64,000 nucleotides of DNA from Promicromonospora sukumoe 327MFSha3.1 (lineage in GTDB: Bacteria; Actinomycetota; Actinomycetes; Actinomycetales; Cellulomonadaceae). Positions 1 through 64,000 of this stretch are shown here, piece by piece. The DNA is taken from the NCBI RefSeq assembly GCF_000385135.1, contig NZ_ARQM01000010.1:1240001-1304000 (forward strand). The letters run 5' to 3'. The notes beneath the pieces are model-generated. The model was not told where the DNA came from. It did no database searches and saw nothing but the letters and a program-made list of their open reading frames with translations. The position numbers and the translations under genes were made by a program. The stretch's first letter is position 1. Every line of letters starts with the position of its first letter.

Positions 1-196
1 ACGGGCGGTTGACCTGGAAGTCGTGGAACTCCTCCGGGTCGAGCTCGGTCACCTTCTCGGCGCCCCACACCTCGGCCAGGTGCGTGAGCGCCGTCGTGGC
101 GGCGCTCCCCGCGTCGTTCCACCCTTCGAAGGCAGCCAGGAGCACGGTCTGGCGAGGCGAGGCCTGCTCCGGCTGCTCGTGATGCGCGTCGGTCAT
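1..196 (-). CDS. PAC2 (proteasome assembly chaperone-like) family protein, 3' part beyond the window
   Basis: The first 65 codons are visible on the minus strand; the rest lies beyond base 1. Residues 18-31 read LLAAFEGWNDAGSA, the N-terminal signature of the actinobacterial PAC2 family (relatives of archaeal and eukaryotic proteasome assembly chaperones; in Mycobacterium a PAC2 gene lies in the wider proteasome region). Function in bacteria is not established. The ATG at 196 is chosen because a TAGGGT hexamer lies exactly 6 nt upstream and no ribosome binding site is present, as for other genes here. The nearness to the Pup-proteasome genes 10 kb away is suggestive only. Confidence 0.8.
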   Translation of the reverse strand, partial: MTDAHHEQPEQASPRQTVLLAAFEGWNDAGSAATTALTHLAEVWGAEKVTELDPEEFHDFQVNRP

Positions 197-202
197 CCCC
201 CC

Positions 203-208
203 ACCCTA
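203..208 (-). promoter_or_regulatory. leaderless-type -10 element of the PAC2 gene
   Basis: TAGGGT on the minus strand, separated from the ATG by six G residues. No purine-rich ribosome binding site fits between, so transcription probably starts at or next to the ATG. Confidence 0.55.
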
Positions 209-263
209 GGGTGTGCGGCGCTCGACGTGACCAGGGGCACGGCCGCGTTCGCGGACGGGCGAA

Positions 264-551
264 TCAGAACACGGGGACGCCGGCGCGCAGCGCGCCGCGC
301 ACCTGGACCTCGACCCCGCGCCAGGTCCCGGACCACAGCGTGTAGCCCGGGTTCAGCATGCGCTGGTCGATGGCGTGGTCCAGGCCCAGCGCCCGCGCGA
401 TGCTCTCGCCGTCGTCCAGGTGCCACGGCTGCAGGCACACGCGCTCGGGCGTCACCGTCAGCACCTCGATCCAGTCCGCGCGGACGTGGCGCAGCAGATC
501 GATGACATCGCCAAGACGTTCTGTGACCGACTGCGAGGCAATGGGGTTCAC
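264..551 (-). CDS. hypothetical protein, 95 aa
   Basis: I do not recognise a family. The GTG at 551 is preceded by GGAGAG with 4 nt spacing, which favours it over the ATG at 626. The product is small, soluble and rich in Trp, Val and Asp, with no signal peptide or membrane segment. The N-terminal half (VIDLLRHVRADWIEVL) looks helical and the C-terminal half (WSGTWRGVEVQVRG) looks like beta strands. The codon third positions are GC-biased in this frame, supporting real coding. It is divergent from the XRE regulator gene at 679. Confidence 0.6.
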   Translation of the reverse strand: MNPIASQSVTERLGDVIDLLRHVRADWIEVLTVTPERVCLQPWHLDDGESIARALGLDHAIDQRMLNPGYTLWSGTWRGVEVQVRGALRAGVPVF

Positions 552-678
552 GAGGCTCTCCGGGACACGGGTCGGGCAGGTGGACAGACTGGTACCACCA
601 TGCGCCGGACGCATGGGACGTGCCATCGGCAGCGCCCGGGACGTTTCGGTGATAGATACGTCCCTAAGGGGGTGACAC

Positions 679-1440
679 GTGAGAAACCAAAGACTGGTCG
701 CGGCGATGAGCCAGGCGGGCCTGAGCCAGGTACGGCTCGCGGCCGCGGTGGGCGTCGACCCGAAGACGGTGGAGCGCTGGGTGGCGCAGGGGCGCACCCC
801 GCACCCGCGCCATCGCGTCGCGGTGTCCGACGCGCTGGGCTGCGACGTCGCGGCCCTGTGGGGCGACGTCGACCGCGCGGAGGCCGCCGCCCAGGAGATC
901 GTGGGCGTGTACCCGGCGCGGCGTGCCGTGCCGTCCGGTACGTGGCGGGCGTTCCTGGCGGGGGTGGAGCAGCGGTTCGAGATGCACGCGTTCGCGGCGA
1001 CGTTCCTGCCCGACCAGACGCTCGACCTGACCACCGAGATCGTCACCATGGCGGAGCGCGGCGTGCGGGTCCGGCTGCTGCTCGGCGACCCGGACGGCGA
1101 GGCCGTCGCGGTCCGCACGCGGGAGGAGGGCGGCACGGGCCTCTCCGGCCGGATCGCACTGGTGCTGGCCTACCTGGCCCCCGCGCTCGGCACGCCGGGC
1201 GTCGAGGTGCGGCTGCACGACGAGACGCTGTACGCCACGACCTTCCGGTTCGACGACGACCTCCTGGTCAACACGCACGTCTGGGGCTCGCCCGCCGGGG
1301 CGAACCCGCTGCTGCACCTCAAGGACGGTCCCGAGGCGTCGATGGCGCCCGCCTACCAGGCCGGCTTCGAGCGGGTCTGGAACGCCGCGCCGCCGCTGAC
1401 GGTCTGGCCGCGGACGGAGGACCCGGACAGGGAGTCGTGA
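679..1440 (+). CDS. XRE-type helix-turn-helix regulator with a phospholipase D-like C-terminal region
   Basis: A 253-residue protein. Residues 1-60 form a Cro/C1-type helix-turn-helix (GLSQVRLAAAVGVDPKTVERW is its core, split here by sense). Residues from about 95 onward resemble a degenerate phospholipase D-like fold as seen in actinobacterial regulators of this type, with FAATFLPDQ, a GVRVRLLLGDP strand and a late LVNTHVWGSP segment; a full HxKxxxxD active site is not seen. The GTG at 679 follows AAGGGGG with about 6 nt spacing. The stop codon overlaps the start of the NUDIX gene by one base (TGATG), so the two are translationally coupled. A role as regulator of, or ligand sensor for, the NUDIX enzyme is an inference. 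Confidence 0.8.
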   Translation: MRNQRLVAAMSQAGLSQVRLAAAVGVDPKTVERWVAQGRTPHPRHRVAVSDALGCDVAALWGDVDRAEAAAQEIVGVYPARRAVPSGTWRAFLAGVEQRFEMHAFAATFLPDQTLDLTTEIVTMAERGVRVRLLLGDPDGEAVAVRTREEGGTGLSGRIALVLAYLAPALGTPGVEVRLHDETLYATTFRFDDDLLVNTHVWGSPAGANPLLHLKDGPEASMAPAYQAGFERVWNAAPPLTVWPRTEDPDRES

Positions 1441-1913
1441 TGTCCCGGCGCGACTACTTCGACGACCCGGCCGCGCCGGCGGTGAACTCCGTGGTCCCCT
1501 CGGTCACGGTCGCCGTGCGCGACGACGGCGGGCGCCTGCTGCTCATCCACCGGACCGACAACGACCTGTGGGCGCTGCCGGGCGGGGGCATCGACCCGGG
1601 GGAGACGGTGCGGCAGGCCGGCGTCCGGGAGACCGAGGAGGAGACGGGGTACCACGTGCGGATCACGGGCCTCGTCGGGATCTACACCGACCCCCGCCAC
1701 GTGATCGTCTACTCGGACGGCGAGGTCCGCGCGCAGTTCTCCATCTGCATGCACGCCACGGTCACCGGTGGCAGCGCGCGCATCTCGCGCGAGTCCAGCG
1801 AGGTCGTGTGGCAGCCCGTGGACCGGCTCGGTGAGCTGGAGATCCACCCGTCGATGCGACTGCGCATCGACCACGCGGTGGACACCACGCGCACCGAGCC
1901 GTTCCTGACCTGA
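1440..1913 (+). CDS. NUDIX hydrolase
   Basis: A 157-residue NUDIX-fold hydrolase that should cleave a nucleoside diphosphate linked to another group. The NUDIX box occupies about residues 43-65: a Gly, Glu seven positions into the loop, then RETEEETG, matching GX5EX7REUXEEXGU apart from Thr at the U position. The substrate cannot be named. The start codon overlaps the stop of the upstream HTH gene by one base. It converges on the HD-domain gene, with only 9 bp between their stop codons. Confidence 0.88.
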   Translation: MSRRDYFDDPAAPAVNSVVPSVTVAVRDDGGRLLLIHRTDNDLWALPGGGIDPGETVRQAGVRETEEETGYHVRITGLVGIYTDPRHVIVYSDGEVRAQFSICMHATVTGGSARISRESSEVVWQPVDRLGELEIHPSMRLRIDHAVDTTRTEPFLT

Positions 1914-1922
1914 GGGCTCTCG

Positions 1923-2594
1923 TCAGCCGAGCCGCATGCGCGCGTCGACCGTGGACACGATGCGCCGCAGCTGCGGCTCGGCGCGGTGGATGCTGCGCGA
2001 CACCAGGTGCCCCGGCGCGTAGCGGTCGTAGATGCAGTCCAGGCGCTCGTCGATCGTGACGGTGCGGCCCTTGGCCGAGGTCGTCATGTCGCAGTACGTG
2101 AGCAGGTCGAGCAGCTCGCCGTCCGCGGGCGGCGGGAACTCGCCCCGCAGGTGCGCGTCGAGGTGCCGCTCGCCGGCCTCCGTGAGGGCCGAGGTGTGGT
2201 GCGCCACCAGGCTGGTCAGCGCGTCGGAGGCGCCGAGGCGGCGGAGGTAGCGGGCGCCGTCGAGCTGGTGCAGCCCGGTGTCGCGGGCCGCGGCGGCGTA
2301 GCCGATGTCGTGCAGGTAGGCCGCCGTGACCAGGAGCTCGGGCAGGCCCAGGGCTTGAGCCACGTGCTCCGCGCGCCGTCCCACGCCGAGCGAGTGGGCG
2401 AGGCGGTCGGTGCTCGGCTCGAAGACCTCCACGAGCAGCGCCTGCGCGCCCGCGGGACCGAGCTCCCGCGGGGTGGTTCCTTGCATCGCTTCACCGTAGG
2501 GCGCGGGGCCGTGCACGGCGCGCCGGGCGGCGGCCCGCGCGGCGCTGCGTGCGGTGAAGAGGGTGGTCAGAGAAGGCGTTCTGGTCTCGATCAT
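1923..2594 (-). CDS. HD-domain phosphohydrolase family protein
   Basis: A 223-residue protein with an HD metal-binding domain: RLAHSLGVG near residue 64 (first His), AAYLHDIGYA near residue 91 (the HD pair) and VAHHTSA near residue 130. Such proteins hydrolyse phosphoester bonds in nucleotides or related molecules; the substrate is unknown. The ATG at 2594 is preceded by GGGGGAGAG with 5 nt spacing. The ATG at 2486 would remove 36 residues and has only a weak site. The gene starts 22 bp after the stop of the 133-residue gene upstream, so both are probably one transcript. Confidence 0.82.
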   Translation of the reverse strand: MIETRTPSLTTLFTARSAARAAARRAVHGPAPYGEAMQGTTPRELGPAGAQALLVEVFEPSTDRLAHSLGVGRRAEHVAQALGLPELLVTAAYLHDIGYAAAARDTGLHQLDGARYLRRLGASDALTSLVAHHTSALTEAGERHLDAHLRGEFPPPADGELLDLLTYCDMTTSAKGRTVTIDERLDCIYDRYAPGHLVSRSIHRAEPQLRRIVSTVDARMRLG

Positions 2595-2616
2595 GTGCTC
2601 TCCCCCTGCGTCGTCG

Positions 2617-3018
2617 TCAGAGTTCCGGGCGGCCCTTCACGATCCACTCCCGCACGAGCGCCGTCGCCCGTCGGTGGCCGGCCAGCGCCTGCTCCCGGGT
2701 GGCGTGCAGCTCGGCGTGCTGCTCGGTGCAGTCGAGGCGCTCGTCCTCGGGGAGCACGCCGTCCGGGTCGAGCCGTTCGACGAACACCATCGTCTCGTAG
2801 ATCAGCGGGGTGTGGTCGTCGTCGTCCTCGAGCGGTGCGGTGGTGTCGATCCCGGTCCAGACCGTGGACACGTGGTAGATCCCGATGTGGTCGCGGGCGA
2901 TGTGCGCGGACCCGGCCCCGAGCCGGAGCACCGACCACTGGTCCTGCGTGATCGGGTTGCCGTCGAGGTCGTAGTACATCCGCTGCGAGAGTCGCTCGAA
3001 GAAATCGGGTCCGAACAC
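2617..3018 (-). CDS. hypothetical protein, 133 aa
   Basis: No family is recognised. The GTG at 3018 is supported by GGGAGAAAG five bases upstream. The protein is soluble and acidic, with a run of four Asp (EDDDDH) in the middle and a central beta-rich stretch (IGIYHVSTVWTGID, IYETMVFVERL). The C-terminal 40 residues look like one long helix with several Arg and Glu. It lies just upstream of, and in line with, the HD-domain gene, and diverges from the kinase-like membrane gene at 3215. Confidence 0.7.
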   Translation of the reverse strand: MFGPDFFERLSQRMYYDLDGNPITQDQWSVLRLGAGSAHIARDHIGIYHVSTVWTGIDTTAPLEDDDDHTPLIYETMVFVERLDPDGVLPEDERLDCTEQHAELHATREQALAGHRRATALVREWIVKGRPEL

Positions 3019-3200
3019 GGTCTTTCTCCCCCTTCGGTCGGTACCGGGACTCGGCGGCCGAAACCGTCGATCGTGGGCCAGCATCGCCCAGGATGTCGAT
3101 ACGCGCGCGGCGGAGGTGTGGTGGATCCGCTGGTCGGGGACGGATCCCGCGGGTTTGCCGGGTCGGGGTGTTTTCCCAGCGCACAGGCCTGGAACTCCGT

Positions 3201-3206
3201 TATCGT
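3201..3206 (+). promoter_or_regulatory. leaderless-type -10 element of the kinase-like gene
   Basis: TATCGT lies 8 nt before the GTG at 3215; no ribosome binding site is visible between them. Confidence 0.45.
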
Positions 3207-3214
3207 CGCGGACC

Positions 3215-5494
3215 GTGACCAGGGGGCGGCAGGGGGACGGGACACGCGGGACGCTCGAGCGCCTCACCGGGGCGGTCCGCGAGCTGACGGCGGCCGACGG
3301 CGCGCGCGGGGGCGGGCTGGACCGCTGGAGCGTCGAGGACTGGCACGCCGTGCTCCTCGACCTCCCGCTCGACGAGCGGGCGTACGCCGACCGGTTCCAG
3401 GTCTCGCGCGAGCGCGAGATCGAGCTGCTGTGGGCCTGGTGGACGACGCGGGACGCCGCCGCCGTGCCGCCGCGCACGGCCGGCTTCCTCGGGTACTACC
3501 TGCTCACGCTCGTCGCCATGCACTGCTCGGACCGGATCCGGTTCCACGGCGACGCGCCCTGGGCGCTGACGGTCGCCGGACGGCCCGCCGGGCAGGTCAG
3601 CGGCGCGCTCGTGGCCGACCCCGACGTGCGGCGCGCGCTGGCCGCGCTCCACGACCCGGGCGACGGGCGGGCGGGCGCGACGTCCGGGGCGGCCGCGGAG
3701 TGGGCCGCGCTCGACCTGACGAGCCTGCGGTTCCACCGGCACGGCACCACCTCGATCATCCTCACCGGGCGGGTCGCGAAGCCGTCCCAGGGCCGCACGG
3801 CGACCTTCGCGCTGAAGTGCGTCATCCACCCGTACCTCACGATCCCGGCGATCGTGGACGCGACCCGCGGCTACCACGCCGAGCACGGGCAGCCGCACGC
3901 CGACCGGCCGTCCCCGGCGGTGCCCGTGTGGGCCAGCCACGACAGCTGGATCCTCATGGACCTGGTGCGGGGCCGGACGCTGGGGGAGCACCTGGCCCAC
4001 CGGGCGGCCGAGCAGCCCGCCCCGCCGGCCCGGGAGATCAACCGCCCCGTGGACACCCCGGCCCTGCGCGACCTGGGCGGCGCCCTCCTGACGGCGCTCG
4101 CGGACCTCGAGCGCCACGACCAGCAGCACGACGACCTCACGCCGTCCAACATCATCGTCCAGGAGGAGCAGCCGGGGCAGGTACGCCTGCGGTTCGTCGA
4201 CCTGGGCGTCAACCACCTGCACGCCCGCTCCATCGCCGGCCAGGGGCAGGGCGAGGGCGTGTTCGCCGCGCCCGAGGTGCGCCGCGACGGCGTCGGCCAC
4301 CCGCTGGCCGACCTGTACTCGCTGGGCGCGCTGCTGATCGCCATCGCCGGGATCCCGCACAACCCCGACGGAACGGTCCCCGACCAGTTCTACGTCGTGT
4401 CCGTCGGCCTGGCCCGGCTCCTGGAGGACCTGACCGACGCCGACCCCGGACGCCGCCTGCTGGTCACCCCGGTCGACCCGGCGAAACCCCGGTTCGAGCA
4501 GATCGGCCGGGTGTTCGCCGACGAGGTCGCGATCCTCGAGCAGGACGGCCGTGAACGGCCCCGCACCACGCTGCAGCGGCTGCGCGACCTGTCGCCCGGC
4601 GCGGGCACCGTTGCCCGCCAGCGCCGCAAGCTGCAGGTGCGCACCCGCCAGGTACGCGACGCCACGAGCGCCGCCCACCTGCGGCAGGCCCGCCGGCTGC
4701 AGCGCTGGGCCTGGCTCTTCGCCGTCCTGATCTGGTCCGGGACCGCCCTGGTCATCACGTGGTGGTCCCGCGACCTCGGGCTGTCCTGGCAGGCCAAGTG
4801 GTTCGAGATGGCCGACGAGGTGTTCGGCCGCTCCGGGGCCGGACTGGTCCTCCTCGACGACGTCCGCGCCCCCGACTACCCGATCCCCGACCCCTGGGGC
4901 AACCTGCCCGTGCGCCTGGTGACCCTGACGTTCGCGCTGGTCTGCGCCCGGCTCTACCTCAACGTCTTCGCCGAGCTGAGCACCGTGTGGGCCCTGCCCC
5001 GCGACCGACGGCACCGGCTGCGGGCCGTCACCGCCGAGGTCGGCCTGCGCTCCCTGGCCGTCCTGCCGCCCCTCTACGTGGTGCTGCCGACGCTCGTGGA
5101 ACGCGACTGGTGGCCCCTGTTCACCTTCGTCGGCCACGTCACCTTCGCCGTGGTGGTCCAGGCCTGCCTCTGGTTCGCCTGGGCCACCAACGCCCGCGCC
5201 CGCGCGGCGGGGCTCACGTCCGTGCCACGCGGCGAGATCGCCACGCTCGGCCGGCTGGCGGCATGGCAGCCCACCGTGGCCGTCTACCTGGTCCCGATCA
5301 TCGGCATCGGCACCCTGCTCTCCCTGGGGCTCGTGCAGGACGTGCTGGTCTACGCCTCGTTCGTCAGCCTGATCAACCTGGGCATCTTCTACCCCAAGAG
5401 CGCCGGCACCGACGCCCCGTACATCCGCGCCGGCATGAACCGGGCGGCGCTCGCGGCCGAGCGGCTGGAGCACCTGGAGCGCCGGGGGGTCTGA
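3215..5494 (+). CDS. protein-kinase-like domain fused to a multi-pass membrane region
   Basis: A 759-residue protein. Residues 1-150 are an unrecognised N-terminal region. A kinase-like core follows: candidate beta-3 Lys at K201 (TFALKCVIHP), catalytic loop H305-D-D307-L-T-P-S-N312, a VDLG segment with D329 in place of DFG, and a GVFAAPEVRRDG segment resembling an APE motif, then DLYSLGALL. The +2 Lys of the loop (HRDLKP) is Thr. The Asp, Asn and Asp needed for metal and phosphotransfer remain, so activity is possible. From about residue 497 there are five or six hydrophobic segments (for example WAWLFAVLIWSGTALVI, YLVPIIGIGTLLSLGL). The start is set by the TATCGT element rather than the upstream GTG at 3116. 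The substrate is unknown. Confidence 0.75.
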   Translation: MTRGRQGDGTRGTLERLTGAVRELTAADGARGGGLDRWSVEDWHAVLLDLPLDERAYADRFQVSREREIELLWAWWTTRDAAAVPPRTAGFLGYYLLTLVAMHCSDRIRFHGDAPWALTVAGRPAGQVSGALVADPDVRRALAALHDPGDGRAGATSGAAAEWAALDLTSLRFHRHGTTSIILTGRVAKPSQGRTATFALKCVIHPYLTIPAIVDATRGYHAEHGQPHADRPSPAVPVWASHDSWILMDLVRGRTLGEHLAHRAAEQPAPPAREINRPVDTPALRDLGGALLTALADLERHDQQHDDLTPSNIIVQEEQPGQVRLRFVDLGVNHLHARSIAGQGQGEGVFAAPEVRRDGVGHPLADLYSLGALLIAIAGIPHNPDGTVPDQFYVVSVGLARLLEDLTDADPGRRLLVTPVDPAKPRFEQIGRVFADEVAILEQDGRERPRTTLQRLRDLSPGAGTVARQRRKLQVRTRQVRDATSAAHLRQARRLQRWAWLFAVLIWSGTALVITWWSRDLGLSWQAKWFEMADEVFGRSGAGLVLLDDVRAPDYPIPDPWGNLPVRLVTLTFALVCARLYLNVFAELSTVWALPRDRRHRLRAVTAEVGLRSLAVLPPLYVVLPTLVERDWWPLFTFVGHVTFAVVVQACLWFAWATNARARAAGLTSVPRGEIATLGRLAAWQPTVAVYLVPIIGIGTLLSLGLVQDVLVYASFVSLINLGIFYPKSAGTDAPYIRAGMNRAALAAERLEHLERRGV

Positions 5495-5602
5495 GCCGGT
5501 GAAGCGGTTCCAGGGCGATATCAGGTGATATGCCCGTTAGTTCCGTCACGGATCACACCGATCAGCGCGCGCAACACCTGTAGTCCGGGTGACGATGAAC
5601 CA

Positions 5603-6145
5603 ATGCTCAACCTGCGAAATCACCGGGTCATGCTCTCGGCCGTCGGCGCGCTCGTCGTCGCCGGCGCCGGCAGCGGCATCGCCTGGTCCCAGGCCGAGCG
5701 CACCAGCGATCCCGCTGACGTGCTGCTCGACGCCGTGGAGCACAGCGAGTCCACGATGCGCGACTACATCGACGTGATCAGCGGCCGGTTCGACGAGATC
5801 GAGGCCACGTCCGACACCGGCGAGAAGGAAGAGCTCGCCGCAGAACTCATGACCGACGTGCCCGAGCTCGCCGAGGAGGCGCGAGCCGAGGTCCTGGGCG
5901 CCAAGGAAGAGGCCCGGGCGGTCTCGCTGCCCGACGGCGGCCGGCTCGACCTGGCCCGCGACGCGTACGTGGCGCACATGGACGCCTGGATCGCGGAGTA
6001 CGACCGGGCGATCGTCGCCCCGGCGAGCGTCGTCGAGATCGAGCCGCGGGTGAACCGGACCTTCGACAAGGCGGTCGCCGCGTTCGACCGCACCGACCTG
6101 GACGCCGACCAGGAGGACCGGGCGGCGGAGCTGCTCGCGGACTGA
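5603..6145 (+). CDS. secreted or membrane-anchored hypothetical protein
   Basis: A 180-residue protein beginning with a short basic stretch (NLRNHR) and a hydrophobic helix (residues 10-27) that reads as a signal peptide or anchor, with a possible signal-peptidase site near AWSQA. The remainder is very acidic and helical, built of Glu/Ala/Asp-rich segments, and probably acts outside the membrane. No family is recognised. The ATG at 5603 is used because it places the hydrophobic helix at the N-terminus; an upstream in-frame ATG at 5525 would precede it with an unlikely 26-residue extension. Confidence 0.65.
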   Translation: MLNLRNHRVMLSAVGALVVAGAGSGIAWSQAERTSDPADVLLDAVEHSESTMRDYIDVISGRFDEIEATSDTGEKEELAAELMTDVPELAEEARAEVLGAKEEARAVSLPDGGRLDLARDAYVAHMDAWIAEYDRAIVAPASVVEIEPRVNRTFDKAVAAFDRTDLDADQEDRAAELLAD

Positions 6146-6157
6146 TCTGATCTGCTG

Positions 6158-6203
6158 GCCGGCGGGGCCACCGGCCCGGTCCCACCGGCCCGGTCCCGCC
6201 GGC
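6158..6203. terminator. bidirectional stem-loop between convergent genes
   Basis: GCCGGCGGG (6158-6166) pairs perfectly with CCCGCCGGC (6195-6203), which abuts the stop codon of the minus-strand HD gene. The loop holds two copies of a 14-bp unit (CACCGGCCCGGTCC). There is no T-run, as is usual for actinobacterial terminators. Confidence 0.5.
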
Positions 6204-6764
6204 TCAGTCCCGCCAACTCATCGGCGACTGGGTGAGCGCGGCGTCCGCGACCCGCTTGGCCACGTCCGTGGTCAGGGCCGCGTACGACGAGTCGATCCAC
6301 TCCTGGACCCCGTCCTGGCCGCCGTGCCGGTACTCGACGGCCTGGACGAGGCACTCCAGCTTGTCCGCGTCGCGGGCGCAGCGTGCCTCCGGCGTCTCCT
6401 GCGCCTCGAACTCGGTGACCGCGTCCAGGACGGTGGCGGCCGCGGCGTCCGGCAGGGGAGCGACCTGGTCGCGGGTGACGGCCACGTTGTCCGGCTTGAT
6501 GAGGTACGGCCGCGCCGTGTGCGGCAGGTCCGTGATGCGGGTCTCCTGCGAGTCGTGCCACAGCGCGAGGTAGGCGGCGCGGGCCGGGTCGGCGCCCTCC
6601 TCGGCGGCCAGCAGGGCGGCGAGCTGCGCCACGCGCAGGCTGTGCTCGGCCACCGACTCCGGGTCGCGTACCCCCACCTGCCACCAGCCGGCGCGGCGCA
6701 GGCGCTTGAGCACGCCCATCTCGAAGGTGAAGGCGGCGATGCCGGAGGCGGCGGTGTGCGTCAT
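6204..6764 (-). CDS. HD-domain hydrolase of the YfbR/HDDC2 type
   Basis: A 186-residue HD-superfamily enzyme. VAEHSLRVAQLAALLA holds the first His, LALWHDSQETRITDLP the HD pair and downstream acidic residues, and RDADKLECLVQA the final Asp. This arrangement matches the 5'-deoxynucleotidase YfbR and eukaryotic HDDC2 group, which dephosphorylate deoxynucleoside monophosphates; that substrate is inferred from family, not shown. The ATG at 6764 is preferred; an in-frame ATG at 6782 would add six residues. The gene is divergent from the HAD hydrolase gene. Confidence 0.82.
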   Translation of the reverse strand: MTHTAASGIAAFTFEMGVLKRLRRAGWWQVGVRDPESVAEHSLRVAQLAALLAAEEGADPARAAYLALWHDSQETRITDLPHTARPYLIKPDNVAVTRDQVAPLPDAAAATVLDAVTEFEAQETPEARCARDADKLECLVQAVEYRHGGQDGVQEWIDSSYAALTTDVAKRVADAALTQSPMSWRD

Positions 6765-6826
6765 GGCGCTATCGTCCGGCATCCGCCGCGTCGCACGCCC
6801 GTTACCGGCCGTTCCATCGCGGCACC

Positions 6827-6832
6827 TAGCAT
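6827..6832 (+). promoter_or_regulatory. leaderless-type -10 element of the HAD gene
   Basis: TAGCAT ends 6 nt before the GTG at 6839. This spacing picks the second of two in-frame GTG codons (6833 and 6839). Confidence 0.5.
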
Positions 6833-6838
6833 GTGTCG

Positions 6839-7543
6839 GTGCCCCGCGAATCCTCAGCCCTGCCCGCCGCCGTCCTGTTCGACATGGACGGCACCCTCGT
6901 CGACTCCGAGGCCTACTGGATGCGCGCGGAGCACGAGATCGTCACCGCGCACGGGGCGACCTGGACGCACGAGGACGCGCTGGGCGCCGTCGGGCAGGCG
7001 CTGCTCACCACCGGCGGCATGCTGCGCGACGCCGGCGTCCCGCTGGAGCCGGCCGAGATCGTGACCTGGCTCGTGGCACGCGTCAACGAGCAGCTGCGGG
7101 AGGCCGTGCCATGGCGCTCCGGCGTCCTGGAGCTGCTGGAGGACCTGCGCTCCGCCGGCGTGCCCTGCGCCATCGTCACCATGTCCTACCGCAGCCAGGC
7201 CGAGGTCGTGGCCGACGGCGCCCCCGCCGGTACCTTCACGCACCTGGTCACCGGCGACGAGGTCACGCACGGCAAGCCGCACCCCGAGCCCTACCTGGTG
7301 GCCGCCGAGCTGTTCGGCGTGCGCGCCGAGGACTGCGTGGCCATCGAGGACTCCGGCCCCGGGATCACGTCCGCGCTCGCGTCGGGTGCCCGCACGCTCG
7401 GCGTGCCGGCCGAGGTGCCGGTACCGCCGCGTCCGGGCCTGAGCCGGGCCGCGTCGCTCAAGCAGATCGACCTGGACGTGCTGCGCCGGATCGCGTCGGG
7501 CGAGGTCGTCGACCTGCTCGGCACGCAGGACCTGGCCGGCTGA
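6839..7543 (+). CDS. HAD-superfamily hydrolase (beta-phosphoglucomutase-like phosphatase)
   Basis: A 234-residue HAD subfamily IA protein. Motif I is FDMDGTLVDSEA with the nucleophile Asp, motif II is the TMS segment (AIVTMSYRS), motif III has the Lys in HGKPHPEPY, and motif IV is IEDSGPGI. The cap domain lies between motif I and motif II. It probably removes phosphate from a small phosphorylated metabolite. A HAD gene close to the RecB-like/TrmI/proteasome genes is common in actinobacteria. It converges on the RecB-like gene; the 81 bp between them contain two copies of GCGGGGGAGACCCG. Confidence 0.88.
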   Translation: MPRESSALPAAVLFDMDGTLVDSEAYWMRAEHEIVTAHGATWTHEDALGAVGQALLTTGGMLRDAGVPLEPAEIVTWLVARVNEQLREAVPWRSGVLELLEDLRSAGVPCAIVTMSYRSQAEVVADGAPAGTFTHLVTGDEVTHGKPHPEPYLVAAELFGVRAEDCVAIEDSGPGITSALASGARTLGVPAEVPVPPRPGLSRAASLKQIDLDVLRRIASGEVVDLLGTQDLAG

Positions 7544-7624
7544 GGTCGGCCCGCGGCGCGGGGGAGACCCGCACCGCGGGGGAGACCCGTGCGCCCGGCC
7601 GGGCCCGGTGCGCGACCGCGCGCC

Positions 7625-8542
7625 TCAGCCCGTGATGCCCAGCCGCAGCGCGACCGCGCCCTCCGGGATCTCCGGGGGCGTGCCGCCGAACTCCGGGCAG
7701 AGCGCCTGGTGCGCGCACCAGCCGCACAGCTTGGACTTCCGCGGCTTCCACTCGCCGGTCCGCGCGGCGTCCTCGATGCCGGACCAGATGGCCCGGATCT
7801 TCTGCTCGGTGTGCTCCAGGTGGTCCGTCGTCGGCTCGCCCCGCAGCACCTGGCCGTCGCCCAGGTACACGAGCTGGAGCATCTTGGGCAGCACCCCGCG
7901 CTCCCGCCACAGCACCAGCCCGTAGAACCGCATCTGGAACACGGCCGACGTCTCGTAGCCGGGGCGCGGCGACTTGCCCGTCTTGTAGTCGACCACCCGC
8001 AGCGCGCCGTCGGGCGCCACGTCCAGCCGGTCCACGATGCCCCGCAGCAGCGGGCCGCCGTCGAGCTGCGACTCGACCAGCAGCTCGCGCTCGGCCGGCT
8101 CCAGCCGGTTCGGGTTCTCCAGCGTGAAGTACGTGCCCAGCAGCGAGCCCGCCCCGGCCAGCCAGCCCGCGCGGTCCTGTCCGTCCGGGCCGATCCCGTC
8201 GGTGAACAGCCCCGAGTACCGCTCGTCGGCCTCCAGCAGGCGGTCCCACTCGCCCGGCAGCAGGTCGTGCGCCGCGGCCAGCGTCCGCTCGCCCAGCGGG
8301 GCGTCGTACAGCCGCTCCAGCACCGCGTGCACCAGCGTGCCGCGCGCCGCCGCGGCCGACGGCGGCTCGGGCAGCCGGTCCACCGTGCGGAACCGGAACA
8401 GCAGCGGGCACTGCATGAAGTCGTTGGCCCGCGACGGGGACAGGGCCGGCGGTCGCGAGGGCGCGCGCACGGCGGTCGCGGCGTCGGCCGCCTCCGTCGT
8501 CGCGTCCGGCACCAGGCCCTGGGTCAGCTCCGTCGTCGTCAT
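7625..8542 (-). CDS. RecB-like PD-(D/E)XK exonuclease
   Basis: A 305-residue RecB-type nuclease. RGTLVHAVLERL carries the conserved His; RGIVDRLDV and LRVVDYKTGK carry the D and DxK catalytic residues; and the spaced cysteines MQCPLL, LCGWC and ALCPEF match the Fe-S cluster arrangement of Cas4/AddB-like nucleases. Mycobacterium has a homologous gene (Rv2119) next to the TrmI gene in the proteasome locus, as here. The start at 8542 is chosen because TAGGGT lies 7 nt upstream; the ATG at 8590 would add 16 residues upstream of that element. It is divergent from the M50 protease gene. Confidence 0.88.
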   Translation of the reverse strand: MTTTELTQGLVPDATTEAADAATAVRAPSRPPALSPSRANDFMQCPLLFRFRTVDRLPEPPSAAAARGTLVHAVLERLYDAPLGERTLAAAHDLLPGEWDRLLEADERYSGLFTDGIGPDGQDRAGWLAGAGSLLGTYFTLENPNRLEPAERELLVESQLDGGPLLRGIVDRLDVAPDGALRVVDYKTGKSPRPGYETSAVFQMRFYGLVLWRERGVLPKMLQLVYLGDGQVLRGEPTTDHLEHTEQKIRAIWSGIEDAARTGEWKPRKSKLCGWCAHQALCPEFGGTPPEIPEGAVALRLGITG

Positions 8543-8549
8543 GCCCCCA

Positions 8550-8555
8550 ACCCTA
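8550..8555 (-). promoter_or_regulatory. leaderless-type -10 element of the RecB-like gene
   Basis: TAGGGT on the minus strand lies 7 nt before the ATG at 8542, with no ribosome binding site between. Confidence 0.5.
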
Positions 8556-8623
8556 GGGGCGGCCACCGACATCCCCCGGTAGTTGTCCACAGCGTGCCGT
8601 CACCCGCACGCCCCGCGGCCGGT

Positions 8624-8629
8624 TAGGTT
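8624..8629 (+). promoter_or_regulatory. leaderless-type -10 element of the M50 protease gene
   Basis: TAGGTT lies 6 nt before the GTG at 8636. Confidence 0.55.
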
Positions 8630-8635
8630 TGTCCG

Positions 8636-9814
8636 GTGACCACCTCGGAGCCCGCCTCCACGCCCGCACCCGCCCCGGAACGCTCGAAGGGGATCGTGAT
8701 CGGCCGCGTCGCCGGCGCACCCGTGATCGTCACGCGGTCCTGGTTCCTCGCGGCCATCGTGCTGACCCTGCTCTTCCTGCCCACCGTGCAGGGGCTCGCG
8801 CCCCACCTCGGGGCGGGCGCCTACCTCGTCGCGTTCGTGTTCGTGCTGCTCCTGTTCGGCTCCGTGTTCCTGCACGAGGCCGCGCACGCGCTGGTCGCCC
8901 GGGCACGGGGCCAGAACGTGACCGAGCTCGCCATCACCATCTGGGGTGGCCACACCGCCTACACCGGCGGCCTCGGCCGGCCGCTCGACGGCTTTCTCGT
9001 CGCCGTCGTCGGGCCGCTGACCAACCTGGTGCTCGCGGGCGGGTTCTGGGTCGCCTTCCAGGCGTCGCCGGTGATGAACGTGCCGACGCTCCTGCTCTGG
9101 GCCGGCGCGGTCTCCAACGCCTTCGTCGGCGTGTTCAACCTGCTGCCGGGCCTGCCGCTGGACGGCGGGCAGATCCTCGAGTCGCTCGTCTGGGCCGTCA
9201 CCGGCAAGCGCAACCGGGGCACCATCGCGGCCGGCTGGGTGGGCCGCGTCGTCGCCGTCGGCGTGCTGCTCTGGGCCCTGGTGGTGCCGTTGGTGGTGGG
9301 CGCCAGGCCGGACATCACCACGGTGCTGTGGTCGGCCCTGATCGGCGCGTTCCTCTGGGCGGGCGCGGGCGCTGCCATCACCAACGGCCGCCGCCGCGAG
9401 GCCGTCGCCGCGCTGACCGCGGCGGGTCTCGCGGTCCCCGCGCTCACCGTCTCGCTCGGCGCCACGCTCGACGAGGCGCTGTCCGCGCGGACGGCGGCGG
9501 CCGCCGCCGGCGTGCCCGGCGCCGCGGCCCACCGCCTGGTCGTGGTGGGGCAGGGCGGCGTCCCGATCGCGGTGCTGGACGACGACGCCGTCGCCGCGGT
9601 GCCGCCCGCCGCGCGGCACACGACCCAGGTCGACGCCGTGGCGGTGCCGTTCGTGCGGGGCAGCGAGGTCGACCCGCGGATGTCGGGGACCGACCTGCTG
9701 AACCACCTGGCCGCGCGGTCGGGCGGCGCCCGGCTGGTCCCGGTCGTCGAGCAGGGCCGGGTCACCGGCGTGCTCGACCTCGCCGACGTCGCCCGGGCGG
9801 TGCGGGGCACCTAG
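8636..9814 (+). CDS. site-2 protease family (M50) membrane metalloprotease
   Basis: A 392-residue intramembrane zinc protease. HEAAH at residues 80-84 is the HExxH zinc site within a hydrophobic helix, and NLLPGLPLDGGQ supplies the third ligand (LDGGQ). About six membrane segments precede a soluble C-terminal region that looks like one CBS-type domain (GQGGVPIAVLDDD, VVEQGRVTGVLDLADV), as in the SpoIVFB-like group. Such proteases cleave membrane-embedded regulators; the substrate is unknown. The gene's TAG stop forms the first three bases of the -10 element of the next gene. Confidence 0.9.
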   Translation: MTTSEPASTPAPAPERSKGIVIGRVAGAPVIVTRSWFLAAIVLTLLFLPTVQGLAPHLGAGAYLVAFVFVLLLFGSVFLHEAAHALVARARGQNVTELAITIWGGHTAYTGGLGRPLDGFLVAVVGPLTNLVLAGGFWVAFQASPVMNVPTLLLWAGAVSNAFVGVFNLLPGLPLDGGQILESLVWAVTGKRNRGTIAAGWVGRVVAVGVLLWALVVPLVVGARPDITTVLWSALIGAFLWAGAGAAITNGRRREAVAALTAAGLAVPALTVSLGATLDEALSARTAAAAAGVPGAAAHRLVVVGQGGVPIAVLDDDAVAAVPPAARHTTQVDAVAVPFVRGSEVDPRMSGTDLLNHLAARSGGARLVPVVEQGRVTGVLDLADVARAVRGT

Positions 9815-9817
9815 ACT
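9812..9817 (+). promoter_or_regulatory. leaderless-type -10 element of trmI, overlapping a stop codon
   Basis: TAGACT begins with the TAG stop of the upstream M50 gene and ends 8 nt before the GTG at 9826. Confidence 0.5.
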
Positions 9818-9825
9818 GGTCGGTC

Positions 9826-10839
9826 GTGACCACACCCACCGATGCCCCTACCGCCACCGGCGCCGAGCTGCGCCGCGGCCCGTTCCGAGTGGGCGACAAG
9901 GTCCAGCTGACCGACCCCAAGGGCCGCCTGCACACCATCACGCTGCAGCCGGGCGGCACCTTCCACACGCACAAGGGCTACTTCAAGCACGAGCAGATCA
10001 TCGGGCAGCCGGAGGGCTCGGTCGTCGTGAACACGGCCGAGATCGAGTACCTCGCGCTGCGCCCGCTGCTGGCCGACTACGTGCTGTCGATGCCGCGCGG
10101 CGCCGCCGTCGTCTACCCCAAGGACGCCGGGCAGATCGTCGCCATGGCCGACATCTACCCGGGTGCCCGGGTGGTCGAGGCCGGCGTGGGCTCGGGCGCG
10201 CTGACCATGTCGCTGCTGCGCGCGGTCGGCGACGCCGGCCACGTGCACTCGATCGAGCGCCGCGAGGACTTCGCCGCGATCGCCCAGGGCAACGTGGAGA
10301 CCTTCTTCGGCGGGCCGCACCCGGCGTGGAACCTGTCCGTGGGCGACCTCGCCGACGTGCTGCCCGAGGTGGCCGAGCCCGGCACCGTCGACCGCGTGGT
10401 CCTGGACATGCTCGCCCCGTGGGAGAACGTCGACGCCGTCGCGACCGCGCTCGCGCCCGGCGGCGTCCTTGTCTGCTATGTGGCCACCACGACCCAACTT
10501 TCGCGCACAGCAGAAGACCTCCGCGCGGACGGCCGGTTCGCCGAGCCCGCGGCCTTCGAGACCATGGTCCGCGGCTGGCACCTGGAGGGTCTCGCCGTCC
10601 GCCCCGAGCACCGGATGATCGGGCACACCGGCTTCCTCATCACCACCCGTCGCCTGGCCGACGGCGTGGTCCCGCCCGAGCGGAAACGGCGTCCTGCCAA
10701 GGGTGCGTACCCCGTGACGGCCGAGGCCGAGTGGTCGCCGGAGGAGCTCGGCGAGCGCGCGATATCGGACAAGAAGATCCGAAAGGTCCGACGTGACCTC
10801 GGTGTTGCACCCGACACGGAGAACCCCCCTCCCGCGTGA
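9826..10839 (+). CDS. trmI: tRNA (adenine(58)-N1)-methyltransferase TrmI
   Basis: A 337-residue S-adenosylmethionine-dependent enzyme that makes m1A58 in the T-loop of tRNAs. An N-terminal beta domain (residues 15-90) is followed by the class I fold, with motif I VVEAGVGSGALT, an acidic IERREDF segment and VDRVVLDML. Mycobacterial Rv2118c has the same organisation and the same position between the RecB-like gene and mpa. The C-terminal tail (from about residue 285) is Arg/Lys-rich. The GTG at 9826 is 8 nt after TAGACT, so the message is probably leaderless. Confidence 0.92.
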   Translation: MTTPTDAPTATGAELRRGPFRVGDKVQLTDPKGRLHTITLQPGGTFHTHKGYFKHEQIIGQPEGSVVVNTAEIEYLALRPLLADYVLSMPRGAAVVYPKDAGQIVAMADIYPGARVVEAGVGSGALTMSLLRAVGDAGHVHSIERREDFAAIAQGNVETFFGGPHPAWNLSVGDLADVLPEVAEPGTVDRVVLDMLAPWENVDAVATALAPGGVLVCYVATTTQLSRTAEDLRADGRFAEPAAFETMVRGWHLEGLAVRPEHRMIGHTGFLITTRRLADGVVPPERKRRPAKGAYPVTAEAEWSPEELGERAISDKKIRKVRRDLGVAPDTENPPPA

Positions 10840-10913
10840 ACGGGCTGTAACGATCGGGTACCCCGGACGTCTCAAACGGGTGTTCTTACTCCCGGAGTGT
10901 CAGTGACTGTGCT

Positions 10914-10957
10914 TAGAGTGCTGTTCTCGGAGGCGTTTGCGTCATATGGTCGCCTCC
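10914..10957 (+). promoter_or_regulatory. candidate arc promoter element and leader hairpin
   Basis: TAGAGT (10914-10919) could be a -10 element; no convincing -35 is seen. The next 38 bases hold an inverted repeat, GGAGGCG (10929-10935) with CGCCTCC (10951-10957), which would form near the 5' end of the message. Confidence 0.3.
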
Positions 10958-10980
10958 CGGGCCCTACGAGAGGGGATGTC

Positions 10981-12642
10981 ATGACCGAGAACACGTCAGG
11001 ATACAACCATCCCGAGCACGAGTCTTTGCCAAGCCGCGACTACGAGCGACAGATTGCCCTCCTCTCAGCAAAGAACGAACGCCTCGCGGAAGCCCTCCGC
11101 GCGGCGCGCGATCAGATAGTCGAGCTCAAGAAACAGCTCGACGACCTGGCCAAGCCACCGGGTACCTACGCCGTCTTCCTCGGAGCCCACTCCGACGGTT
11201 CGGTGGACATCTCGTCGGCCGGCCGCAAGATGCATGTCTCAGCGAGCCCCAGCCTGGACGTCACGCGGCTGCGCCCGGGCCAGGAGGTCAAGCTCAACGA
11301 GGCGATGACCGTCGTCGGCGCGGGCGAGTACGAGCGCACCGGTGAGCTGGTGACCGTCAAGGAGATGCTGGGCGGTGACCGCGTGCTCGTGGTGGGCCGT
11401 GCCGACGAGGAGCGCGTGGTGCGCCTCGCCGGCTCGGTGATGGACGCCCCGCTGCGCGTGGGGGACTCGCTCACGGTCGACACCCGCAGCGGCTTCGTGT
11501 TCGAGATCGTGCCCAAGTCCGAGGTCGAGGAGCTGGTCCTCGAGGAGGTCCCGGACATCGAGTACGAGGACATCGGTGGTCTCGGCCCGCAGATCGAGGC
11601 GATCCGGGACGCGGTCGAGCTGCCGTTCGCGCACCCCGACCTGTTCCGGGAGCACGGGCTGCGCCCGCCCAAGGGCGTCCTCCTGTACGGCCCGCCCGGC
11701 TGCGGCAAGACGCTCATCGCCAAGGCCGTGGCGCACTCGCTCGCCGGGATGGTGGCGCGGGCCAACGGGGGCAACCCCGAGGTGAAGAGCTTCTTCCTGA
11801 ACGTCAAGGGTCCGGAGCTGCTCAACAAGTACGTCGGTGAGACCGAACGGCACATCCGCCTGATCTTCGCCCGTGCCCGGGAGAAGGCCAGCCAGGGGAT
11901 GCCCGTCGTCGTCTTCTTCGACGAGATGGAGTCGCTGTTCCGCACCCGCGGCACCGGCCTCTCCTCGGACGTCGAGACCACGATCGTGCCGCAGCTCCTC
12001 GCCGAGATCGACGGCGTCGAGCGGCTCGACAACGTCATCGTCATCGGCGCCTCCAACCGCGAGGACATGATCGACCCGGCCATCCTGCGCCCGGGGCGGC
12101 TCGACGTGAAGATCAAGATCGAGCGGCCGGACGCCGAGGGCGCCAAGGAGGTCTTCGGCAAGTACCTCACCAAGGAGCTGCCGATCCACTCCGACGACCT
12201 GGCGGAGTACGGCAACAACGTCAGCGAGGCGCTGGACGGCATGATCACCTCGGTCGTGGAGCGCATGTACTCCGAGGACGAGGAGAACCAGTTCCTCGAG
12301 GTCACCTACGCCTCGGGGGACAAGGAGACCCTGTTCTTCAAGGACTTCAACTCGGGCGCCATGATCCAGAACGTGGTGGACCGGGCCAAGAAGAACGCGA
12401 TCAAGGACTTCCTGGCCACGGGGCAGAAGGGCATCCGCGTGGAGCACCTGCTGACCGCCTGCGTCGACGAGTTCAAGGAGAACGAGGACCTCCCGAACAC
12501 GACCAACCCCGACGACTGGGCGCGGATCAGCGGCAAGAAGGGCGAGCGCATCGTCTTCATCCGCACCATCGTGCAGAAGAAGGGCGAGGGCGCAACGCCC
12601 CGCACGATCGACACCGTCCAGAACACCGGTCAGTACCTCTGA
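10981..12642 (+). CDS. arc: proteasome-associated AAA ATPase Arc/Mpa
   Basis: A 553-residue hexameric ATPase that recognises pupylated proteins, unfolds them and feeds them to the 20S proteasome. Residues 20-58 form the Pup-binding coiled coil, residues 60-215 the tandem OB region, then the AAA domain with Walker A GPPGCGKT (237-244), Walker [10 protein letters not shown] (about 309-317), and the arginine-finger region near ILRPGRLD. The C-terminus GQYL is the proteasome-activating tail. The ATG at 10981 has AGAGGGG five bases upstream; an upstream in-frame start would add an unlikely N-terminus. It is the first gene of the proteasome cluster and is separated from dop by a terminator. Confidence 0.97.
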
Positions 12643-12653
12643 CGACACAACCC

Positions 12654-12692
12654 GGGCAGGTCCGCGTCCGTCGAACGGGCGCGGACCTGCCC
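12654..12692 (+). terminator. stem-loop between arc and dop
   Basis: A perfect 13-bp stem, GGGCAGGTCCGCG (12654-12666) with CGCGGACCTGCCC (12680-12692). The loop itself can fold (CCGT/ACGG). No T-run follows. Confidence 0.7.
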
Positions 12693-12714
12693 GACCATCG
12701 GGACTACTCCGGCA

Positions 12715-12720
12715 TAGGGT
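12715..12720 (+). promoter_or_regulatory. leaderless-type -10 element of dop
   Basis: TAGGGT lies 7 nt before the GTG at 12728 and just after the arc terminator, so dop has its own promoter. Confidence 0.55.
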
Positions 12721-12727
12721 GGTGGAC

Positions 12728-14407
12728 GTGAGCGTGCGTCGTGTGATGGGCATCGAGACCGAGTACGGAGTGCTGCAGCCTGGCCGTCCCCTGGCCAACC
12801 CCATGCTGCTGTCGAGCCAGGTGGTGACCACCTACCGGGCCATCTCCACCCGCGCCGAGGGGGCGGGTGGCAAGGCGCGCTGGGACTACGACGACGAGGA
12901 CCCGCTGCAGGACGCGCGCGGGTTCCACCTCGACCGTGCCTCGGCGCAGCCCTCCATGCTGACCGACGACCCGACGCGGCCCGCGCCGTCCGGCCCCGTC
13001 ACGGGGCAGGTGCCCGTCGTGGAGCCCGGCCTGCCGGGCCGGGGCCGCCGCCGGCCTGGCTCGACCCAGGAGGTCGAGCGGCCCGCCGCCGACGAGTACG
13101 ACGACCCGAGCGCCGCCAACGTGATCCTCACGAACGGCGCCCGCCTCTACGTGGACCACGCCCACCCCGAGTACTCCTCGCCCGAGGTCATGACGCCCGA
13201 GGACATCGTGCGCTGGGACGTCGCGGGCGAGCGGGTCATGCTCGCCGCGCTGCGGGAGCTGTCGAGCTTCCCCGGCAGCGAGGTCGTGCTCTACAAGAAC
13301 AATGTCGACGGCAAGGGCGCCAGCTACGGCACCCACGAGAACTACCTCGTGGACCGCGCGCTGTCGTTCACCACGCTCGCCGAGCTCATCACCCCGTTCC
13401 TGGTCACGCGGCAGGTCTTCACGGGCTCGGGCCGGGTCGGCCTGGGCGCCACGAGCGGCACGCCCGGCTTCCAGATCTCGCAGCGCGCGGACTACATCGA
13501 GGCCGAGATCGGCCTGGAGACCACGCTGCGGCGGCCGATCGTCAACACGCGCGACGAGCCCCACGCGGACAGGCAGCGCTGGCGGCGCCTGCATCTGATC
13601 CTCGGTGACGCCAACCTCATGGAGGTGCCCACCTACCTCAAGACGGGCACGACGTCGCTGGTCCTGTGGGTGCTCGAGCACCTGGACGAGCTGGCGGAGG
13701 CCGGCGTGGACGCCCGCGGCGAGCTGGGCGCCCTGCGCCTGGCCTCGCCCGTCAGCGACGTCCAGAAGGTCTCGCGCGACCTCGACCTGACCGCGGCGCT
13801 CGACCTCGCCGACGGCCGCACCATGACGGCGCTCGAGCTCCAGGGCGAGGTCGCCGACGTCGTGCGGCGCTCCCTGAAGGTGCTCGGCACCGACCCGGAG
13901 TCGGACGCCGTGCTGGACCGCTGGGCCTCCGTGGTCGAGCGGCTCGGCACGGACCCGGCCGACTGCGCGCGCGAGGTGGAGTGGGTCGCCAAGCTGCGCC
14001 TGCTGGACCGCCTGCGCTCGCGCGACAACCTCGAGTGGGACCACCCGCGCCTGCACGCGATGGACCTGCAGTGGTCCGACGTGCGCCCCGAGCGCGGCAT
14101 CTACCACCGGCTGCTCGCCAAGGGCGCGGTGGACCGCATCGTCGACGAGGAGTCCGTCGCACGGGCGGTCCAGCACCCGCCGTCGGACACCCGGGCCTAC
14201 TTCCGGGGCGAGGTGATGGCGCGCTACGGCAGCCAGATCTCCGCCGCGAGCTGGGACTCGGTGATCTTCGACGTCGACGGCGCCCAGGCGCTGCAGCGCG
14301 TGCCGATGCTCGACCCGACCCGCGGCACCCGGCGCCACATCGGCGCCCTGCTCGACGCGAGCCCCGACGCGGCGGCGCTGCTCGCCGGACTCTCCGGGCG
14401 AAGGTGA
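12728..14407 (+). CDS. dop: Pup deamidase/depupylase Dop
   Basis: A 559-residue carboxylate-amine-ligase-fold enzyme that deamidates the C-terminal Gln of Pup and removes Pup from substrates. GIETEYGV (residues 8-15) is the nucleotide/metal-binding start of the fold. The conserved RWDY...DPLQDARGF segment (51-66) marks the Dop loop that distinguishes Dop from PafA. D143 in LYVDHAHPEYSSPE is the expected catalytic Asp. Length exceeds the usual 500 or so because about 50 extra Pro/Gly/Arg-rich residues extend the loop (about 70-125). The GTG at 12728 fits the TAGGGT element; the GTG at 12719 lies inside it. Confidence 0.95.
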   Translation: MSVRRVMGIETEYGVLQPGRPLANPMLLSSQVVTTYRAISTRAEGAGGKARWDYDDEDPLQDARGFHLDRASAQPSMLTDDPTRPAPSGPVTGQVPVVEPGLPGRGRRRPGSTQEVERPAADEYDDPSAANVILTNGARLYVDHAHPEYSSPEVMTPEDIVRWDVAGERVMLAALRELSSFPGSEVVLYKNNVDGKGASYGTHENYLVDRALSFTTLAELITPFLVTRQVFTGSGRVGLGATSGTPGFQISQRADYIEAEIGLETTLRRPIVNTRDEPHADRQRWRRLHLILGDANLMEVPTYLKTGTTSLVLWVLEHLDELAEAGVDARGELGALRLASPVSDVQKVSRDLDLTAALDLADGRTMTALELQGEVADVVRRSLKVLGTDPESDAVLDRWASVVERLGTDPADCAREVEWVAKLRLLDRLRSRDNLEWDHPRLHAMDLQWSDVRPERGIYHRLLAKGAVDRIVDEESVARAVQHPPSDTRAYFRGEVMARYGSQISAASWDSVIFDVDGAQALQRVPMLDPTRGTRRHIGALLDASPDAAALLAGLSGRR

Positions 14408-14429
14408 CCTTCGATGTCGGTGTCTGCCT

Positions 14430-14474
14430 CTAGGGTCGAACCTAGGGTCAACACCAAGGCTCAGGGCCTAGGCT
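14430..14474 (+). promoter_or_regulatory. pup operon promoter region with tandem CTAGGGTC repeats
   Basis: Two direct repeats, CTAGGGTCGAAC (from 14430) and CTAGGGTCAAC (from 14442), are followed by TAGGCT (14469-14474). Each contains a TANNNT hexamer. TAGGCT would give a leader of about 35 nt containing the AGGAGG of pup. The repeats may be alternative -10 elements or binding sites for a regulator. Confidence 0.4.
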
Positions 14475-14515
14475 GCAAGACCAGCGTTACGTCAGAGAAT
14501 CACCAGGAGGCGATC

Positions 14516-14713
14516 ATGGCCGGTCAGGAAAGAATCAACCCGTCACACGAGGACCGCACTCCCGACGACGACGCCGACACCCCGGCTGCGGCCACTGCGG
14601 CACCGCAGAAGGACGACGACGAGGTCGACGCCCTGCTCGAGGAGATCGACGAGGTGCTGGAGACCAACGCCGAGTCGTTCGTGCGCGGATTCGTCCAGAA
14701 GGGTGGGCAGTGA
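14516..14713 (+). CDS. pup: prokaryotic ubiquitin-like protein Pup
   Basis: A 65-residue, intrinsically disordered, acidic protein tag. The N-terminal half is Asp/Glu/Pro/Ala-rich. The C-terminal half contains the helix that docks on the Arc coiled coil ([17 protein letters not shown]) and ends FVQKGGQ. The terminal Gln means that Dop must deamidate Pup before PafA can ligate it. AGGAGG lies five bases before the ATG at 14516. The stop overlaps the prcB GTG by 4 bp. Confidence 0.98.
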
Positions 14714-15549
14714 ACCTGAACGCAGACAACTTCGCAGGACGACTCCCGGACGCCTTCCTGCGTCCGGGATCGTCGTCCTTCGTGGACTTCCTGGCCGAGT
14801 ACGCCCCCGACCGCCTGCCCGGGAACCGGAACGTGCCCGCGGGCACGACCGACCCGGCGACCCTCTCCCCGCACGCCACCACGATCGTGGCGGTGACCTT
14901 CGACGGCGGCGTCCTGCTGGCCGGTGACCGGCGGGCCACCGCCGGCCCGATGATCGCCAGCCGCAGCATCGAGAAGGTGTTCCCGGCCGACGAGTACTCG
15001 GCGGTCGGCATCGCCGGCTCCGCCGGCATCGGCCTGGAGCTGGTCCGGCTCTTCCAGCTCGAGCTGGAGCACTACGAGAAGATCGAGGGCTCGCTGCTGT
15101 CGCTGACGGGCAAGGCGAACCGCCTGGCCACGATGCTGCGCGGCAACCTGCCCATGGCCATGCAGGGCCTGGCCGTCGTACCGCTGTTCGCGGGCTACGA
15201 CCTGGACAAGGGCACGGGCCGCATCTTCAGCTACGACGCCACCGGCGGGCGCTACGAGGAGCACGAGCACCACGGCGTGGGCTCGGGCTCCCTGTTCGCG
15301 CGGGGTGCGCTGAAGAAGCTGTGGCGGCGCGGGATGGACGCGGACGCCGCGGTCCAGGTCGCGGTCGAGGCGCTGTACGACGCCGCGGACGACGACTCGG
15401 CCACCGGCGGCCCGGACACCGTGCGGGGCATCTTCCCCGTGGTGGCCACCGTGACCGTGGACGGCTACGACCGGATCGAGGACGCGGAGATCTCCCGCGT
15501 GGCGGAGCAGATCGTGGCGCAGCGCCGCGAGAGGGGGTCGATCGCATGA
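14710..15549 (+). CDS. prcB: proteasome subunit beta PrcB
   Basis: A 279-residue N-terminal-nucleophile hydrolase precursor. A propeptide of 56 residues ends in SPHA, and cleavage would expose T57 of [11 protein letters not shown] as the catalytic threonine. [14 protein letters not shown], with the catalytic-site Asp and the following Arg residues, and an SAGIGLE segment are typical of actinobacterial PrcB. Beta subunits form the inner two heptameric rings of the 20S particle. The GTG start overlaps the pup stop (GTGA) and the stop overlaps the prcA start (ATGA). Confidence 0.97.
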
Positions 15550-16445
15550 ACATGCCGTTCTACGTCTCGCCCGAGCAGCTGATGAAGGACCGGGCGGACT
15601 TCGCCCGGAAGGGCATCGCGCGCGGCCGGTCCGTGGTGGTGCTCGCCTACGAGGGCGGCATCGCCTTCGCCACCGAGAACCCCTCGCGGGCGCTGCACAA
15701 GATCTCGGAGATCTACGACCGCATCGCGTTCGCGGCCGTGGGCAAGTACAACGAGTTCGAGAACCTGCGGGTCGCCGGCGTGCGGTACGCCGACATGCGC
15801 GGGTACTCCTACGACCGGTCCGACGTGACGGCGCGTGGCCTGGCCAACGCCTACGCGCAGACGCTCGGCACGGTCTTCATCACCGAGTCCAAGCCGCTCG
15901 AGGTGGAGATCGTCGTGGCCGAGGTGGGCGCCACGGCCGCCGACGACCAGATCTACCGGCTCACCTACGACGGCACCGTGGCCGACGAGCACGGCTTCGT
16001 CGTCATGGGCGGCCAGGCCGAGCAGCTCGGCCGCCGCGTCAAGGAGGGCTGGCGTGCCGACCTGTCGCTGGGGGAGGCGCTGCGGCTCGCCGTGGCGGCG
16101 CTCGGCTCGGGTGACGGCTCCACGCCGCGCACCATCGAGGCGGCCCAGCTCGAGGTGGCGGTCCTGGAGCGCGACCGCCCGCGCCGGGCGTTCCGGCGGC
16201 TGAACCGGCAGGTCCTGGCCGACCTGCTGGCCGAGGGCGCCCCGGCGTCGTCGGACGAGGCTCCCGCGGACGACCTCCCGCCCGCGGACGACGTCGCCAC
16301 CGGCTCGGCGACGCCGGGACTGAGCACGGCGGACACCGTGCCCCCGGAGACCCCCGCGGACGAGACCGCCGAGGAATCCCCGGCGAAGGAGAAGCCGGAC
16401 GAGGGGCCGGGCGCGACCGGCACCACGCCCGGCGCCGAAGAATAA
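15546..16445 (+). CDS. prcA: proteasome subunit alpha PrcA
   Basis: A 299-residue alpha subunit that forms the outer, gating rings of the 20S proteasome. The N-terminal gate reads [19 protein letters not shown] and is followed by the N-terminal-nucleophile-like fold without a processed Thr ([18 protein letters not shown]). The folded core ends near residue 220; the last 75 residues are a low-complexity Pro/Glu/Asp/Thr tail, longer than in mycobacteria, probably disordered on the particle surface. ATGA overlap with prcB indicates translational coupling and equal subunit synthesis. Confidence 0.96.
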
Positions 16446-16475
16446 AGCCAGGTTCCGCGAACGGGAGGGGAATCC

Positions 16476-17837
16476 ATGGACCGCAGGATCTTCGGTCTCG
16501 AGACCGAGTACGGCGTCACGTGCGCGGCCGACGACGGGCGTGGCCTGTCGGCCGACGAGGTCGCCCGCTACCTGTTCCGGAAGGTGGTGGCGTGGGGCCG
16601 TTCCTCGAACGTGTTCCTGAGGAACGGCTCCCGCCTCTACCTCGACGTCGGCTCGCACCCCGAGTACGCGACGGCGGAGTGCGACGACGTGCGGCAGCTC
16701 GTCTCGTACGACCGGGGCGGCGAACGCATCCTGGAGGGCCTCGTGGCCGACGCGCAGCAGCGTCTGGAGCACGAGGACCTGCCGGGACGCATCCACCTGT
16801 TCAAGAACAACACCGACTCGGCGGGCAACTCCTACGGCTGCCACGAGAACTACCTGGTGCGGCGGTCGGGCGACTTCTCGCGGCTGTCCGACGTGCTGGT
16901 GCCCTTCCTGATCACCCGCCAGATCCTGGTCGGGGCGGGCAAGGTGCTCTCGACGCCGCGCGGTGCGGTGTTCTGCCTCTCGCAGCGCGCCGACCACATC
17001 TGGGAGGCCGTCTCCAGCGCCACCACCCGGTCCCGGCCGATCATCAACACGCGCGACGAGCCGCACGCGGACGCGGAGCTGTACCGCAGGCTGCACGTCA
17101 TCGTGGGCGACTCGTCGATGGCGGAGCCCACCACGATGCTCAAGGTCGGCACCACCGACCTGGTGCTCCGCCTGGTCGAGGCGGGCGTCCCGATGCGGGA
17201 CCTCACCCTGGAGAACCCGATCCGGGCCATCCGGGAGATCAGCCACGACCGCACGGGCAAGCACGCCGTGACGCTGGCCAACGGCCGGACCATGACGGCG
17301 ATCGAGATCCAGTCGGAGTACTACGAGCGCGCCCGCGAGCTCGTGGAGGCCAACCTCGAGGTCACCCCGGTGGTCAAGCAGGTGCTCGACCTGTGGGAGC
17401 GCGGGCTGCGCGCCCTGCAGGCGGAGAACCTGTCCCTCGTGGACCGGGAGCTGGACTGGGTCATCAAGCTCAAGCTGATCAAGCGCTACCAGGAGAAGCA
17501 CGACCTGGGGCTCGACGATCCCCGGATCGCCCGGCTCGACCTGGCCTACCACGACATCTCCCGCACGGAGGGCCTGTACAACCTGCTCGCCGCCCGCGGG
17601 ATGGTGGAACGGGTCACCACGGACCTGGAGGTCTTCGAGTCGACGGCGCTGCCGCCGCAGACCACCCGGGCCAAGCTGCGCGGAGACTTCGTGCGGGCGG
17701 CACAGGAGGCGCGGCGGGACTACACGGTCGACTGGGTGCACCTCAAGCTGAACGACCAGGCGCAGCGCACCGTGCTGTGCAAGGACCCGTTCAAGAGCGT
17801 GGACGACCGCGTGGAGCGCCTCATCGAGAGCATGTGA
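16476..17837 (+). CDS. pafA: Pup-protein ligase PafA
   Basis: A 453-residue ligase that joins the C-terminal Glu of deamidated Pup to substrate lysines through a gamma-glutamyl phosphate intermediate made from [12 protein letters not shown] (6-14) starts the glutamine-synthetase-like fold, and D57 in [13 protein letters not shown] is the expected catalytic base. It lacks the Dop loop that dop carries, which distinguishes the two paralogues. The ATG at 16476 has GGGAGGGG five bases upstream. It follows prcA by 30 bp, so it is probably part of the pup-prcBA operon, which ends at the stem-loop at 17897. Confidence 0.97.
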
Positions 17838-17896
17838 GCGCCGTGCGCAGACGGCCCGGGAGCAGATGACCCGAGCTGTGCGCGGCACGTGACGAT

Positions 17897-17930
17897 GCCC
17901 CGGGAACCGGCTACGGCCTGTTCCCGGGGC
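17897..17930 (+). terminator. stem-loop after pafA
   Basis: GCCCCGGGAAC (17897-17907) pairs perfectly with GTTCCCGGGGC (17920-17930), closing the proteasome operon. Confidence 0.7.
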
Positions 17931-17989
17931 ACCGTCGTTCCCGGACCGCCGTTCCGGCTCCGTCGTCACGGCATGGGAGACTTACGCGC

Positions 17990-18934
17990 GTGAGTTCCTG
18001 GGTACGCGTCCTCGTCGGCGGTCTGGCGGCAGCCGCGGTGACCGTGACCACCGCGTGCACGCCGGCCTCGCTGCCGGTCGAGGTGGGCCCGGCCCCGACG
18101 TCCTCGGTGTCGCAGGCGCCGCTGCAGGTCACGGGCGGCAGCGACGCCCCGCCGACGCTCGAGTACGAGAAGCCGTTCGAGGTGGTGCAGCCCGGCTCGC
18201 GCATGGTCTGGCCCGGCACCGGCGACGTGCTGGAGCGGGACGACCCGGTGCTCCTGAACCTGTACGCGCAGGACGGCCGCGACGGCACCGAGCTGCAGAA
18301 CACGTTCCGCACCGCGCCCGCGGCGTACACGATGACCGAGAACTCGCTCGGCAACCACCTGTTCGCGGCGCTCGAGGGCCGCCGCGTCGGCACCCGCCTG
18401 GCGCTCATGGAGGAGCAGGACGGCGTCCCTGTGCTGCTGGTCGTCGACGTGCTGCCCGCCCGGGCGTCCGGCACGGAGGGCGTGCCGCCGGGCAAGGAGC
18501 TGCCGCAGGTGCGCCTGGACGACCTGGGCGCCCCGACCGTGCGCATCCCGCGCGGCGTCGAACCGCCGACCGACCTCGTGGTGCACCCGCTGCTGCGCGG
18601 CTCCGGGCCGCAGGTGCGGGCCGGCCAGATCCTCACCGTGGAGTTCACCGCCGTCCGCTGGAGCGACGGCGAGGTGGTCGACACCACGTGGACCGAGGAC
18701 ACCCCGCCCCAGTCCGCCGAGATCGGCATCGGCCGGCTCGTGGACGGCTGGGACCAGGGGCTCCTGGAGCAGACCGTCGGGTCCCAGGTGATGCTCGTCG
18801 TCCCGCCGGGGAGCGGGTACGCCAACACCAGCAGCAGCCTCGCCGGCGAGACGGTGGTGTACGTCGTCGACATCCTCGACGCGCACCAGGCCCTCGCCGA
18901 GGACGAGGAAGCACCGAAGAAGAAGGAGGGCTGA
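17990..18934 (+). CDS. FKBP-type peptidyl-prolyl isomerase, probable lipoprotein
   Basis: A 314-residue protein with a signal peptide and a weak lipobox ending at Cys23 (VTTAC). The C-terminal FKBP domain runs from about residue 205, with [21 protein letters not shown] and [13 protein letters not shown] second, degenerate FKBP-like half occupies residues 55-155. It should assist folding of exported proteins at the membrane surface. FKBP genes next to pafA are seen in actinobacteria. The stop overlaps the hisF ATG by one base with AGGAGGG inside the FKBP gene, an unusual coupling of an envelope chaperone to a histidine gene. Confidence 0.87.
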
Positions 18935-19704
18935 TGTCCGTCGCGATCCGAGTGATCCCGTGCCTGGACGTCGACGCGGGCCGAGTGGTCAAGGGCGTCA
19001 ACTTCGCCGACCTGCGGGACGCCGGCGACCCCGTCGAGCTCGCCGGCCGGTACGACGCCGAGGGCGCCGACGAGCTCACGTTCCTGGACGTGTCGGCCTC
19101 GTCGGGCGACCGCGAGACCATGGTCGACGTCGTGCGCCGCACCGCCGAGCAGGTCTTCGTGCCGCTCACGGTGGGCGGCGGCGTCCGCTCCACGGACGAC
19201 GTCGACCGGCTGCTGCGCGCGGGCGCCGACAAGGTGGGCGTGAACACGGCCGCCATCGCGCGCCCGGAGCTGATCGCCGAGATCGCGCAGCGCTTCGGCT
19301 CGCAGGTGCTGACCCTGAGCGTCGACGCGCGTCGCGTCACCGGCGACGTCACCACCCCCTCGGGCTACGAGGTCACCACGCACGGCGGCCGCCGCGGCAC
19401 CGGGATCGACGCCGTGGAGTGGGCCGAGACGGCCGCCCGGCTCGGCGCCGGCGAGATCCTGCTGAACTCGATGGACGCCGACGGCACCACCGCCGGGTTC
19501 GACCTGGAGATGCTGCACGCCGTGCGCGAGCGCGTGCACGTGCCCCTGGTCGCCTCGGGCGGCGCAGGCACCCCCGAGCACTTCGTCGAGGCCGCCCGGG
19601 CCGGGGCGGACGCCGTCCTGGCCGCGTCGGTCTTCCACTTCGGCAAGCTCACGGTGGGCCAGGTCAAGGACGCGATGCGCGCCGCCGGCCTCGACGTCCG
19701 CTGA
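18934..19704 (+). CDS. hisF: imidazole glycerol phosphate synthase subunit HisF
   Basis: A 256-residue (beta/alpha)8 cyclase that, with HisH, turns PRFAR and ammonia into IGP and [19 protein letters not shown] carries catalytic D12, and LSVDARRV carries the second Asp near residue 131; phosphate-binding loops GGGVRS and ASGGAG are intact. HisF is normally next to hisA/hisI; here it follows the FKBP gene and is separated from hisI by two ABC exporter genes. hisH and hisA are not in the window. Confidence 0.96.
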
Positions 19705-19729
19705 GCCGGCCCGCCTCCCCGGGACTTCC

Positions 19730-19760
19730 TTGACCTCGACCTGAGTTGAGGTCATAGCGT
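19730..19760 (+). promoter_or_regulatory. MerR/SoxR-type promoter for the ABC exporter operon
   Basis: TTGACC (19730-19735) and TAGCGT (19755-19760) are separated by 19 bp, the long spacer typical of promoters activated by MerR-family regulators. The spacer carries a dyad with perfect 7-bp outer arms TGACCTC (19731-19737) and GAGGTCA (19748-19754), very like the SoxR box core CCTCAA/TTGAGG. No MerR-family gene is present in the window, so the regulator acts in trans. Confidence 0.75.
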
Positions 19761-19765
19761 CGGTG

Positions 19766-19791
19766 ACGCCGGGGGCTGACGCCCTCGGCGT
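19766..19791 (+). promoter_or_regulatory. hairpin at the predicted 5' end of the exporter mRNA
   Basis: ACGCCGGGGGC (19766-19776) pairs with GCCCTCGGCGT (19781-19791) over an 11-bp stem with one G-U pair and a TGAC loop. It begins at the predicted transcription start, 6-7 nt after the -10 element, and may stabilise the message. Confidence 0.45.
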
Positions 19792-19859
19792 AAATCCGTC
19801 GAATCGATTCCCTCGCCATGAGAAAATTGCGGGGTCCCCCCAGGAAGCGAGGTCTTGCC

Positions 19860-21833
19860 GTGCCCCCAGAAGCCCCGCGACCCACCCCGATGGCCCTTCA
19901 GGGCTCTCGTGTGCGCCGCTCGATCTCTGTCATGTGGCGCGGCATGCGCGCCCACCCCGGCATCTACGTGCTGGCCGTGGGCGCCTCCGGTCTCTTCGGC
20001 GCGCTCACCGTCGCCGTCAGCCGCGCCGTCGGCTGGGCCACCGACTCCGTCGTCGTCCCGGCCATCGGGGGCGACGAGGCCGCCCAGGACCGGGTCTGGA
20101 TCGCCGGCCTCGTGCTCGGTGCCGTCGCCCTCTCGCTCGCCCTGTCCGTCGCCGGCCGCCGCATCTGGGCCGGGTTCGGCTTCGTCGGCATCCAGGCCGA
20201 CCACCGCACCACCCTGACCCGGCAGTACCTGCGGCTGCCCGTCTCCTGGCACCGCTCGCACCCCGCCGGCCAGCTCCTGAACCACACCACGTCCGACACC
20301 GAGGCCGCCACCGGCGTCTTCAACCCGCTGCCGTTCGCGCTCGGCGTCGTGGTCATGATCGGTGTCTCCGTGGCGCTGCTGGTGGCGATCGACCCCTGGC
20401 TGGCGCTCGCGGCCCTCGCGATCATCCCGGTCACGATCGCCGTGAACGCCGTGTACCAGCGGCACATGTCGCCGGCCGTGACCCGGGCGCAGCGTCTGCG
20501 CGGCGACGTGGCGGACGTCGCCCACGAGAGCTTCGAGGCGGCGCTGCTGGTCAAGGCGCTCGGCACCGAGGACCGCGAGGAGAGCCGGTTCGGCGCTCGC
20601 ACGCAGGAGCTGCGTGCCGCGAACGTCCGGGTCGGCATCGTCCGCTCGCTGTTCGACCCCGTGATCCAGACCCTGCCGTCGATCGGCACGCTCCTGGTGC
20701 TCGCCGTCGGCACCTGGCGCATCGCCGCCGGCGCCGTCGAACCGGGCGACCTCGTGACCGCCGCCTACCTGCTCACGATGATGACCGTGCCCGTGCAGGC
20801 GTTCGGCTGGGTGCTCGGCGAGCTGCCCCGCGCCCTGGTCGGCTACGAGCGCATCGCGCAGGTCGCCGACGCGACCGGCGCCCTCGAGCACGGCGACGCC
20901 CGCCTGCCGCGGGACGCCGGCCGCACCGGCATGTCCGTGCGCCTGACCGACGTCGGCGTCGACGTCCCCGCGATCAGCGGGGCCCGCGGCCGCTCGATCA
21001 CGCTGCTCGACGGCGTGGACGTCGCGGTCGAGCCGGGTGCCACGGTCGCCGTCGTCGGCACCACCGGGGCCGGCAAGACCACCCTGGTGAGCCTCCTGGC
21101 CCGGCTCTCCGACCCCACGCGCGGGCAGGTGCTGCTCGACGGCGTCGACGCCCGCACCCTCGCCGACGGCGAGATCCCGGCCCAGGTCGCGCTCGTCACC
21201 CAGACCACGTTCATCTTCGAGGACACCGTGCGCGGCAATGTCACGCTCGCCGACCCGGGCACGCCCGGCACGCCGTCCGACGACGAGGTGTGGGACGCCC
21301 TGCGGCTCGCCCGCCTCGACGAGACCGTGCGCGAGATGGCCGGCGGCCTCGACGCGCCGCTGGGCGAGCGCGGCGCCAACCTCTCCGGCGGGCAGCGGCA
21401 GCGCCTCGCCATCGCCCGCGCCCTCGTGCGGGCCCCACGCCTGCTCGTGCTCGACGACGCGACCAGCGCCGTCGACCCCCGCGTGGAGCAGGAGATCCTC
21501 CGCGGCCTGGCCGCCGGGACCGGCGGCGAGACCCCGGCCGAGGGCGCGGCCCCGGCCGCCACCCCCGCCGCCGCCACGCCCGACGCACCCGGCACCACCG
21601 TGATCATGGTCGCCTACCGCATGTCGTCGGTGGCGCTCGCGGACCGCGTCGTCCACGTCGACGGCGGCCGCGTGGTCGACGTCGGCACGCACGACGAGCT
21701 CATGGCGCGCGACCCCGGCTACCGCGAGCTCGCCACGGCGTACGAGGCCGAGACCGAGCGCCGCGAGCAGGAACGGGCCGACGAGGCCGCCGCCGGAACG
21801 CTGGACGACGAGCTGGAAGAGGTGTCCCGATGA
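19860..21833 (+). CDS. ABC exporter half-transporter, subunit with degenerate ATP site
   Basis: A 657-residue type IV ABC exporter half: a six-helix membrane domain (about residues 25-310) then a nucleotide-binding domain. Walker A is GTTGAGKTT and the signature LSGGQRQRLAIARAL is canonical, but the Walker B tail is LDDATS (catalytic Glu replaced by Asp) and the H-loop reads VAYRMS (His replaced by Tyr). An Ala/Pro-rich insertion precedes the H-loop. This is the degenerate partner of a heterodimer. The GTG at 19860 follows GCGAGG with 7 nt spacing; the ATG at 19818 is an alternative. The stop overlaps the next start by 4 bp. Confidence 0.9.
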   Translation: MPPEAPRPTPMALQGSRVRRSISVMWRGMRAHPGIYVLAVGASGLFGALTVAVSRAVGWATDSVVVPAIGGDEAAQDRVWIAGLVLGAVALSLALSVAGRRIWAGFGFVGIQADHRTTLTRQYLRLPVSWHRSHPAGQLLNHTTSDTEAATGVFNPLPFALGVVVMIGVSVALLVAIDPWLALAALAIIPVTIAVNAVYQRHMSPAVTRAQRLRGDVADVAHESFEAALLVKALGTEDREESRFGARTQELRAANVRVGIVRSLFDPVIQTLPSIGTLLVLAVGTWRIAAGAVEPGDLVTAAYLLTMMTVPVQAFGWVLGELPRALVGYERIAQVADATGALEHGDARLPRDAGRTGMSVRLTDVGVDVPAISGARGRSITLLDGVDVAVEPGATVAVVGTTGAGKTTLVSLLARLSDPTRGQVLLDGVDARTLADGEIPAQVALVTQTTFIFEDTVRGNVTLADPGTPGTPSDDEVWDALRLARLDETVREMAGGLDAPLGERGANLSGGQRQRLAIARALVRAPRLLVLDDATSAVDPRVEQEILRGLAAGTGGETPAEGAAPAATPAAATPDAPGTTVIMVAYRMSSVALADRVVHVDGGRVVDVGTHDELMARDPGYRELATAYEAETERREQERADEAAAGTLDDELEEVSR

Positions 21834-23698
21834 CCGCGGTGACGGACGAGCCCGACGTGGCCGACGTGCCCGAGGACCTGCTCGACGCCGACGGCGCGCG
21901 CATCGAGTCGGCCAGCGGCCTGGGCGTCTTCGCGACGCTGCGCCGCGGCATCGAGATCAGCCCCGAGATCACCAGGGGACTCTGGGTCACGCTGCTGCTC
22001 GCGTCGCTCGCGGCCGCCGGGCGCGTCGTGGTGCCGCTCGCGGTGCAGCAGACGATCGACGTGGGCGTGCTCGCCGACGGCGGGCCCGACGTCGGCCAGG
22101 TGGCCCTCCTCGCGTCCCTCGCGGCGGGGGCGCTGGTCCTGGCCGCGCTGTGCGCCGCGCTCGTGAACGTGCGCCTGTTCCGCTCGGCCGAGGCGGGCCT
22201 GGCGACGCTCCGCGTCAAGGCGTTCCGGCACGTGCACGACCTCTCGACGCTCACGCAGAACACCGAGCGCCGCGGCGCCCTGGTCTCGCGCGTGACCAAC
22301 GACGTCGACACGGTCTCCCTGTTCGTGCAGTGGGGCGGCATCATGCTGCTCGTCAGCGTGCTCCAGGTGCTCGTGGCGACGGGCCTCATGCTCGTCTACT
22401 CGCCGATCCTGACGGCCGTGGTCTGGATCGCGTTCATCCCGATGTTCCTCGTGATCCGGTTCGGCCAGAAGTACGTCAACCGCGCGTACACGCTGGTGCG
22501 CGAGCGCGTCGGGGCGATGCTCGGCGCGATCTCCGAGTCCGTCGTGGGCGCCGAGACCGTTCGCGCCTACGGCGTGGCCGAGCGCACGGGGCGGCGCATC
22601 GGCGCCTCCGTCGAGGCGACCCGCACCGCGCAGGCGCGGTCCCAGATCCTGGTCGCGGCGACGTTCTCCTCGGGCGTGCTGATCTCCAACCTGGTGCTGG
22701 CCGTCGTGGTCGTCGTGGGCACGTTCCTCGGCGTGGGCGGCGGGCTGAGCGCGGGCGAGCTCGTGGCCTTCCTGTTCCTGGTGCAGCTCTTCACGGGCCC
22801 GGTGCAGATGGCCACCGAGATCCTCAACGAGCTGCAGAACGCCGTGGCCGGCTGGCGGCGCGTCATCGCCGTCATCGAGACGCCGGTCCAGGTGGCCGAG
22901 AAGCCCGGCGCGGCGACCCAGGAGCGCGGGCCGGCGCACGTCACGCTGCGCGACGTGCGCTTCGCCTACCCGGGCGGCCCCGAGGTGCTGCACGGCGTGA
23001 CGCTGGACCTGCCGCCGCGCACCAAGGTGGCCGTCGTCGGGCAGACCGGATCCGGCAAGACGACCATCGCCAAGCTCGTCACCCGGCTCATGGACCCGAC
23101 GGCAGGCGCCGTCGAGCTGGACGGCACCGACCTGCGGGACCTGAGCTTCGCCTCGCTGCGCGAGCGCGTGGTGCTGGTGCCGCAGGAGGGCTTCCTGTTC
23201 GACGGCACGGTGCTGGACAACGCCGCCTACGGCCTGCGCGCCCCGCTCGAGACCGGCGACCACGAGGCGGACAGCGGGCACCGCGCCGCCGTCGAGCACG
23301 CCTTCACCGAGCTCGGGCTGGCCGACTGGGTCGCCGACCTGCCCGACGGGCTGGACACGGCCGTCGGGCAGCGCGGCGAGGCGCTGTCGGCGGGGGAGCG
23401 GCAGCTCGTCGCGATCGCCCGCGCCTACCTCGCGCAGCCGGACCTGCTGGTGCTCGACGAGGCGACGTCCGCCGTGGACCCCGCCACCGAGGTCCGGATC
23501 GCGCGCGCCCTGGACTCCCTGACCGCCGGCCGCTCCACGATCACCATCGCGCACCGCCTCTCCACCGCCGAGGCCTCCGACCTCGTGGTCGTGGTGGACC
23601 AGGGCCACGTCGCCGAGGTCGGCCCGCACGCCCAGCTGGCCGCCGCGGACGGCATCTACGCCCAGATGCACGCGAGCTGGGTCGCCCAGACCCGCTAG
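21830..23698 (+). CDS. ABC exporter half-transporter, subunit with canonical ATP site residues
   Basis: A 622-residue partner of the upstream gene, with a short acidic N-terminus, six membrane helices and a nucleotide-binding domain. Walker [10 protein letters not shown], Walker [13 protein letters not shown] with the catalytic Glu, and H-loop IAHRLST are intact, but the signature is LSAGERQ rather than LSGGQ. Paired with the upstream LSGGQ, it completes one full ATP site, while the other site is degenerate, as in TM287/288 or BmrCD. Drug or metabolite export is likely. The ATG overlaps the upstream stop (ATGA). Confidence 0.92.
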
Positions 23699-23725
23699 CC
23701 CGGCTCACGTTCCGGTACCGGATCC

Positions 23726-23759
23726 GGGCCGACGGCGGACATCACACCGCCGTCGGCCC
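23726..23759 (+). terminator. stem-loop after the ABC exporter operon
   Basis: GGGCCGACGGCGG (23726-23738) pairs perfectly over 13 bp with CCGCCGTCGGCCC (23747-23759); the loop is 8 nt. Confidence 0.75.
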
Positions 23760-23780
23760 GCGACGTGGCAGGATTCTCAG

Positions 23781-24167
23781 GTGCCCGAAGTTCTCGACCC
23801 CACGCTCTCCGCCCGACTCAAGCGGGACGACGCCGGCCTGGTCGCCGCCGTGATCCAGCAGCACGACACGGGCGAGGTGCTCATGGTCGGCTGGATGGAC
23901 GACGAGGCCCTGCGCCGCACCCTCACCGAGGGCCGCGTGACGTTCTGGTCCCGCAGCCGCCAGGAGTACTGGCGCAAGGGCGACACGTCCGGGCACGCCC
24001 AGTACGTCAAGGCCGCGAGCCTCGACTGCGACGGTGACGCCGTGCTGGTCCAGGTGGACCAGATCGGCGCGGCGTGCCACACCGGCACGCGCACCTGCTT
24101 CGAGGCCGGCGGCGACCTGGGCGCGGCCGTAGGCGCACCCGACCAGCGACACGAGGAGACCCGGTGA
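23781..24167 (+). CDS. hisI: phosphoribosyl-AMP cyclohydrolase HisI
   Basis: A 128-residue zinc enzyme for the third step of histidine synthesis. [13 protein letters not shown] supplies the metal-binding acidic cluster, and [12 protein letters not shown] supplies two of the zinc cysteines; WMDDEAL and WRKGDTSGH are family signatures. The GTG at 23781 follows the exporter terminator directly and has a short AGGA eight bases upstream. The stop overlaps the trpE GTG by 4 bp, the hisI-trpE arrangement known from other actinobacteria. Confidence 0.95.
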
Positions 24168-25768
24168 CCCAGCTCGACACCCACGAGGCCCGCACGGCGA
24201 CCGCACCCGCCGACCTGCCGTGGGGTCGCACCTGGCCGAGCCTGCCGGAGTTCCGCGAGATGGCCGCCGACCGCCGGGTGATCCCCGTGGTCCGCCCCCT
24301 GCTGGCCGACGACGCCACGCCCGTCGGCCTCTACCGGACCCTCGCCCAGGGCCGGCCCGGCACGTTCATCCTCGAGTCGGCGGAGTCCGGCGTCTGGGCG
24401 CGCTGGTCGTTCGTCGGCGTCGCGTCCCGCGCCACCCTGACCAGCGACGGCGGCCAGGCCGTGTGGACCGGCGACGTGCCCGTCGGCATCCCGACCACCG
24501 GCGACGTCGTCGACGTGGTCGAGGCGGCGCTCGCGGCGTTGCGCACGCCCGGCGTGGCCAACCTGCCGCCGCTGACCGGTGGCCTGGCGGGCGTGCTCGG
24601 CTGGGACATCGTGCGGCACTGGGAGCCCACGCTCCCCGCCACCGCCCCGGACGAGACGGGCGCCCCCGAGCTCGCGCTGTGCCTGGCCACCGACCTCGCG
24701 GTCGTGGACCACCGGGAGGGCACGGTCTGGCTGGTCGCCAACGCGATCAACGCCGACGCCACCGACGAGCGCGTCGACGAGGCCTACGCCGACGCCGTCG
24801 CCCGGCTGGACGCCATGGAGGCCCGGCTCGCGGCCGGCGGCCCCCGGGTCACGTCCGTCGTCGTCGACGACGCGCCCGAGCCGCAGCTCGAGTTCCGGTC
24901 CACGCGCGAGGAGTTCGAGGACGCCGTGCTCGCGGGCAAGGAGGCGATCCGCGACGGCGAGGTGTTCCAGGTGGTGCTCTCCCAGCGCCTGGACCTGGCC
25001 TGCGCGGCCGACCCGCTGGACGTCTACCGGGCGCTGCGCACCATCAACCCCAGCCCGTACATGTACTACTTCCACCTGGCCAAGCCCGACGGCGGCGAGT
25101 TCGCCGTCGTGGGCTCCAGCCCGGAGACCCTCGTGAAGGTGGACGACGGCCACGTCACCACCTATCCGATCGCCGGCTCCCGGCCGCGTGGCGCCCACCC
25201 CGAGGAGGACGCCGAGCTGGGCGAGGAGCTCCTGGCCGACCCCAAGGAGCGGGCCGAGCACATCATGCTCGTGGACCTGTCCCGGAACGACATGGTCAAG
25301 GTGTGCGAGCCGACCAGCGTCGAGGTGGTCGAGTTCATGAAGGTGCGCCGGTTCAGCCACATCATGCACATGTGCTCCACCGTGGTGGGCCGGCTCCGGG
25401 CGGGCTTCGGCGCGCTGGACGCGCTCAAGGCCACCTTCCCGGCGGGCACGCTCTCGGGGGCGCCCAAGCCCCGGGCCATCGCCCTGATCGACGAGCTGGA
25501 GCCCGCCTCCCGCGGCATCTACGGCGGCGTCTGCGGCTACTTCGACTTCGGCGGCAACATGGACATGGCCATCGCGATCCGCACCGCGTACATCGCGGAC
25601 GGCCGCGCCAGCGTGCAGGCCGGCGGCGGCATCGTGGCCGACTCGGTGCCCGCCCTGGAGTACGCGGAGTCGCGCAACAAGGCGGCCGCCGCCGTGCGGG
25701 CCGTCCAGCTCGCCTCCCGGCTCGCGCCGCTGGGCGCGGCGACGACCCGGACCGGAGGCGGCAAGTGA
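24164..25768 (+). CDS. trpE: anthranilate synthase component I TrpE
   Basis: A 534-residue enzyme that converts chorismate to anthranilate using ammonia from a TrpG partner not in this window. The N-terminal ILESAES segment corresponds to the LLES tryptophan-feedback site. The chorismate-binding domain has [28 protein letters not shown], the [10 protein letters not shown] motif, and [18 protein letters not shown] precedes the GTG, which overlaps the hisI stop (GTGA). The stop overlaps the next gene the same way. Confidence 0.96.
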
Positions 25769-26448
25769 CCCGCACCCGCACCGTCCTCGCGCTGCTCGTG
25801 CTGGGCGCGCTCACCTTCGGCACGGGCTCACCCACCTGGATCACGACGACGGTGGCCACGGCGCTGGAGCCCGAGGTGGCTGTCGCCGCGTCCGGCACCT
25901 CGGCCGCGCCCGGCGTCGGCGCGGGCGCCCTCGTGCTGCTCGCGGCGGGCATCGCGTGCGCGCTGACCGGGCGCGTGGCCCGGTACATCGCCCTCGTGGT
26001 CGCCGCCGCGGCCGGCGTGCTCGTCGTGGCCAGCACGCTCGTCGTCGTCGGCGACCCGGTCCCCGCCGCGACCAACGCGGCGTCCGCCACGAGCGGCGTC
26101 ACCGAGCTGACCTCGCCCGTCGTGCTGACCGCCTGGCCGTGGGCCGCGGTCGCCACGGGCGTGCTCGCCGTCGTCGTCGCGGTCTGGGCCGGCATCGCCG
26201 CCCGGGGCTGGACGGCGACGTCGGCCCGCCACGAGCGGGCGGGGCAGGGCGCGGCGGCCGGTGCGTCCGGGGCCGCGGCCGCCGGGACCGCGGGCGAGCC
26301 GGACGCCGAGGCGCCGGCAGTGGGCACCGCCCCCGCGGGCGAACCGGACAGCGCCGGCAACACCGGTGACGACACCGACGACGACGAGATCGACCCCCAC
26401 GACGCCTGGGACGCGCTGTCCCGGGGCGACGACCCGACGGGCCGCTGA
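25765..26448 (+). CDS. Trp-region conserved membrane protein (TIGR02234 type)
   Basis: A 227-residue membrane protein with four predicted helices (residues 8-24, 50-68, 73-92, 122-145) and a long acidic cytosolic tail. The ending DAWDALSRGDDPTG is the hallmark of the TIGR02234 family found next to trp genes in actinobacteria; a role in tryptophan metabolism or transport is suggested only by position. The GTG overlaps the trpE stop by 4 bp, so it is in the hisI-trpE operon. Confidence 0.88.
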   Translation: MTRTRTVLALLVLGALTFGTGSPTWITTTVATALEPEVAVAASGTSAAPGVGAGALVLLAAGIACALTGRVARYIALVVAAAAGVLVVASTLVVVGDPVPAATNAASATSGVTELTSPVVLTAWPWAAVATGVLAVVVAVWAGIAARGWTATSARHERAGQGAAAGASGAAAAGTAGEPDAEAPAVGTAPAGEPDSAGNTGDDTDDDEIDPHDAWDALSRGDDPTGR

Positions 26449-26509
26449 CCCGGCCGGAAACGGTTAGGCTGGGCGCGTACCGCACGACACGAAAGGCATC
26501 AAACCTGCG

Positions 26510-26770
26510 ATGACCGAGAACAAGCCTGAGATCGCCTACCTCCCGCCGGGCGTCCCGCCGACCAACCACGGCCACACGGTCGCGGCGTGGGTCACGATGG
26601 TCGGGATCACGCTGGGCGTGCTGATCTCCTCGTGGGGTGTCGTGGTGGCCCAGTCCTGGTCGTCGTGGCTGGTCCTGTTCGTGCTCGGCTTCGTCGTGGT
26701 CGGCGCCTCGCTGATCATCGGCCTGGTCCTGCGCAACCTGGGCCTGGGCCAGAAGACGGTCCAGCGGTAA
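26510..26770 (+). CDS. small membrane protein with HGHT motif, 86 aa
   Basis: An 86-residue protein with an N-terminal soluble stretch (PPGVPPTNHGHTVAAW) and two membrane helices (about 26-47 and 53-75). Short HGxTxAAW proteins of this type are common in actinobacterial trp clusters and have no known function. The ribosome binding site is weak. A TAGGCT hexamer at 26465-26470 may be part of a separate promoter. Confidence 0.75.
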   Translation: MTENKPEIAYLPPGVPPTNHGHTVAAWVTMVGITLGVLISSWGVVVAQSWSSWLVLFVLGFVVVGASLIIGLVLRNLGLGQKTVQR

Positions 26771-26778
26771 CCGGTGCC

Positions 26779-27069
26779 ATGACCGCCCTGGAGATGGCCG
26801 CACCGTCCGCCGCCTACCCCCGTAACAACCTCGGGGTCTGGTCGCTCGTGCTGGGCATCGCGTCGATCGTGCTCTTCCTGGGTGTCCTCACGGGCATCCC
26901 CGCGATCATCGTCGGCAACCAGGGCCGCCGCGCCGTCCGCGCCGGCGAGGCCAACAACGAGGGGACGGCGCTGGCCGGCGTCGCGCTGGGCTGGCTGTCC
27001 CTCGCGATCCTCGTGTTCGTCATCGGCCTCGTCATCGTCCGCTTCCTGGCGGGTGGGCCACATTCCTGA
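26779..27069 (+). CDS. DUF4190 domain-containing membrane protein
   Basis: A 96-residue protein with two membrane helices separated by a short loop. NNLGVWSLVLGIASIV, PAIIVGNQGRRAVRAG and GTALAGVALGWLSL match the DUF4190 pattern. Function is unknown. It begins 8 bp after the previous stop. The ATG at 26794 is an alternative start five codons in. It overlaps the next gene by 17 bp. Confidence 0.8.
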   Translation: MTALEMAAPSAAYPRNNLGVWSLVLGIASIVLFLGVLTGIPAIIVGNQGRRAVRAGEANNEGTALAGVALGWLSLAILVFVIGLVIVRFLAGGPHS

Positions 27070-27487
27070 GACCGCCGTCCGGCCGGCCACGGCACCCGCC
27101 CTGCGGGCGCCGCTGCTGGCCGGGGCGGCCGTCGGGGCGGCCACCCTCCTGGTGGCGCTCCGCGACCCGCACGTGGCGGGCTCCTACGGGTTCTGCCCGC
27201 TGCTGGAGCTGACCGGCCTGGCCTGCCCGCTGTGCGGCGGGCTGCGCGCCACGCACGACCTGGCGCACCTCGACCTGGCGGGCGCCTGGTCGGCCAACGC
27301 GCTGTGGACCGTCACGGCCCCCGTGGTGGTCGTCGTGTGGCTCGCCTGGCTGGTCGCCGCGGCCCGCGGACGCCCGTTCCGCGGCCTGTCGAGCACCGCC
27401 GGCTGGGTGACGCTCGGCGTCGCGCTCGCGTTCTTCGTGGCGCGGAACCTGCCGTGGCTGCAGCCCTGGCTGACCCCCTGGATCTGA
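27053..27487 (+). CDS. DUF2752 domain-containing membrane protein
   Basis: A 144-residue protein with three membrane helices. The central [17 protein letters not shown] segment, with three cysteines, followed by [20 protein letters not shown] is the DUF2752 signature. The cysteines may bind metal or form disulphides. The GTG at 27053 lies within the end of the DUF4190 gene, implying coupling. It is the last gene before a stem-loop. Confidence 0.8.
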
Positions 27488-27530
27488 TCCCCGCGCTGAT
27501 CAGGCGCTCCGCCGGGGAGGGCGCGCCACA

Positions 27531-27571
27531 CCCGGCCCGGGATCTGACGGGCCGTCGTCTCACGGGCCGGG
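27531..27571 (+). terminator. stem-loop after the small membrane gene cluster
   Basis: CCCGGCCCG (27531-27539) pairs perfectly with CGGGCCGGG (27563-27571); inner bases can form a shorter competing stem. It separates the trpE transcript from trpC. Confidence 0.5.
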
Positions 27572-27572
27572 A

Positions 27573-27606
27573 GTGGTCAGGACCACACCCTGGATCCGCC
27601 TACCAT
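27573..27606 (+). promoter_or_regulatory. candidate trpC promoter with short palindrome
   Basis: TACCAT (27601-27606) could be the -10 element, giving a leader of about 95 nt. GTGGT (27573-27577) and ACCAC (27582-27586) form a small palindrome in the -35 region that could be an operator. No clear -35 is present. Confidence 0.3.
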
Positions 27607-27707
27607 GGCCATGGGGCACAGGTCCCAGCAGGCGCACGCAGCGTCGTCAGCCGCACGAACGAGGCCGCCTGCCGAGGGCAGAGCAAGGGCACGGGGAGGC
27701 TCATTAC

Positions 27708-28523
27708 ATGTCGGTCCTGGAGGACATCGTCGCGGGGGTTCGTGAGGACCTCGCGGAGCGTGAGGCACGCGTGCCTCTCGACGCGCTCAAGGAGCGCGCC
27801 AACGCCGTGCCCGGTGCCCTCGAGTGCCTCGGCCGCCTCAAGCAGGCGGACGCCGTCTCGGTGATCGCCGAGGTGAAGCGCTCGAGCCCGAGCAAGGGAT
27901 CCCTGGCCCCGATCGCCGACCCGGCGGCGCTGGCCGTCGAGTACGAGTCCGGCGGGGCCTCGGCGATCTCGGTGCTCACCGAGCAGCGCCGGTTCCACGG
28001 CTCGCTGGCCGACCTGGACGCCGTCCGCGGCCGGGTGGACGTGCCGGTGCTGCGCAAGGACTTCGTCGTGACGCCGTACCAGGTCTGGGAGGCCCGCGCG
28101 CACGGGGCCGACCTGGTCCTGATCATCGTGGCCGCCCTCGAGCAGACCGTGCTCGAGTCGCTGGTGGAGCGCGTGCACTCGCTCGGCATGACGGCGCTCG
28201 TGGAGACGCACAACCTCGAGGAGGTGCGCCGGGCGGTCGACGCCGGGGCGCGCGTCGTGGGCGTCAACCACCGCAACCTCAAGACCCTCGAGCTGGACCG
28301 CGGCCTGTTCCGCAGCCTCGCCGAGTACATCCCGGACGACGTGATCAAGATCGCCGAGTCCGGCATCCGTGGCCCGCACGACGTGATGGAGATGGCCCGG
28401 GCCGGCGCCGACGGCGTCCTGGTCGGCGAGGCCCTCGTGACCGACGGCGCGCCGCGCGCCTCGGTGGCGGACCTCGTCGCCGCGGGCTCCCACCCGTCGC
28501 TGCGGTCCGTGCGGCCGGCCTGA
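27708..28523 (+). CDS. trpC: indole-3-glycerol phosphate synthase TrpC
   Basis: A 271-residue (beta/alpha)8 enzyme that closes the indole ring of tryptophan. [12 protein letters not shown] contains the catalytic Lys and the phosphate-binding Ser residues, [12 protein letters not shown] the second Lys, and [12 protein letters not shown] and IAESGI are typical. The ATG at 27708 is preceded by GGGGAGG. The frame stays open upstream to 27573, but without an RBS or similarity to TrpC N-termini. trpB follows 11 bp after the stop. Confidence 0.95.
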
Positions 28524-28534
28524 AGGGATCCCAG

Positions 28535-29827
28535 ATGAGCGACGTGAAGCTTTCCGACGTCTCCGGCCCGTACTTCGGTCAGTACGGCGGTCGCTTCGTG
28601 CCCGAGGCGCTGATCGCAGCGCTGGAGGAGCTGGACACCGAGTTCCGCAAGGCGGCCGACGACCCGCAGTTCGCGGCCGAGCTGCAGCGCCTGCACCGGG
28701 AGTACACCGGCCGGCCCAGCCCGCTGACCGAGGTGCCGCGGTTCGCGGCGCACGCGGGCGGCGAGCAGGGCGGCGTGCGCGTGTTCCTCAAGCGCGAGGA
28801 CCTCAACCACACCGGCTCGCACAAGATCAACAACGTGCTGGGCCAGGCGCTGCTGGTCAAGCGCATGGGCAAGAAGCGCCTCATCGCCGAGACCGGGGCG
28901 GGCCAGCACGGCGTCGCCACCGCGACCGCTGCCGCCCTGATGGATCTCGAGTGCGTGATCTACATGGGCGAGGAGGACACCCGGCGCCAGGCGCTGAACG
29001 TGGCGCGCATGCGCCTGCTCGGCGCCGAGGTCGTGCCGGTGAAGATCGGCTCGCGGACGCTCAAGGACGCCATCAACGAGGCGCTGCGCGACTGGGTCGC
29101 CAACGTCGAGACCACGCACTACCTGCTGGGCACCGTCACGGGACCGCACCCGTTCCCCGAGATGGTGCGCCAGTTCCACCGCATCATCGGCGAGGAGGCG
29201 CGCGAGCAGATGCTGGAGCGCACCGGCCGCCTGCCCGACGTCGTCGCGGCGTGCGTCGGCGGCGGGTCCAACGCGCTGGGCATCTTCAACGCGTTCCTCG
29301 ACGAGAAGAGCGTCGAGCTGCGCGGCTTCGAGGCCGGCGGTGAGGGCATCGAGTCGGGCCGCCACGCGGCGCGGTTCAGCGGCGGCGCGCTGGGCGTGCT
29401 GCACGGCGCGCGCTCCTACCTGCTGCAGGACGACGACGGCCAGACCCTGCCGAGCCACTCGGTCTCCGCGGGCCTGGACTACCCGAGCGTCGGGCCCGCG
29501 CACGCCTGGCTGCACGACCTGGGCCGGGCCACGTACGAGCCCGTGACGGACGACGAGGCCATGGAGGCGTTCCGCCTGCTGTGCCGCACCGAGGGCATCA
29601 TCCCGGCCATCGAGTCGGCGCACGCCCTCGCGGGCGCCCTGCGGATCGGCCAGGCCGCCGCGGCCGAGGGGCGCACCGGGCCGGACGGCCAGCCGCTCCT
29701 GCTGCTGGTGAACCTGTCGGGCCGCGGGGACAAGGACGTGGCGACGGCCGCGCGCTGGTTCGGGCTGCTGGACGGCGCCGACAACGTGGCCGCGGAAGAG
29801 CTCGAGCGGCAGGAGGGCCGGGGATGA
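28535..29827 (+). CDS. trpB: tryptophan synthase beta subunit TrpB
   Basis: A 430-residue PLP enzyme that joins indole to serine. [15 protein letters not shown] carries the Schiff-base Lys, [13 protein letters not shown] the substrate carboxylate loop with the catalytic Glu, and [12 protein letters not shown] the PLP phosphate-binding loop. AAGGGA precedes the ATG. The stop overlaps trpA by 4 bp, consistent with stoichiometric synthesis of the alpha2beta2 complex. Confidence 0.97.
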
Positions 29828-30744
29828 GCACGCTGACCGAGCCGGCGACGGGACCGCACACCGGGTCCCGCAGCGCCGACCTGATCACCCGCCTGCGCGA
29901 GCAGGAGAACCGGGCCGCCCTGGTGGGCTACCTGCCGGTGGGCTACCCGACGGTCGACCGGTCGATCGAGGCGCTCAAGACCCTCGTCGACCACGGCGTC
30001 GACCTGATCGAGCTGGGCATCCCGTACACCGACCCCGTCCTCGACGGCCCGGTGATCCAGGCCGCGGCGCAGGGCGCGCTCGACGCGGGCGCCCGCGTGC
30101 GGGACGTGTTCCGCGTGGTGCGGGAGCTCAACGACTACGCGCCGCACGTGCCCGTGCTGGTCATGACGTACTGGAACCCGGTGCTCAAGTACGGCCCGGA
30201 CGCGTTCGCGCGCGACCTGGCCGCCGCGGGCGGCGCCGGGCTCATCACGCCCGACCTCATCCCGGACGAGGGCGCCGACTGGATCGAGGCCAGCGAGAGG
30301 CACGGGCTGGACCGCGTGTTCCTCGTGGCCCCCAGCTCGACGCCCGAGCGGCTGCGGCTCACGGCCGGCCAGTCGCGCGGCTTCGTGTACGCGGCCTCGC
30401 TGATGGGCGTCACCGGCGTGCGCAACGAGGTGGGCTCGCGCGCCGAGCAGCTCGTCGCCGACACGCGCGCCGCCGGCGCGCCGAACGTCTGCGTGGGCCT
30501 GGGTGTCGCCACGGGGGCGCAGGCCGCCGAGGTCGGCCGCTTCGCCGACGGCGTCATCGTCGGCTCGGCCCTGGTCCGTCCGCTGCTGTCGGACGGCCCG
30601 CTGCCGGACGACGAGTGGGCGGTCCGTCTCACGAATCTGGCCGAGGTGACGGAGGACCTCGCGGCCGGGGTACGGTCGGCTCGCGCCTCGGCGCCCGCCG
30701 ACACCCCCGCCGGTGCGAAGACCACCTCCGGAGAGGCCCTGTGA
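29824..30744 (+). CDS. trpA: tryptophan synthase alpha subunit TrpA
   Basis: A 306-residue (beta/alpha)8 subunit that cleaves indole-3-glycerol phosphate and passes indole to Trp[17 protein letters not shown] contains the catalytic Glu and Asp. [13 protein letters not shown] and [13 protein letters not shown] are the phosphate loops. The last 35 residues form a low-complexity Ala/Thr tail beyond the normal end. Overlaps: ATGA with trpB, GTGA with lgt. Confidence 0.96.
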
Positions 30745-31814
30745 CGCTGCTGACCGCACTGCCGGCCGCTCTGCACGAGCTGCCCGCCGCGCTGTCAGCG
30801 TTGCCGCAGGCGCCCGCTCCCTCCCAGATCCCGAGCCCGGGCCAGCACACCTGGTACCTCGGCATCTTCCCGCTGCGCGCCTACGCGCTGGCGATCCTCG
30901 CGGGGATCGTGATCGCCGTCTGGATGACCGCCCGGCGCTGGAAGGCGCGCGGGGGCAACCCGGACGACGTCCTGGAGATCGCGTTCTGGGCGGTGCCGTT
31001 CGGCATCGTCGGCGGCCGGATCTACCACGTGCTGTCGTCCCCGGAGCGGTACTTCGGCGAGAACTTCTCGGGCGGGGGAGACCCGGTCCAGGCGCTCTAC
31101 GTCTGGGAGGGCGGCCTCGGCATCTGGGGCGCCGTGGCGCTCGGCGCCGTCGGCGCCTGGATCGGCTGCCGCAGGCAGGGCGTACGGCTGTCGTCGTTCG
31201 CCGACGCCGTCGCGCCCGGCCTCCTCGTCGCGCAGGCCGTCGGCCGCCTCGGCAACTGGTTCAACCAGGAGCTGTACGGCCGGCCCACGGAGCTGCCCTG
31301 GGGCCTGCACATCGACGCCGAGTACCTGGTACCCAACCCGGCGACGGGCGTGGCGTACCCGGAGGGCACGCTGTTCCACCCGACCTTCCTGTACGAACTC
31401 CTGTGGAATCTCCTGATGGCCGGAGTTCTGCTGTTTCTAGACCGTCGGTTCAGGTTGGGTCATGGGCGGGTATTCTGGGCGTACGTCCTGCTCTACACTC
31501 TCGGACGGGTCTGGATCGAGATGCTCCGCATCGACGATGCGGAGCAGGTGCTGGGGCTCCGCCTCAACGTCTGGACCTCGATCCTCTTGGGCCTAGCGGC
31601 CCTGGTGGTCTCGATCGTGCTGGCTCGCAAGTTCCCCACCAGGGAAGAGTCCGTACGGCTGCGACCTGAGGACGACGAACCACCGGCCGGCCCACGGGCC
31701 GAGCCGGAGCCTGACCCAGGAGTCGAAGGGACCGGCGAGGCCGAGGCCGAGCCGGAGGAAGGCAAGACAGCAGCACAGGAGGAGTCCGACGCGGACGCCT
31801 CCGTGCGCACCTGA
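30741..31814 (+). CDS. lgt: prolipoprotein diacylglyceryl transferase Lgt
   Basis: A 357-residue inner-membrane enzyme that transfers diacylglycerol to the lipobox Cys of prolipoproteins. About seven membrane helices are visible. The Lgt signature GRLGNWFNQELYGRPT is intact, as is the nearby FPLRAYALAI stretch. The C-terminal 60 residues are a charged Glu/Pro-rich tail, a common actinobacterial extension. The trpA-lgt linkage (GTGA overlap) also occurs in mycobacteria. It would modify lipoproteins such as the oligopeptide-binding protein encoded at 48121. Confidence 0.95.
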   Translation: MTLLTALPAALHELPAALSALPQAPAPSQIPSPGQHTWYLGIFPLRAYALAILAGIVIAVWMTARRWKARGGNPDDVLEIAFWAVPFGIVGGRIYHVLSSPERYFGENFSGGGDPVQALYVWEGGLGIWGAVALGAVGAWIGCRRQGVRLSSFADAVAPGLLVAQAVGRLGNWFNQELYGRPTELPWGLHIDAEYLVPNPATGVAYPEGTLFHPTFLYELLWNLLMAGVLLFLDRRFRLGHGRVFWAYVLLYTLGRVWIEMLRIDDAEQVLGLRLNVWTSILLGLAALVVSIVLARKFPTREESVRLRPEDDEPPAGPRAEPEPDPGVEGTGEAEAEPEEGKTAAQEESDADASVRT

Positions 31815-31895
31815 GGGGCACGACCGCCGGGACCACCGGACGACGAGCCCTGAGACCGACCGGGCCGCCGTCGTCCCGGACCACCCGCAAGGACT

Positions 31896-31917
31896 GCGCT
31901 CGGCTGCGGCCGAGTGC
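31896..31917 (+). promoter_or_regulatory. stem-loop upstream of gltB
   Basis: GCGCTCGGC (31896-31904) pairs with GCCGAGTGC (31909-31917), with one G-U pair and a TGCG loop. It ends 12 bases before the gltB ATG and so could limit ribosome access, or be the end of the lgt transcript. Confidence 0.35.
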
Positions 31918-31929
31918 CTGTGAGGACCC

Positions 31930-34900
31930 ATGACCAAGCCGTTGCCGACACAGAGGGTTGGGCTGCCGACGCAGACGTTTGAAGGCGGCCTCTACGACCC
32001 GGCGGCCGAGCACGACGCGTGCGGCGTCGCCTTCGTGGCGACCCTGCGCGGAACGCCCGGGCGCGACATCGTCGATGCCGGGCTCACCGCCCTGCTGAAC
32101 CTCGACCACCGCGGCGCGGTGGGGGCGGAGGAGGACAGCGGCGACGGCGCCGGCATCCTCACCCAGATCCCCGACGCGTTCGTCCGCGACGTCGTCGGGG
32201 TGGACCTGCCGCCCGCCGGGATGTACGCGATCGGTACGGCGTTCCTGCCGACCGACGAGGCCGAGCGGGACGCCATGGTGGCCCGCGTCGAGGCGCTGGC
32301 CGCCGAGGAGAAGCTCGACGTGCTCGCGTGGCGCGACGTGCCGGTGGACGCCGGCATCGTCGGCCCGACGGCGCGCGCCTCCATGCCGGTGTTCCGCCAG
32401 ATCGTGGTGGCCGACCCGTCGCGCGGCCTGTCCGGCATCGACCTGGACCGCCGCTGCTACCGCCTGCGCAAGCGGGCGGAGAACGAGGTCGGGCTGTACT
32501 TCGCCTCGCTCAGCGCCCGCACCCTGACGTACAAGGGCATGCTGACGACGGCGCAGCTCGAGCCGTTCTTCCCCGACCTGTCGGACCCGCGGTACGCCAC
32601 GGAGCTGGCGCTGGTCCACTCGCGGTTCTCCACCAACACGTTCCCGTCGTGGCCCCTGGCGCAGCCGTTCCGGCTGCTGGCCCACAACGGCGAGATCAAC
32701 ACCGTGCGCGGCAACCGCAACTGGGTCGCTGCGCGCGAGGGCACCATGGAGTCCGACCTGCTCGGCGACCTGGCGCCGCTGCAGCCCGTCTGCTCGCCCG
32801 GCGCGAGCGACTCGGCGAGCTTCGACGAGGTGCTGGAGCTGCTGCACCTGTCGGGCCGCTCCCTGCCGCACTCGGTGCTGATGATGGTGCCGGAGGCCTG
32901 GGAGAACAACCCCGGGATGGACCCCGCGCTGCGGGCGTTCTACCAGTACAACGCGAACCTCATCGAGCCGTGGGACGGCCCCGCCTCCCTCACGTTCACC
33001 GACGGCACCCTGATCGGCGCCGTGCTGGACCGCAACGGCCTGCGCCCCGGGCGCTGGTGGGTCACCGAGGACGGCCTGGTCGTGCTGGCCTCCGAGGCCG
33101 GCGTGCTCGACATCGACCCCGCCACCGTGGTGCGCAAGGGCCGCCTGGAGCCCGGCAAGATGTTCCTCGTCGACACCGGCTCCGGCCGCATCGTCGAGGA
33201 CGAGGAGGTCAAGTCCGGCCTCGCCGCCATGCACCCCTACGGGGACTGGATCCGCGAGCACTCCGTCTACCTCGACGAGCTGCCCGACCGCGAGCACGTG
33301 GCGCACAGCCCGGCGTCGGTCCGGCGTCGGCAGCGGGCCTTCGGCTACACCGAGGAAGAGCTCAAGATCATCCTGTCGCCGATGGCGACCACGGCCGGCG
33401 AGCCGCTCGGCGCCATGGGCTCCGACACGCCCGTCGCCGTGCTCTCGCAGCGGCCGCGGCTCCTGTTCGACTACTTCACGCAGATGTTCGCGCAGGTGAC
33501 CAACCCGCCGCTGGACGCGATCCGCGAGGAGCTGGTCACGGCCATCGGCAGTGCCATCGGCCCGGAGCCGAACCTGCTGGCCGACCTGCCGGAGCACGCG
33601 CGCAAGCTGGTGCTCGGCTTCCCGGTGCTGGACAACGACCAGCTCGCCAAGGTCGTGCACGTCGAGCGCGACCGGGAGCTGGAGGGCCTGTTCCAGGCCG
33701 AGACCATCCAGGGCCTGTACGACGTCTCGGGTGGCGGCGCCGCGCTGCTGGCCCGGCTGGAGGCGATCTTCGCCGACGTCGACCGGTACGTGGAGCAGGG
33801 CGCGAGCTTCCTCGTGCTCTCGGACCGCGACGCCAACTCCGAGCTCGCCCCGATCCCGTCGCTGCTGCTGACGAGCGCCGTGCACCACCACCTGGTGCGC
33901 AAGCACACCCGCAACCGGGTCTCGCTGGTGGTCGAGGCCGGCGACGTGCGCGAGGTGCACCACGTCGCGCTGCTGATCGGCTACGGCGCGGCCGCGGTGA
34001 ACCCGTACCTCGCCATGGAGACGGTCGAGGACCTGGCCCGCCGCGGCTACCTGGACGTCACGCCCGAGCAGGCCGTGGCCAACCTCATCAAGGCGCTCGG
34101 CAAGGGCGTGCTCAAGGTGATGTCCAAGATGGGCATCTCCACGATCATGTCCTACCGCGGCGCGCAGATCTTCGAGGCCGTGGGCCTGTCCCACGACCTG
34201 GTCGAGGACTACTTCACCGGCACCACCTCGCGGCTCGGCGGCATCGGCCTGGACGTCATCGCGGCCGAGGTCGCGGCCCGGCACGCCGAGGCGTACCCGC
34301 CGTCCGGCAACAAGAAGCCGGGCGAGCGCCTGACCACCGGCGGCGAGTACCAGTGGCGGCGCGACGGCGAGGACCACCTCTTCGACCCGGAGACGGTGTT
34401 CCGGCTGCAGCACGCCACGCGCTCGGGCCGGATGGACATCTTCCGGCAGTACACGCGGCGCGTGGACGAGCAGTCCAACCGCCTCATGACGCTGCGCGGC
34501 CTGCTGCGCTTCAGCCCCGACCGCGAGCCGGTGCCGATCGACGAGGTCCAGCCGGTCAGCGAGATCGTCAAGCTGTTCAACACGGGCGCCATGTCCTACG
34601 GCTCCATCTCGGCCGAGGCGCACGAGACGCTCGCCGTCGCGATGAACCGCCTCGGCGGCCGCTCCAACACGGGCGAGGGCGGCGAGGACCCGGAGCGCCT
34701 GTACGACGACGAGCGTCGCTCGCGCGTCAAGCAGATCGCCTCGGGCCGGTTCGGCGTGACGTCGGAGTACCTGACGCAGGCCACCGACATCCAGCTCAAG
34801 CTCGCCCAGGGCGCCAAGCCCGGCGAGGGCGGCCAGCTGCCCGGGAACAAGGTGTACCCGTGGGTCGCCAAGACCCGGCACTCGACGCCCGGCGTCGGCC

Positions 34901-36513
34901 TCATCTCGCCGCCGCCGCACCACGACATCTACTCGATCGAGGACCTGGCGCAGCTGATCCACGACGCGAAGAACGCGAACCCGTCGGCGCGCGTCCACGT
35001 GAAGCTGGTCAGCGAGTTCGGCGTCGGCACGGTCGCGACAGGGGTCTCGAAGGCGCACGCGGACGTCGTGCTCATCTCGGGGCACGACGGCGGCACGGGC
35101 GCCTCGCCGCTCACGTCGCTCAAGCACGCCGGCACGCCCTGGGAGATCGGCCTCGCCGAGACCCAGCAGACCCTCGTGCTCAACGACCTGCGCGACCGCA
35201 TCGTGGTGCAGGTCGACGGCCAGATGAAGACGGGCCGCGACGTGATCGTCGCGGCGCTGCTCGGCGCCGAGGAGTTCGGTTTCGCGACCGCGCCCATGGT
35301 GGTCTCGGGCTGCATCATGATGCGCGTCTGCCACCTGGACACCTGTCCCGTCGGCGTGGCCACGCAGAACCCCGAGCTGCGCAGCCGGTTCACCGGCAAG
35401 CCGGAGTTCGTCGTGAACTTCTTCGAGTTCATCGCCCAGGAGGTGCGCGAGCACCTCGCGGCGCTGGGCTTCCGGAGCCTCGAGGAGGCCGTCGGCCAGG
35501 TGCAGGTGCTCGACACCCGCAAGGCCGTGGACCACTGGAAGGCCCAGGGCCTGGACCTCACCCCGGTGCTGGCCCGTCCGCAGCTCAAGGAGGGCTCGTC
35601 CCTGCGCCACACCACGGCGCAGGACCACGGCCTGGCCCGGGCGCTGGACAACCAGCTCATCGCGGCCGCCGGTCCGGCGCTCGAGCGCGGCGAGGCCGTG
35701 CAGATCGAGTTGCCGGTGCGCAACGTGAACCGGACGGTCGGCACCATGCTCGGCCACGAGGTGACCAAGCGGTACCGCGGCGCGGGCCTGCCCGACGACA
35801 CGATCGAGGTGACCCTGACCGGGTCGGCCGGCCAGTCGCTCGGCGCGTTCCTGCCGCGCGGCGTCACGCTGCGCCTGTTCGGCGACGCCAACGACTACGT
35901 GGGCAAGGGCCTGTCCGGCGGCCGCGTCGCCGTGCGGCCCGACAAGGCGGCCGTCCTGGGCGGCGCCGACGTCATCGCGGGCAACGTGATCGGCTACGGC
36001 GCCACGTCCGGCGAGGTCTTCCTGCGCGGACGCGTGGGGGAGCGGTTCGGCGTGCGCAACTCCGGCGCCACCCTGGTCGCCGAGGGCGTGGGCGACCACG
36101 CCTGCGAGTACATGACGGGCGGCACCGTGCTGGTGCTCGGCCCCACGGGCCGCAACGTCGGCGCCGGCATGTCCGGCGGCACCGCGTTCTTCCTGGACCT
36201 GCGGGTCTCGCGGGTCAACCAGGTGGCGCTGGAGGCGGGCGAGCTCGCCGTCGGCGTCCTGGACGACGCCGACTGGGAGACCGTGCGCGGCCTGCTGGAG
36301 CGGCACCACGCCGAGACCGGGTCGGCCGTCGCGGCCGAGCTGCTCGCGGACCCGGACGCCGCGCGCGGCCGGTTCAGCCGCCTGCTGCCCCCCGGCTGGG
36401 CGCGCGTGCGCCTGGCCCTCGCCGAGGCGGAGGCCGCCGGCACCGACATCTCGGGCGCGTCCGAGTGGGACCCGTCCGTGTGGAACCAGATCATGGAGGT
36501 GGCTCGTGGCTGA
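31930..36513 (+). CDS. gltB: glutamate synthase large subunit GltB
   Basis: A 1527-residue enzyme that, with GltD, makes two glutamates from glutamine and 2-oxoglutarate using NADPH. A 30-residue propeptide ends before C31 (EHDACGVAF), the N-terminal nucleophile of the class II glutaminase. The central domain is followed by the FMN-binding synthase domain ([25 protein letters not shown]), the 3Fe-4S cysteines ([18 protein letters not shown]) and the C-terminal beta-helix of GXG repeats ([18 protein letters not shown]). Length is usual. It overlaps gltD by 8 bp. Confidence 0.97.
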
Positions 36514-37984
36514 CCCCAGAGGATTTCTGAAGGTCCGGGACCGGGAGCTCCCGGCCAACCGTCCGGTCGAGGTGCGCCTGCGGGACTGGAAGGACACGCA
36601 CGCCCACCGCACGGAGGGGCAGCCGTTCCTCAAGGAGCAGGCCGGGCGCTGCATGGACTGCGGCGTGCCGTTCTGCCACCAGGGCTGCCCGCTCGGCAAC
36701 CTGATCCCGGAGTGGAACGACCTCGTCTGGCGCGGCCAGTGGGCCGACGCGGTCGACCGCCTGCACGCCACGAACAACTTCCCGGAGTTCACCGGGCGGG
36801 TGTGCCCGGCGCCGTGCGAGTCGTCCTGCGTGCTGAGCATCAACCAGCCCTCGGTGACGATCAAGAACGTCGAGGTCTCGATCATCGACGAGGCGTTCGC
36901 GCGCGGGCTGGTCACGCCGCACGTCCCGGAGCGCCTCACGGGCTCCACGGTCGCCGTCGTCGGCTCGGGCCCGGCGGGCCTGGCCGCGGCGCAGCAGCTC
37001 ACGCGGGCCGGGCACACCGTCGTCGTCTACGAGCGGGACGACGCCATCGGCGGCCTGCTGCGCTACGGCATCCCGGACTTCAAGCTGGAGAAGCTGCACA
37101 TCGACCGCCGCCTGGCGCAGATGGAGGCCGAGGGCACCCGCTTCCGCGCCGGTGTGACGATCGGCGAGGACATCAGCTGGGACGCGCTGCGCCGCCGGTT
37201 CGACGCCGTCGTGGTCGCCACGGGCGCCACCGTGCCGCGCGAGCTGCCGGTGGCGGGCCGCGACCTGGCCGGCATCCACTTCGCGATGGACTACCTGACG
37301 CCCGCCAACAAGGCGGTCGCCGCCGGCACCCCGGACGCGCTGCCCGAGGGCGCGCCGACGGCGGCCGGCAAGCACGTGGTCATCATCGGCGGCGGCGACA
37401 CCGGCTCGGACTGCCTCGGCACCGCGCTGCGCCAGGGCGCCGCGAGCGTCACCACGCTCGCGATCGGCAAGAAGCCGCCGGTCGACCGGCCGGCGCACCA
37501 GCCGTGGCCCACCGACCCGATCCTGTTCGAGGTCTCGACCTCGCACGAGGAGGGCGGCGAGCGCACGTACCTGGCCTCGACGGTCGAGTTCTTGGCCGAC
37601 GCCGACGGCAACGTCCGCGCGCTCCAGGTCGCCGAGACCGAATACCTTCCCGACGGCCGTCGGGCGCCGAAGCCGGGCACCGAGCACGAGATCCCCGCGG
37701 ACCTGGTGCTCGTGGCCATGGGCTTCACCGGCCCCGAGACCGGTGTGCTCGAGGAGCAGACCGGCATCGAGGTCACCGAGCGTGGCCTGGTGGCCCGCGG
37801 CGACGACTACGCCGCGAGCCTCCCGGGCGTGTTCGTCGCCGGCGACGCCGGCCGCGGGCAGTCGCTCATCGTGTGGGCCATCGCGGAGGGCCGCGCCGCG
37901 GCCGCCGCGGCCGACACCTACCTTCAGGGCAGCACCGAGCTGCCCGCCCCGGTGCGCCCGCGCACGCTCGCTCTGCGGTCGTGA
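36506..37984 (+). CDS. gltD: glutamate synthase small subunit GltD
   Basis: A 492-residue flavoprotein that passes electrons from NADPH to GltB. N-terminal cysteines [24 protein letters not shown] coordinate two 4Fe-4S clusters. [14 protein letters not shown] is the FAD dinucleotide fold, and [13 protein letters not shown] the NADPH fold. [19 protein letters not shown] closes the FAD site. GGAGGTG inside gltB precedes the GTG, so translation is coupled. Confidence 0.96.
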
Positions 37985-38043
37985 CCCGAGAACTTCACCG
38001 GGAGTTGTACACCCCCACAGGGCGCACAGGCGCCCACCATGCC

Positions 38044-38049
38044 TAGGCT
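38044..38049 (+). promoter_or_regulatory. leaderless-type -10 element of pyk
   Basis: TAGGCT lies 6 nt before the ATG at 38056; no ribosome binding site lies between. Confidence 0.55.
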
Positions 38050-38055
38050 GGAGAC

Positions 38056-39492
38056 ATGCGCAGAGCCAAGATCGTGTGCACCATCGGACCCGCCACGGAG
38101 AGCCCGGAGAAGCTCCGGGAACTCGTAGACGCCGGCATGAACGTGGCGCGGATCAACCGCAGCCACGGCGAGCAGGAGGCGCACGCGGCGGTCTACCGGA
38201 ACGTGCGAGAGGCCGCCAAGGCGGCAGGAAAGTCGGTCGCCGTACTGGTCGACCTGCAGGGACCCAAGATCCGGCTCGGCCGGTTCGCGGGAGACGAAAA
38301 GCATTTCTTGAACAAGGGCGACACCTTCACCATCACGACCGAGGACATCCTCGGCAACCGTGAGATCGTCTCGACCACCCACAAGGGACTCGCGTCGGAC
38401 GCCCAGGTGGGCGACCCGCTGCTGATCGACGACGGCAAGGTGCGCGTGCGCGTCACCGCCGTCGAGGGCCCCCGGGTCATCACCGAGGTCGAGGTCCCCG
38501 GGCCCGTCTCGAACAACAAGGGCATCAACCTGCCCGGCGTCGCCGTGTCGGTGCCGGCCCTGTCCGACAAGGACGAGTCGGACCTGCGCTGGGCGCTGGC
38601 CCTGGGTGCCGACTTCATCGCGCTGTCGTTCGTGCGGTCCGCCAAGGACTACGAGGACGTCCGCCGCGTGATGGAGGAGGAGGGCCGCACGGTCCCCGTC
38701 ATCGCCAAGATCGAGAAGCCGCAGGCCGTGGAGAACCTCGCCGAGGTCATCGCCGCGTTCGACGGCGTCATGGTGGCGCGTGGTGACCTCGCGGTCGAGA
38801 TGCCGCTGGAGCAGGTGCCGCTGGTGCAGAAGCGCATCGTCGAGATGGCGCGCCGCAACGCCAAGCCGGTCATCGTGGCCACGCAGGTGCTGGAGTCGAT
38901 GACCACGTCGCCGACGCCGACCCGCGCCGAGGCCTCGGACTGCGCCAACGCGGTGCTCGACGGCGCCGACGCGGTCATGCTGTCCGGCGAGACCTCGGTG
39001 GGCGACTACCCGATCATCACGGTGCAGACCATGGCCCGGATCATCGAGGCCACGGAGGAGGCCGGCCGGGAGCGCATCGCGCCGCTCGGCTCGACGCCGC
39101 ACACGCGTGGTGGCGCCATCACGCGCGCCGCCGCCGAGATCGGCGAGACGCTCGGGGTCAAGTACCTCGTGACGTTCACGCAGTCCGGTGACTCCGCTCG
39201 CCGGATGTCCCGCCTGCGCTCGTCGATCCCGCTGCTCGCCTTCACCCCGGAGCAGGACGTCGCCAACACGCTCGCCCTGACGTGGGGCACCAACGAGTAC
39301 CTGGTGCCGAAGGTCGACACCGTCGACGCGATGGTGGCCCAGGTGGACCTGACCCTGCAGGACCAGGGTCTGGCCGAGAAGGGCGACACGGTCGTGGTGG
39401 TCTCGGGCGCGCCGGTCGGCGTGCCGGGCACGACCAACTCGATCCTGGTGCACCGCATCGGCTCGCAGGCGGACGGCCGCAGCCAGGTCTGA
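38056..39492 (+). CDS. pyk: pyruvate kinase
   Basis: A 478-residue glycolytic enzyme that converts phosphoenolpyruvate and ADP to pyruvate and [17 protein letters not shown] and [11 protein letters not shown] are N-terminal substrate and ADP residues (NRSH in place of the usual NFSH), the B domain follows (residues 70-165), and [14 protein letters not shown] carries the catalytic Lys and metal Glu. The C-terminal domain (from about 345) is the allosteric region. It probably has a leaderless message. A large palindrome follows the stop codon. Confidence 0.96.
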
Positions 39493-39510
39493 CCTGACGC
39501 CGGCACCCGT

Positions 39511-39584
39511 CAGACGCCTCCGCAGGTGTCAGACGTACAGGTCACTCCGGTGACCCGTACGTCTGACACGTGCGGGGGCGTCTG
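39511..39584. repeat. large nested inverted repeat after pyk (probable terminator)
   Basis: Two 35-nt arms (39511-39545 and 39550-39584) pair at 32 of 35 positions, plus one T-G wobble, around a TCCG loop. Each arm contains two copies of the motif GTCAGACG or a close variant, so four related copies alternate in orientation. Only one gene in each direction is served, yet the arms are much longer than other terminators here, suggesting a mobile or repeated intergenic palindrome. Confidence 0.75.
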
Positions 39585-39616
39585 ACACGTTCGCACCGGC
39601 GTGTGCGAGATGTCGC

Positions 39617-39622
39617 TATTGT
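39617..39622 (+). promoter_or_regulatory. leaderless-type -10 element of the TrkA/RyR gene
   Basis: TATTGT lies 6 nt before the GTG at 39629, directly after the palindrome. Confidence 0.5.
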
Positions 39623-39628
39623 TCCGGC

Positions 39629-41323
39629 GTGACCCGCGCCTCCTTCCCCTGGTCCCGAATCGGCTTCGCCGTCCTCGTCGTGGTCTCGCTCGGCCTCGGC
39701 TGGTGGGGCCTGATGCTCGACACGACGCACGTGCCCGGCCGGACCTGGTACGACGTCGTCTACCACGACCTGCAGCTCTTCGTGCTGGGCGCCGACCCGG
39801 CCAGCGCGGGGGGCGAGCTGTCCTGGCAGCTCCAGGTCGCGCGGTTCCTCGCGCCCGGCACCGCCGTCTACGCGCTGTTCGAGGCGGCGCGCGCCCTGTT
39901 CACCGGGGAGATCCGCCGGTTCAGGGAACGGCGCGCCCGCGGGCACGCGATCGTCGTGGGGCAGACCGACGCCGCCGACACCGTCACCGCCGCCCTCGAG
40001 GCGGCCGGACACCGCGTGCTGCGGACCGCCGACGCCGCGGGCCTGGCCGGCGTCGGGCTCACCGGCGCGACCGTGCTGTACGCGTGCGGCGACGACACCA
40101 CCGAGGCGACCGCGAACGTGCTCACCGTCGCCGAGGCGGAGGCCGCCGTCCGCCGTGCGGGCAGCGGCCCGGAGCGGCTGTACGCCCACGTCAGCGACCC
40201 CGACCTGGGCGTCGCGCTGCAGGCGCGGCACCTGAGCTGCGCCGAGCCGGGTGTGGACTTCTTCACGCTCGACGTGATCGCCGCCCAGGCCCTCGCGGTG
40301 CGTGAGGTGCGTCGCATCCTGGACGCCCCGGGCGGCCCCGCGCCGGTGACGCACCTCGTGGTGGTCGGCTCGGGCGAGTTCGCCAAGGCGCTCGTGGTGG
40401 GCCTGGCCCGGGAGTGGGAGCTGGCCGGCGAGGGCCTTCGGCTGGTGGTCGACCTGACGGCGGACGACGCCGACCACGTGGCCGGCGAGCTGCGGACGCG
40501 CTGGTCGCCCGTCGCGCAGCGGATCGAGCTGCGGGCCGTGCCCGTGCTCGGCACGGGCAGCACGGCCGTCCCCGATTCGGTGTACGTGTGCCACGCGTCA
40601 GACGGCACCTCGCTGCGGGTGGCGCTCACGGCGACGTCGCTGTGGCACGGCGGGCCGGGCTCGCTCGTGCTCCTGCTGGACGGCCTGGCGGGCCTGACGG
40701 GCGCGTTCGGCACCGAGGCGTCGCGCGTGCTCGACAACCTGGACGGCCGCCTGCGCACCGTGACCACGCGCGACCTGCTCGCCGACGTCGAGCGCGTGGA
40801 GGCCCGCGCGCACGACGACATGTACGAGCGCATCGCGCGCTCCGTGCACCACGTCTACCTGCGCAACCAGCTCGAGCGCGGCGTCGCCTGGGGCGAGGTC
40901 CCCGCGATGGTGCGCTGGGAGGACCTGCCCGACGCCCTGCGGGCCTCCAACCGCGGCTGGGTCGTGGGGCTGCCCGCGCGGCTGGCCCGGATGGGCGCCA
41001 CGATCGCGCCGCGCGACGGGGCACCCGAGGTCGTGTTCGAGGGTGCCGAGCTGGACCGGCTCGCCGAGGCCGAGCACGAGCTGTGGGAGTCCGTGCGCGT
41101 GACCCAGGGCTGGCGCAGCGGCCCCGTGCGGGACGACGACGCCCGCGTGCACCCGATGATCGGCGTGCCGTGGTCCGAGCTGCCCGAGTCGAACCGCGAG
41201 AAGGACCGCGACGTGGTGCGCCTGCTGCCCGAGATCCTGGCGGAGTTCGGGCTGGAGGTGGTGCGGTACCAGGAGGCATCGGCAGGCAGGTCGTCGGCGA
41301 ATCAACCCACTCCGGTCGGCTGA
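39629..41323 (+). CDS. membrane protein with TrkA-N-like NAD-binding region and C-terminal RyR domain
   Basis: A 564-residue protein. A membrane helix (residues 10-29) and a second hydrophobic stretch (about 72-92) flank YHDLQLFVLGADP; no K+-selectivity filter (TVGYG) is seen. Residues 105-250 and 235-370 look like two Rossmann-type regulatory units (HAIVVGQTDAADTV, HLVVVGSGEFAKALV). Residues 478-540 match a RyR domain: ELWESVRVTQGW, GPVRDDDARVHP, PWSELPESNREKDRD. RyR domains in bacteria have been linked through genome context to nucleotide ligands; here the role is unknown. The C-terminal 15 residues are poorly RyR-like, and an antisense endonuclease frame runs into this gene. Confidence 0.82.
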   Translation: MTRASFPWSRIGFAVLVVVSLGLGWWGLMLDTTHVPGRTWYDVVYHDLQLFVLGADPASAGGELSWQLQVARFLAPGTAVYALFEAARALFTGEIRRFRERRARGHAIVVGQTDAADTVTAALEAAGHRVLRTADAAGLAGVGLTGATVLYACGDDTTEATANVLTVAEAEAAVRRAGSGPERLYAHVSDPDLGVALQARHLSCAEPGVDFFTLDVIAAQALAVREVRRILDAPGGPAPVTHLVVVGSGEFAKALVVGLAREWELAGEGLRLVVDLTADDADHVAGELRTRWSPVAQRIELRAVPVLGTGSTAVPDSVYVCHASDGTSLRVALTATSLWHGGPGSLVLLLDGLAGLTGAFGTEASRVLDNLDGRLRTVTTRDLLADVERVEARAHDDMYERIARSVHHVYLRNQLERGVAWGEVPAMVRWEDLPDALRASNRGWVVGLPARLARMGATIAPRDGAPEVVFEGAELDRLAEAEHELWESVRVTQGWRSGPVRDDDARVHPMIGVPWSELPESNREKDRDVVRLLPEILAEFGLEVVRYQEASAGRSSANQPTPVG

Positions 41324-41329
41324 GCCCCA

Positions 41330-42139
41330 CCGCTTCGGCCCGATGAGCGCGTCGAGTCGGGCGACCCCGGAGCGCTTTGACACGCTGATCGTCACGTCGT
41401 TCGACTGCCGCCACGGCACTCCCACGACGTCCAGGGCCTTGCTGCACAGGTCCCTGATGTCCGATGACCGGTTCGAGAACTGCCAGCGCGGGTACTCGTA
41501 GCGGCGTACCTCCCCACTGCTCAGCATGCGGCGGGTCCAGTTCCTGGTGCGACAGCCGTCCGAGTGAAAAAGCCCTCGCAAGAACCTCGCCGCATGCCTG
41601 GCGACGATCTGCTGCTGCCAAGCATCGAGGACGATGTGCCTCGTGTGCTCGCGTCCGGGGTCGTGCTGCGGGAAGAGGCAGGGCCAGTGCTTCCAGGCCG
41701 CTGTCGTGACGACGCACCCTGTCTTGTGCCGCGCGTGCGGCCTGGCGTGCGGCTTCACCGCACGGATAAGTTCCTGCAAGCGACCGTTGTTCTCGACGTA
41801 CCGCTTGTCGTTGTAGATCTGGAGCGAGAAAACGCCGCGCCGGCCCTCGACGAGGTGACCGTCCCCCAGGTACCAGCCGGGCAGCTCGGCGTATGCCGGG
41901 TCGTCGAGCGTGCCGCCATGGCAGCGGGGGCATGTCGCCGAGGTGTGGGCCTGGCCCCGGCTCCGGCCACGAACCTGGTACTCGAGCCGCCAGCGCCGGA
42001 TCGTCTTCACCGAGACACCGTGTCGCGCCGCGTTCTCAGCGTCGGGCAGGCCTCTGTCCGACAGCGCGAGGGCGCTGACGACGAGGTCGTCGGACCGGAT
42101 GTGGCTCATGTGTCGGATGGTGTCATCGACCACTGACAT
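41330..42139 (-). CDS. HTH plus LAGLIDADG-type homing endonuclease-like protein; stop codon missing at the expected end
   Basis: 270 residues are family-like. Residues 20-52 are a helix-turn-helix (ARHGVSVKTIRRW), then a CPRC pair (70-73), and two LAGLIDADG-like motifs: PGWYLGDGH (D93) and LRGLFHSDG (D194). HWPCLFPQHDPGREH and YPRWQFSNRSSDIRDL are conserved in actinobacterial relatives, which end soon after the VGPKR-like motif. Here no stop follows IGPKR (41330); the frame stays open to 40598, antisense inside the TrkA/RyR gene. The natural end has probably been lost. It starts 22 bp past tRNA-Leu on the same strand. The ATGs at 42139 and 42109 both lack a binding site. Base composition is visibly lower in GC than its neighbours. 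Confidence 0.7.
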
Positions 42140-42160
42140 CAGAGAGCGGGAGATCGAATG

Positions 42161-42244
42161 TGCCGGGTGTGGGACTCGAACCCACACGCCCTCGCGGGCA
42201 GCGCTTTTTGAGAGCGCCGCGTCTGCCTGTTCCGCCAACCCGGC
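42161..42244 (-). tRNA. tRNA-Leu (anticodon CAA)
   Basis: A class II tRNA of 84 nt. The acceptor arms GCCGGGT and ACCCGGC pair fully with discriminator A. The anticodon stem GCGCT/AGCGC encloses the loop CTCAAAA, giving anticodon CAA for UUG codons. The long variable arm (GCCCGCGAGGGC) and the T-arm with GTTCGAGTC are present. CCA is not encoded (the next bases are CAT). No other tRNA is in the window. Confidence 0.95.
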
Positions 42245-42321
42245 CTTGCGGGACACGAAGTATGTCCCGGCGCACATCGAACCACACCGCGATGCTGGGA
42301 CCCAAGCCCAGGTGTGCGACG

Positions 42322-42327
42322 TAGGAT
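42322..42327 (+). promoter_or_regulatory. leaderless-type -10 element of pdtaR
   Basis: TAGGAT lies 7 nt before the GTG at 42335. Confidence 0.55.
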
Positions 42328-42334
42328 GTCCTTC

Positions 42335-42988
42335 GTGACCGACGAGAACACCGAGAAGCTTTCCCTGGATCTGCCCCCGCTGGTCGATGCCGAGCCGGAG
42401 GCAGCTCCCGCACACCCGTCCCGCCGCGCCGTCGTGGCGGAGGACGAGGCCCTGATCCGCATGGACGTGGTGGAGACCCTGCGCGAGGCGGGTTTCGACG
42501 TCGTGGGTGAGGCCGGTGACGGCGAGACCGCCGTCAACCTGGCCATCGAGCTCAAGCCCGACGTCGTCGTGATGGACGTCAAGATGCCCGAGCTGGACGG
42601 CATCTCGGCCGCCGAGCGCATCGGCAAGGCCCACGCCGCGCCTGTGGTCCTGCTCACGGCGTTCTCGCAGACGGAGCTCGTCGAGCGCGCCCGCGACGCC
42701 GGCGCCATGGCCTACGTGGTCAAGCCCTTCACCCCGGCCGACCTGCTGCCCGCCGTCGAGATCGCGATCTCGCGGTACTCGCAGATCGGCGCGCTGGAGG
42801 CCGAGGTCGCGGACCTGACCGAGCGCTTCGAGACCCGCAAGCGCGTGGACCGGGCCAAGGGCCTGCTCATGACCAAGATGGGCCTGTCGGAGCCGGAGTC
42901 GTTCCGCTGGATCCAGAAGACGTCGATGGACCGCCGCCTCACCATGCGCGAGGTCGCCGACGCCGTCATCGAGCAGGTCGGCGCCTGA
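42335..42988 (+). CDS. pdtaR: ANTAR-domain response regulator (PdtaR-like antiterminator)
   Basis: A 217-residue response regulator. The receiver domain (residues 32-150) has AEDE at the acidic pocket, D81 in VVMDVKMPELDG as phosphoacceptor, the Thr in LLTAFS and the Lys in VVKPFTPADL. The C-terminal ANTAR domain (about 165-213) contains RAKGLLMTKMGLSE and MREVADAVI, which bind RNA hairpins to prevent termination. The mycobacterial homologue Rv1626 is also near polA and rpsA. Its histidine kinase partner is not in the window. The GTG at 42335 follows the TAGGAT element; an upstream GTG at 42314 is inconsistent with it. Confidence 0.93.
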   Translation: MTDENTEKLSLDLPPLVDAEPEAAPAHPSRRAVVAEDEALIRMDVVETLREAGFDVVGEAGDGETAVNLAIELKPDVVVMDVKMPELDGISAAERIGKAHAAPVVLLTAFSQTELVERARDAGAMAYVVKPFTPADLLPAVEIAISRYSQIGALEAEVADLTERFETRKRVDRAKGLLMTKMGLSEPESFRWIQKTSMDRRLTMREVADAVIEQVGA

Positions 42989-43004
42989 GCCGAGCCTGCT
43001 GACG

Positions 43005-43033
43005 CCCGTTCCGGGGGCACCGTCCGGAGCGGG
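43005..43033 (+). terminator. stem-loop after pdtaR
   Basis: CCCGTTCCGG (43005-43014) pairs with CCGGAGCGGG (43024-43033) with one G-U pair; TGAAATTT follows. Confidence 0.55.
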
Positions 43034-43135
43034 TGAAATTTGAGGCCGCATGTTCTCTGCCGGCCCGGGCAGTACTAGTGTCTGCGCGGGGCCGGAGGTG
43101 AACTCCGGTCACCGGACACCCGGGAGGAGACAAGC

Positions 43136-43795
43136 GTGCGCACTGTGCTCGACATACACCTGGCGCGGGAGGCCGACCTGCCTGCCGTCGCGGCGTTGGC
43201 CACGGCCGCGCGCGACGACTCGCCCACCGGGGCCCAGCTCGGCGCCCAGGAGCTCGACCGGCTGCTGGAGCACCTGAGCGTGCTCATCGCGGCCGGCGGC
43301 CACGTGCTGGTCGCGGAGCAGGACGGCCGCGTCGTCGGTGTCGTCCTCGGCCGGGTCGTGGCGGCCTACCTCTTCGCGGAGCGCGCCAGCCTGTACCTCG
43401 ACATGCTGTTCGTCTCGCCGCAGGCGCGCCGGCACGGCGTCGGGCACGCCCTGCTGCGCGCGGCCGCCGACCTCGCGGCCGAGCACGACTGCCACGACAT
43501 CTACTCCGCGCCCGTCCCGGGCAACCGGGGCGTCCAGCGGTTCCTCGCCCGGCTCGGGTTCGCCCCGGCAGCGGGACACCGCGTGGCGTCCGTCGCGGCG
43601 CTGCAGCGCCGCCTGGCGGAGACCCCGGTTCGGGACGGCGGCCACGGCCGCCGGTTCGCGCCCCGCGGCGGCATCGAGGACCTCATCGCGCGGCGCCGGC
43701 GGGCCCGCTCCGTCATGGAGTCCGGGCCCATCGACATGCGGTCGGTGGGTGGCGGCGCCCCCTCGCGCCGCCACCACCAGGCCAAGGCGGGCTGA
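43136..43795 (+). CDS. GNAT-family N-acetyltransferase
   Basis: A 219-residue acetyltransferase. The fold covers residues 5-150; LFVSPQARRHGVGHALL is the acetyl-CoA-binding motif A (RxxGxG/A), and LFAERASLYLDML precedes it. The C-terminal 60 residues are Arg/Gly-rich and probably disordered. Substrate unknown. GGGAGGAG is about 7 bases before the GTG. A possible promoter is TTCTCT (43053) with TAGTGT (43076) at a 17-bp spacing. It converges on the thioesterase gene with 19 bp between. Confidence 0.87.
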   Translation: MRTVLDIHLAREADLPAVAALATAARDDSPTGAQLGAQELDRLLEHLSVLIAAGGHVLVAEQDGRVVGVVLGRVVAAYLFAERASLYLDMLFVSPQARRHGVGHALLRAAADLAAEHDCHDIYSAPVPGNRGVQRFLARLGFAPAAGHRVASVAALQRRLAETPVRDGGHGRRFAPRGGIEDLIARRRRARSVMESGPIDMRSVGGGAPSRRHHQAKAG

Positions 43796-43814
43796 GCCCG
43801 CCCCCTGTGGTCCG

Positions 43815-44267
43815 TCAGGAGAGGATCATGCAGGTCAGGCGCGCCGTGCACACCCGCTTGCCGGCCTCGTCGGTGATCACGATCTCGTAGGACGCCGTCG
43901 AGCGGCCCAGGTGGATCGCCGTCGCCGTGCCCGTCACGTACCCGTCCCGTGCGCCGCGGTGGTGCGTGGCGCTCACCTCGATGCCGACCGTCTTCTTGCC
44001 CGGGCCGGCGTGCGCCTGCGCGGCGAGCGAGCCGAGCGTCTCGGCGAGCACCACCGACGCGCCGCCGTGCAGCAGGCCCGCGGGCTGGGTGTTGCCCTTC
44101 ACCGGGATGCGGCCCACGGCCCGGTCGGGTGCGAGCTCCAGCAGCTCCATCTCCATGCGCTCGAAGAGAGTGCCCGCGGTCTCCGTGCCGGCGTACATGG
44201 CCTTCCAGTCGATCTCGGCCCCGGAACCAGGGCTGGAGGGCGTCGCGGAAGCGCTCGTGTCAGTCAT
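43815..44267 (-). CDS. hotdog-fold thioesterase (PaaI/YbdB-like)
   Basis: A 150-residue acyl-CoA thioesterase-like protein. GNTQPAGLLHGGASVVLAETLGS carries the central hot-dog helix with the HGG motif and the catalytic acidic residue (shown here as two adjacent pieces: QPAGLLHGG and SVVLAETLGS). VSATHHRGARDGYVTGTATAIH gives the strands. Aryl- or acyl-CoA is the likely substrate class. The ATG at 44267 is used because it matches family length. It is divergent from polA with only 19 bp between the start codons. Confidence 0.88.
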   Translation of the reverse strand: MTDTSASATPSSPGSGAEIDWKAMYAGTETAGTLFERMEMELLELAPDRAVGRIPVKGNTQPAGLLHGGASVVLAETLGSLAAQAHAGPGKKTVGIEVSATHHRGARDGYVTGTATAIHLGRSTASYEIVITDEAGKRVCTARLTCMILS

Positions 44268-44273
44268 GCGAGC

Positions 44274-44279
44274 TATGTT
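44274..44279 (+). promoter_or_regulatory. leaderless-type -10 element of polA
   Basis: TATGTT lies 7 nt before the GTG at 44287 and close to the divergent thioesterase ATG (44267), so opposing promoters must overlap. Confidence 0.5.
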
Positions 44280-44286
44280 GTCAGGC

Positions 44287-47007
44287 GTGACCTCCACCGC
44301 GCCAAGTCGTACTCCGGGTACGCCGTCCTCAGGCCGCCCCCGTCTCCTGCTGATCGACGGCCATTCCATGGCCTATCGGGCTTTCTACGCGCTGCCCGAC
44401 ACCCTCGCGACCAGCTCAGGACAGATCACCAACGCCGTCTACGGCTTCACGTCGATGCTGACGAACCTGCTCCGCGACGAGCAGCCCACCCACATGGCGG
44501 TCGCGTTCGACGCCGGCCGGGTCACGTTCCGCACGGAGCGGTTCCCCGAGTACAAGGGCACGCGCGACGCCACGCCGGACGCGTTCAAGGGCCAGGTTCC
44601 GCTGATCAAGGAGGTGCTCGACACCCTCCGGATCAACTTCATCGAGCTCGCCGGCATCGAGGCCGACGACATCCTGGCGACCCTGTCCACGCAGGCCAAG
44701 GCCGCGGGCATGGAGGTGCTGGTCTGCTCCGGTGACCGCGACACCCTGCAGCTCGTCAACGGCGACGTCACCGTCCTGTACCCCAAGAAGGGCGTCTCCG
44801 AGCTGGCCCGGATGGACCCCGAGGCGGTCGAGGCCAAGTACGGCGTGCCGCCCGAGCGCTACCCGGACCTCGCCGCGCTCGTCGGCGAGACCAGCGACAA
44901 CCTGCCGGGCGTGCCCGGCGTCGGCCCCAAGACCGCGGCCAAGTGGATCACCGCGCACGGCGGCCTCGCCGCCCTGCTCGACGCCGCCGACGAGGTCAAG
45001 GGCAAGGCGGGCGAGAACCTGCGCACCCACATCGAGCAGGTGCGGGTCAACCGCGAGCTCAACGCCCTGCTGACCGACGTCGAGCTGCCCCTGGGCGTGG
45101 CCGACCTGGCGCTGGCGGGCTTCGACCGCGAGGCCGTGCACCTCGTCTCCGACACCCTGCAGTTCGGCCAGCTCCGCGACCGGCTGCTGGCCGTCGACCC
45201 GGCGGGCGTGGCCGACGAGGAGACCCCGGCCGGCGACGCCGTCGAGCTGGACCTGGCCGACGTCGCCCCGGGCGCCCTCGGCGCGTGGCTCGCCGCCCGC
45301 ACCGGGCGCGTGGGCGTGGAGGTGTCCGGCAAGACCGCGCTCGGCGGGGGCGGCGACGCCTGGGCCGTCGCGGTCGCGCAGCCCGGCGGCGAGGCCGCCT
45401 ACGTCGACCTCACCCAGCTCGGGCCCGACGACGAGAAAGCGCTCGCGGCCTGGCTCGCCGACGCCGACGCGCCCAAGGTGCTGCACGGGGCCAAGGCCGC
45501 CGCGCACATGCTCGCCACGCGCGGCCTGGAGCTCGACGGCGTCGTCTTCGACACGGAGCTGGCCGCCTACCTCTGCTACCCCGACCAGCGCGGCTACGAC
45601 CTGGGCGACCTCGCGGTGCGGCACCTGGGCCGCGAGCTCAAGGTGGCGGAGCCCGAGGGTGCGCAGGGCGCGCTGGACCTGTCGCTGGAGGGCGACGCCG
45701 AGGGCCAGGCGGAGGCCGTGCGCGCGCAGGGCGTCGCCGACCTGGCGACGGCGCTGGAGGGCGAGCTCGCCGACCGCGACGCCACGCACCTTCTGGACGA
45801 CGTCGAGCTGCCGCTCTCCGGCGTGCTCGCCCGCATGGAGCGCATCGGCATCGCCGCCGACACCGAGTACCTGACCGGCCTGGAGAAGCAGTTCGCCCAG
45901 GGGGTGGCCGACGCCGCGGCGGACGCCTACGCCGTGATCGACCGCGAGGTGAACCTCGGCAGCCCCAAGCAGCTGCAGGAGGTCCTCTTCGACCAGCTCG
46001 GCATGCCCAAGACCAAGAAGATCAAGACGGGCTACACCACCGACGCGGCCAGCCTGCAGGACCTGTTCGTCAAGACGGAGCACCCGTTCCTGGCGCACCT
46101 GCTGGCGCACCGCGACGTCTCCCGCCTGCGGGTCACGGTCGAGGGGCTGCTCAAGTCCGTGGCTCCCGACGGCCGCATCCACACCACGTTCCAGCAGACC
46201 ATCGCCGCCACGGGCCGCCTGAGCTCGACCGACCCGAACCTGCAGAACATCCCGATCCGCACGGAGGCCGGCCGGCAGATCCGCCGGGCGTTCCGCGTGG
46301 GCGAGGGCTACGAGTCCCTGCTGACCGCGGACTACAGCCAGATCGAGATGCGGATCATGGCGCACCTGTCGGGCGACGAGGGCCTGATCGAGGCGTTCAA
46401 CTCGGGGGAGGACCTGCACCGGTACGTGGGCTCGCGCGTGTTCGAGGTCGAGCCCGCCGACGTGACGCCCGAGATGCGCTCCAAGATCAAGGCGATGTCG
46501 TACGGCCTGGCCTACGGGCTCAGCGCCTTCGGCCTGTCGCAGCAGCTCAACATCGCCACGGGCGAGGCGCAGACGCTGATGGACGACTACTTCGAGCGGT
46601 TCGGCGGCGTGCGCGACTACCTGTCGGGCGTGGTCGAGGAGGCGCGGGCCACGGGCTATACCGCCACGATCCTCGGCCGGCGCCGCTACCTGCCCGACCT
46701 GACGAGCGACAACCGGCAGCGCCGGCAGATGGCCGAGCGCATGGCGCTGAACGCCCCCATCCAGGGCAGTGCCGCCGACATCATCAAGCTCGCGATGCTG
46801 CGCGTGCAGAAGGCGCTCGACGAGCGGGAGCTCTCCTCCCGCCTGCTGCTCCAGGTGCACGACGAGCTCGTGCTCGAGGTCTTCCCCGGCGAGCGGGAGA
46901 CCGCGGAGGAGGTGCTCCGCAGCGAGATGGGCGCGGCCTACGAGCTCACGGTCCCGCTGGACGTCTCGGTGGGCACGGGCGCGACCTGGCACGAGGCGGG
47001 CCACTGA
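44287..47007 (+). CDS. polA: DNA polymerase I
   Basis: A 906-residue family A polymerase for repair and Okazaki-fragment processing. The 5'-3' exonuclease domain (residues 15-305) has LLLIDGHSMAYRAFYA, GIEADDILATL and ETSDNLPGVPGVG. The 3'-5' domain (about 320-490) lacks the DxE proofreading motif (GVEVSGK instead), as in many actinobacteria, so proofreading is absent. The polymerase domain has TADYSQIEMRIMAHL (motif A), the motif B region RSKIKAMSYGLAYG and VHDELVLEV (motif C). The GTG at 44287 follows TATGTT. Confidence 0.96.
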   Translation: MTSTAPSRTPGTPSSGRPRLLLIDGHSMAYRAFYALPDTLATSSGQITNAVYGFTSMLTNLLRDEQPTHMAVAFDAGRVTFRTERFPEYKGTRDATPDAFKGQVPLIKEVLDTLRINFIELAGIEADDILATLSTQAKAAGMEVLVCSGDRDTLQLVNGDVTVLYPKKGVSELARMDPEAVEAKYGVPPERYPDLAALVGETSDNLPGVPGVGPKTAAKWITAHGGLAALLDAADEVKGKAGENLRTHIEQVRVNRELNALLTDVELPLGVADLALAGFDREAVHLVSDTLQFGQLRDRLLAVDPAGVADEETPAGDAVELDLADVAPGALGAWLAARTGRVGVEVSGKTALGGGGDAWAVAVAQPGGEAAYVDLTQLGPDDEKALAAWLADADAPKVLHGAKAAAHMLATRGLELDGVVFDTELAAYLCYPDQRGYDLGDLAVRHLGRELKVAEPEGAQGALDLSLEGDAEGQAEAVRAQGVADLATALEGELADRDATHLLDDVELPLSGVLARMERIGIAADTEYLTGLEKQFAQGVADAAADAYAVIDREVNLGSPKQLQEVLFDQLGMPKTKKIKTGYTTDAASLQDLFVKTEHPFLAHLLAHRDVSRLRVTVEGLLKSVAPDGRIHTTFQQTIAATGRLSSTDPNLQNIPIRTEAGRQIRRAFRVGEGYESLLTADYSQIEMRIMAHLSGDEGLIEAFNSGEDLHRYVGSRVFEVEPADVTPEMRSKIKAMSYGLAYGLSAFGLSQQLNIATGEAQTLMDDYFERFGGVRDYLSGVVEEARATGYTATILGRRRYLPDLTSDNRQRRQMAERMALNAPIQGSAADIIKLAMLRVQKALDERELSSRLLLQVHDELVLEVFPGERETAEEVLRSEMGAAYELTVPLDVSVGTGATWHEAGH

Positions 47008-47020
47008 GTTCCGGTCACCA

Positions 47021-47112
47021 GGTCTCGACAGGCTCGACCACCGACCGGGCAGGCTCGACCACCGACCGGGCAGGCTCGAACGCCGGCCCCGGTGGTCGAG
47101 CCTGTCGAGACC
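47021..47112. repeat. perfect 23-bp inverted repeat with tandem 21-bp units in the loop
   Basis: The arms 47021-47043 (GGTCTCGACAGGCTCGACC and four more bases) and 47090-47112 are exact reverse complements. Inside, CAGGCTCGACCACCGACCGG plus G is repeated at 47029-47049 and 47050-47070, with a decayed third copy from 47071. The right arm ends at the stop codon of the minus-strand methyltransferase. It is probably a bidirectional terminator. GGTCTCGACAGGCTCGACC palindromes are widespread between genes in many actinobacteria. Confidence 0.8.
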
Positions 47113-47916
47113 TCAGTCCGTGCGCGTGACGAAGATCGCCGTGCCCGGGAGGTAGCGGCCCCGTTCCGGGCCCCAGCCGCCCCAGACCTGGTCGTTCCAC
47201 TCCGGCCACTCCGGCTCGACCAGGTCGGTCAGCCGGAGGCCCGCGGCCACGACGTCGCGCACGTGGTCGCCGACCGTGCGGTGGTACTCCGCGTACAGGA
47301 CCCGGCCGGCGGCGTCGGCCTCGACGTAGGGGCGCCGGTCGAAGTAGGAGCGGTTGGCCGTCAGGCCGTGCCGCGTCGGGTCGTCGGGGAACGCCCACCG
47401 CAGCGGGTGGGTCACGGAGAACACCCAGCGGCCGCCGGGCCGCAGCACGCGGGCGGCCTCGCGGTGCACCCGCACGGCGTCGGCCACGAAGGGCAGCGCG
47501 CCGAACGACGTGAAGACGACGTCGAAGGAGCCGTCCGCGAAGGGCAGGGCCCGCGCGTCGGTCTGCACCCGCGGCACGACGACGCCGGTCGCGGCGTCCA
47601 GGCGCGCCGCCCCCGCCAGCATCCCCGCCGAGAGGTCGGTCGCGACCGCCCGCGCGCCGCGCGACGCCAGCCAGCGTGAGCAGTGCGCGGCCCCGGCGCC
47701 GATCTCCAGCACGTCGCGCCCGGCGACGTCGCCCAGCAGGCCGGCCTCCGCCTCGGTCAGACCCTCGGGTCCCCAGCGGAACCCGGCGTCGCCGAGGAAG
47801 TCGCGGTGCTCGTCGAGGTACTCGGCCGCGTTGGCGTCCCACCAGCCCCGGGCGGCCCGGCCGCCGTCGTCGGACACGTCGCGGTAGCCGAAGGACACGG
47901 GCTCGTCGGTGCTCAC
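47113..47916 (-). CDS. class I SAM-dependent methyltransferase
   Basis: A 267-residue methyltransferase. VLEIGAGAAHCSRWLASRG is motif I for S-adenosylmethionine, with acidic ATDLS after the second strand, and FDVVFTSFGALPF motif IV. WWDANAAEYLDEH near the N-terminus resembles the UbiE/small-molecule methyltransferases. Substrate unknown. The GTG at 47916 begins VSTDEPVSFGYRD; an ATG at 47961 would add 15 residues with little support. It ends against the inverted repeat. Confidence 0.87.
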   Translation of the reverse strand: MSTDEPVSFGYRDVSDDGGRAARGWWDANAAEYLDEHRDFLGDAGFRWGPEGLTEAEAGLLGDVAGRDVLEIGAGAAHCSRWLASRGARAVATDLSAGMLAGAARLDAATGVVVPRVQTDARALPFADGSFDVVFTSFGALPFVADAVRVHREAARVLRPGGRWVFSVTHPLRWAFPDDPTRHGLTANRSYFDRRPYVEADAAGRVLYAEYHRTVGDHVRDVVAAGLRLTDLVEPEWPEWNDQVWGGWGPERGRYLPGTAIFVTRTD

Positions 47917-48120
47917 GGGCCCATCATCCCCGCTCGCACGGCGGGGTGAAGCCCCGGCCAATTACCACATACACAGCGGTAACAAAAGGGTCACGATTGG
48001 ATTGCAGGTGCCGGAGCGAAATACGGAAGCAACGAAAGGGCTCCTAAGGTCAGCCCCAAAGTCTGCGCCCCGTCGCGTCCGAACCCGGATGCGCCGGAGC
48101 GCCCGAGGAAGGAGAGTGCC

Positions 48121-49767
48121 ATGCGTCGACGCGCTACGCGCCTCGCGGGCGGCGTCACCTTGGTGACCGCGGCCGCAGTCGCGCTGAGTGGTTGTGTCGC
48201 CAGCGAGCGGGACGCCGAGGGCAGCGGCGAGGGAAGCGGCAAGGACACGTTCGTGTTCGCCGCCTCCGCCGACCCGGGCTCGCTCGACCCCGCGTTCGCC
48301 AGTGACGGCGAGTCGTTCCGGGTCGCACGCCAGATCTTCGAGGGCCTCGTCGGGGTCGAGCCGGGCACGGCCGACCCCGCCCCGCTGCTGGCGGAGAGCT
48401 GGGACATCAGCGACGACGGTCTCGAGTACACCTTCCACCTCAAGGAAGGCGTCAAGTTCCAGGACGACACCGACTTCGACGCCGAGGCCGTGTGCTTCAA
48501 CTTCGACCGGTGGGCCAACTGGACGGGCCTGGCCGCGTCCGAGTCGCTGTCCTACTACTACACGCACGTGTTCGGTGGGCAGGGCGAGAACGGCAAGTAC
48601 GACTCGTGCGCGGCGTCCGACGCCGCGACCGCGGTCGTCAAGCTGAAGAGCCCGCTGCCCGAGCTGGTCCCGGCGCTCTCGCTGCCGTCGTTCTCCATGC
48701 AGTCGCCGACGGCGCTCGAGGAGTTCAAGGCGGACGAGGTCGGCGGCGCCGAGGACGCTCCCGAGCTGTCCGAGTACGCCACCGGTCACCCGGTCGGCAC
48801 CGGCCCGTACGAGTTCGGCGAGTGGAAGGCCGGCGAGTCGGTCACCCTCAAGGCCTTCGACGGCTACTGGGGCGAGTTCGGCGACGTCAAGAACATCGTC
48901 TTCACGGTGATCTCCGAGGGCACCGCGCGCCGCCAGGCGCTCGAGGCCGGTGACATCGACGGCTACGACCTGGTCGCGCCCGCCGACGTCGACGCGCTCA
49001 AGGACGGTGGCTACCAGGTCCTGAACCGCGACCCGTTCAACATCCTGTACCTGGGCATGAACCAGAAGCAGAAGCCGTTCGACGACCCGAAGGTGCGTCA
49101 GGCGATCGCCCACGCGATCGACAAGGAGGCGCTGGTCGCCGCCGCGCTGCCCGAGGGCACCGAGGTCGCCACGCAGTTCGTCCCCTCCACCGTCTCGGGC
49201 TACAGCGACGACGTCGCCACGTACGAGTTCGACCAGGAGAAGGCCAAGGAGCTCCTCAAGGAGGCCGGCCAGGAGAACCTCGAGCTCGAGTTCAACTACC
49301 CGACCGACGTCTCCCGGCCGTACATGCCGGACGCCGCGGCCATCTACGAGGCCATCTCGGCCGACCTCGAGGAGGTCGGCATCACGGTCAAGGCGACGCC
49401 GGAGCCGTGGAGCCCCACCTACCTCGACACCATCCAGGGCAGCGACAAGCACGGGCTGCACCTGCTCGGCTGGACGGGTGACTACAACGACACCTACAAC
49501 TTCATCGGTACCTTCTTCGGCTCGGAGTCGGCGGAGTGGGGCTTCGACGACGAGGCGCTCTTCAAGAGCCTCGGCGACGCCCGCTACGCGCCGGTCGACC
49601 AGCAGGAGGCCCAGTACAAGGCCGCGAACGAGGCCGTGATGGAGTTCCTGCCGGGCGTGCCGCTGGCCAGCCCCGTGCCGTCGCTCGCGTTCACCGAGCA
49701 GGTCCAGGGCTACCCGGTCTCGCCGGTGCAGGACGAGGTCTACAACGTCATCACGTTCACGGAGTAA
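48121..49767 (+). CDS. oligopeptide/dipeptide ABC transporter substrate-binding lipoprotein
   Basis: A 548-residue family 5 solute-binding protein. The signal peptide ends in LSGC (Cys23), so it is a lipoprotein anchored outside the membrane. EGLVGVEPGTADPAPLLAES and the VRQAIAHAIDKEAL segment are family signatures. The ligand may be peptides or other small molecules. AAGGAGAG precedes the ATG. TAAGGT (48045-48050) may be the -10 element. TTACC (47962) and GGTAA (47978) form a loose dyad upstream. It is the first gene of a four-gene importer operon, followed by two hairpins. Confidence 0.93.
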   Translation: MRRRATRLAGGVTLVTAAAVALSGCVASERDAEGSGEGSGKDTFVFAASADPGSLDPAFASDGESFRVARQIFEGLVGVEPGTADPAPLLAESWDISDDGLEYTFHLKEGVKFQDDTDFDAEAVCFNFDRWANWTGLAASESLSYYYTHVFGGQGENGKYDSCAASDAATAVVKLKSPLPELVPALSLPSFSMQSPTALEEFKADEVGGAEDAPELSEYATGHPVGTGPYEFGEWKAGESVTLKAFDGYWGEFGDVKNIVFTVISEGTARRQALEAGDIDGYDLVAPADVDALKDGGYQVLNRDPFNILYLGMNQKQKPFDDPKVRQAIAHAIDKEALVAAALPEGTEVATQFVPSTVSGYSDDVATYEFDQEKAKELLKEAGQENLELEFNYPTDVSRPYMPDAAAIYEAISADLEEVGITVKATPEPWSPTYLDTIQGSDKHGLHLLGWTGDYNDTYNFIGTFFGSESAEWGFDDEALFKSLGDARYAPVDQQEAQYKAANEAVMEFLPGVPLASPVPSLAFTEQVQGYPVSPVQDEVYNVITFTE

Positions 49768-49784
49768 GTGACCGGGATGACATA

Positions 49785-49807
49785 CCTAGGGCGCATCACG
49801 CCTTAGG
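49785..49807 (+). terminator. intercistronic hairpin 1 in the oligopeptide operon
   Basis: CCTAGGGCG (49785-49793) pairs with CGCCTTAGG (49799-49807) with one G-U pair. It is close to the stop codon of the binding-protein gene. Confidence 0.45.
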
Positions 49808-49819
49808 GTGAATTGCTCA

Positions 49820-49851
49820 GGTCGGGGCGCGGCGCCTGCCGCGCCCCGACC
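49820..49851 (+). terminator. intercistronic hairpin 2 in the oligopeptide operon
   Basis: GGTCGGGGCGCGG (49820-49832) pairs perfectly with CCGCGCCCCGACC (49839-49851). It probably protects or partially terminates the message, keeping the binding protein in excess over the permeases. Confidence 0.65.
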
Positions 49852-49890
49852 GCTGTCCGTGACATTCGAGTTACCCCACGAGGGATACGT

Positions 49891-50898
49891 ATGCTCCGCC
49901 TCATCGTGCAGCGGCTGCTGCTCCTGATACCGCTGCTGCTAGGGCTGTCGGTGCTGTTGTTCGCGTGGGTCCGGGCGCTGCCCGGTGGCCCCGCGACCGC
50001 CCTGCTGGGCGAGCGGGCCACACCAGAGGCCGTCGCTCGCATCAACACCCTGTACGGGTTCGACCAGCCCGTCCACGTGCAGTACTTCAAGTACCTCGGC
50101 CGCCTGCTGCAGGGAGACTTCGGCGTCTCCACGCGGACCGGCCGCCCGGTGCTCGACGAGTTCCTGACCCGGTTCCCGGCGACGATCGAGCTGACGATCG
50201 TGGCCCTGATCATCGCGATCGGCATCGGCATCCCGCTGGGCTACATCGCGGCGCGCCGCGCGGGCTCGTTCATCGACCACTCGTCGGTCGTCGTCTCGCT
50301 GATCGGCGTGACGGTGCCGGTGTTCTTCCTCGCGTTCATCCTCAAGTACGTCTTCGCCGTGGAGCTGGGCTGGTTCCCGTCCACGGGCAGGCAGGACCCG
50401 ACGATGATCGCGACGCACCCGACGAACTTCTACGTGCTGGACGGACTGCTCACCGGTGAGTGGGACGCCGCATGGGACGCGCTGGTGCACCTGATCCTGC
50501 CGGGCATCGCGCTCGGCACCATCCCGCTGGCGATCGTGGCGCGGATGACGCGTGCCGCCGTGTCCGAGGTGCAGAACGCCGACTACGTGCGCACCGCCCG
50601 GGCCAAGGGCATCCGGGCCTCCCGCCTGCGCGGCGAGCACATCCTGCGCAACTCGATGCTCCCGGTGCTCACGACCATCGGCCTGCAGGTCGGCCTGCTG
50701 CTGTCGGGCGCGGTGCTGACCGAGACCGTCTTCGCGTTCAGCGGCATCGGCTCGTTCCTCGCCGAGGCCGTGTTCAACGCCGACTACCCCGTCATGCAGG
50801 GCTTCGTCCTGATGATCGCCATCGTGTACGCCCTCGTGAACCTGTTCGTCGACGTGTCGTACGGGCTGATCGACCCCCGGCTGAGGAGGCAGCAGTGA
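49891..50898 (+). CDS. oligopeptide ABC transporter permease (DppB/OppB type)
   Basis: A 335-residue inner-membrane permease with six helices. The N-terminal FAWVRALPGGPATALLG is the OppB signature and the EAA-like loop is ADYVRTARAKGIR. It pairs with the next permease to form the channel. The ATG at 49891 has GAGGGAT seven bases upstream. The stop overlaps the next start by 4 bp (GTGA). Confidence 0.94.
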   Translation: MLRLIVQRLLLLIPLLLGLSVLLFAWVRALPGGPATALLGERATPEAVARINTLYGFDQPVHVQYFKYLGRLLQGDFGVSTRTGRPVLDEFLTRFPATIELTIVALIIAIGIGIPLGYIAARRAGSFIDHSSVVVSLIGVTVPVFFLAFILKYVFAVELGWFPSTGRQDPTMIATHPTNFYVLDGLLTGEWDAAWDALVHLILPGIALGTIPLAIVARMTRAAVSEVQNADYVRTARAKGIRASRLRGEHILRNSMLPVLTTIGLQVGLLLSGAVLTETVFAFSGIGSFLAEAVFNADYPVMQGFVLMIAIVYALVNLFVDVSYGLIDPRLRRQQ

Positions 50899-51857
50899 GT
50901 GCCAACGAGCTTCCAGTGACCGACGGCGCGGCGGCCGAGCCGCTGCGCAGGTCCATCCACGGCGACGGCCCCGGCGGCGCCGACCACGCGGGCGAGGGCG
51001 TCTGGGGGCGGGCCTGGCGCACGCTGCGCAAGAACCCCGTCGCCATCGCCGGCTTCGTCATCGTCGCGGTCTTCGTGCTGGTGGCGCTGTTCGCGCCGCT
51101 GCTCGCGCCGTACGGGCCCAACGAGCTGCCGGGCCGCGCGCTGGTCCGCCCGACGATGATCCCCGGGCCGTCGGCCGAGTACCCCCTGGGCCTGGACCGC
51201 TACGGCGGCGACGTGCTCAGCAAGCTGATCTGGGGCGCGCGCGCCTCGCTGCTCGTCGGCGTGCTGTCCACGCTGTTCGGCCTCGCCGGCGGCATGGCGC
51301 TCGGCCTGCTCGCGGGCTGGTTCGGCAAGTGGGTCGACTTCGGCGCGATGCGCCTGGTGGACCTGATGCTGTCCGTGCCGTCGCTGCTCCTGGCCGTGTC
51401 GATCGCCGCGATCGCGGGCCAGTCGTCGATGTCGGTGATCGTCGCCATCGGTGTGGTGCAGATCCCGATCTTCGCCCGGCTGCTGCGCGGCTCGATGCTC
51501 GCGCAGCGCGGGCAGGACTACGTGCTGGCGGCGTCCGCGCTGGGCCTGAGCCGGCGCTCGGTGACGATGAGCCACGTGCTGCCCAACAGCGTGGGCCCCG
51601 TCATCGTGCAGGCGACGCTGACCCTGGCGACCGCCGTGATCGAGGCCGCCGCGCTCTCCTTCCTCGGCCTGGGCGGCGGCGAGCCGTCCACCGCCGAGTG
51701 GGGGCGCATGCTCACGGCCGCGCAGCAGGAGCTCGCGGTCGCACCGCGGCTGGCGATCCTGCCCGGTATCTGCATCGCCGTGACGGCCCTCGGCTTCACC
51801 CTCGTGGGCGAGAGCCTGCGCGAGGCCCTCGACCCCCGGAACAGGACCCGACGATGA
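50895..51857 (+). CDS. oligopeptide ABC transporter permease (DppC/OppC type)
   Basis: A 320-residue partner permease with an N-terminal cytosolic extension of about 40 residues, a first helix (NPVAIAGFVIVAVFVLVALF) and five more. The EAA loop is QDYVLAASALGLSR and the LDRYGGDVLSKLIWGAR segment is the OppC signature (DxxGRDVLSRLIxGAR). GTGA overlap with the upstream gene, ATGA with the downstream one. Confidence 0.94.
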   Translation: MSANELPVTDGAAAEPLRRSIHGDGPGGADHAGEGVWGRAWRTLRKNPVAIAGFVIVAVFVLVALFAPLLAPYGPNELPGRALVRPTMIPGPSAEYPLGLDRYGGDVLSKLIWGARASLLVGVLSTLFGLAGGMALGLLAGWFGKWVDFGAMRLVDLMLSVPSLLLAVSIAAIAGQSSMSVIVAIGVVQIPIFARLLRGSMLAQRGQDYVLAASALGLSRRSVTMSHVLPNSVGPVIVQATLTLATAVIEAAALSFLGLGGGEPSTAEWGRMLTAAQQELAVAPRLAILPGICIAVTALGFTLVGESLREALDPRNRTRR

Positions 51858-53659
51858 CCGAGATCGCTGACAACAAGACGCCGGACGGCCCGGTGGACGC
51901 CCCCGTGGACGCGCCGGTCGAGTCGCCGGCCGACGCCCCCGCGGACGCCCAGGCGGACGCCGCGGCGGAGGACGTCGTGCTGCGGGTCGAGAACCTCGCC
52001 GTCGACTTCCGGACCGAGAACGGCCCCGCGCGCGCCGTCTCGAACGCGAACCTGACCGTCCGGCGCGGCCAGACCGTCGCGATCGTGGGGGAGTCGGGCT
52101 CCGGCAAGACCACCCTCGCCATGGCGGTCCTGGGCCTGCTGGCCAGCAACGGGTCCGTGGCCGAGGGGCACATCTGGTTCAAGGACGAGGACCTCGGCCA
52201 CGTGTCCGCGCAGCGCATGGCGCAGCTGCGCGGCACCGAGCTGGGCCTCGTGCCGCAGGACCCGATGACCAACCTCGACCCGATCATGCGGATCGGGCAG
52301 CAGATCGACGAGGGCCTGATCGACAACGGCCTGCGCTCGCGGCGGGACGCGCGCGCCCGCACCGTCGAGCTGCTCGACGAGGTCGGCCTGCCCGACGCCG
52401 CGCGCCGCGCCGGCCAGTACCCGCACGAGTTCTCGGGCGGCATGCGCCAGCGCGCGCTCATCGCGATGGGCCTCGCCGGCCGGCCGGCGCTGCTGGTCGC
52501 CGACGAGCCGACGTCGGCCCTCGACGTCACCGTGCAGCGGGGCATCCTGGACCAGCTCGCCGGGCTGACGCAGGAGCTCGGCACCGCGGTGCTGCTCATC
52601 ACGCACGACCTGGGCCTTGCGGCCGAGCGGGCCGACATCGTGGTGGTCATGTACCACGGCGAGATCGTGGAGCAGGGCCCGGCCCGCCAGGTCCTGACCG
52701 CGCCTAAGCACGACTACACCAAGCGCCTGATGGCGGCGGCCCCGTCGCTCGCCTCGCGGCGCATCGAGATCGCGCGCGAGCGCGGCCTCGAGGACGTGCT
52801 CGACGACGCCCTCCTGGCCCCGGGCGAGGAGGCGGCCGCCGGCACGGTGGCCGAGTCCGACGCGCTCGTCCAGGTCAAGGACGTGAGCAAGGTCTTCACG
52901 ATCCGGGGCAGCGGCCTGCTGTCCCGCAGCAAGGACTTCACCGCCGTGGACGGCGTGAGCCTCGACATCCCGCGCGGCTCCACCGTGGCCGTGGTGGGGG
53001 AGTCGGGCTCGGGCAAGTCCACCCTCGCGCGGATGATCCTCGACATCGAGAAGCCCACGAGGGGCACCATCACGTTCGACGGCGGCCTGGTGGGCGCCGG
53101 CGGGCACAAGGACCAGATCGCGTACCGGCGCCGGGTGCAGCCCGTGTTCCAGGACCCGTACTCGTCGCTGGACCCGTTGTACTCGGTGTTCCGCGCGATC
53201 GAGGAGCCGCTGCGCGCGCACGACTACGGGGACGCGGCCGCCCGCCGGGCCCGCGTCGAGGAGCTCGCCGAGCAGGTGGCGCTGAGCAAGGGCCAGCTGC
53301 AGCGGTTCCCGGCCGAGCTGTCCGGCGGCCAGCGGCAGCGCGTGGCGATCGCCCGCGCGCTGGCGCTGTCGCCCGAGCTGGTGGTGTGCGACGAGGCGGT
53401 CTCCGCGCTCGACGTCGTGGTCCAGGCGCAGATCCTGCAGCTGCTCGCCGGCCTGCAGGACGAGCTGGGGCTGACCTACCTGTTCATCACGCACGACCTC
53501 GCCGTCGTGCGGCAGATCGCGGACCGCGTGCTGGTGATGCAGCAGGGTCGCGTGGTCGAGGAGGGGACCGTCGACACGGTCTTCGACTCGCCGGCCACCG
53601 ACTACACACGGACCCTGCTCGACGCGATCCCGGGCAAGGACCTGGAGCTCGCCCTCTGA
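51854..53659 (+). CDS. oligopeptide ABC transporter ATPase, two fused domains (DppD-DppF type)
   Basis: A 601-residue single-chain equivalent of the two ATPases of Opp/Dpp importers. A Pro/Ala/Asp-rich linker (residues 11-40, tandem PVDAPVDAP) precedes domain 1 with GESGSGKTT, FSGGMRQRALIA and LLVADEPTSALD. Domain 2 (from about 335) has GESGSGKST, LSGGQRQRVAIA and VVCDEAVSALD. Both domains have the ADEP or CDEA Walker B with catalytic Glu and the H-loop ITHDL, so both sites should be active. Confidence 0.93.
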   Translation: MTEIADNKTPDGPVDAPVDAPVESPADAPADAQADAAAEDVVLRVENLAVDFRTENGPARAVSNANLTVRRGQTVAIVGESGSGKTTLAMAVLGLLASNGSVAEGHIWFKDEDLGHVSAQRMAQLRGTELGLVPQDPMTNLDPIMRIGQQIDEGLIDNGLRSRRDARARTVELLDEVGLPDAARRAGQYPHEFSGGMRQRALIAMGLAGRPALLVADEPTSALDVTVQRGILDQLAGLTQELGTAVLLITHDLGLAAERADIVVVMYHGEIVEQGPARQVLTAPKHDYTKRLMAAAPSLASRRIEIARERGLEDVLDDALLAPGEEAAAGTVAESDALVQVKDVSKVFTIRGSGLLSRSKDFTAVDGVSLDIPRGSTVAVVGESGSGKSTLARMILDIEKPTRGTITFDGGLVGAGGHKDQIAYRRRVQPVFQDPYSSLDPLYSVFRAIEEPLRAHDYGDAAARRARVEELAEQVALSKGQLQRFPAELSGGQRQRVAIARALALSPELVVCDEAVSALDVVVQAQILQLLAGLQDELGLTYLFITHDLAVVRQIADRVLVMQQGRVVEEGTVDTVFDSPATDYTRTLLDAIPGKDLELAL

Positions 53660-53688
53660 GGGCCGTTCCCGGGCCGGCCACCGGGTCG

Positions 53689-53720
53689 GGGTGGCGTGGG
53701 CCGTGCGGCCCGCGCCACCC
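53689..53720 (+). terminator. stem-loop after the oligopeptide operon
   Basis: GGGTGGCGTGGGCC (53689-53702) pairs with GGCCCGCGCCACCC (53707-53720), 14 bp with one G-U pair and a GTGC loop. Confidence 0.7.
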
Positions 53721-53729
53721 TGGCTCGCG

Positions 53730-53759
53730 TTGACCAGCCCGCTGCCGCGCCACTAGGAT
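53730..53759 (+). promoter_or_regulatory. rpsA promoter
   Basis: TTGACC (53730-53735) and TAGGAT (53754-53759) are separated by 18 bp, the best vegetative promoter in the window. Transcription should start near 53766, giving a leader of about 110 nt. Confidence 0.7.
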
Positions 53760-53766
53760 AACTGGC

Positions 53767-53800
53767 GGTGCCGTGCGCCTTCCGGCGACCTACCGGCACC
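53767..53800 (+). promoter_or_regulatory. structured 5' leader of rpsA mRNA
   Basis: GGTGCCG (53767-53773) pairs with CGGCACC (53794-53800), and CGCC (53776-53779) with GGCG (53784-53787) inside. It begins at the predicted transcription start. S1 represses its own translation through leader structure in other bacteria; that it does so here is inference. Confidence 0.45.
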
Positions 53801-53876
53801 TCACGAGCACCGCACAAGCAGAGCTCAACAGACCCTGTCCGTACTACGCCATGTCCGCATCGGAGCATCGAACTCA

Positions 53877-55352
53877 ATGACCATCTCCACCCCTGCGAAG
53901 TCCGCCCCCCAGGTTGCCGTCAACGACATCGGCACCGAGGAGGACTTCCTTGCTGCCATCGACGCCACCATCAAGTACTTCAACGATGGTGACATCGTCG
54001 AAGGCACGATCGTCAAGGTGGACCGTGACGAGGTCCTTCTCGACATCGGCTACAAGACCGAGGGTGTCATCCCGTCCCGGGAGCTCTCGATCAAGCACGA
54101 CGTCGACCCTGGCGAGGTTGTCGCCGTCGGCGACGCCGTCGAGGCACTTGTCCTCCAGAAGGAGGACAAGGAAGGCCGTCTGATCCTGTCCAAGAAGCGC
54201 GCACAGTACGAGCGCGCCTGGGGCACGATCGAGAAGATCAAGGAGGAGGACGGCGTCGTCACCGGCACCGTCATCGAGGTCGTCAAGGGTGGTCTCATCC
54301 TGGACATCGGCCTCCGCGGCTTCCTCCCCGCCTCCCTCGTGGAGATGCGTCGCGTCCGCGACCTCCAGCCGTACGTCGGCAAGGAGATCGAGGCCAAGAT
54401 CATCGAGCTCGACAAGAACCGGAACAACGTCGTGCTGTCGCGCCGTGCCTGGCTCGAGCAGACGCAGTCCGAGGTTCGCTCCACCTTCCTGCAGACCCTG
54501 CAGAAGGGCCAGGTGCGCCCCGGTGTCGTCTCCTCGATCGTCAACTTCGGTGCGTTCGTGGACCTCGGCGGCGTCGACGGTCTCGTCCACGTCTCGGAGC
54601 TGTCCTGGAAGCACATCGACCACCCGTCCGAGGTCGTCGAGGTGGGCCAGGAGGTCACCGTCGAGGTGCTCGACGTCGACTTCGACCGCGAGCGTGTCTC
54701 CCTGTCGCTGAAGGCGACGCAGGAGGACCCGTGGCAGACCTTCGCCCGTACGCACGCCATCGGTCAGGTCGTGCCGGGTAAGGTCACCAAGCTGGTTCCG
54801 TTCGGTGCGTTCGTCCGCGTCGAGGACGGCATCGAGGGCCTGGTCCACATCTCGGAGCTGGCCGTGCGCCACGTCGAGCTGCCGGAGCAGGTCGTCACCG
54901 TCGGTGCCGAGGTCTTCGTCAAGGTCATCGACATCGACCTGGAGCGTCGCCGCATCTCGCTGTCGCTCAAGCAGGCCAACGAGGGTGTGGACCCGGAGTC
55001 CGAGGACTTCGACCCCGCGCTGTACGGCATGGCCGCCGAGTACGACGAGGCCGGGAACTACAAGTACCCGGAGGGCTTCGACCCGGAGACCAACGAGTGG
55101 CTCGAGGGCTTCGAGACCCAGCGCGAGTCGTGGGAGGCGGAGTACGCGAAGGCGCACGAGCGCTGGACCGCGCACCGCAAGCAGGTCGCCGAGGCGCTCA
55201 CCGCGGACACCGAGGCGTCGTCCGAGGCCCCGGCCGCCCCGGCCGGTGGCGGCAGCACCAGCTACTCCTCGGCCCCGGCCGAGGAGGCCGGTGGCACGCT
55301 GGCTTCGGACGAGGCGCTCGCCGCGCTTCGCGAGAAGCTCACGGGCAACTGA
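53877..55352 (+). CDS. rpsA: 30S ribosomal protein S1
   Basis: A 491-residue RNA-binding ribosomal protein with four S1 domains, at about residues 35-105, 120-190, 205-277 and 293-363 (for example GDIVEGTIVKVDRDEVLLDI, VNFGAFVDLGGVDGLVH, VPFGAFVRVEDGIEGLVH). The C-terminal 125 residues are acidic and Ala/Ser-rich. No strong ribosome binding site precedes the ATG; GGAGC is 10 bases away, as often for S1. It is separated from polA by the methyltransferase and oligopeptide genes, whereas they are close together in mycobacteria. Confidence 0.97.
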   Translation: MTISTPAKSAPQVAVNDIGTEEDFLAAIDATIKYFNDGDIVEGTIVKVDRDEVLLDIGYKTEGVIPSRELSIKHDVDPGEVVAVGDAVEALVLQKEDKEGRLILSKKRAQYERAWGTIEKIKEEDGVVTGTVIEVVKGGLILDIGLRGFLPASLVEMRRVRDLQPYVGKEIEAKIIELDKNRNNVVLSRRAWLEQTQSEVRSTFLQTLQKGQVRPGVVSSIVNFGAFVDLGGVDGLVHVSELSWKHIDHPSEVVEVGQEVTVEVLDVDFDRERVSLSLKATQEDPWQTFARTHAIGQVVPGKVTKLVPFGAFVRVEDGIEGLVHISELAVRHVELPEQVVTVGAEVFVKVIDIDLERRRISLSLKQANEGVDPESEDFDPALYGMAAEYDEAGNYKYPEGFDPETNEWLEGFETQRESWEAEYAKAHERWTAHRKQVAEALTADTEASSEAPAAPAGGGSTSYSSAPAEEAGGTLASDEALAALREKLTGN

Positions 55353-55367
55353 CCTGAGCTGAACGCC

Positions 55368-55412
55368 GACGGCCCGTCGCCCCTTCGGGGGGCGGCGGGC
55401 CGTCGCCGTTTT
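55368..55412 (+). terminator. strong intrinsic terminator after rpsA
   Basis: A stem of about 16 bp, starting GACGGCCCG at 55368 and ending CGGGCCGTC at 55404, closed by a C(TTCG)G tetraloop and followed by TTTT (55409-55412). It is the only stem here followed closely by a T-run. Confidence 0.85.
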
Positions 55413-55562
55413 CAGCCCCTGCTGTTTTCGGGATGCGGTGACCACGGTGGCCGTCTGCCGCCAAAATGCACTCTGACCTGCGAAGATGCTGGTCTGGTCG
55501 GCGCGGCTGGTATCACAGCGCGCGCTGGTCAGGAGCTCAGCCGTGCTGTTGGATGACTGCCC

Positions 55563-58400
55563 ATGAGCCGACCGGGAGCCGACGACGCACGGAGCCCGGG
55601 GCCACGTGACGTCGGGCCGGCCGCCCTGCTGGCTCCCGAGCGCGAGGTCGTGCCGTTCACCGGCCGCGGGCGCGAGCTCGCCGACCTGCGCTCGTGGGTG
55701 CGCTCCCGCGAGCCCGTGGCGCTCCGGCTGCTGTGCGGGCGGGGCGGCGTCGGCAAGACGCGCCTGGCGCTCGAGCTCGGCCGCAGGCTGCGCCGCACCG
55801 GCTGGACCGTGGTGCACGTGCCGCCCGGCGCGGAGGTCGCCGCGGTGCGCGACGTCGCCGCCGTGCGGCGGGTGCTGCTCGTCGTGGACGACGCCGGGCA
55901 CCGCCTCGGCCTGCCCGAGATGCTCGACGCCGTCGCGGCCACGCGGGCCCGGGGCCGGCTGCGGGTCCTGTGCACCGCGCGCACCGGCGGCCAGTGGTGG
56001 CGCCGCCAGCGGTGGACCAGCACGCTGTGGGCGGGGCAGACGCCGTCGGTCACCCAGATGGCGCTGGAGCCCGCCCTGGACCGGGAGGCCCCCGAGCCCG
56101 CGCTCGGGCTGGAGGTCGACCGGTCGGACGACGACCGCGCCCTCCTGGACGCGGCGGCGGCCCGGTTCGCGCGCGTGCTGCGCCGGCCGGTGCCCGAGGT
56201 CCCGTTCGAGCCGTCACCGGACGACCGGCCCCGTGCGCTCGACCTCCAGGCCGCGGCCCTCGCGGCGGTCCTGGACGGCGCCGACGAGCGGCCGGCCGCG
56301 GACCCGGCCCGGGCGCTGGAGCGGGTGCTGGACCACGAGCGGGCGTCCTGGGCGGCGTCGGCCGCCGCGGCCGGGCTCGGGCCGGGCCCCGGCGGGTCGG
56401 CGGAGGCGGCCCTGGCCACGACGACCCTGGTGGGGGACACCTCCGAGGCCGGCGTGCGGGCGGCCCTGCGCCGCGCGGGCGTGCGGCCCGCCGACGGGCG
56501 GACGGCGGACGCCGTCGCCTGGGTCCGCGCCCACCTGCTGGGGGTGCCGCGCCTGGCCGAGCTGCTCGTGTCCCGGGTGTTCGCGGAGCAGGACGGGCTG
56601 ATCGAGGCGTGCACGCGCGACCTGGGGCCGGACGAGGCGTTCGGCGTGCTGGCCTTCGCCACGGGGATGGGGCTGGACCGGCCGGCGCCGGCCGGGCCGG
56701 CCCCGGCCGAACCCAGCAGCCCGGCCGGCCTCGACCCCGACCAGGACGCCGTCGAGCCCGCCCCGGAGCGCGACGTCGCCGGTGCGCTGATCGCGGCCGC
56801 GGCGGCCGCGCTGCCGGACGAGGGGCCGGACGACCTGGCCGGGCTGCTGCGGGTCACGCGCCGGCTGCCGCGCTCGTCGGGCCCGCTCGCGGTGCCCGTG
56901 CTGGACCGGCTGACGCACCGCGTCGCGGAGCTCGCCCGGGCGGTGGGCGACGAGGCCACGCGCGCCGAGGCCCTGAGCGACGTCGGCCTCGTGCTGGTCG
57001 CGGAGGGGGAGCCCGACACCGCCGTGCCCGTGCTGCAGGAGGCCGTTGGCCTGTGGCGCGGCCTCGCCTGGGCGGACGAGGACCGCTACCGGCCCCCGCT
57101 GTGCACGGCCCTGAACAACCTCGGCACGGGGTACTGGGCGGTCGGCCGGCACGCCGACGCCCTCGCCGTGCAGGAGGAGGTCATCGCCCTGTGCGGCCAG
57201 TTCCGGCCCGGTGACGGGCCCTGGGCCGACGCCGAGCACGCGCAGGCCCTGCAGAACGCCGGGGTGTCCTACACCGAGCTGGGCCGGGTGGGGGAGATCG
57301 AGGCCGCGCAGCGTGCGGCGCTCGACCTCTACCGTCGGCTCGCCGAGGGCGACCCCGTGCAGTACGAGCCGCGGGTCGCCGCCGTGCTCGGCAACTTCGA
57401 GGCCCTCACCGAGAGCGGCCGTCCCGAGGACGCCCTGCCCGCGAACGCGGAGGCCGTGGCGATCCGCCGCCGCCTGGCCGCGCAGCGGCCGGAGCACCTG
57501 GGGGAGCTGGCCTGGTCGCTCGGCCAGCTCGGCACCACCCTGGAGGCCCTCGGGCGGTACGAGGAGGCGGGCGCCGTGCTGGTCGAGGCCCTGCGGATCC
57601 AGCGGAGCCTCGCTGACCAGAACGCGCGCGGTACCCGGGCGGACCTGGCCTCCGCCCTCTCCGCGCTGGGCGCCCTGTACTCCACGACGGGCCGCGCCGA
57701 CGAGGCCCTGCGGCTGGAGCGGGAGGCGCTGGAGATCCGGCGCGACCTGGCCCGCGAGCACCCCGAGCGGTACCTGCACTACCTCGCGCACTCGCTGTCC
57801 AACCTCGGCGTCACCTATGCCCGGCGCGGCCGGTTCGACGAGGCCGTGCTGCTCGAGGAGGAGGCGGTCGGCCTCCGCCGGGGGCTCGCGCGCCGGAACG
57901 CCCGCTCGCTGAAGTACCTCGCGCAGTCGCTGTCCAACCTGGGCGTGCGGTACGCGGACCTCGGGCGCTTCGAGGAGGCGCTGCCACCCACGCAGGAGGC
58001 CGTCGACATGCTGCGCCGGCTGGTCCGGGACCAGCCGGAGAAGTACCGCACGGGGCTCGCGGAGGCGCTCGCGAACCTGGGCGCCACGCTGCTCGACCTC
58101 GACAAGGCGACCGAGGCCCTGCTGCCCATGCGGGAGGCCGTCGCGATGCGCCGCCAGCTCGCCGTGGAGAACCCCGACAAGCACCGGCCGGACCTGGCGC
58201 TCACGGTCTCCAACCTGGCCAGCGCGCTGAGCGCCTCGGGCGACAACGTCGCGGCCCTCTCGCTCGCGCGGGAGGCGGTCGAGATGCGCCGCCGGCTCGC
58301 CGCCGACCTGCCCGAGCGGTACCGCGCCGAGCTGGAGCGGTCCCGGGCGGTGCTGGCGCGCATCGAGGCCGCGATCCGCAACCCGACCACCGTCCGGTAG
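55563..58400 (+). CDS. STAND-type NTPase with tetratricopeptide repeats
   Basis: A 945-residue protein. Residues 30-115 are a P-loop NTPase: FTGRGRELADLRSW precedes Walker A CGRGGVGKT (K65), and Walker B is VLLVVDDAG (D109/D110), followed by LCTAR. This layout is that of STAND signalling ATPases. From about residue 470 there are nine or ten TPR units of some 44 residues, for example ALNNLGTGYWAVGRHADA, SLSNLGVTYARRGRFDEA and SLSNLGVRYADLGRFEEA, which bind partners or ligands. No effector domain is recognised. No ribosome binding site is obvious at the ATG. Confidence 0.82.
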   Translation: MSRPGADDARSPGPRDVGPAALLAPEREVVPFTGRGRELADLRSWVRSREPVALRLLCGRGGVGKTRLALELGRRLRRTGWTVVHVPPGAEVAAVRDVAAVRRVLLVVDDAGHRLGLPEMLDAVAATRARGRLRVLCTARTGGQWWRRQRWTSTLWAGQTPSVTQMALEPALDREAPEPALGLEVDRSDDDRALLDAAAARFARVLRRPVPEVPFEPSPDDRPRALDLQAAALAAVLDGADERPAADPARALERVLDHERASWAASAAAAGLGPGPGGSAEAALATTTLVGDTSEAGVRAALRRAGVRPADGRTADAVAWVRAHLLGVPRLAELLVSRVFAEQDGLIEACTRDLGPDEAFGVLAFATGMGLDRPAPAGPAPAEPSSPAGLDPDQDAVEPAPERDVAGALIAAAAAALPDEGPDDLAGLLRVTRRLPRSSGPLAVPVLDRLTHRVAELARAVGDEATRAEALSDVGLVLVAEGEPDTAVPVLQEAVGLWRGLAWADEDRYRPPLCTALNNLGTGYWAVGRHADALAVQEEVIALCGQFRPGDGPWADAEHAQALQNAGVSYTELGRVGEIEAAQRAALDLYRRLAEGDPVQYEPRVAAVLGNFEALTESGRPEDALPANAEAVAIRRRLAAQRPEHLGELAWSLGQLGTTLEALGRYEEAGAVLVEALRIQRSLADQNARGTRADLASALSALGALYSTTGRADEALRLEREALEIRRDLAREHPERYLHYLAHSLSNLGVTYARRGRFDEAVLLEEEAVGLRRGLARRNARSLKYLAQSLSNLGVRYADLGRFEEALPPTQEAVDMLRRLVRDQPEKYRTGLAEALANLGATLLDLDKATEALLPMREAVAMRRQLAVENPDKHRPDLALTVSNLASALSASGDNVAALSLAREAVEMRRRLAADLPERYRAELERSRAVLARIEAAIRNPTTVR

Positions 58401-58432
58401 TCCTGCTCCGAAGGGCGGCGGGGCAGCGTCGC

Positions 58433-59347
58433 TCAGGCGTGCTGCGGGTGCTCGTGCGCCACGTGCGTGTGCGGCTCGACCTGGAACGTCGAGTGCTCCA
58501 CCGCGATGTCGAAGTGCTCGGCCACGCACTCCTGGAGCTGGTCCAGGATCCGGGCCGCGTGCCCGTCGGTGAAGCAGTCGGTGCGCACCACCACGTGCGC
58601 GCTCAGCACGGGCAGGCCCGTGGCGATCAGGGACGCGTGCATGTCGTGCACGTCCTCCACGTGGTCGAGCTCCAGCAGGTGCGCGCGGACCTCGTCGAGG
58701 TCCAGCCCGGGCGGGGACGACTCCAGGAGCACCGAGACGGTCTCGCGCAGCAGCCGGAGTGCCCGCGGGAGGATCAGCGCGCCGATCAGCAGGCCCGCGA
58801 CGACGTCGGCCCGCTGCCAGCCCGTGAACGTGATGACCAGGGCCGCGACCACCACGGCGAGCGACCCCAGGGCGTCGTTGACGACCTCCAGGAACGCGGC
58901 GCGCAGGTTCAGGTTCGCCGTGCGGCGTCCGGCCAGCACCGCCATCGCGGCGACGTTCCCGGCCAGCCCGACCACGCCGAAGAGCACCAGCTCGGGACCG
59001 GGCACCTCGGGCGGCGCGACGAGCCGCAGGATGCCCTCCGCCAGCACGTACACGCCCACGATCAGGAGCACGCCCGCCTGGGCCAGCGCGGCGATCACCT
59101 CGGCGCGGCGGTAGCCCCAGGTCCGGCGGGCCGACGGCGGCCGCAGGGCCAGGCGGGCCGCGAACAGCGCCATCGCGAGCCCGGCGGCGTCCGTGAGCAG
59201 GTGCACCGTGTCGACGATCAGCGCCAGGCTGCCCGTCACCAGCGCCCCGACCACCTGCGCGACCAGGACCGCCGCCGTGATCGAGAAGGCGGCGGTCAGG
59301 CGGCCGCGGCCGCCGTCGGGCAGGTGCTGGTGGTCGTGGGAGTCCAC
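58433..59347 (-). CDS. cation diffusion facilitator (CzcD-like) metal exporter
   Basis: A 304-residue proton-coupled metal exporter with six membrane helices and a C-terminal cytosolic metal-binding domain (VEDVHDMHASLIATG, HAVVVRTD-like strands, His-rich end). The helix 2 site is intact (VDTVHLLTDAAG: His and Asp). In helix 5 the usual HxxxD is ExxxD (LEVVNDALGS), suggesting altered metal choice. His-rich stretches occur at both ends (DHQHLPD, HTHVAHEHPQH). The GTG at 59347 has GGGAGG nine bases upstream; the ATG at 59356 directly abuts that site. Confidence 0.9.
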   Translation of the reverse strand: MDSHDHQHLPDGGRGRLTAAFSITAAVLVAQVVGALVTGSLALIVDTVHLLTDAAGLAMALFAARLALRPPSARRTWGYRRAEVIAALAQAGVLLIVGVYVLAEGILRLVAPPEVPGPELVLFGVVGLAGNVAAMAVLAGRRTANLNLRAAFLEVVNDALGSLAVVVAALVITFTGWQRADVVAGLLIGALILPRALRLLRETVSVLLESSPPGLDLDEVRAHLLELDHVEDVHDMHASLIATGLPVLSAHVVVRTDCFTDGHAARILDQLQECVAEHFDIAVEHSTFQVEPHTHVAHEHPQHA

Positions 59348-59396
59348 GCCCTCCATCCTCCCAGCCCGGCCCGTGGCGCGCCCGGTCCAGAACCCG

Positions 59397-61286
59397 TCAG
59401 GAGGCCTCGGCGAACTGCGTCCGGTACAGGTCGGCGTACAGGCCGCCCGCCGCGATGAGCTCGGCGTGCGTCCCGGACTGGACCACCCGTCCGTCGTCGA
59501 GCACCACGATGCGGTCCGCCGCGCGCACCGTGGACAGCCGGTGCGCGATGACCAGCGACGTCCGCCCGGCCAGCGCCTGGTCGAGCGCGACCTGCACAGC
59601 CGCCTCGGACTCCGAGTCGAGGTGCGCGGTGGCCTCGTCGAGCACCACGATGTCCGGCGCCCGCAGCAGCAGCCGCGCGATCGCCAGGCGCTGCCGCTCG
59701 CCGCCCGAGAGCCGGTAGCCGCGGTCGCCCACCACGGTCTCCAGTCCCTCCGGCAGCCGGTCGACGAGGTCCCAGATGCGCGCCTGCCGCAGCACCCGTT
59801 CCAGGTCGGCGTCGGTCGCCTCCGCGCGGACGAACCGCAGGTTCGCCGCGACCGTGTCGTGGAAGAGGTGCGCGTCCTGCGAGACGACGCCGACCGTGGC
59901 CCGCAGCGACGCGAATGTCACGTCCCGCAGGTCCCGCCCGGCGATCCGCACCACGCCGGCGGTCGGGTCGTACATGCGGCTGACGAGCTGCGACACCGTC
60001 GTCTTGCCCGCTCCCGACGGGCCGACGAGCGCCACCATGGACCCCGCCGGCACGTCGAAGCTCACGTCGTGCAGCGTGTCCGTGGTCGGGTCCTTGCGCT
60101 GCGCGGCCACCGACTCCAGGGACGCGAGCGACACGTCCTCGGCCCGCGGGTAGCGGAACGTGACGCCGCTCAGCGAGACCGAGGCGCCCTCGGCGGCCAC
60201 GGCGGCCCGCAGGTCGGCGGCGTCCGGCCGCTCGGCCACCGACGGCTCCAGGTCCAGCACCTCCAGGACCCGCTCGAACGAGACCAGCGCCGTCATCACG
60301 TCCACCTGCACGTTCGCCATCGCGGTCAGCGGCCCGTACAGGCGCGTCAGGTACGTGGCCAGGGCCACGACCGTGCCGACGGTGAGCTCGCCCGCGATGG
60401 CCTGCAGGCCGCCGAACCCGTAGACGCCCGCCACGGCCAGCGACGCGATGGTGGCCAGCCCCACCCGGAACCACGTGCCGAACAGCGCGGTCCGCACCCC
60501 GATGTCCCGGCGCTCGCGGGCGGGGCCGGCGAACCGCTCGGACTCGGCGTCGGGGTCGCCGAACACCTTCACGAGGTGCGCCCCGGACACGTTGAACCGC
60601 TCGTTCATCACCTGGCCCAGGTCGGCGTCGACCTCCATGCCCCGGCGGGTCAGCCCGGCCAGGCGGCGGCCGAACCAGCGCGCCGGGAGGACGAACAGCG
60701 GGACCAGCACGAGGGCGCCCAGGGTGAGCTCCCACGACATGGTGAACATCGCGCCGAGCGTGAACGCGATGGTCAGCGTGTTGGACACGACCGTCTGCAG
60801 GGTCGAGGTGAAGGCGCGCTGCGCCCCGAGCACGTCGCCGTTGAGCCGCTGCACGAGCGCCCCGGTGCGCGCGCGGGAGAAGAACGCGAGCGGCATGCGC
60901 TGGACGTGGTCGAAGACGGCGACCCGCAGGTCGAGGATGAGTCCCTCGCCGACCTGGGACGACACGAGCCGGTCCGCCACGGACAGGCCCGCGGCCACGA
61001 TCGCGAGCCCGGCGGCGGCGCCCGCCAGCAGCACCACCAGGCGCGTGTCGCCCGCCGTGATCCCGTGGTCGATGAGCCGCTGGAACAGCAGCGGCGTGGC
61101 CGCTCCCGCGGCGGCCTCCAGGGCCAGGATCAGCACGAAGAGGGTGAGCCGGCCACGGTAGGGGCGGGCGAAGGAGACGATCCGGCGCAGGGTGGGCCAG
61201 CCGAGGCGCTGCCGGGTGACGGACTCGTCCTGCGTGAACGACCGCAGCGTGCGGCCGCCGCCCATGCTCCCACCGCCTCCGTGCAT
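59397..61286 (-). CDS. ABC exporter half-transporter (lipid/drug type)
   Basis: A 629-residue exporter half, with six membrane helices (residues 45-320) and a nucleotide-binding domain with Walker A GPSGAGKTT, signature LSGGERQRLAIARLL, Walker B VVLDEATAHLDS and H-loop IAHRLST, all intact; so it can act as a homodimer. The substrate is unknown. The start at 61286 follows GGTGAG; an ATG at 61331 would add 15 residues. It is divergent from the P450 gene. Confidence 0.92.
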   Translation of the reverse strand: MHGGGGSMGGGRTLRSFTQDESVTRQRLGWPTLRRIVSFARPYRGRLTLFVLILALEAAAGAATPLLFQRLIDHGITAGDTRLVVLLAGAAAGLAIVAAGLSVADRLVSSQVGEGLILDLRVAVFDHVQRMPLAFFSRARTGALVQRLNGDVLGAQRAFTSTLQTVVSNTLTIAFTLGAMFTMSWELTLGALVLVPLFVLPARWFGRRLAGLTRRGMEVDADLGQVMNERFNVSGAHLVKVFGDPDAESERFAGPARERRDIGVRTALFGTWFRVGLATIASLAVAGVYGFGGLQAIAGELTVGTVVALATYLTRLYGPLTAMANVQVDVMTALVSFERVLEVLDLEPSVAERPDAADLRAAVAAEGASVSLSGVTFRYPRAEDVSLASLESVAAQRKDPTTDTLHDVSFDVPAGSMVALVGPSGAGKTTVSQLVSRMYDPTAGVVRIAGRDLRDVTFASLRATVGVVSQDAHLFHDTVAANLRFVRAEATDADLERVLRQARIWDLVDRLPEGLETVVGDRGYRLSGGERQRLAIARLLLRAPDIVVLDEATAHLDSESEAAVQVALDQALAGRTSLVIAHRLSTVRAADRIVVLDDGRVVQSGTHAELIAAGGLYADLYRTQFAEAS

Positions 61287-61502
61287 GCTCACCGTGGAAT
61301 CGTCCCACGCGGCCCGGCCGACGGCGGCCACGCGGCCTCACGCACACAGACGGACAGACCCTATCGGGGCCGGAGGGTGACCGGGACCACAGGCGTGTTA
61401 CGCGTTCCAACCGGGCCGTGATAGAAACCCTCGATCGGGCGTCTATGCAGGTCGCCCCACGAATCGATGGATGAGTCCATGAATATCGACGGGTGGAGTG
61501 CC

Positions 61503-62735
61503 ATGTCTGACCTGGAGCCGCAACGCAGCGGGGAACGGGTGGCGCTGGTGGAGCTGACCGGTGCAGAGGACATGACCGCGGAGCTCCGCAAGCTGCAGGA
61601 GAAGTGGGGCCCCGTGGCCCCCGTGGACCTGGAGCCGGGCGTCCCCGGCTGGCTCGTGCTCGGGCACGCCGAGGTCATGGAGGTGATGCGCACCGAGAGC
61701 GTCTTCGCCCGGGACCCCCGGCACTGGAGCGAGCGGCTGCCGCAGAGCTCGTCGCTGAACGCGATCCTCTCCCCGGCCGGGCGGCGCGCCCTGTACTACG
61801 CCGACGGCGCCGAGCACCGCCGGCTCCGGCTCCCGGTGGACGAGGCCTTCGCCGGGATCGACGAGGCGCTGACGGCGGCCATGGTGCGCGGCGTCTGCGG
61901 CGGTCTCATCGACTCGTTCGCGGAGCGCGGCAACGCGGACCTGATCGGCGAGTACGCGGCCGCCGTGTCGTTCCTGGCCGTCTCGGGCATGTTCGGGTTC
62001 GACGAGCAGCAGGGCATCGCCCTCCTGCGCTGCGCGCACGGCGTGTTCGGGCACGGCGGCGACTCCGTCTCCGCGCTGGTCACCATGGACCAGATCGTGC
62101 TGGACCACGTGGTGGCCACCCGCGCCGACCCCGGGCCCAACCTGACCGCCAAGTTCGTGGCCCACCCCAACTTCGACGACGACACGGAGATCGTGCACTC
62201 GATGGTGGTGGCGATCTGCGCCGCCAACGAGATGCTCGTGACCTGGATCGCGGCCACGCTGCGCCGGATGCTCACCGACCCGCGGTACACGGGTCGCGTC
62301 ACGGGCGTGCGGCGCGGGCTGGACGACGCGATGGACGAGACGCTGTGGGGCGAGCCGCCCGTCGCCAACCTGCCCGCGCGGTACGCCGTCACCGACTGCA
62401 CGCTGGGCAACGCGCAGATCCGGGCCGGCGACGCGATCGTGATGGGTCTCGCCGCGGCGAACAACGACCCGCGGGTGCGCACCGAGGACGACCTGTTCGA
62501 GGCGGGCAACCGGTCGCACCTGTCGTTCGGCGTCGGGCCGCACGCGTGCCCCGCCCGCCGTCCGGGGCGGCTCGTGGTGAAGATCGCCGTCGAGAGCCTC
62601 ATGGAGCGCCTGGACCTGCGCCTGACCGACCCCGACGTCATCTGGGCGCCGTCGCCGTGGTCGCGCTACCCGGCCGTGCTGCCGGTGGCCTTCACCCCGG
62701 AGCGCAAGCCCGCGCGGCTGCCCGCCCGGGTCTGA
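61503..62735 (+). CDS. cytochrome P450, CYP157-like, without the ExxR motif
   Basis: A 410-residue P450. The heme-binding motif FGVGPHACPA has the axial Cys349. The ExxR motif of helix K is missing; at its place stands ETLW (E279-W282), like the EQSLW of Streptomyces CYP157 enzymes, which occur in conservons. Helix I reads AANEMLVTW, lacking the acid-Thr pair that activates oxygen. It may be a non-monooxygenase or a regulatory heme protein. No conservon genes (cvnA-D) or ferredoxin gene is adjacent. The ATG at 61503 follows GGTGGAG; ATGs at 61467 and 61479 are upstream in frame. Confidence 0.87.
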   Translation: MSDLEPQRSGERVALVELTGAEDMTAELRKLQEKWGPVAPVDLEPGVPGWLVLGHAEVMEVMRTESVFARDPRHWSERLPQSSSLNAILSPAGRRALYYADGAEHRRLRLPVDEAFAGIDEALTAAMVRGVCGGLIDSFAERGNADLIGEYAAAVSFLAVSGMFGFDEQQGIALLRCAHGVFGHGGDSVSALVTMDQIVLDHVVATRADPGPNLTAKFVAHPNFDDDTEIVHSMVVAICAANEMLVTWIAATLRRMLTDPRYTGRVTGVRRGLDDAMDETLWGEPPVANLPARYAVTDCTLGNAQIRAGDAIVMGLAAANNDPRVRTEDDLFEAGNRSHLSFGVGPHACPARRPGRLVVKIAVESLMERLDLRLTDPDVIWAPSPWSRYPAVLPVAFTPERKPARLPARV

Positions 62736-62766
62736 GCCCGGGGGGCGCGCTCCGGCCGCTGCCCGC

Positions 62767-64000
62767 CTACTCCGGCGGCCTGCCGTCGACCGGCACGTCG
62801 CGCATCAGCGCGGCGATGTCGGTCGGCACGGGCGGTACGGCCGCACGGCGCACGCCCTCGGCCGGCGACCACAGCAGGTTGACCCGCAGCGCCGGGTCGG
62901 CGTCCGGGTGGTCCGAGCGCTGGTGGCTGCCGCGCGACTCCCGGCGCTCGAGCGCGCACTCCAGGGTGGCCCGGGCGGCGATGGCGGCCGAGCGCAGGTC
63001 GAAGGCGTGGGCGAGGTCCTGGAAGCCGCTGATGTCCGTGTGCACGTACAGGTCGGCCGCGCGGTCCTCGACGTTCTCGAGCCGGGCGAGGCCGGCACGC
63101 AGCCCGGACTCGTGCCGCACGACGCCGGCGTGCTCCGTCACCAGGTCGCGTACCTCGCGCTGCAGGGCCCGCGGGTTGTGCTCGCCGCTGGCGGCGAGCA
63201 CCCGGTCGACGTCCGCCTCGGCATCGCGCACGGCGCCGAGGGAGCGGCGCTGGTGGGTCAGCCGGGCGGAGTGGAGGGCTGCCGCGCGTGCGGCGGTCCG
63301 GCCGTGCACGAGCAGCTCGAGAAGGGCGTTGCCCTCGACGTGGTCGGCGCCGTGGAGCCCGCTGGCGGCTTCGCCGACGACGAAGAGGCCGTCGACGTCC
63401 GTGCCGTTGTCCTCGGGCCGTACCTGCGCACCGCCCATCGAGTAGTAGGCCGTGGGCGCGACCTCGACCGGGTCGCTGGTGACGTCGACCATCTGCAGGT
63501 CGAGCAGCGTGCGGTAGACGTGCGGCAGGCGGGTCAGGATCGTCTCCCGCGGCAGGTGCGAGAGGTCGAGCCAGACCCCGCCTGCCGGGGTACCGCGCCC
63601 CTCGGCGATCTCCGTGGAGGCCGCGCGTGACACGACGTCGCGGCCGGCACGCTCCATCCGCACGGGGTCGTGCCGGGCCAGGAACCGTTCGCCGAGGTTG
63701 TTGAGGAGGACGCCGCCCTCGCCGCGCGCGGCCTCGGCGACCAGCGTGCCCGCGGCGTTCCCGGGCCCGAGCAGGCCCGTCGGGTGGAACTGGACCAGCT
63801 CCGGGTCGCGCAGCCGGACCCCGGCCTCGGCGGCCAGCCGGAAGGAGTCGCCGGTGCTCTCGTCGCGCCGCGCCGCCGCGCGCCGCCAGATGCGCGTGTG
63901 CCCGCCCGTCGCCAGGACCACCGCGTCGGCGTGGACCAGGTAGCGCGACCCGTCGACGAGGTCGAACCCGTAGGCGCCGAACACCGCGCCGTCGTCCACC
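62767..64000 (-). CDS. FAD-dependent fumarate reductase/succinate dehydrogenase-type flavoprotein, 5' part beyond the window
   Basis: 411 codons are visible; the N-terminal FAD-binding start lies beyond 64000. VVLATGGHTRIWRR, ELVQFHPTGLLGP and GLFVVGEAASGLHGADHVEGN are the substrate and FAD motifs, and RRESRGSHQRSDHP the terminal helix motif, of the SdhA/FrdA/NadB superfamily. The substrate His and Arg are present. Which member it is (succinate dehydrogenase, fumarate reductase or aspartate oxidase) cannot be decided without the missing half. It converges on the P450 gene. Confidence 0.85.
   Translation of the reverse strand, partial: VDDGAVFGAYGFDLVDGSRYLVHADAVVLATGGHTRIWRRAAARRDESTGDSFRLAAEAGVRLRDPELVQFHPTGLLGPGNAAGTLVAEAARGEGGVLLNNLGERFLARHDPVRMERAGRDVVSRAASTEIAEGRGTPAGGVWLDLSHLPRETILTRLPHVYRTLLDLQMVDVTSDPVEVAPTAYYSMGGAQVRPEDNGTDVDGLFVVGEAASGLHGADHVEGNALLELLVHGRTAARAAALHSARLTHQRRSLGAVRDAEADVDRVLAASGEHNPRALQREVRDLVTEHAGVVRHESGLRAGLARLENVEDRAADLYVHTDISGFQDLAHAFDLRSAAIAARATLECALERRESRGSHQRSDHPDADPALRVNLLWSPAEGVRRAAVPPVPTDIAALMRDVPVDGRPPE

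What the first reader, a model, noticed from the sequence alone, without database searches (positions are those of the whole stretch)
39629..41323. Membrane TrkA-N-like protein ending in a ryanodine-receptor-type RyR domain
Two dinucleotide-fold units follow a short membrane region with no ion-selectivity filter, and the C-terminus matches RyR (GWRSGPVRDDDARVHP and PWSELPESNREKDRD). Bacterial RyR domains have been proposed to bind nucleotide-type ligands. The architecture suggests a membrane sensor that reads a nucleotide signal with the RyR part and a dinucleotide with the TrkA part. No partner gene is obvious nearby.
Basis: partly seen in the sequence, partly recalled or inferred. Interest (0 to 1): 0.7.

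Follow-up and report, generated by a model that had tools for sequence, protein, structure and literature searches.

The report
Membrane ryanodine-receptor-type nucleotide sensor
This soil-bacterium gene encodes a membrane protein that looks like a potassium-channel relative wired to the nucleotide-sensing part of animal ryanodine receptors, and several of its relatives sit beside TIR immune-signal genes, which suggests that bacteria read TIR-made signals with it.

Summary
The RyR domain is real (PF02026, E 1.2e-13). It is the second half of a tandem repeat like animal Repeat12, behind TM1–pore helix–TM2 and two Rossmann units (AlphaFold pLDDT 80.5; top Foldseek hit human RyR3 Repeat12 with dantrolene and ADP). 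The K+ filter is absent; the first Rossmann site is degenerate in this lineage. Counterparts of the four ligand residues of phage RyDEP, which cleaves 2'/3'cADPR (PMC13232231), are present. The window copy is a core Promicromonospora gene without a TIR beside it. But its paralog in the same genome is divergently paired with a TIR-TM gene, and in an even phylum sample 12 of 20 RyR genomes carry a TIR within 8 kb (0.21 expected). Best reading: a membrane receptor/effector for an ADP-ribose-type signal, TIR-made in paired relatives; the window copy is an orphan or housekeeping branch. Against: no TIR beside the 10 named window orthologs or the 30 loci of one other family. Ligand and pore are inferred. 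The key TIR survey (Yirmiya 2025) was not readable, so priority is uncertain.

The parts
39629..41323 (+). Membrane-RCK-RyR protein, 564 aa (GTG start)
39650..39724 (+). TM1 (residues 8-32)
   Evidence: AlphaFold; hydropathy peak 11-29
39746..39784 (+). pore-helix-like helix (residues 40-52)
   Evidence: AlphaFold
39782..39799 (+). place of the K+ filter: VLGADP instead of TVGYGD (residues 52-57)
   Evidence: canonical filter seen in the non-RyR homolog L160
39824..39934 (+). TM2 with conserved ARFLAP (residues 66-102); weakly hydrophobic
   Evidence: AlphaFold; near-invariant L68, A71, R72, P76 in A3; below the hydropathy threshold
39938..40324 (+). first Rossmann/RCK-like unit (104-232), dinucleotide motif degenerate
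40346..40786 (+). second Rossmann/RCK-like unit (240-386), keeps GSGEFA
40820..41023 (+). degenerate first RyR repeat (398-465)
   Evidence: about 186 columns aligned to Repeat12
41042..41266 (+). second, canonical RyR repeat (472-546)
   Evidence: Pfam, PDB, Foldseek
41075..41086 (+). H483 and W486 (RyDEP H75, W78 equivalents)
   Evidence: spacing from PMC13232231; H 37/37, W 36/37 in A3
41150..41152 (+). H508 (RyDEP H100 equivalent)
   Evidence: H in 29 of 37
41204..41206 (+). D526 (RyDEP D117 equivalent, one residue further on)
   Evidence: D in 29 of 37

Best explanation
The protein is a membrane receptor/effector for an adenine-nucleotide signal of the ADP-ribose family. A tandem RyR module like Repeat12 of animal ryanodine receptors (398-546) binds the ligand with H483/W486/H508/D526. 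The conformational change passes through two RCK-like Rossmann units, probably in a multimer, to a two-helix, pore-helix membrane module that looks derived from a K+ channel but lacks the K+ filter, and alters the membrane (ion leak or depolarisation). In the paralog and many relatives the ligand would be made from NAD+ by the neighbouring TIR protein: a Thoeris-like signal pair. The window copy is the single-gene, core-genome branch. It either answers the same kind of signal made elsewhere in the cell (for instance by the TIR beside its paralog) or has been taken over for housekeeping. Shown: architecture (sequence and predicted fold), conserved ligand residues, TIR neighbourhood of relatives. 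Inferred: ligand identity, coupling, pore function, biological trigger.
For: RyR match and predicted fold with human RyR3 Repeat12 plus dantrolene and ADP as best Foldseek hit. The family profile hits ryanodine receptors (E to 1.6e-40) and the TrkA-domain channel 4gx0 (2.7e-20). The N-terminal profile matches MthK over model positions 27 or 28 to 212 in two entries. PMC13232231 (parts 1-2 of 6 read): phage RyR proteins bind or cleave 2'/3'cADPR; counterparts of H75/W78/H100/D117 are all present here. Paralog divergently paired with a TIR gene in 9 of 9 full paralog loci (L038, eight more). TIR directly beside TrkA-RyR in L088 (gap 19 bp), L109 (7 bp), L116 (24 bp) and L084 (721 bp). 12 of 20 RyR genomes have a Pfam TIR within 8 kb, expected 0.21, P about 3e-21; 7 of 20 adjacent. 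The Glu that I take as catalytic is present in 25 of 25 aligned TIR neighbours, chosen from about 33 hits. A RyR protein in L087 also holds RelA_SpoT, with TPR-S and LSDAT_prok below cut-off, and a TPR-S gene (over cut-off) lies beside the TrkA-RyR of L115.
Against: No TIR in the window, within 6 kb of the 10 named window orthologs, or in the fetched flanks (up to 9 kb a side) of 30 of 30 loci of family f111 (six-frame scan), though the three f111 genomes searched by Pfam hold 11-28 TIRs. Four of the 20 RyR genomes have no TIR at all and four more have one that is not near, two of these with RyR on short contigs. Human RyR3 binds adenine ligands with the same residues, so they do not single out cADPR. 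No ligand, channel or phage data exist. Homology of the pore module to K+ channels is suggestive only: the membrane part of GsuK scored -0.8 bits. TM2 of the window protein is weakly hydrophobic. The TIR beside the own paralog scores 26.1 bits against a cut-off of 28 as a protein, 29.5 in the genome search.
Confidence: 0.45

Rival explanations
1. Housekeeping energy or NAD sensor: the RyR module binds ATP, ADP or AMP as human Repeat12 does, and the membrane module tunes ion flux or an associated transporter. TIR coupling is a feature of other branches only.
For: Stable core locus gltD-pyk-RyR-response regulator in 9 of 10 named genus loci, purifying selection, no TIR beside 10 of 10 named window orthologs or 30 of 30 loci of family f111. 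Several of the best Foldseek hits are ADP, AMP-PCP or ATP complexes of RyR3 Repeat12.
Against: Its sister paralog in the same genus is paired with a TIR in 9 of 9 full loci, and the TIR link recurs in 8 families of the even sample.
Confidence: 0.3
2. Signal terminator: the RyR module hydrolyses or soaks up cADPR isomers as phage RyDEP does and protects the cell from its own TIR.
For: Both catalytic-dyad residues of RyDEP (H75, D117) have counterparts H483 and D526.
Against: None of the eight RyDEP homologs that the paper tested degraded the signal. A membrane-RCK chassis is not needed for a sponge or hydrolase. D526 is replaced in 8 of 37 relatives.
Confidence: 0.12
3. Envelope-signal pathway rather than phage defence: the TIR partners are single-pass receptors whose outer domain senses the outside, and RyR-RCK proteins are the inner receivers. 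(A variant of the best explanation with another trigger; its odds overlap with it.)
For: Five of five TIR partners read beside TrkA-RyR (L038 standing for the genus, L088, L109, L084, L116) have one predicted TM behind the TIR. Parts behind it match PKD/PD40 (L084), WD40 (L116), Septum_form just below cut-off (L088), and PknH_C beside another RyR protein (L090). By eye the pairs of L038, L088 and L090 lie in housekeeping surroundings.
Against: Topology was predicted by hydropathy only. Of 14 TIR proteins tested, 4 (L091, L083, L104, L108) have no predicted TM and L092 only a doubtful one. WD40/nSTAND TIRs are also typical of immunity (recalled).
Confidence: 0.25
4. TIR proximity is only defence-island hitchhiking or chance.
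For: TIR genes are common in some genomes (11-28 in three f111 genomes). No control family was run.
Against: Chance expectation 0.21 against 12 observed. Gaps of 7-143 bp on the same strand in L088, L090, L091, L102 and L109, and overlapping genes in L092. The TIR-rich f111 genomes do not show it.
Confidence: 0.05

Closest known systems
RyDEP, phage RyR-domain glycosidase/sponge (PMC13232231)
   Same: PF02026 domain; H, W, H, D ligand residues at the same spacing (+1 before D in the window lineage).
   Different: RyDEP is a small, phage-encoded homodimer that ends TIR signals; here a cellular membrane protein with tandem repeats.
Thoeris (TIR ThsB + effector ThsA)
   Same: Relatives pair a TIR gene with a gene for a likely nucleotide-sensing protein; a membrane effector is a known kind (recalled for macro-TM ThsA).
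   Different: Sensor is RyR, not SLOG or macro; the membrane part is an RCK/2TM module; no phage test; the window copy has no TIR beside it.
GsuK/MthK-type RCK K+ channels (4gx0 named GsuK from recall)
   Same: 2TM with pore helix, then Rossmann/RCK units.
   Different: No TVGYGD filter; RyR pair at the C-terminus; first nucleotide site lost in the window lineage.
Animal ryanodine receptor Repeat12
   Same: Tandem RyR repeats that are predicted to fold alike; the animal domain binds adenine nucleotides (titles of 9l9b, 9ls7, 6uhh).
   Different: A small bacterial protein without the rest of the ryanodine receptor or its Ca2+ pore.

Membership tests
RyR domain PF02026 | profile score above the curated cut-off | tested here: met
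   51.5 bits against 27.4
RyR domain PF02026 | ligand residues H, W, H, D of RyDEP/RyR3 | tested here: met
   H483, W486, H508, D526
Repeat12-like tandem RyR | two repeats in one chain with the R12 fold | tested here: met
   AlphaFold; Foldseek 9l9b 186 columns, TM 0.55 of target; first repeat weak by sequence; predicted, not solved
TrkA_N / RCK (PF02254) | profile match of the window protein | tested here: not met
   not listed at E<=10; relatives L088, L105, L116 match over cut-off, L090 below it
K+ channel | TVGYGD selectivity filter | tested here: not met
   VLGADP at that place; no such motif in the 35 of 37 A3 rows that cover the region
Thoeris-like TIR + effector pair | TIR gene next to the effector gene | tested here: not met
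   not met for the window copy; met for its paralog (9 of 9) and for L088, L109, L116, L084
Thoeris-like TIR + effector pair | anti-phage activity, cADPR-type signal | not testable with these tools
   needs bench work; PADLOC has no match for the window protein
RyDEP | hydrolysis of 2'/3'cADPR | not testable with these tools
   residues present, activity unknown

The most novel reading that the evidence does not exclude
Bacteria possess a cADPR-gated channel pathway: a membrane TIR receptor makes a cyclic ADP-ribose isomer, which opens a K+-channel-derived, filterless pore through a ryanodine-receptor Repeat12 sensor. That would be a prokaryotic counterpart, perhaps the source, of cADPR-ryanodine receptor signalling, kept as a core orphan in Promicromonospora.
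Probability: 0.22. Interest if true: 0.88.

Novelty: new variant of a known kind. Interest (0 to 1): 0.6.

Why it matters
RyR domains in cellular bacteria have no assigned partner in anything I could read. A TIR next door in many relatives, together with the 2026 finding that phage RyR proteins bind TIR signals, makes 'RyR = receptor for TIR-made ADP-ribose signals' directly testable in a two-gene system. It would also bear on the old question of whether animal ryanodine receptors sense cADPR through Repeat12.

Tried and rejected
PADLOC gave no match and NCBIfam only an irrelevant sub-threshold one. The first AlphaFold run with 21 close rows was poor (pLDDT 57.9) and was replaced. A search of PLSDB plasmids with the tandem RyR of L088 found nothing at E<=0.001. 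The 50 Foldseek rows shown (75 matches at E<=0.001) are all ryanodine receptors or RyR chimeras; the RCK claim rests on profile searches, not on Foldseek. I first held that L093 had no TIR; Pfam found one next to it and my six-frame scan does too. At first I looked for the TIR catalytic Glu one helix too early; by the WxxxE motif (recalled, no call) it is conserved. Search for prior art on TIR plus RyR; of the listings I saw, only PMC13232231 joins RyR with Thoeris in a relevant way. 'TrkA' and 'bacterial RyR' are absent from its main text. Yirmiya 2025 (doi 10.64898/2025.12.03.692087) is not held, nor are two Burroughs/Aravind papers on nucleotide-based conflict systems that I looked up under recalled DOIs, which may be wrong. 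So I cannot say that the TIR-RyR link is unpublished.

The TIR profile was seeded from TIRs found near RyR genes; the statistics use Pfam PF13676. The 29 genomes were chosen by me, so their 23 of 29 is biased and not used as the test. The 20 genomes used are all PF02026 genomes of the 396; they are not independent (5 of the 12 positives are one genus). The 'within 8 kb' and 'adjacent' flags were set by hand from the coordinates. The TIR alignment left out about 8 hits: near-copies of the genus, L099 and L111.

Full report
WHAT IS THERE. The window is actinobacterial. The ORF at 39629-41323 lies between genes that I recognise by eye as gltB, gltD and pyk upstream and a response regulator and polA downstream. 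It is intact and under purifying selection (dN/dS 0.19 over 11 orthologs; lowest in RyR repeat 1, 0.10). gltD-pyk-RyR-response regulator is conserved in 9 of 10 named genus loci; the tenth, P. kroppenstedtii, has the gene in two pieces about 4 kb apart.

ANATOMY. Pfam gives RyR at residues 476-544, E 1.2e-13, and no TrkA_N. With an alignment of 37 sequences (A3) AlphaFold gives pLDDT 80.5, pTM 0.75: helices 8-32, 40-52 and 66-102 (order TM, pore helix, TM), two Rossmann units, then helices and strands of two RyR repeats. Foldseek places human RyR3 Repeat12 with dantrolene and ADP first (E 1.3e-7, 186 columns of a 205-residue target), which suggests that both repeats align. The profile of A3 also finds the TrkA-domain channel 4gx0 and TrkA (the name GsuK for 4gx0 is recalled); the N-terminal profile finds MthK, in two entries over positions 27 or 28 to 212, while the membrane part of 4gx5 scores only -0.8 bits. 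A non-RyR homolog has the normal filter TVGYGD (L160); the RyR family has sequences such as VLEFGN or VLGADP there. In relatives such as L083 and L088 the first Rossmann has the canonical GLGxxG and GDA; in the window lineage it reads GQTDAAD with a deletion.

LIGAND RESIDUES. I read parts 1-2 of 6 of the RyDEP preprint and passages of the rest (PMC13232231). It reports H75, D117, W78 and H100 around ADPR. Counted by eye on the alignment, the spacing 3, 25, 42 is met exactly by the paralog and with one extra residue before D by the window protein. In A3: H483 37 of 37, W486 36, H508 29, D526 29 of 37. The paper says that these residues also serve adenine ligands in human RyR3, so they indicate an adenine nucleotide, not cADPR as such.

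THE PARTNER. A second copy (47-49% identical) is full-length in 9 of the 13 genus genomes and partial in one more; the other three show none. In all 9 full loci a gene with an N-terminal TIR starts divergently, 66-227 bp away by predicted starts, and the partial locus has the same arrangement (L038, the rest). The own-genome TIR protein has one predicted TM. In relatives the TIR is next to TrkA-RyR in L088 and L109 (same strand, gaps 19 and 7 bp; L109 is cut by its contig end), and L116 and L084 (convergent; L084 cut too), and next to other RyR proteins in L090, L091, L092, L102 and L114; in G058 a TIR lies within 0.5 kb. Unbiased test: 20 of 396 phylum genomes have PF02026. All 20 were searched for Pfam TIR_2: 16 have at least one, and in 12, from 8 families, one lies within 8 kb of a RyR gene; expected 0.21, P 3e-21; adjacent in 7, expected 0.05, P 1e-14. 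Of 7 genomes with exactly one TIR, 5 have it by the RyR gene. Not near: G127, G170, G175, G213 (no TIR), G133 (23 kb), G358, and G198 and G225, where RyR genes lie on short contigs or at contig ends. The chance model assumes random placement and independent genomes, so the P values are rough, but the excess is large.

RESULTS AGAINST. A six-frame scan with my TIR profile found the TIR in 4 of 4 control loci, one of which (L093) had not been used to build the profile, and none in the window, in 10 of 10 named window-ortholog loci (6 kb a side), in G025's ortholog locus (L046), in 30 of 30 f111 loci, or in 13 further loci (some of these are short contigs or end close to the RyR gene). In the tree the window orthologs group with the TIR-paired paralogs (100/100; midpoint root), so the TIR link was lost in one or gained in the other; the tree cannot say which. 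The TIR-adjacent label needs 3 changes, no fewer than shuffled labels (mean 2.8): it is scattered, not one clade. Long branches make deeper joins unsure.

OTHER COMPANY OF RyR. L087 carries RelA_SpoT (over cut-off), TPR-S and LSDAT_prok (both below cut-off) and RyR in one protein beside a TrkA-RyR gene. A TPR-S gene lies beside the TrkA-RyR of L115. This is the company of nucleotide-signal systems. The five TIR partners of TrkA-RyR genes that I read have one predicted TM; matches behind it include PKD/PD40 (L084) and WD40 (L116), and PknH_C beside another RyR protein (L090). Of 14 TIR proteins tested, 4 have no predicted TM. The trigger may therefore be envelope or surface events rather than phage.

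READING. I hold the architecture as near certain, the adenine-nucleotide ligand as likely, TIR-made ligand for the TIR-paired relatives as likely, the same for the window copy as about even, and pore function as possible. PMC9503650, a survey of NAD/ADPr systems in viruses, does not mention ryanodine or RyR (term search of the main text); term searches of PMC13174449 and PMC13142454 found neither word (passages only seen).

NOVELTY. No paper in the listings of the searches named under Tried and rejected describes a TIR-RyR pair, as far as titles, abstract starts and the passages I read show, but the most relevant survey could not be read. I file it as a new variant of a known kind: a Thoeris-like signal pair in its relatives, with an unusual orphan member in the window.

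Noticed in passing
window 41330-42109 (-): Helix-turn-helix plus LAGLIDADG-like ORF (all Pfam matches below cut-off) between the RyR gene and the response regulator, beside tRNA-Leu; this interval is about 1.0 kb here against 0.2-0.76 kb in 10 relatives.
   Followed up: partly
L087 9739-12222 (+): 827-aa protein with RelA_SpoT, sub-threshold TPR-S and LSDAT_prok, and RyR, divergent from a TrkA-RyR gene.
   Followed up: partly
L115 7370-8722 (-): TPR-S gene directly downstream of a TrkA-RyR gene, same strand.
   Followed up: no
L092 9926-12332 (-): Small RyR gene overlapping a 708-aa protein with TIR and a sub-threshold PNP_UDP match; a SIR2-like gene (by eye) lies nearby.
   Followed up: no
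L084, L088, L090, L116 TIR genes: These TIRs beside RyR genes have one predicted TM; behind it lie PKD/PD40, sub-threshold Septum_form, PknH_C or WD40 matches.
   Followed up: partly
L048 (same contig as L035, P. kroppenstedtii): Ortholog in two pieces about 4 kb apart with a polA-like piece (by eye) between; rearrangement or assembly fault.
   Followed up: no
L102 7884-11102, L103 9094-12321, L101 7344-10097: RyR proteins of about 0.9-1.1 kaa, with a weak AAA match in L101 and L102 (L103 not scanned); in L102 a TIR-WD40 gene is adjacent, in L103 a TIR gene two genes away.
   Followed up: partly
phage collection: 200 phage records carry a match (E<=0.01, all under 60% identity) to the window RyR domain, among them Salmonella, Pseudomonas F116-like, Arthrobacter and Gordonia phages.
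   Followed up: no
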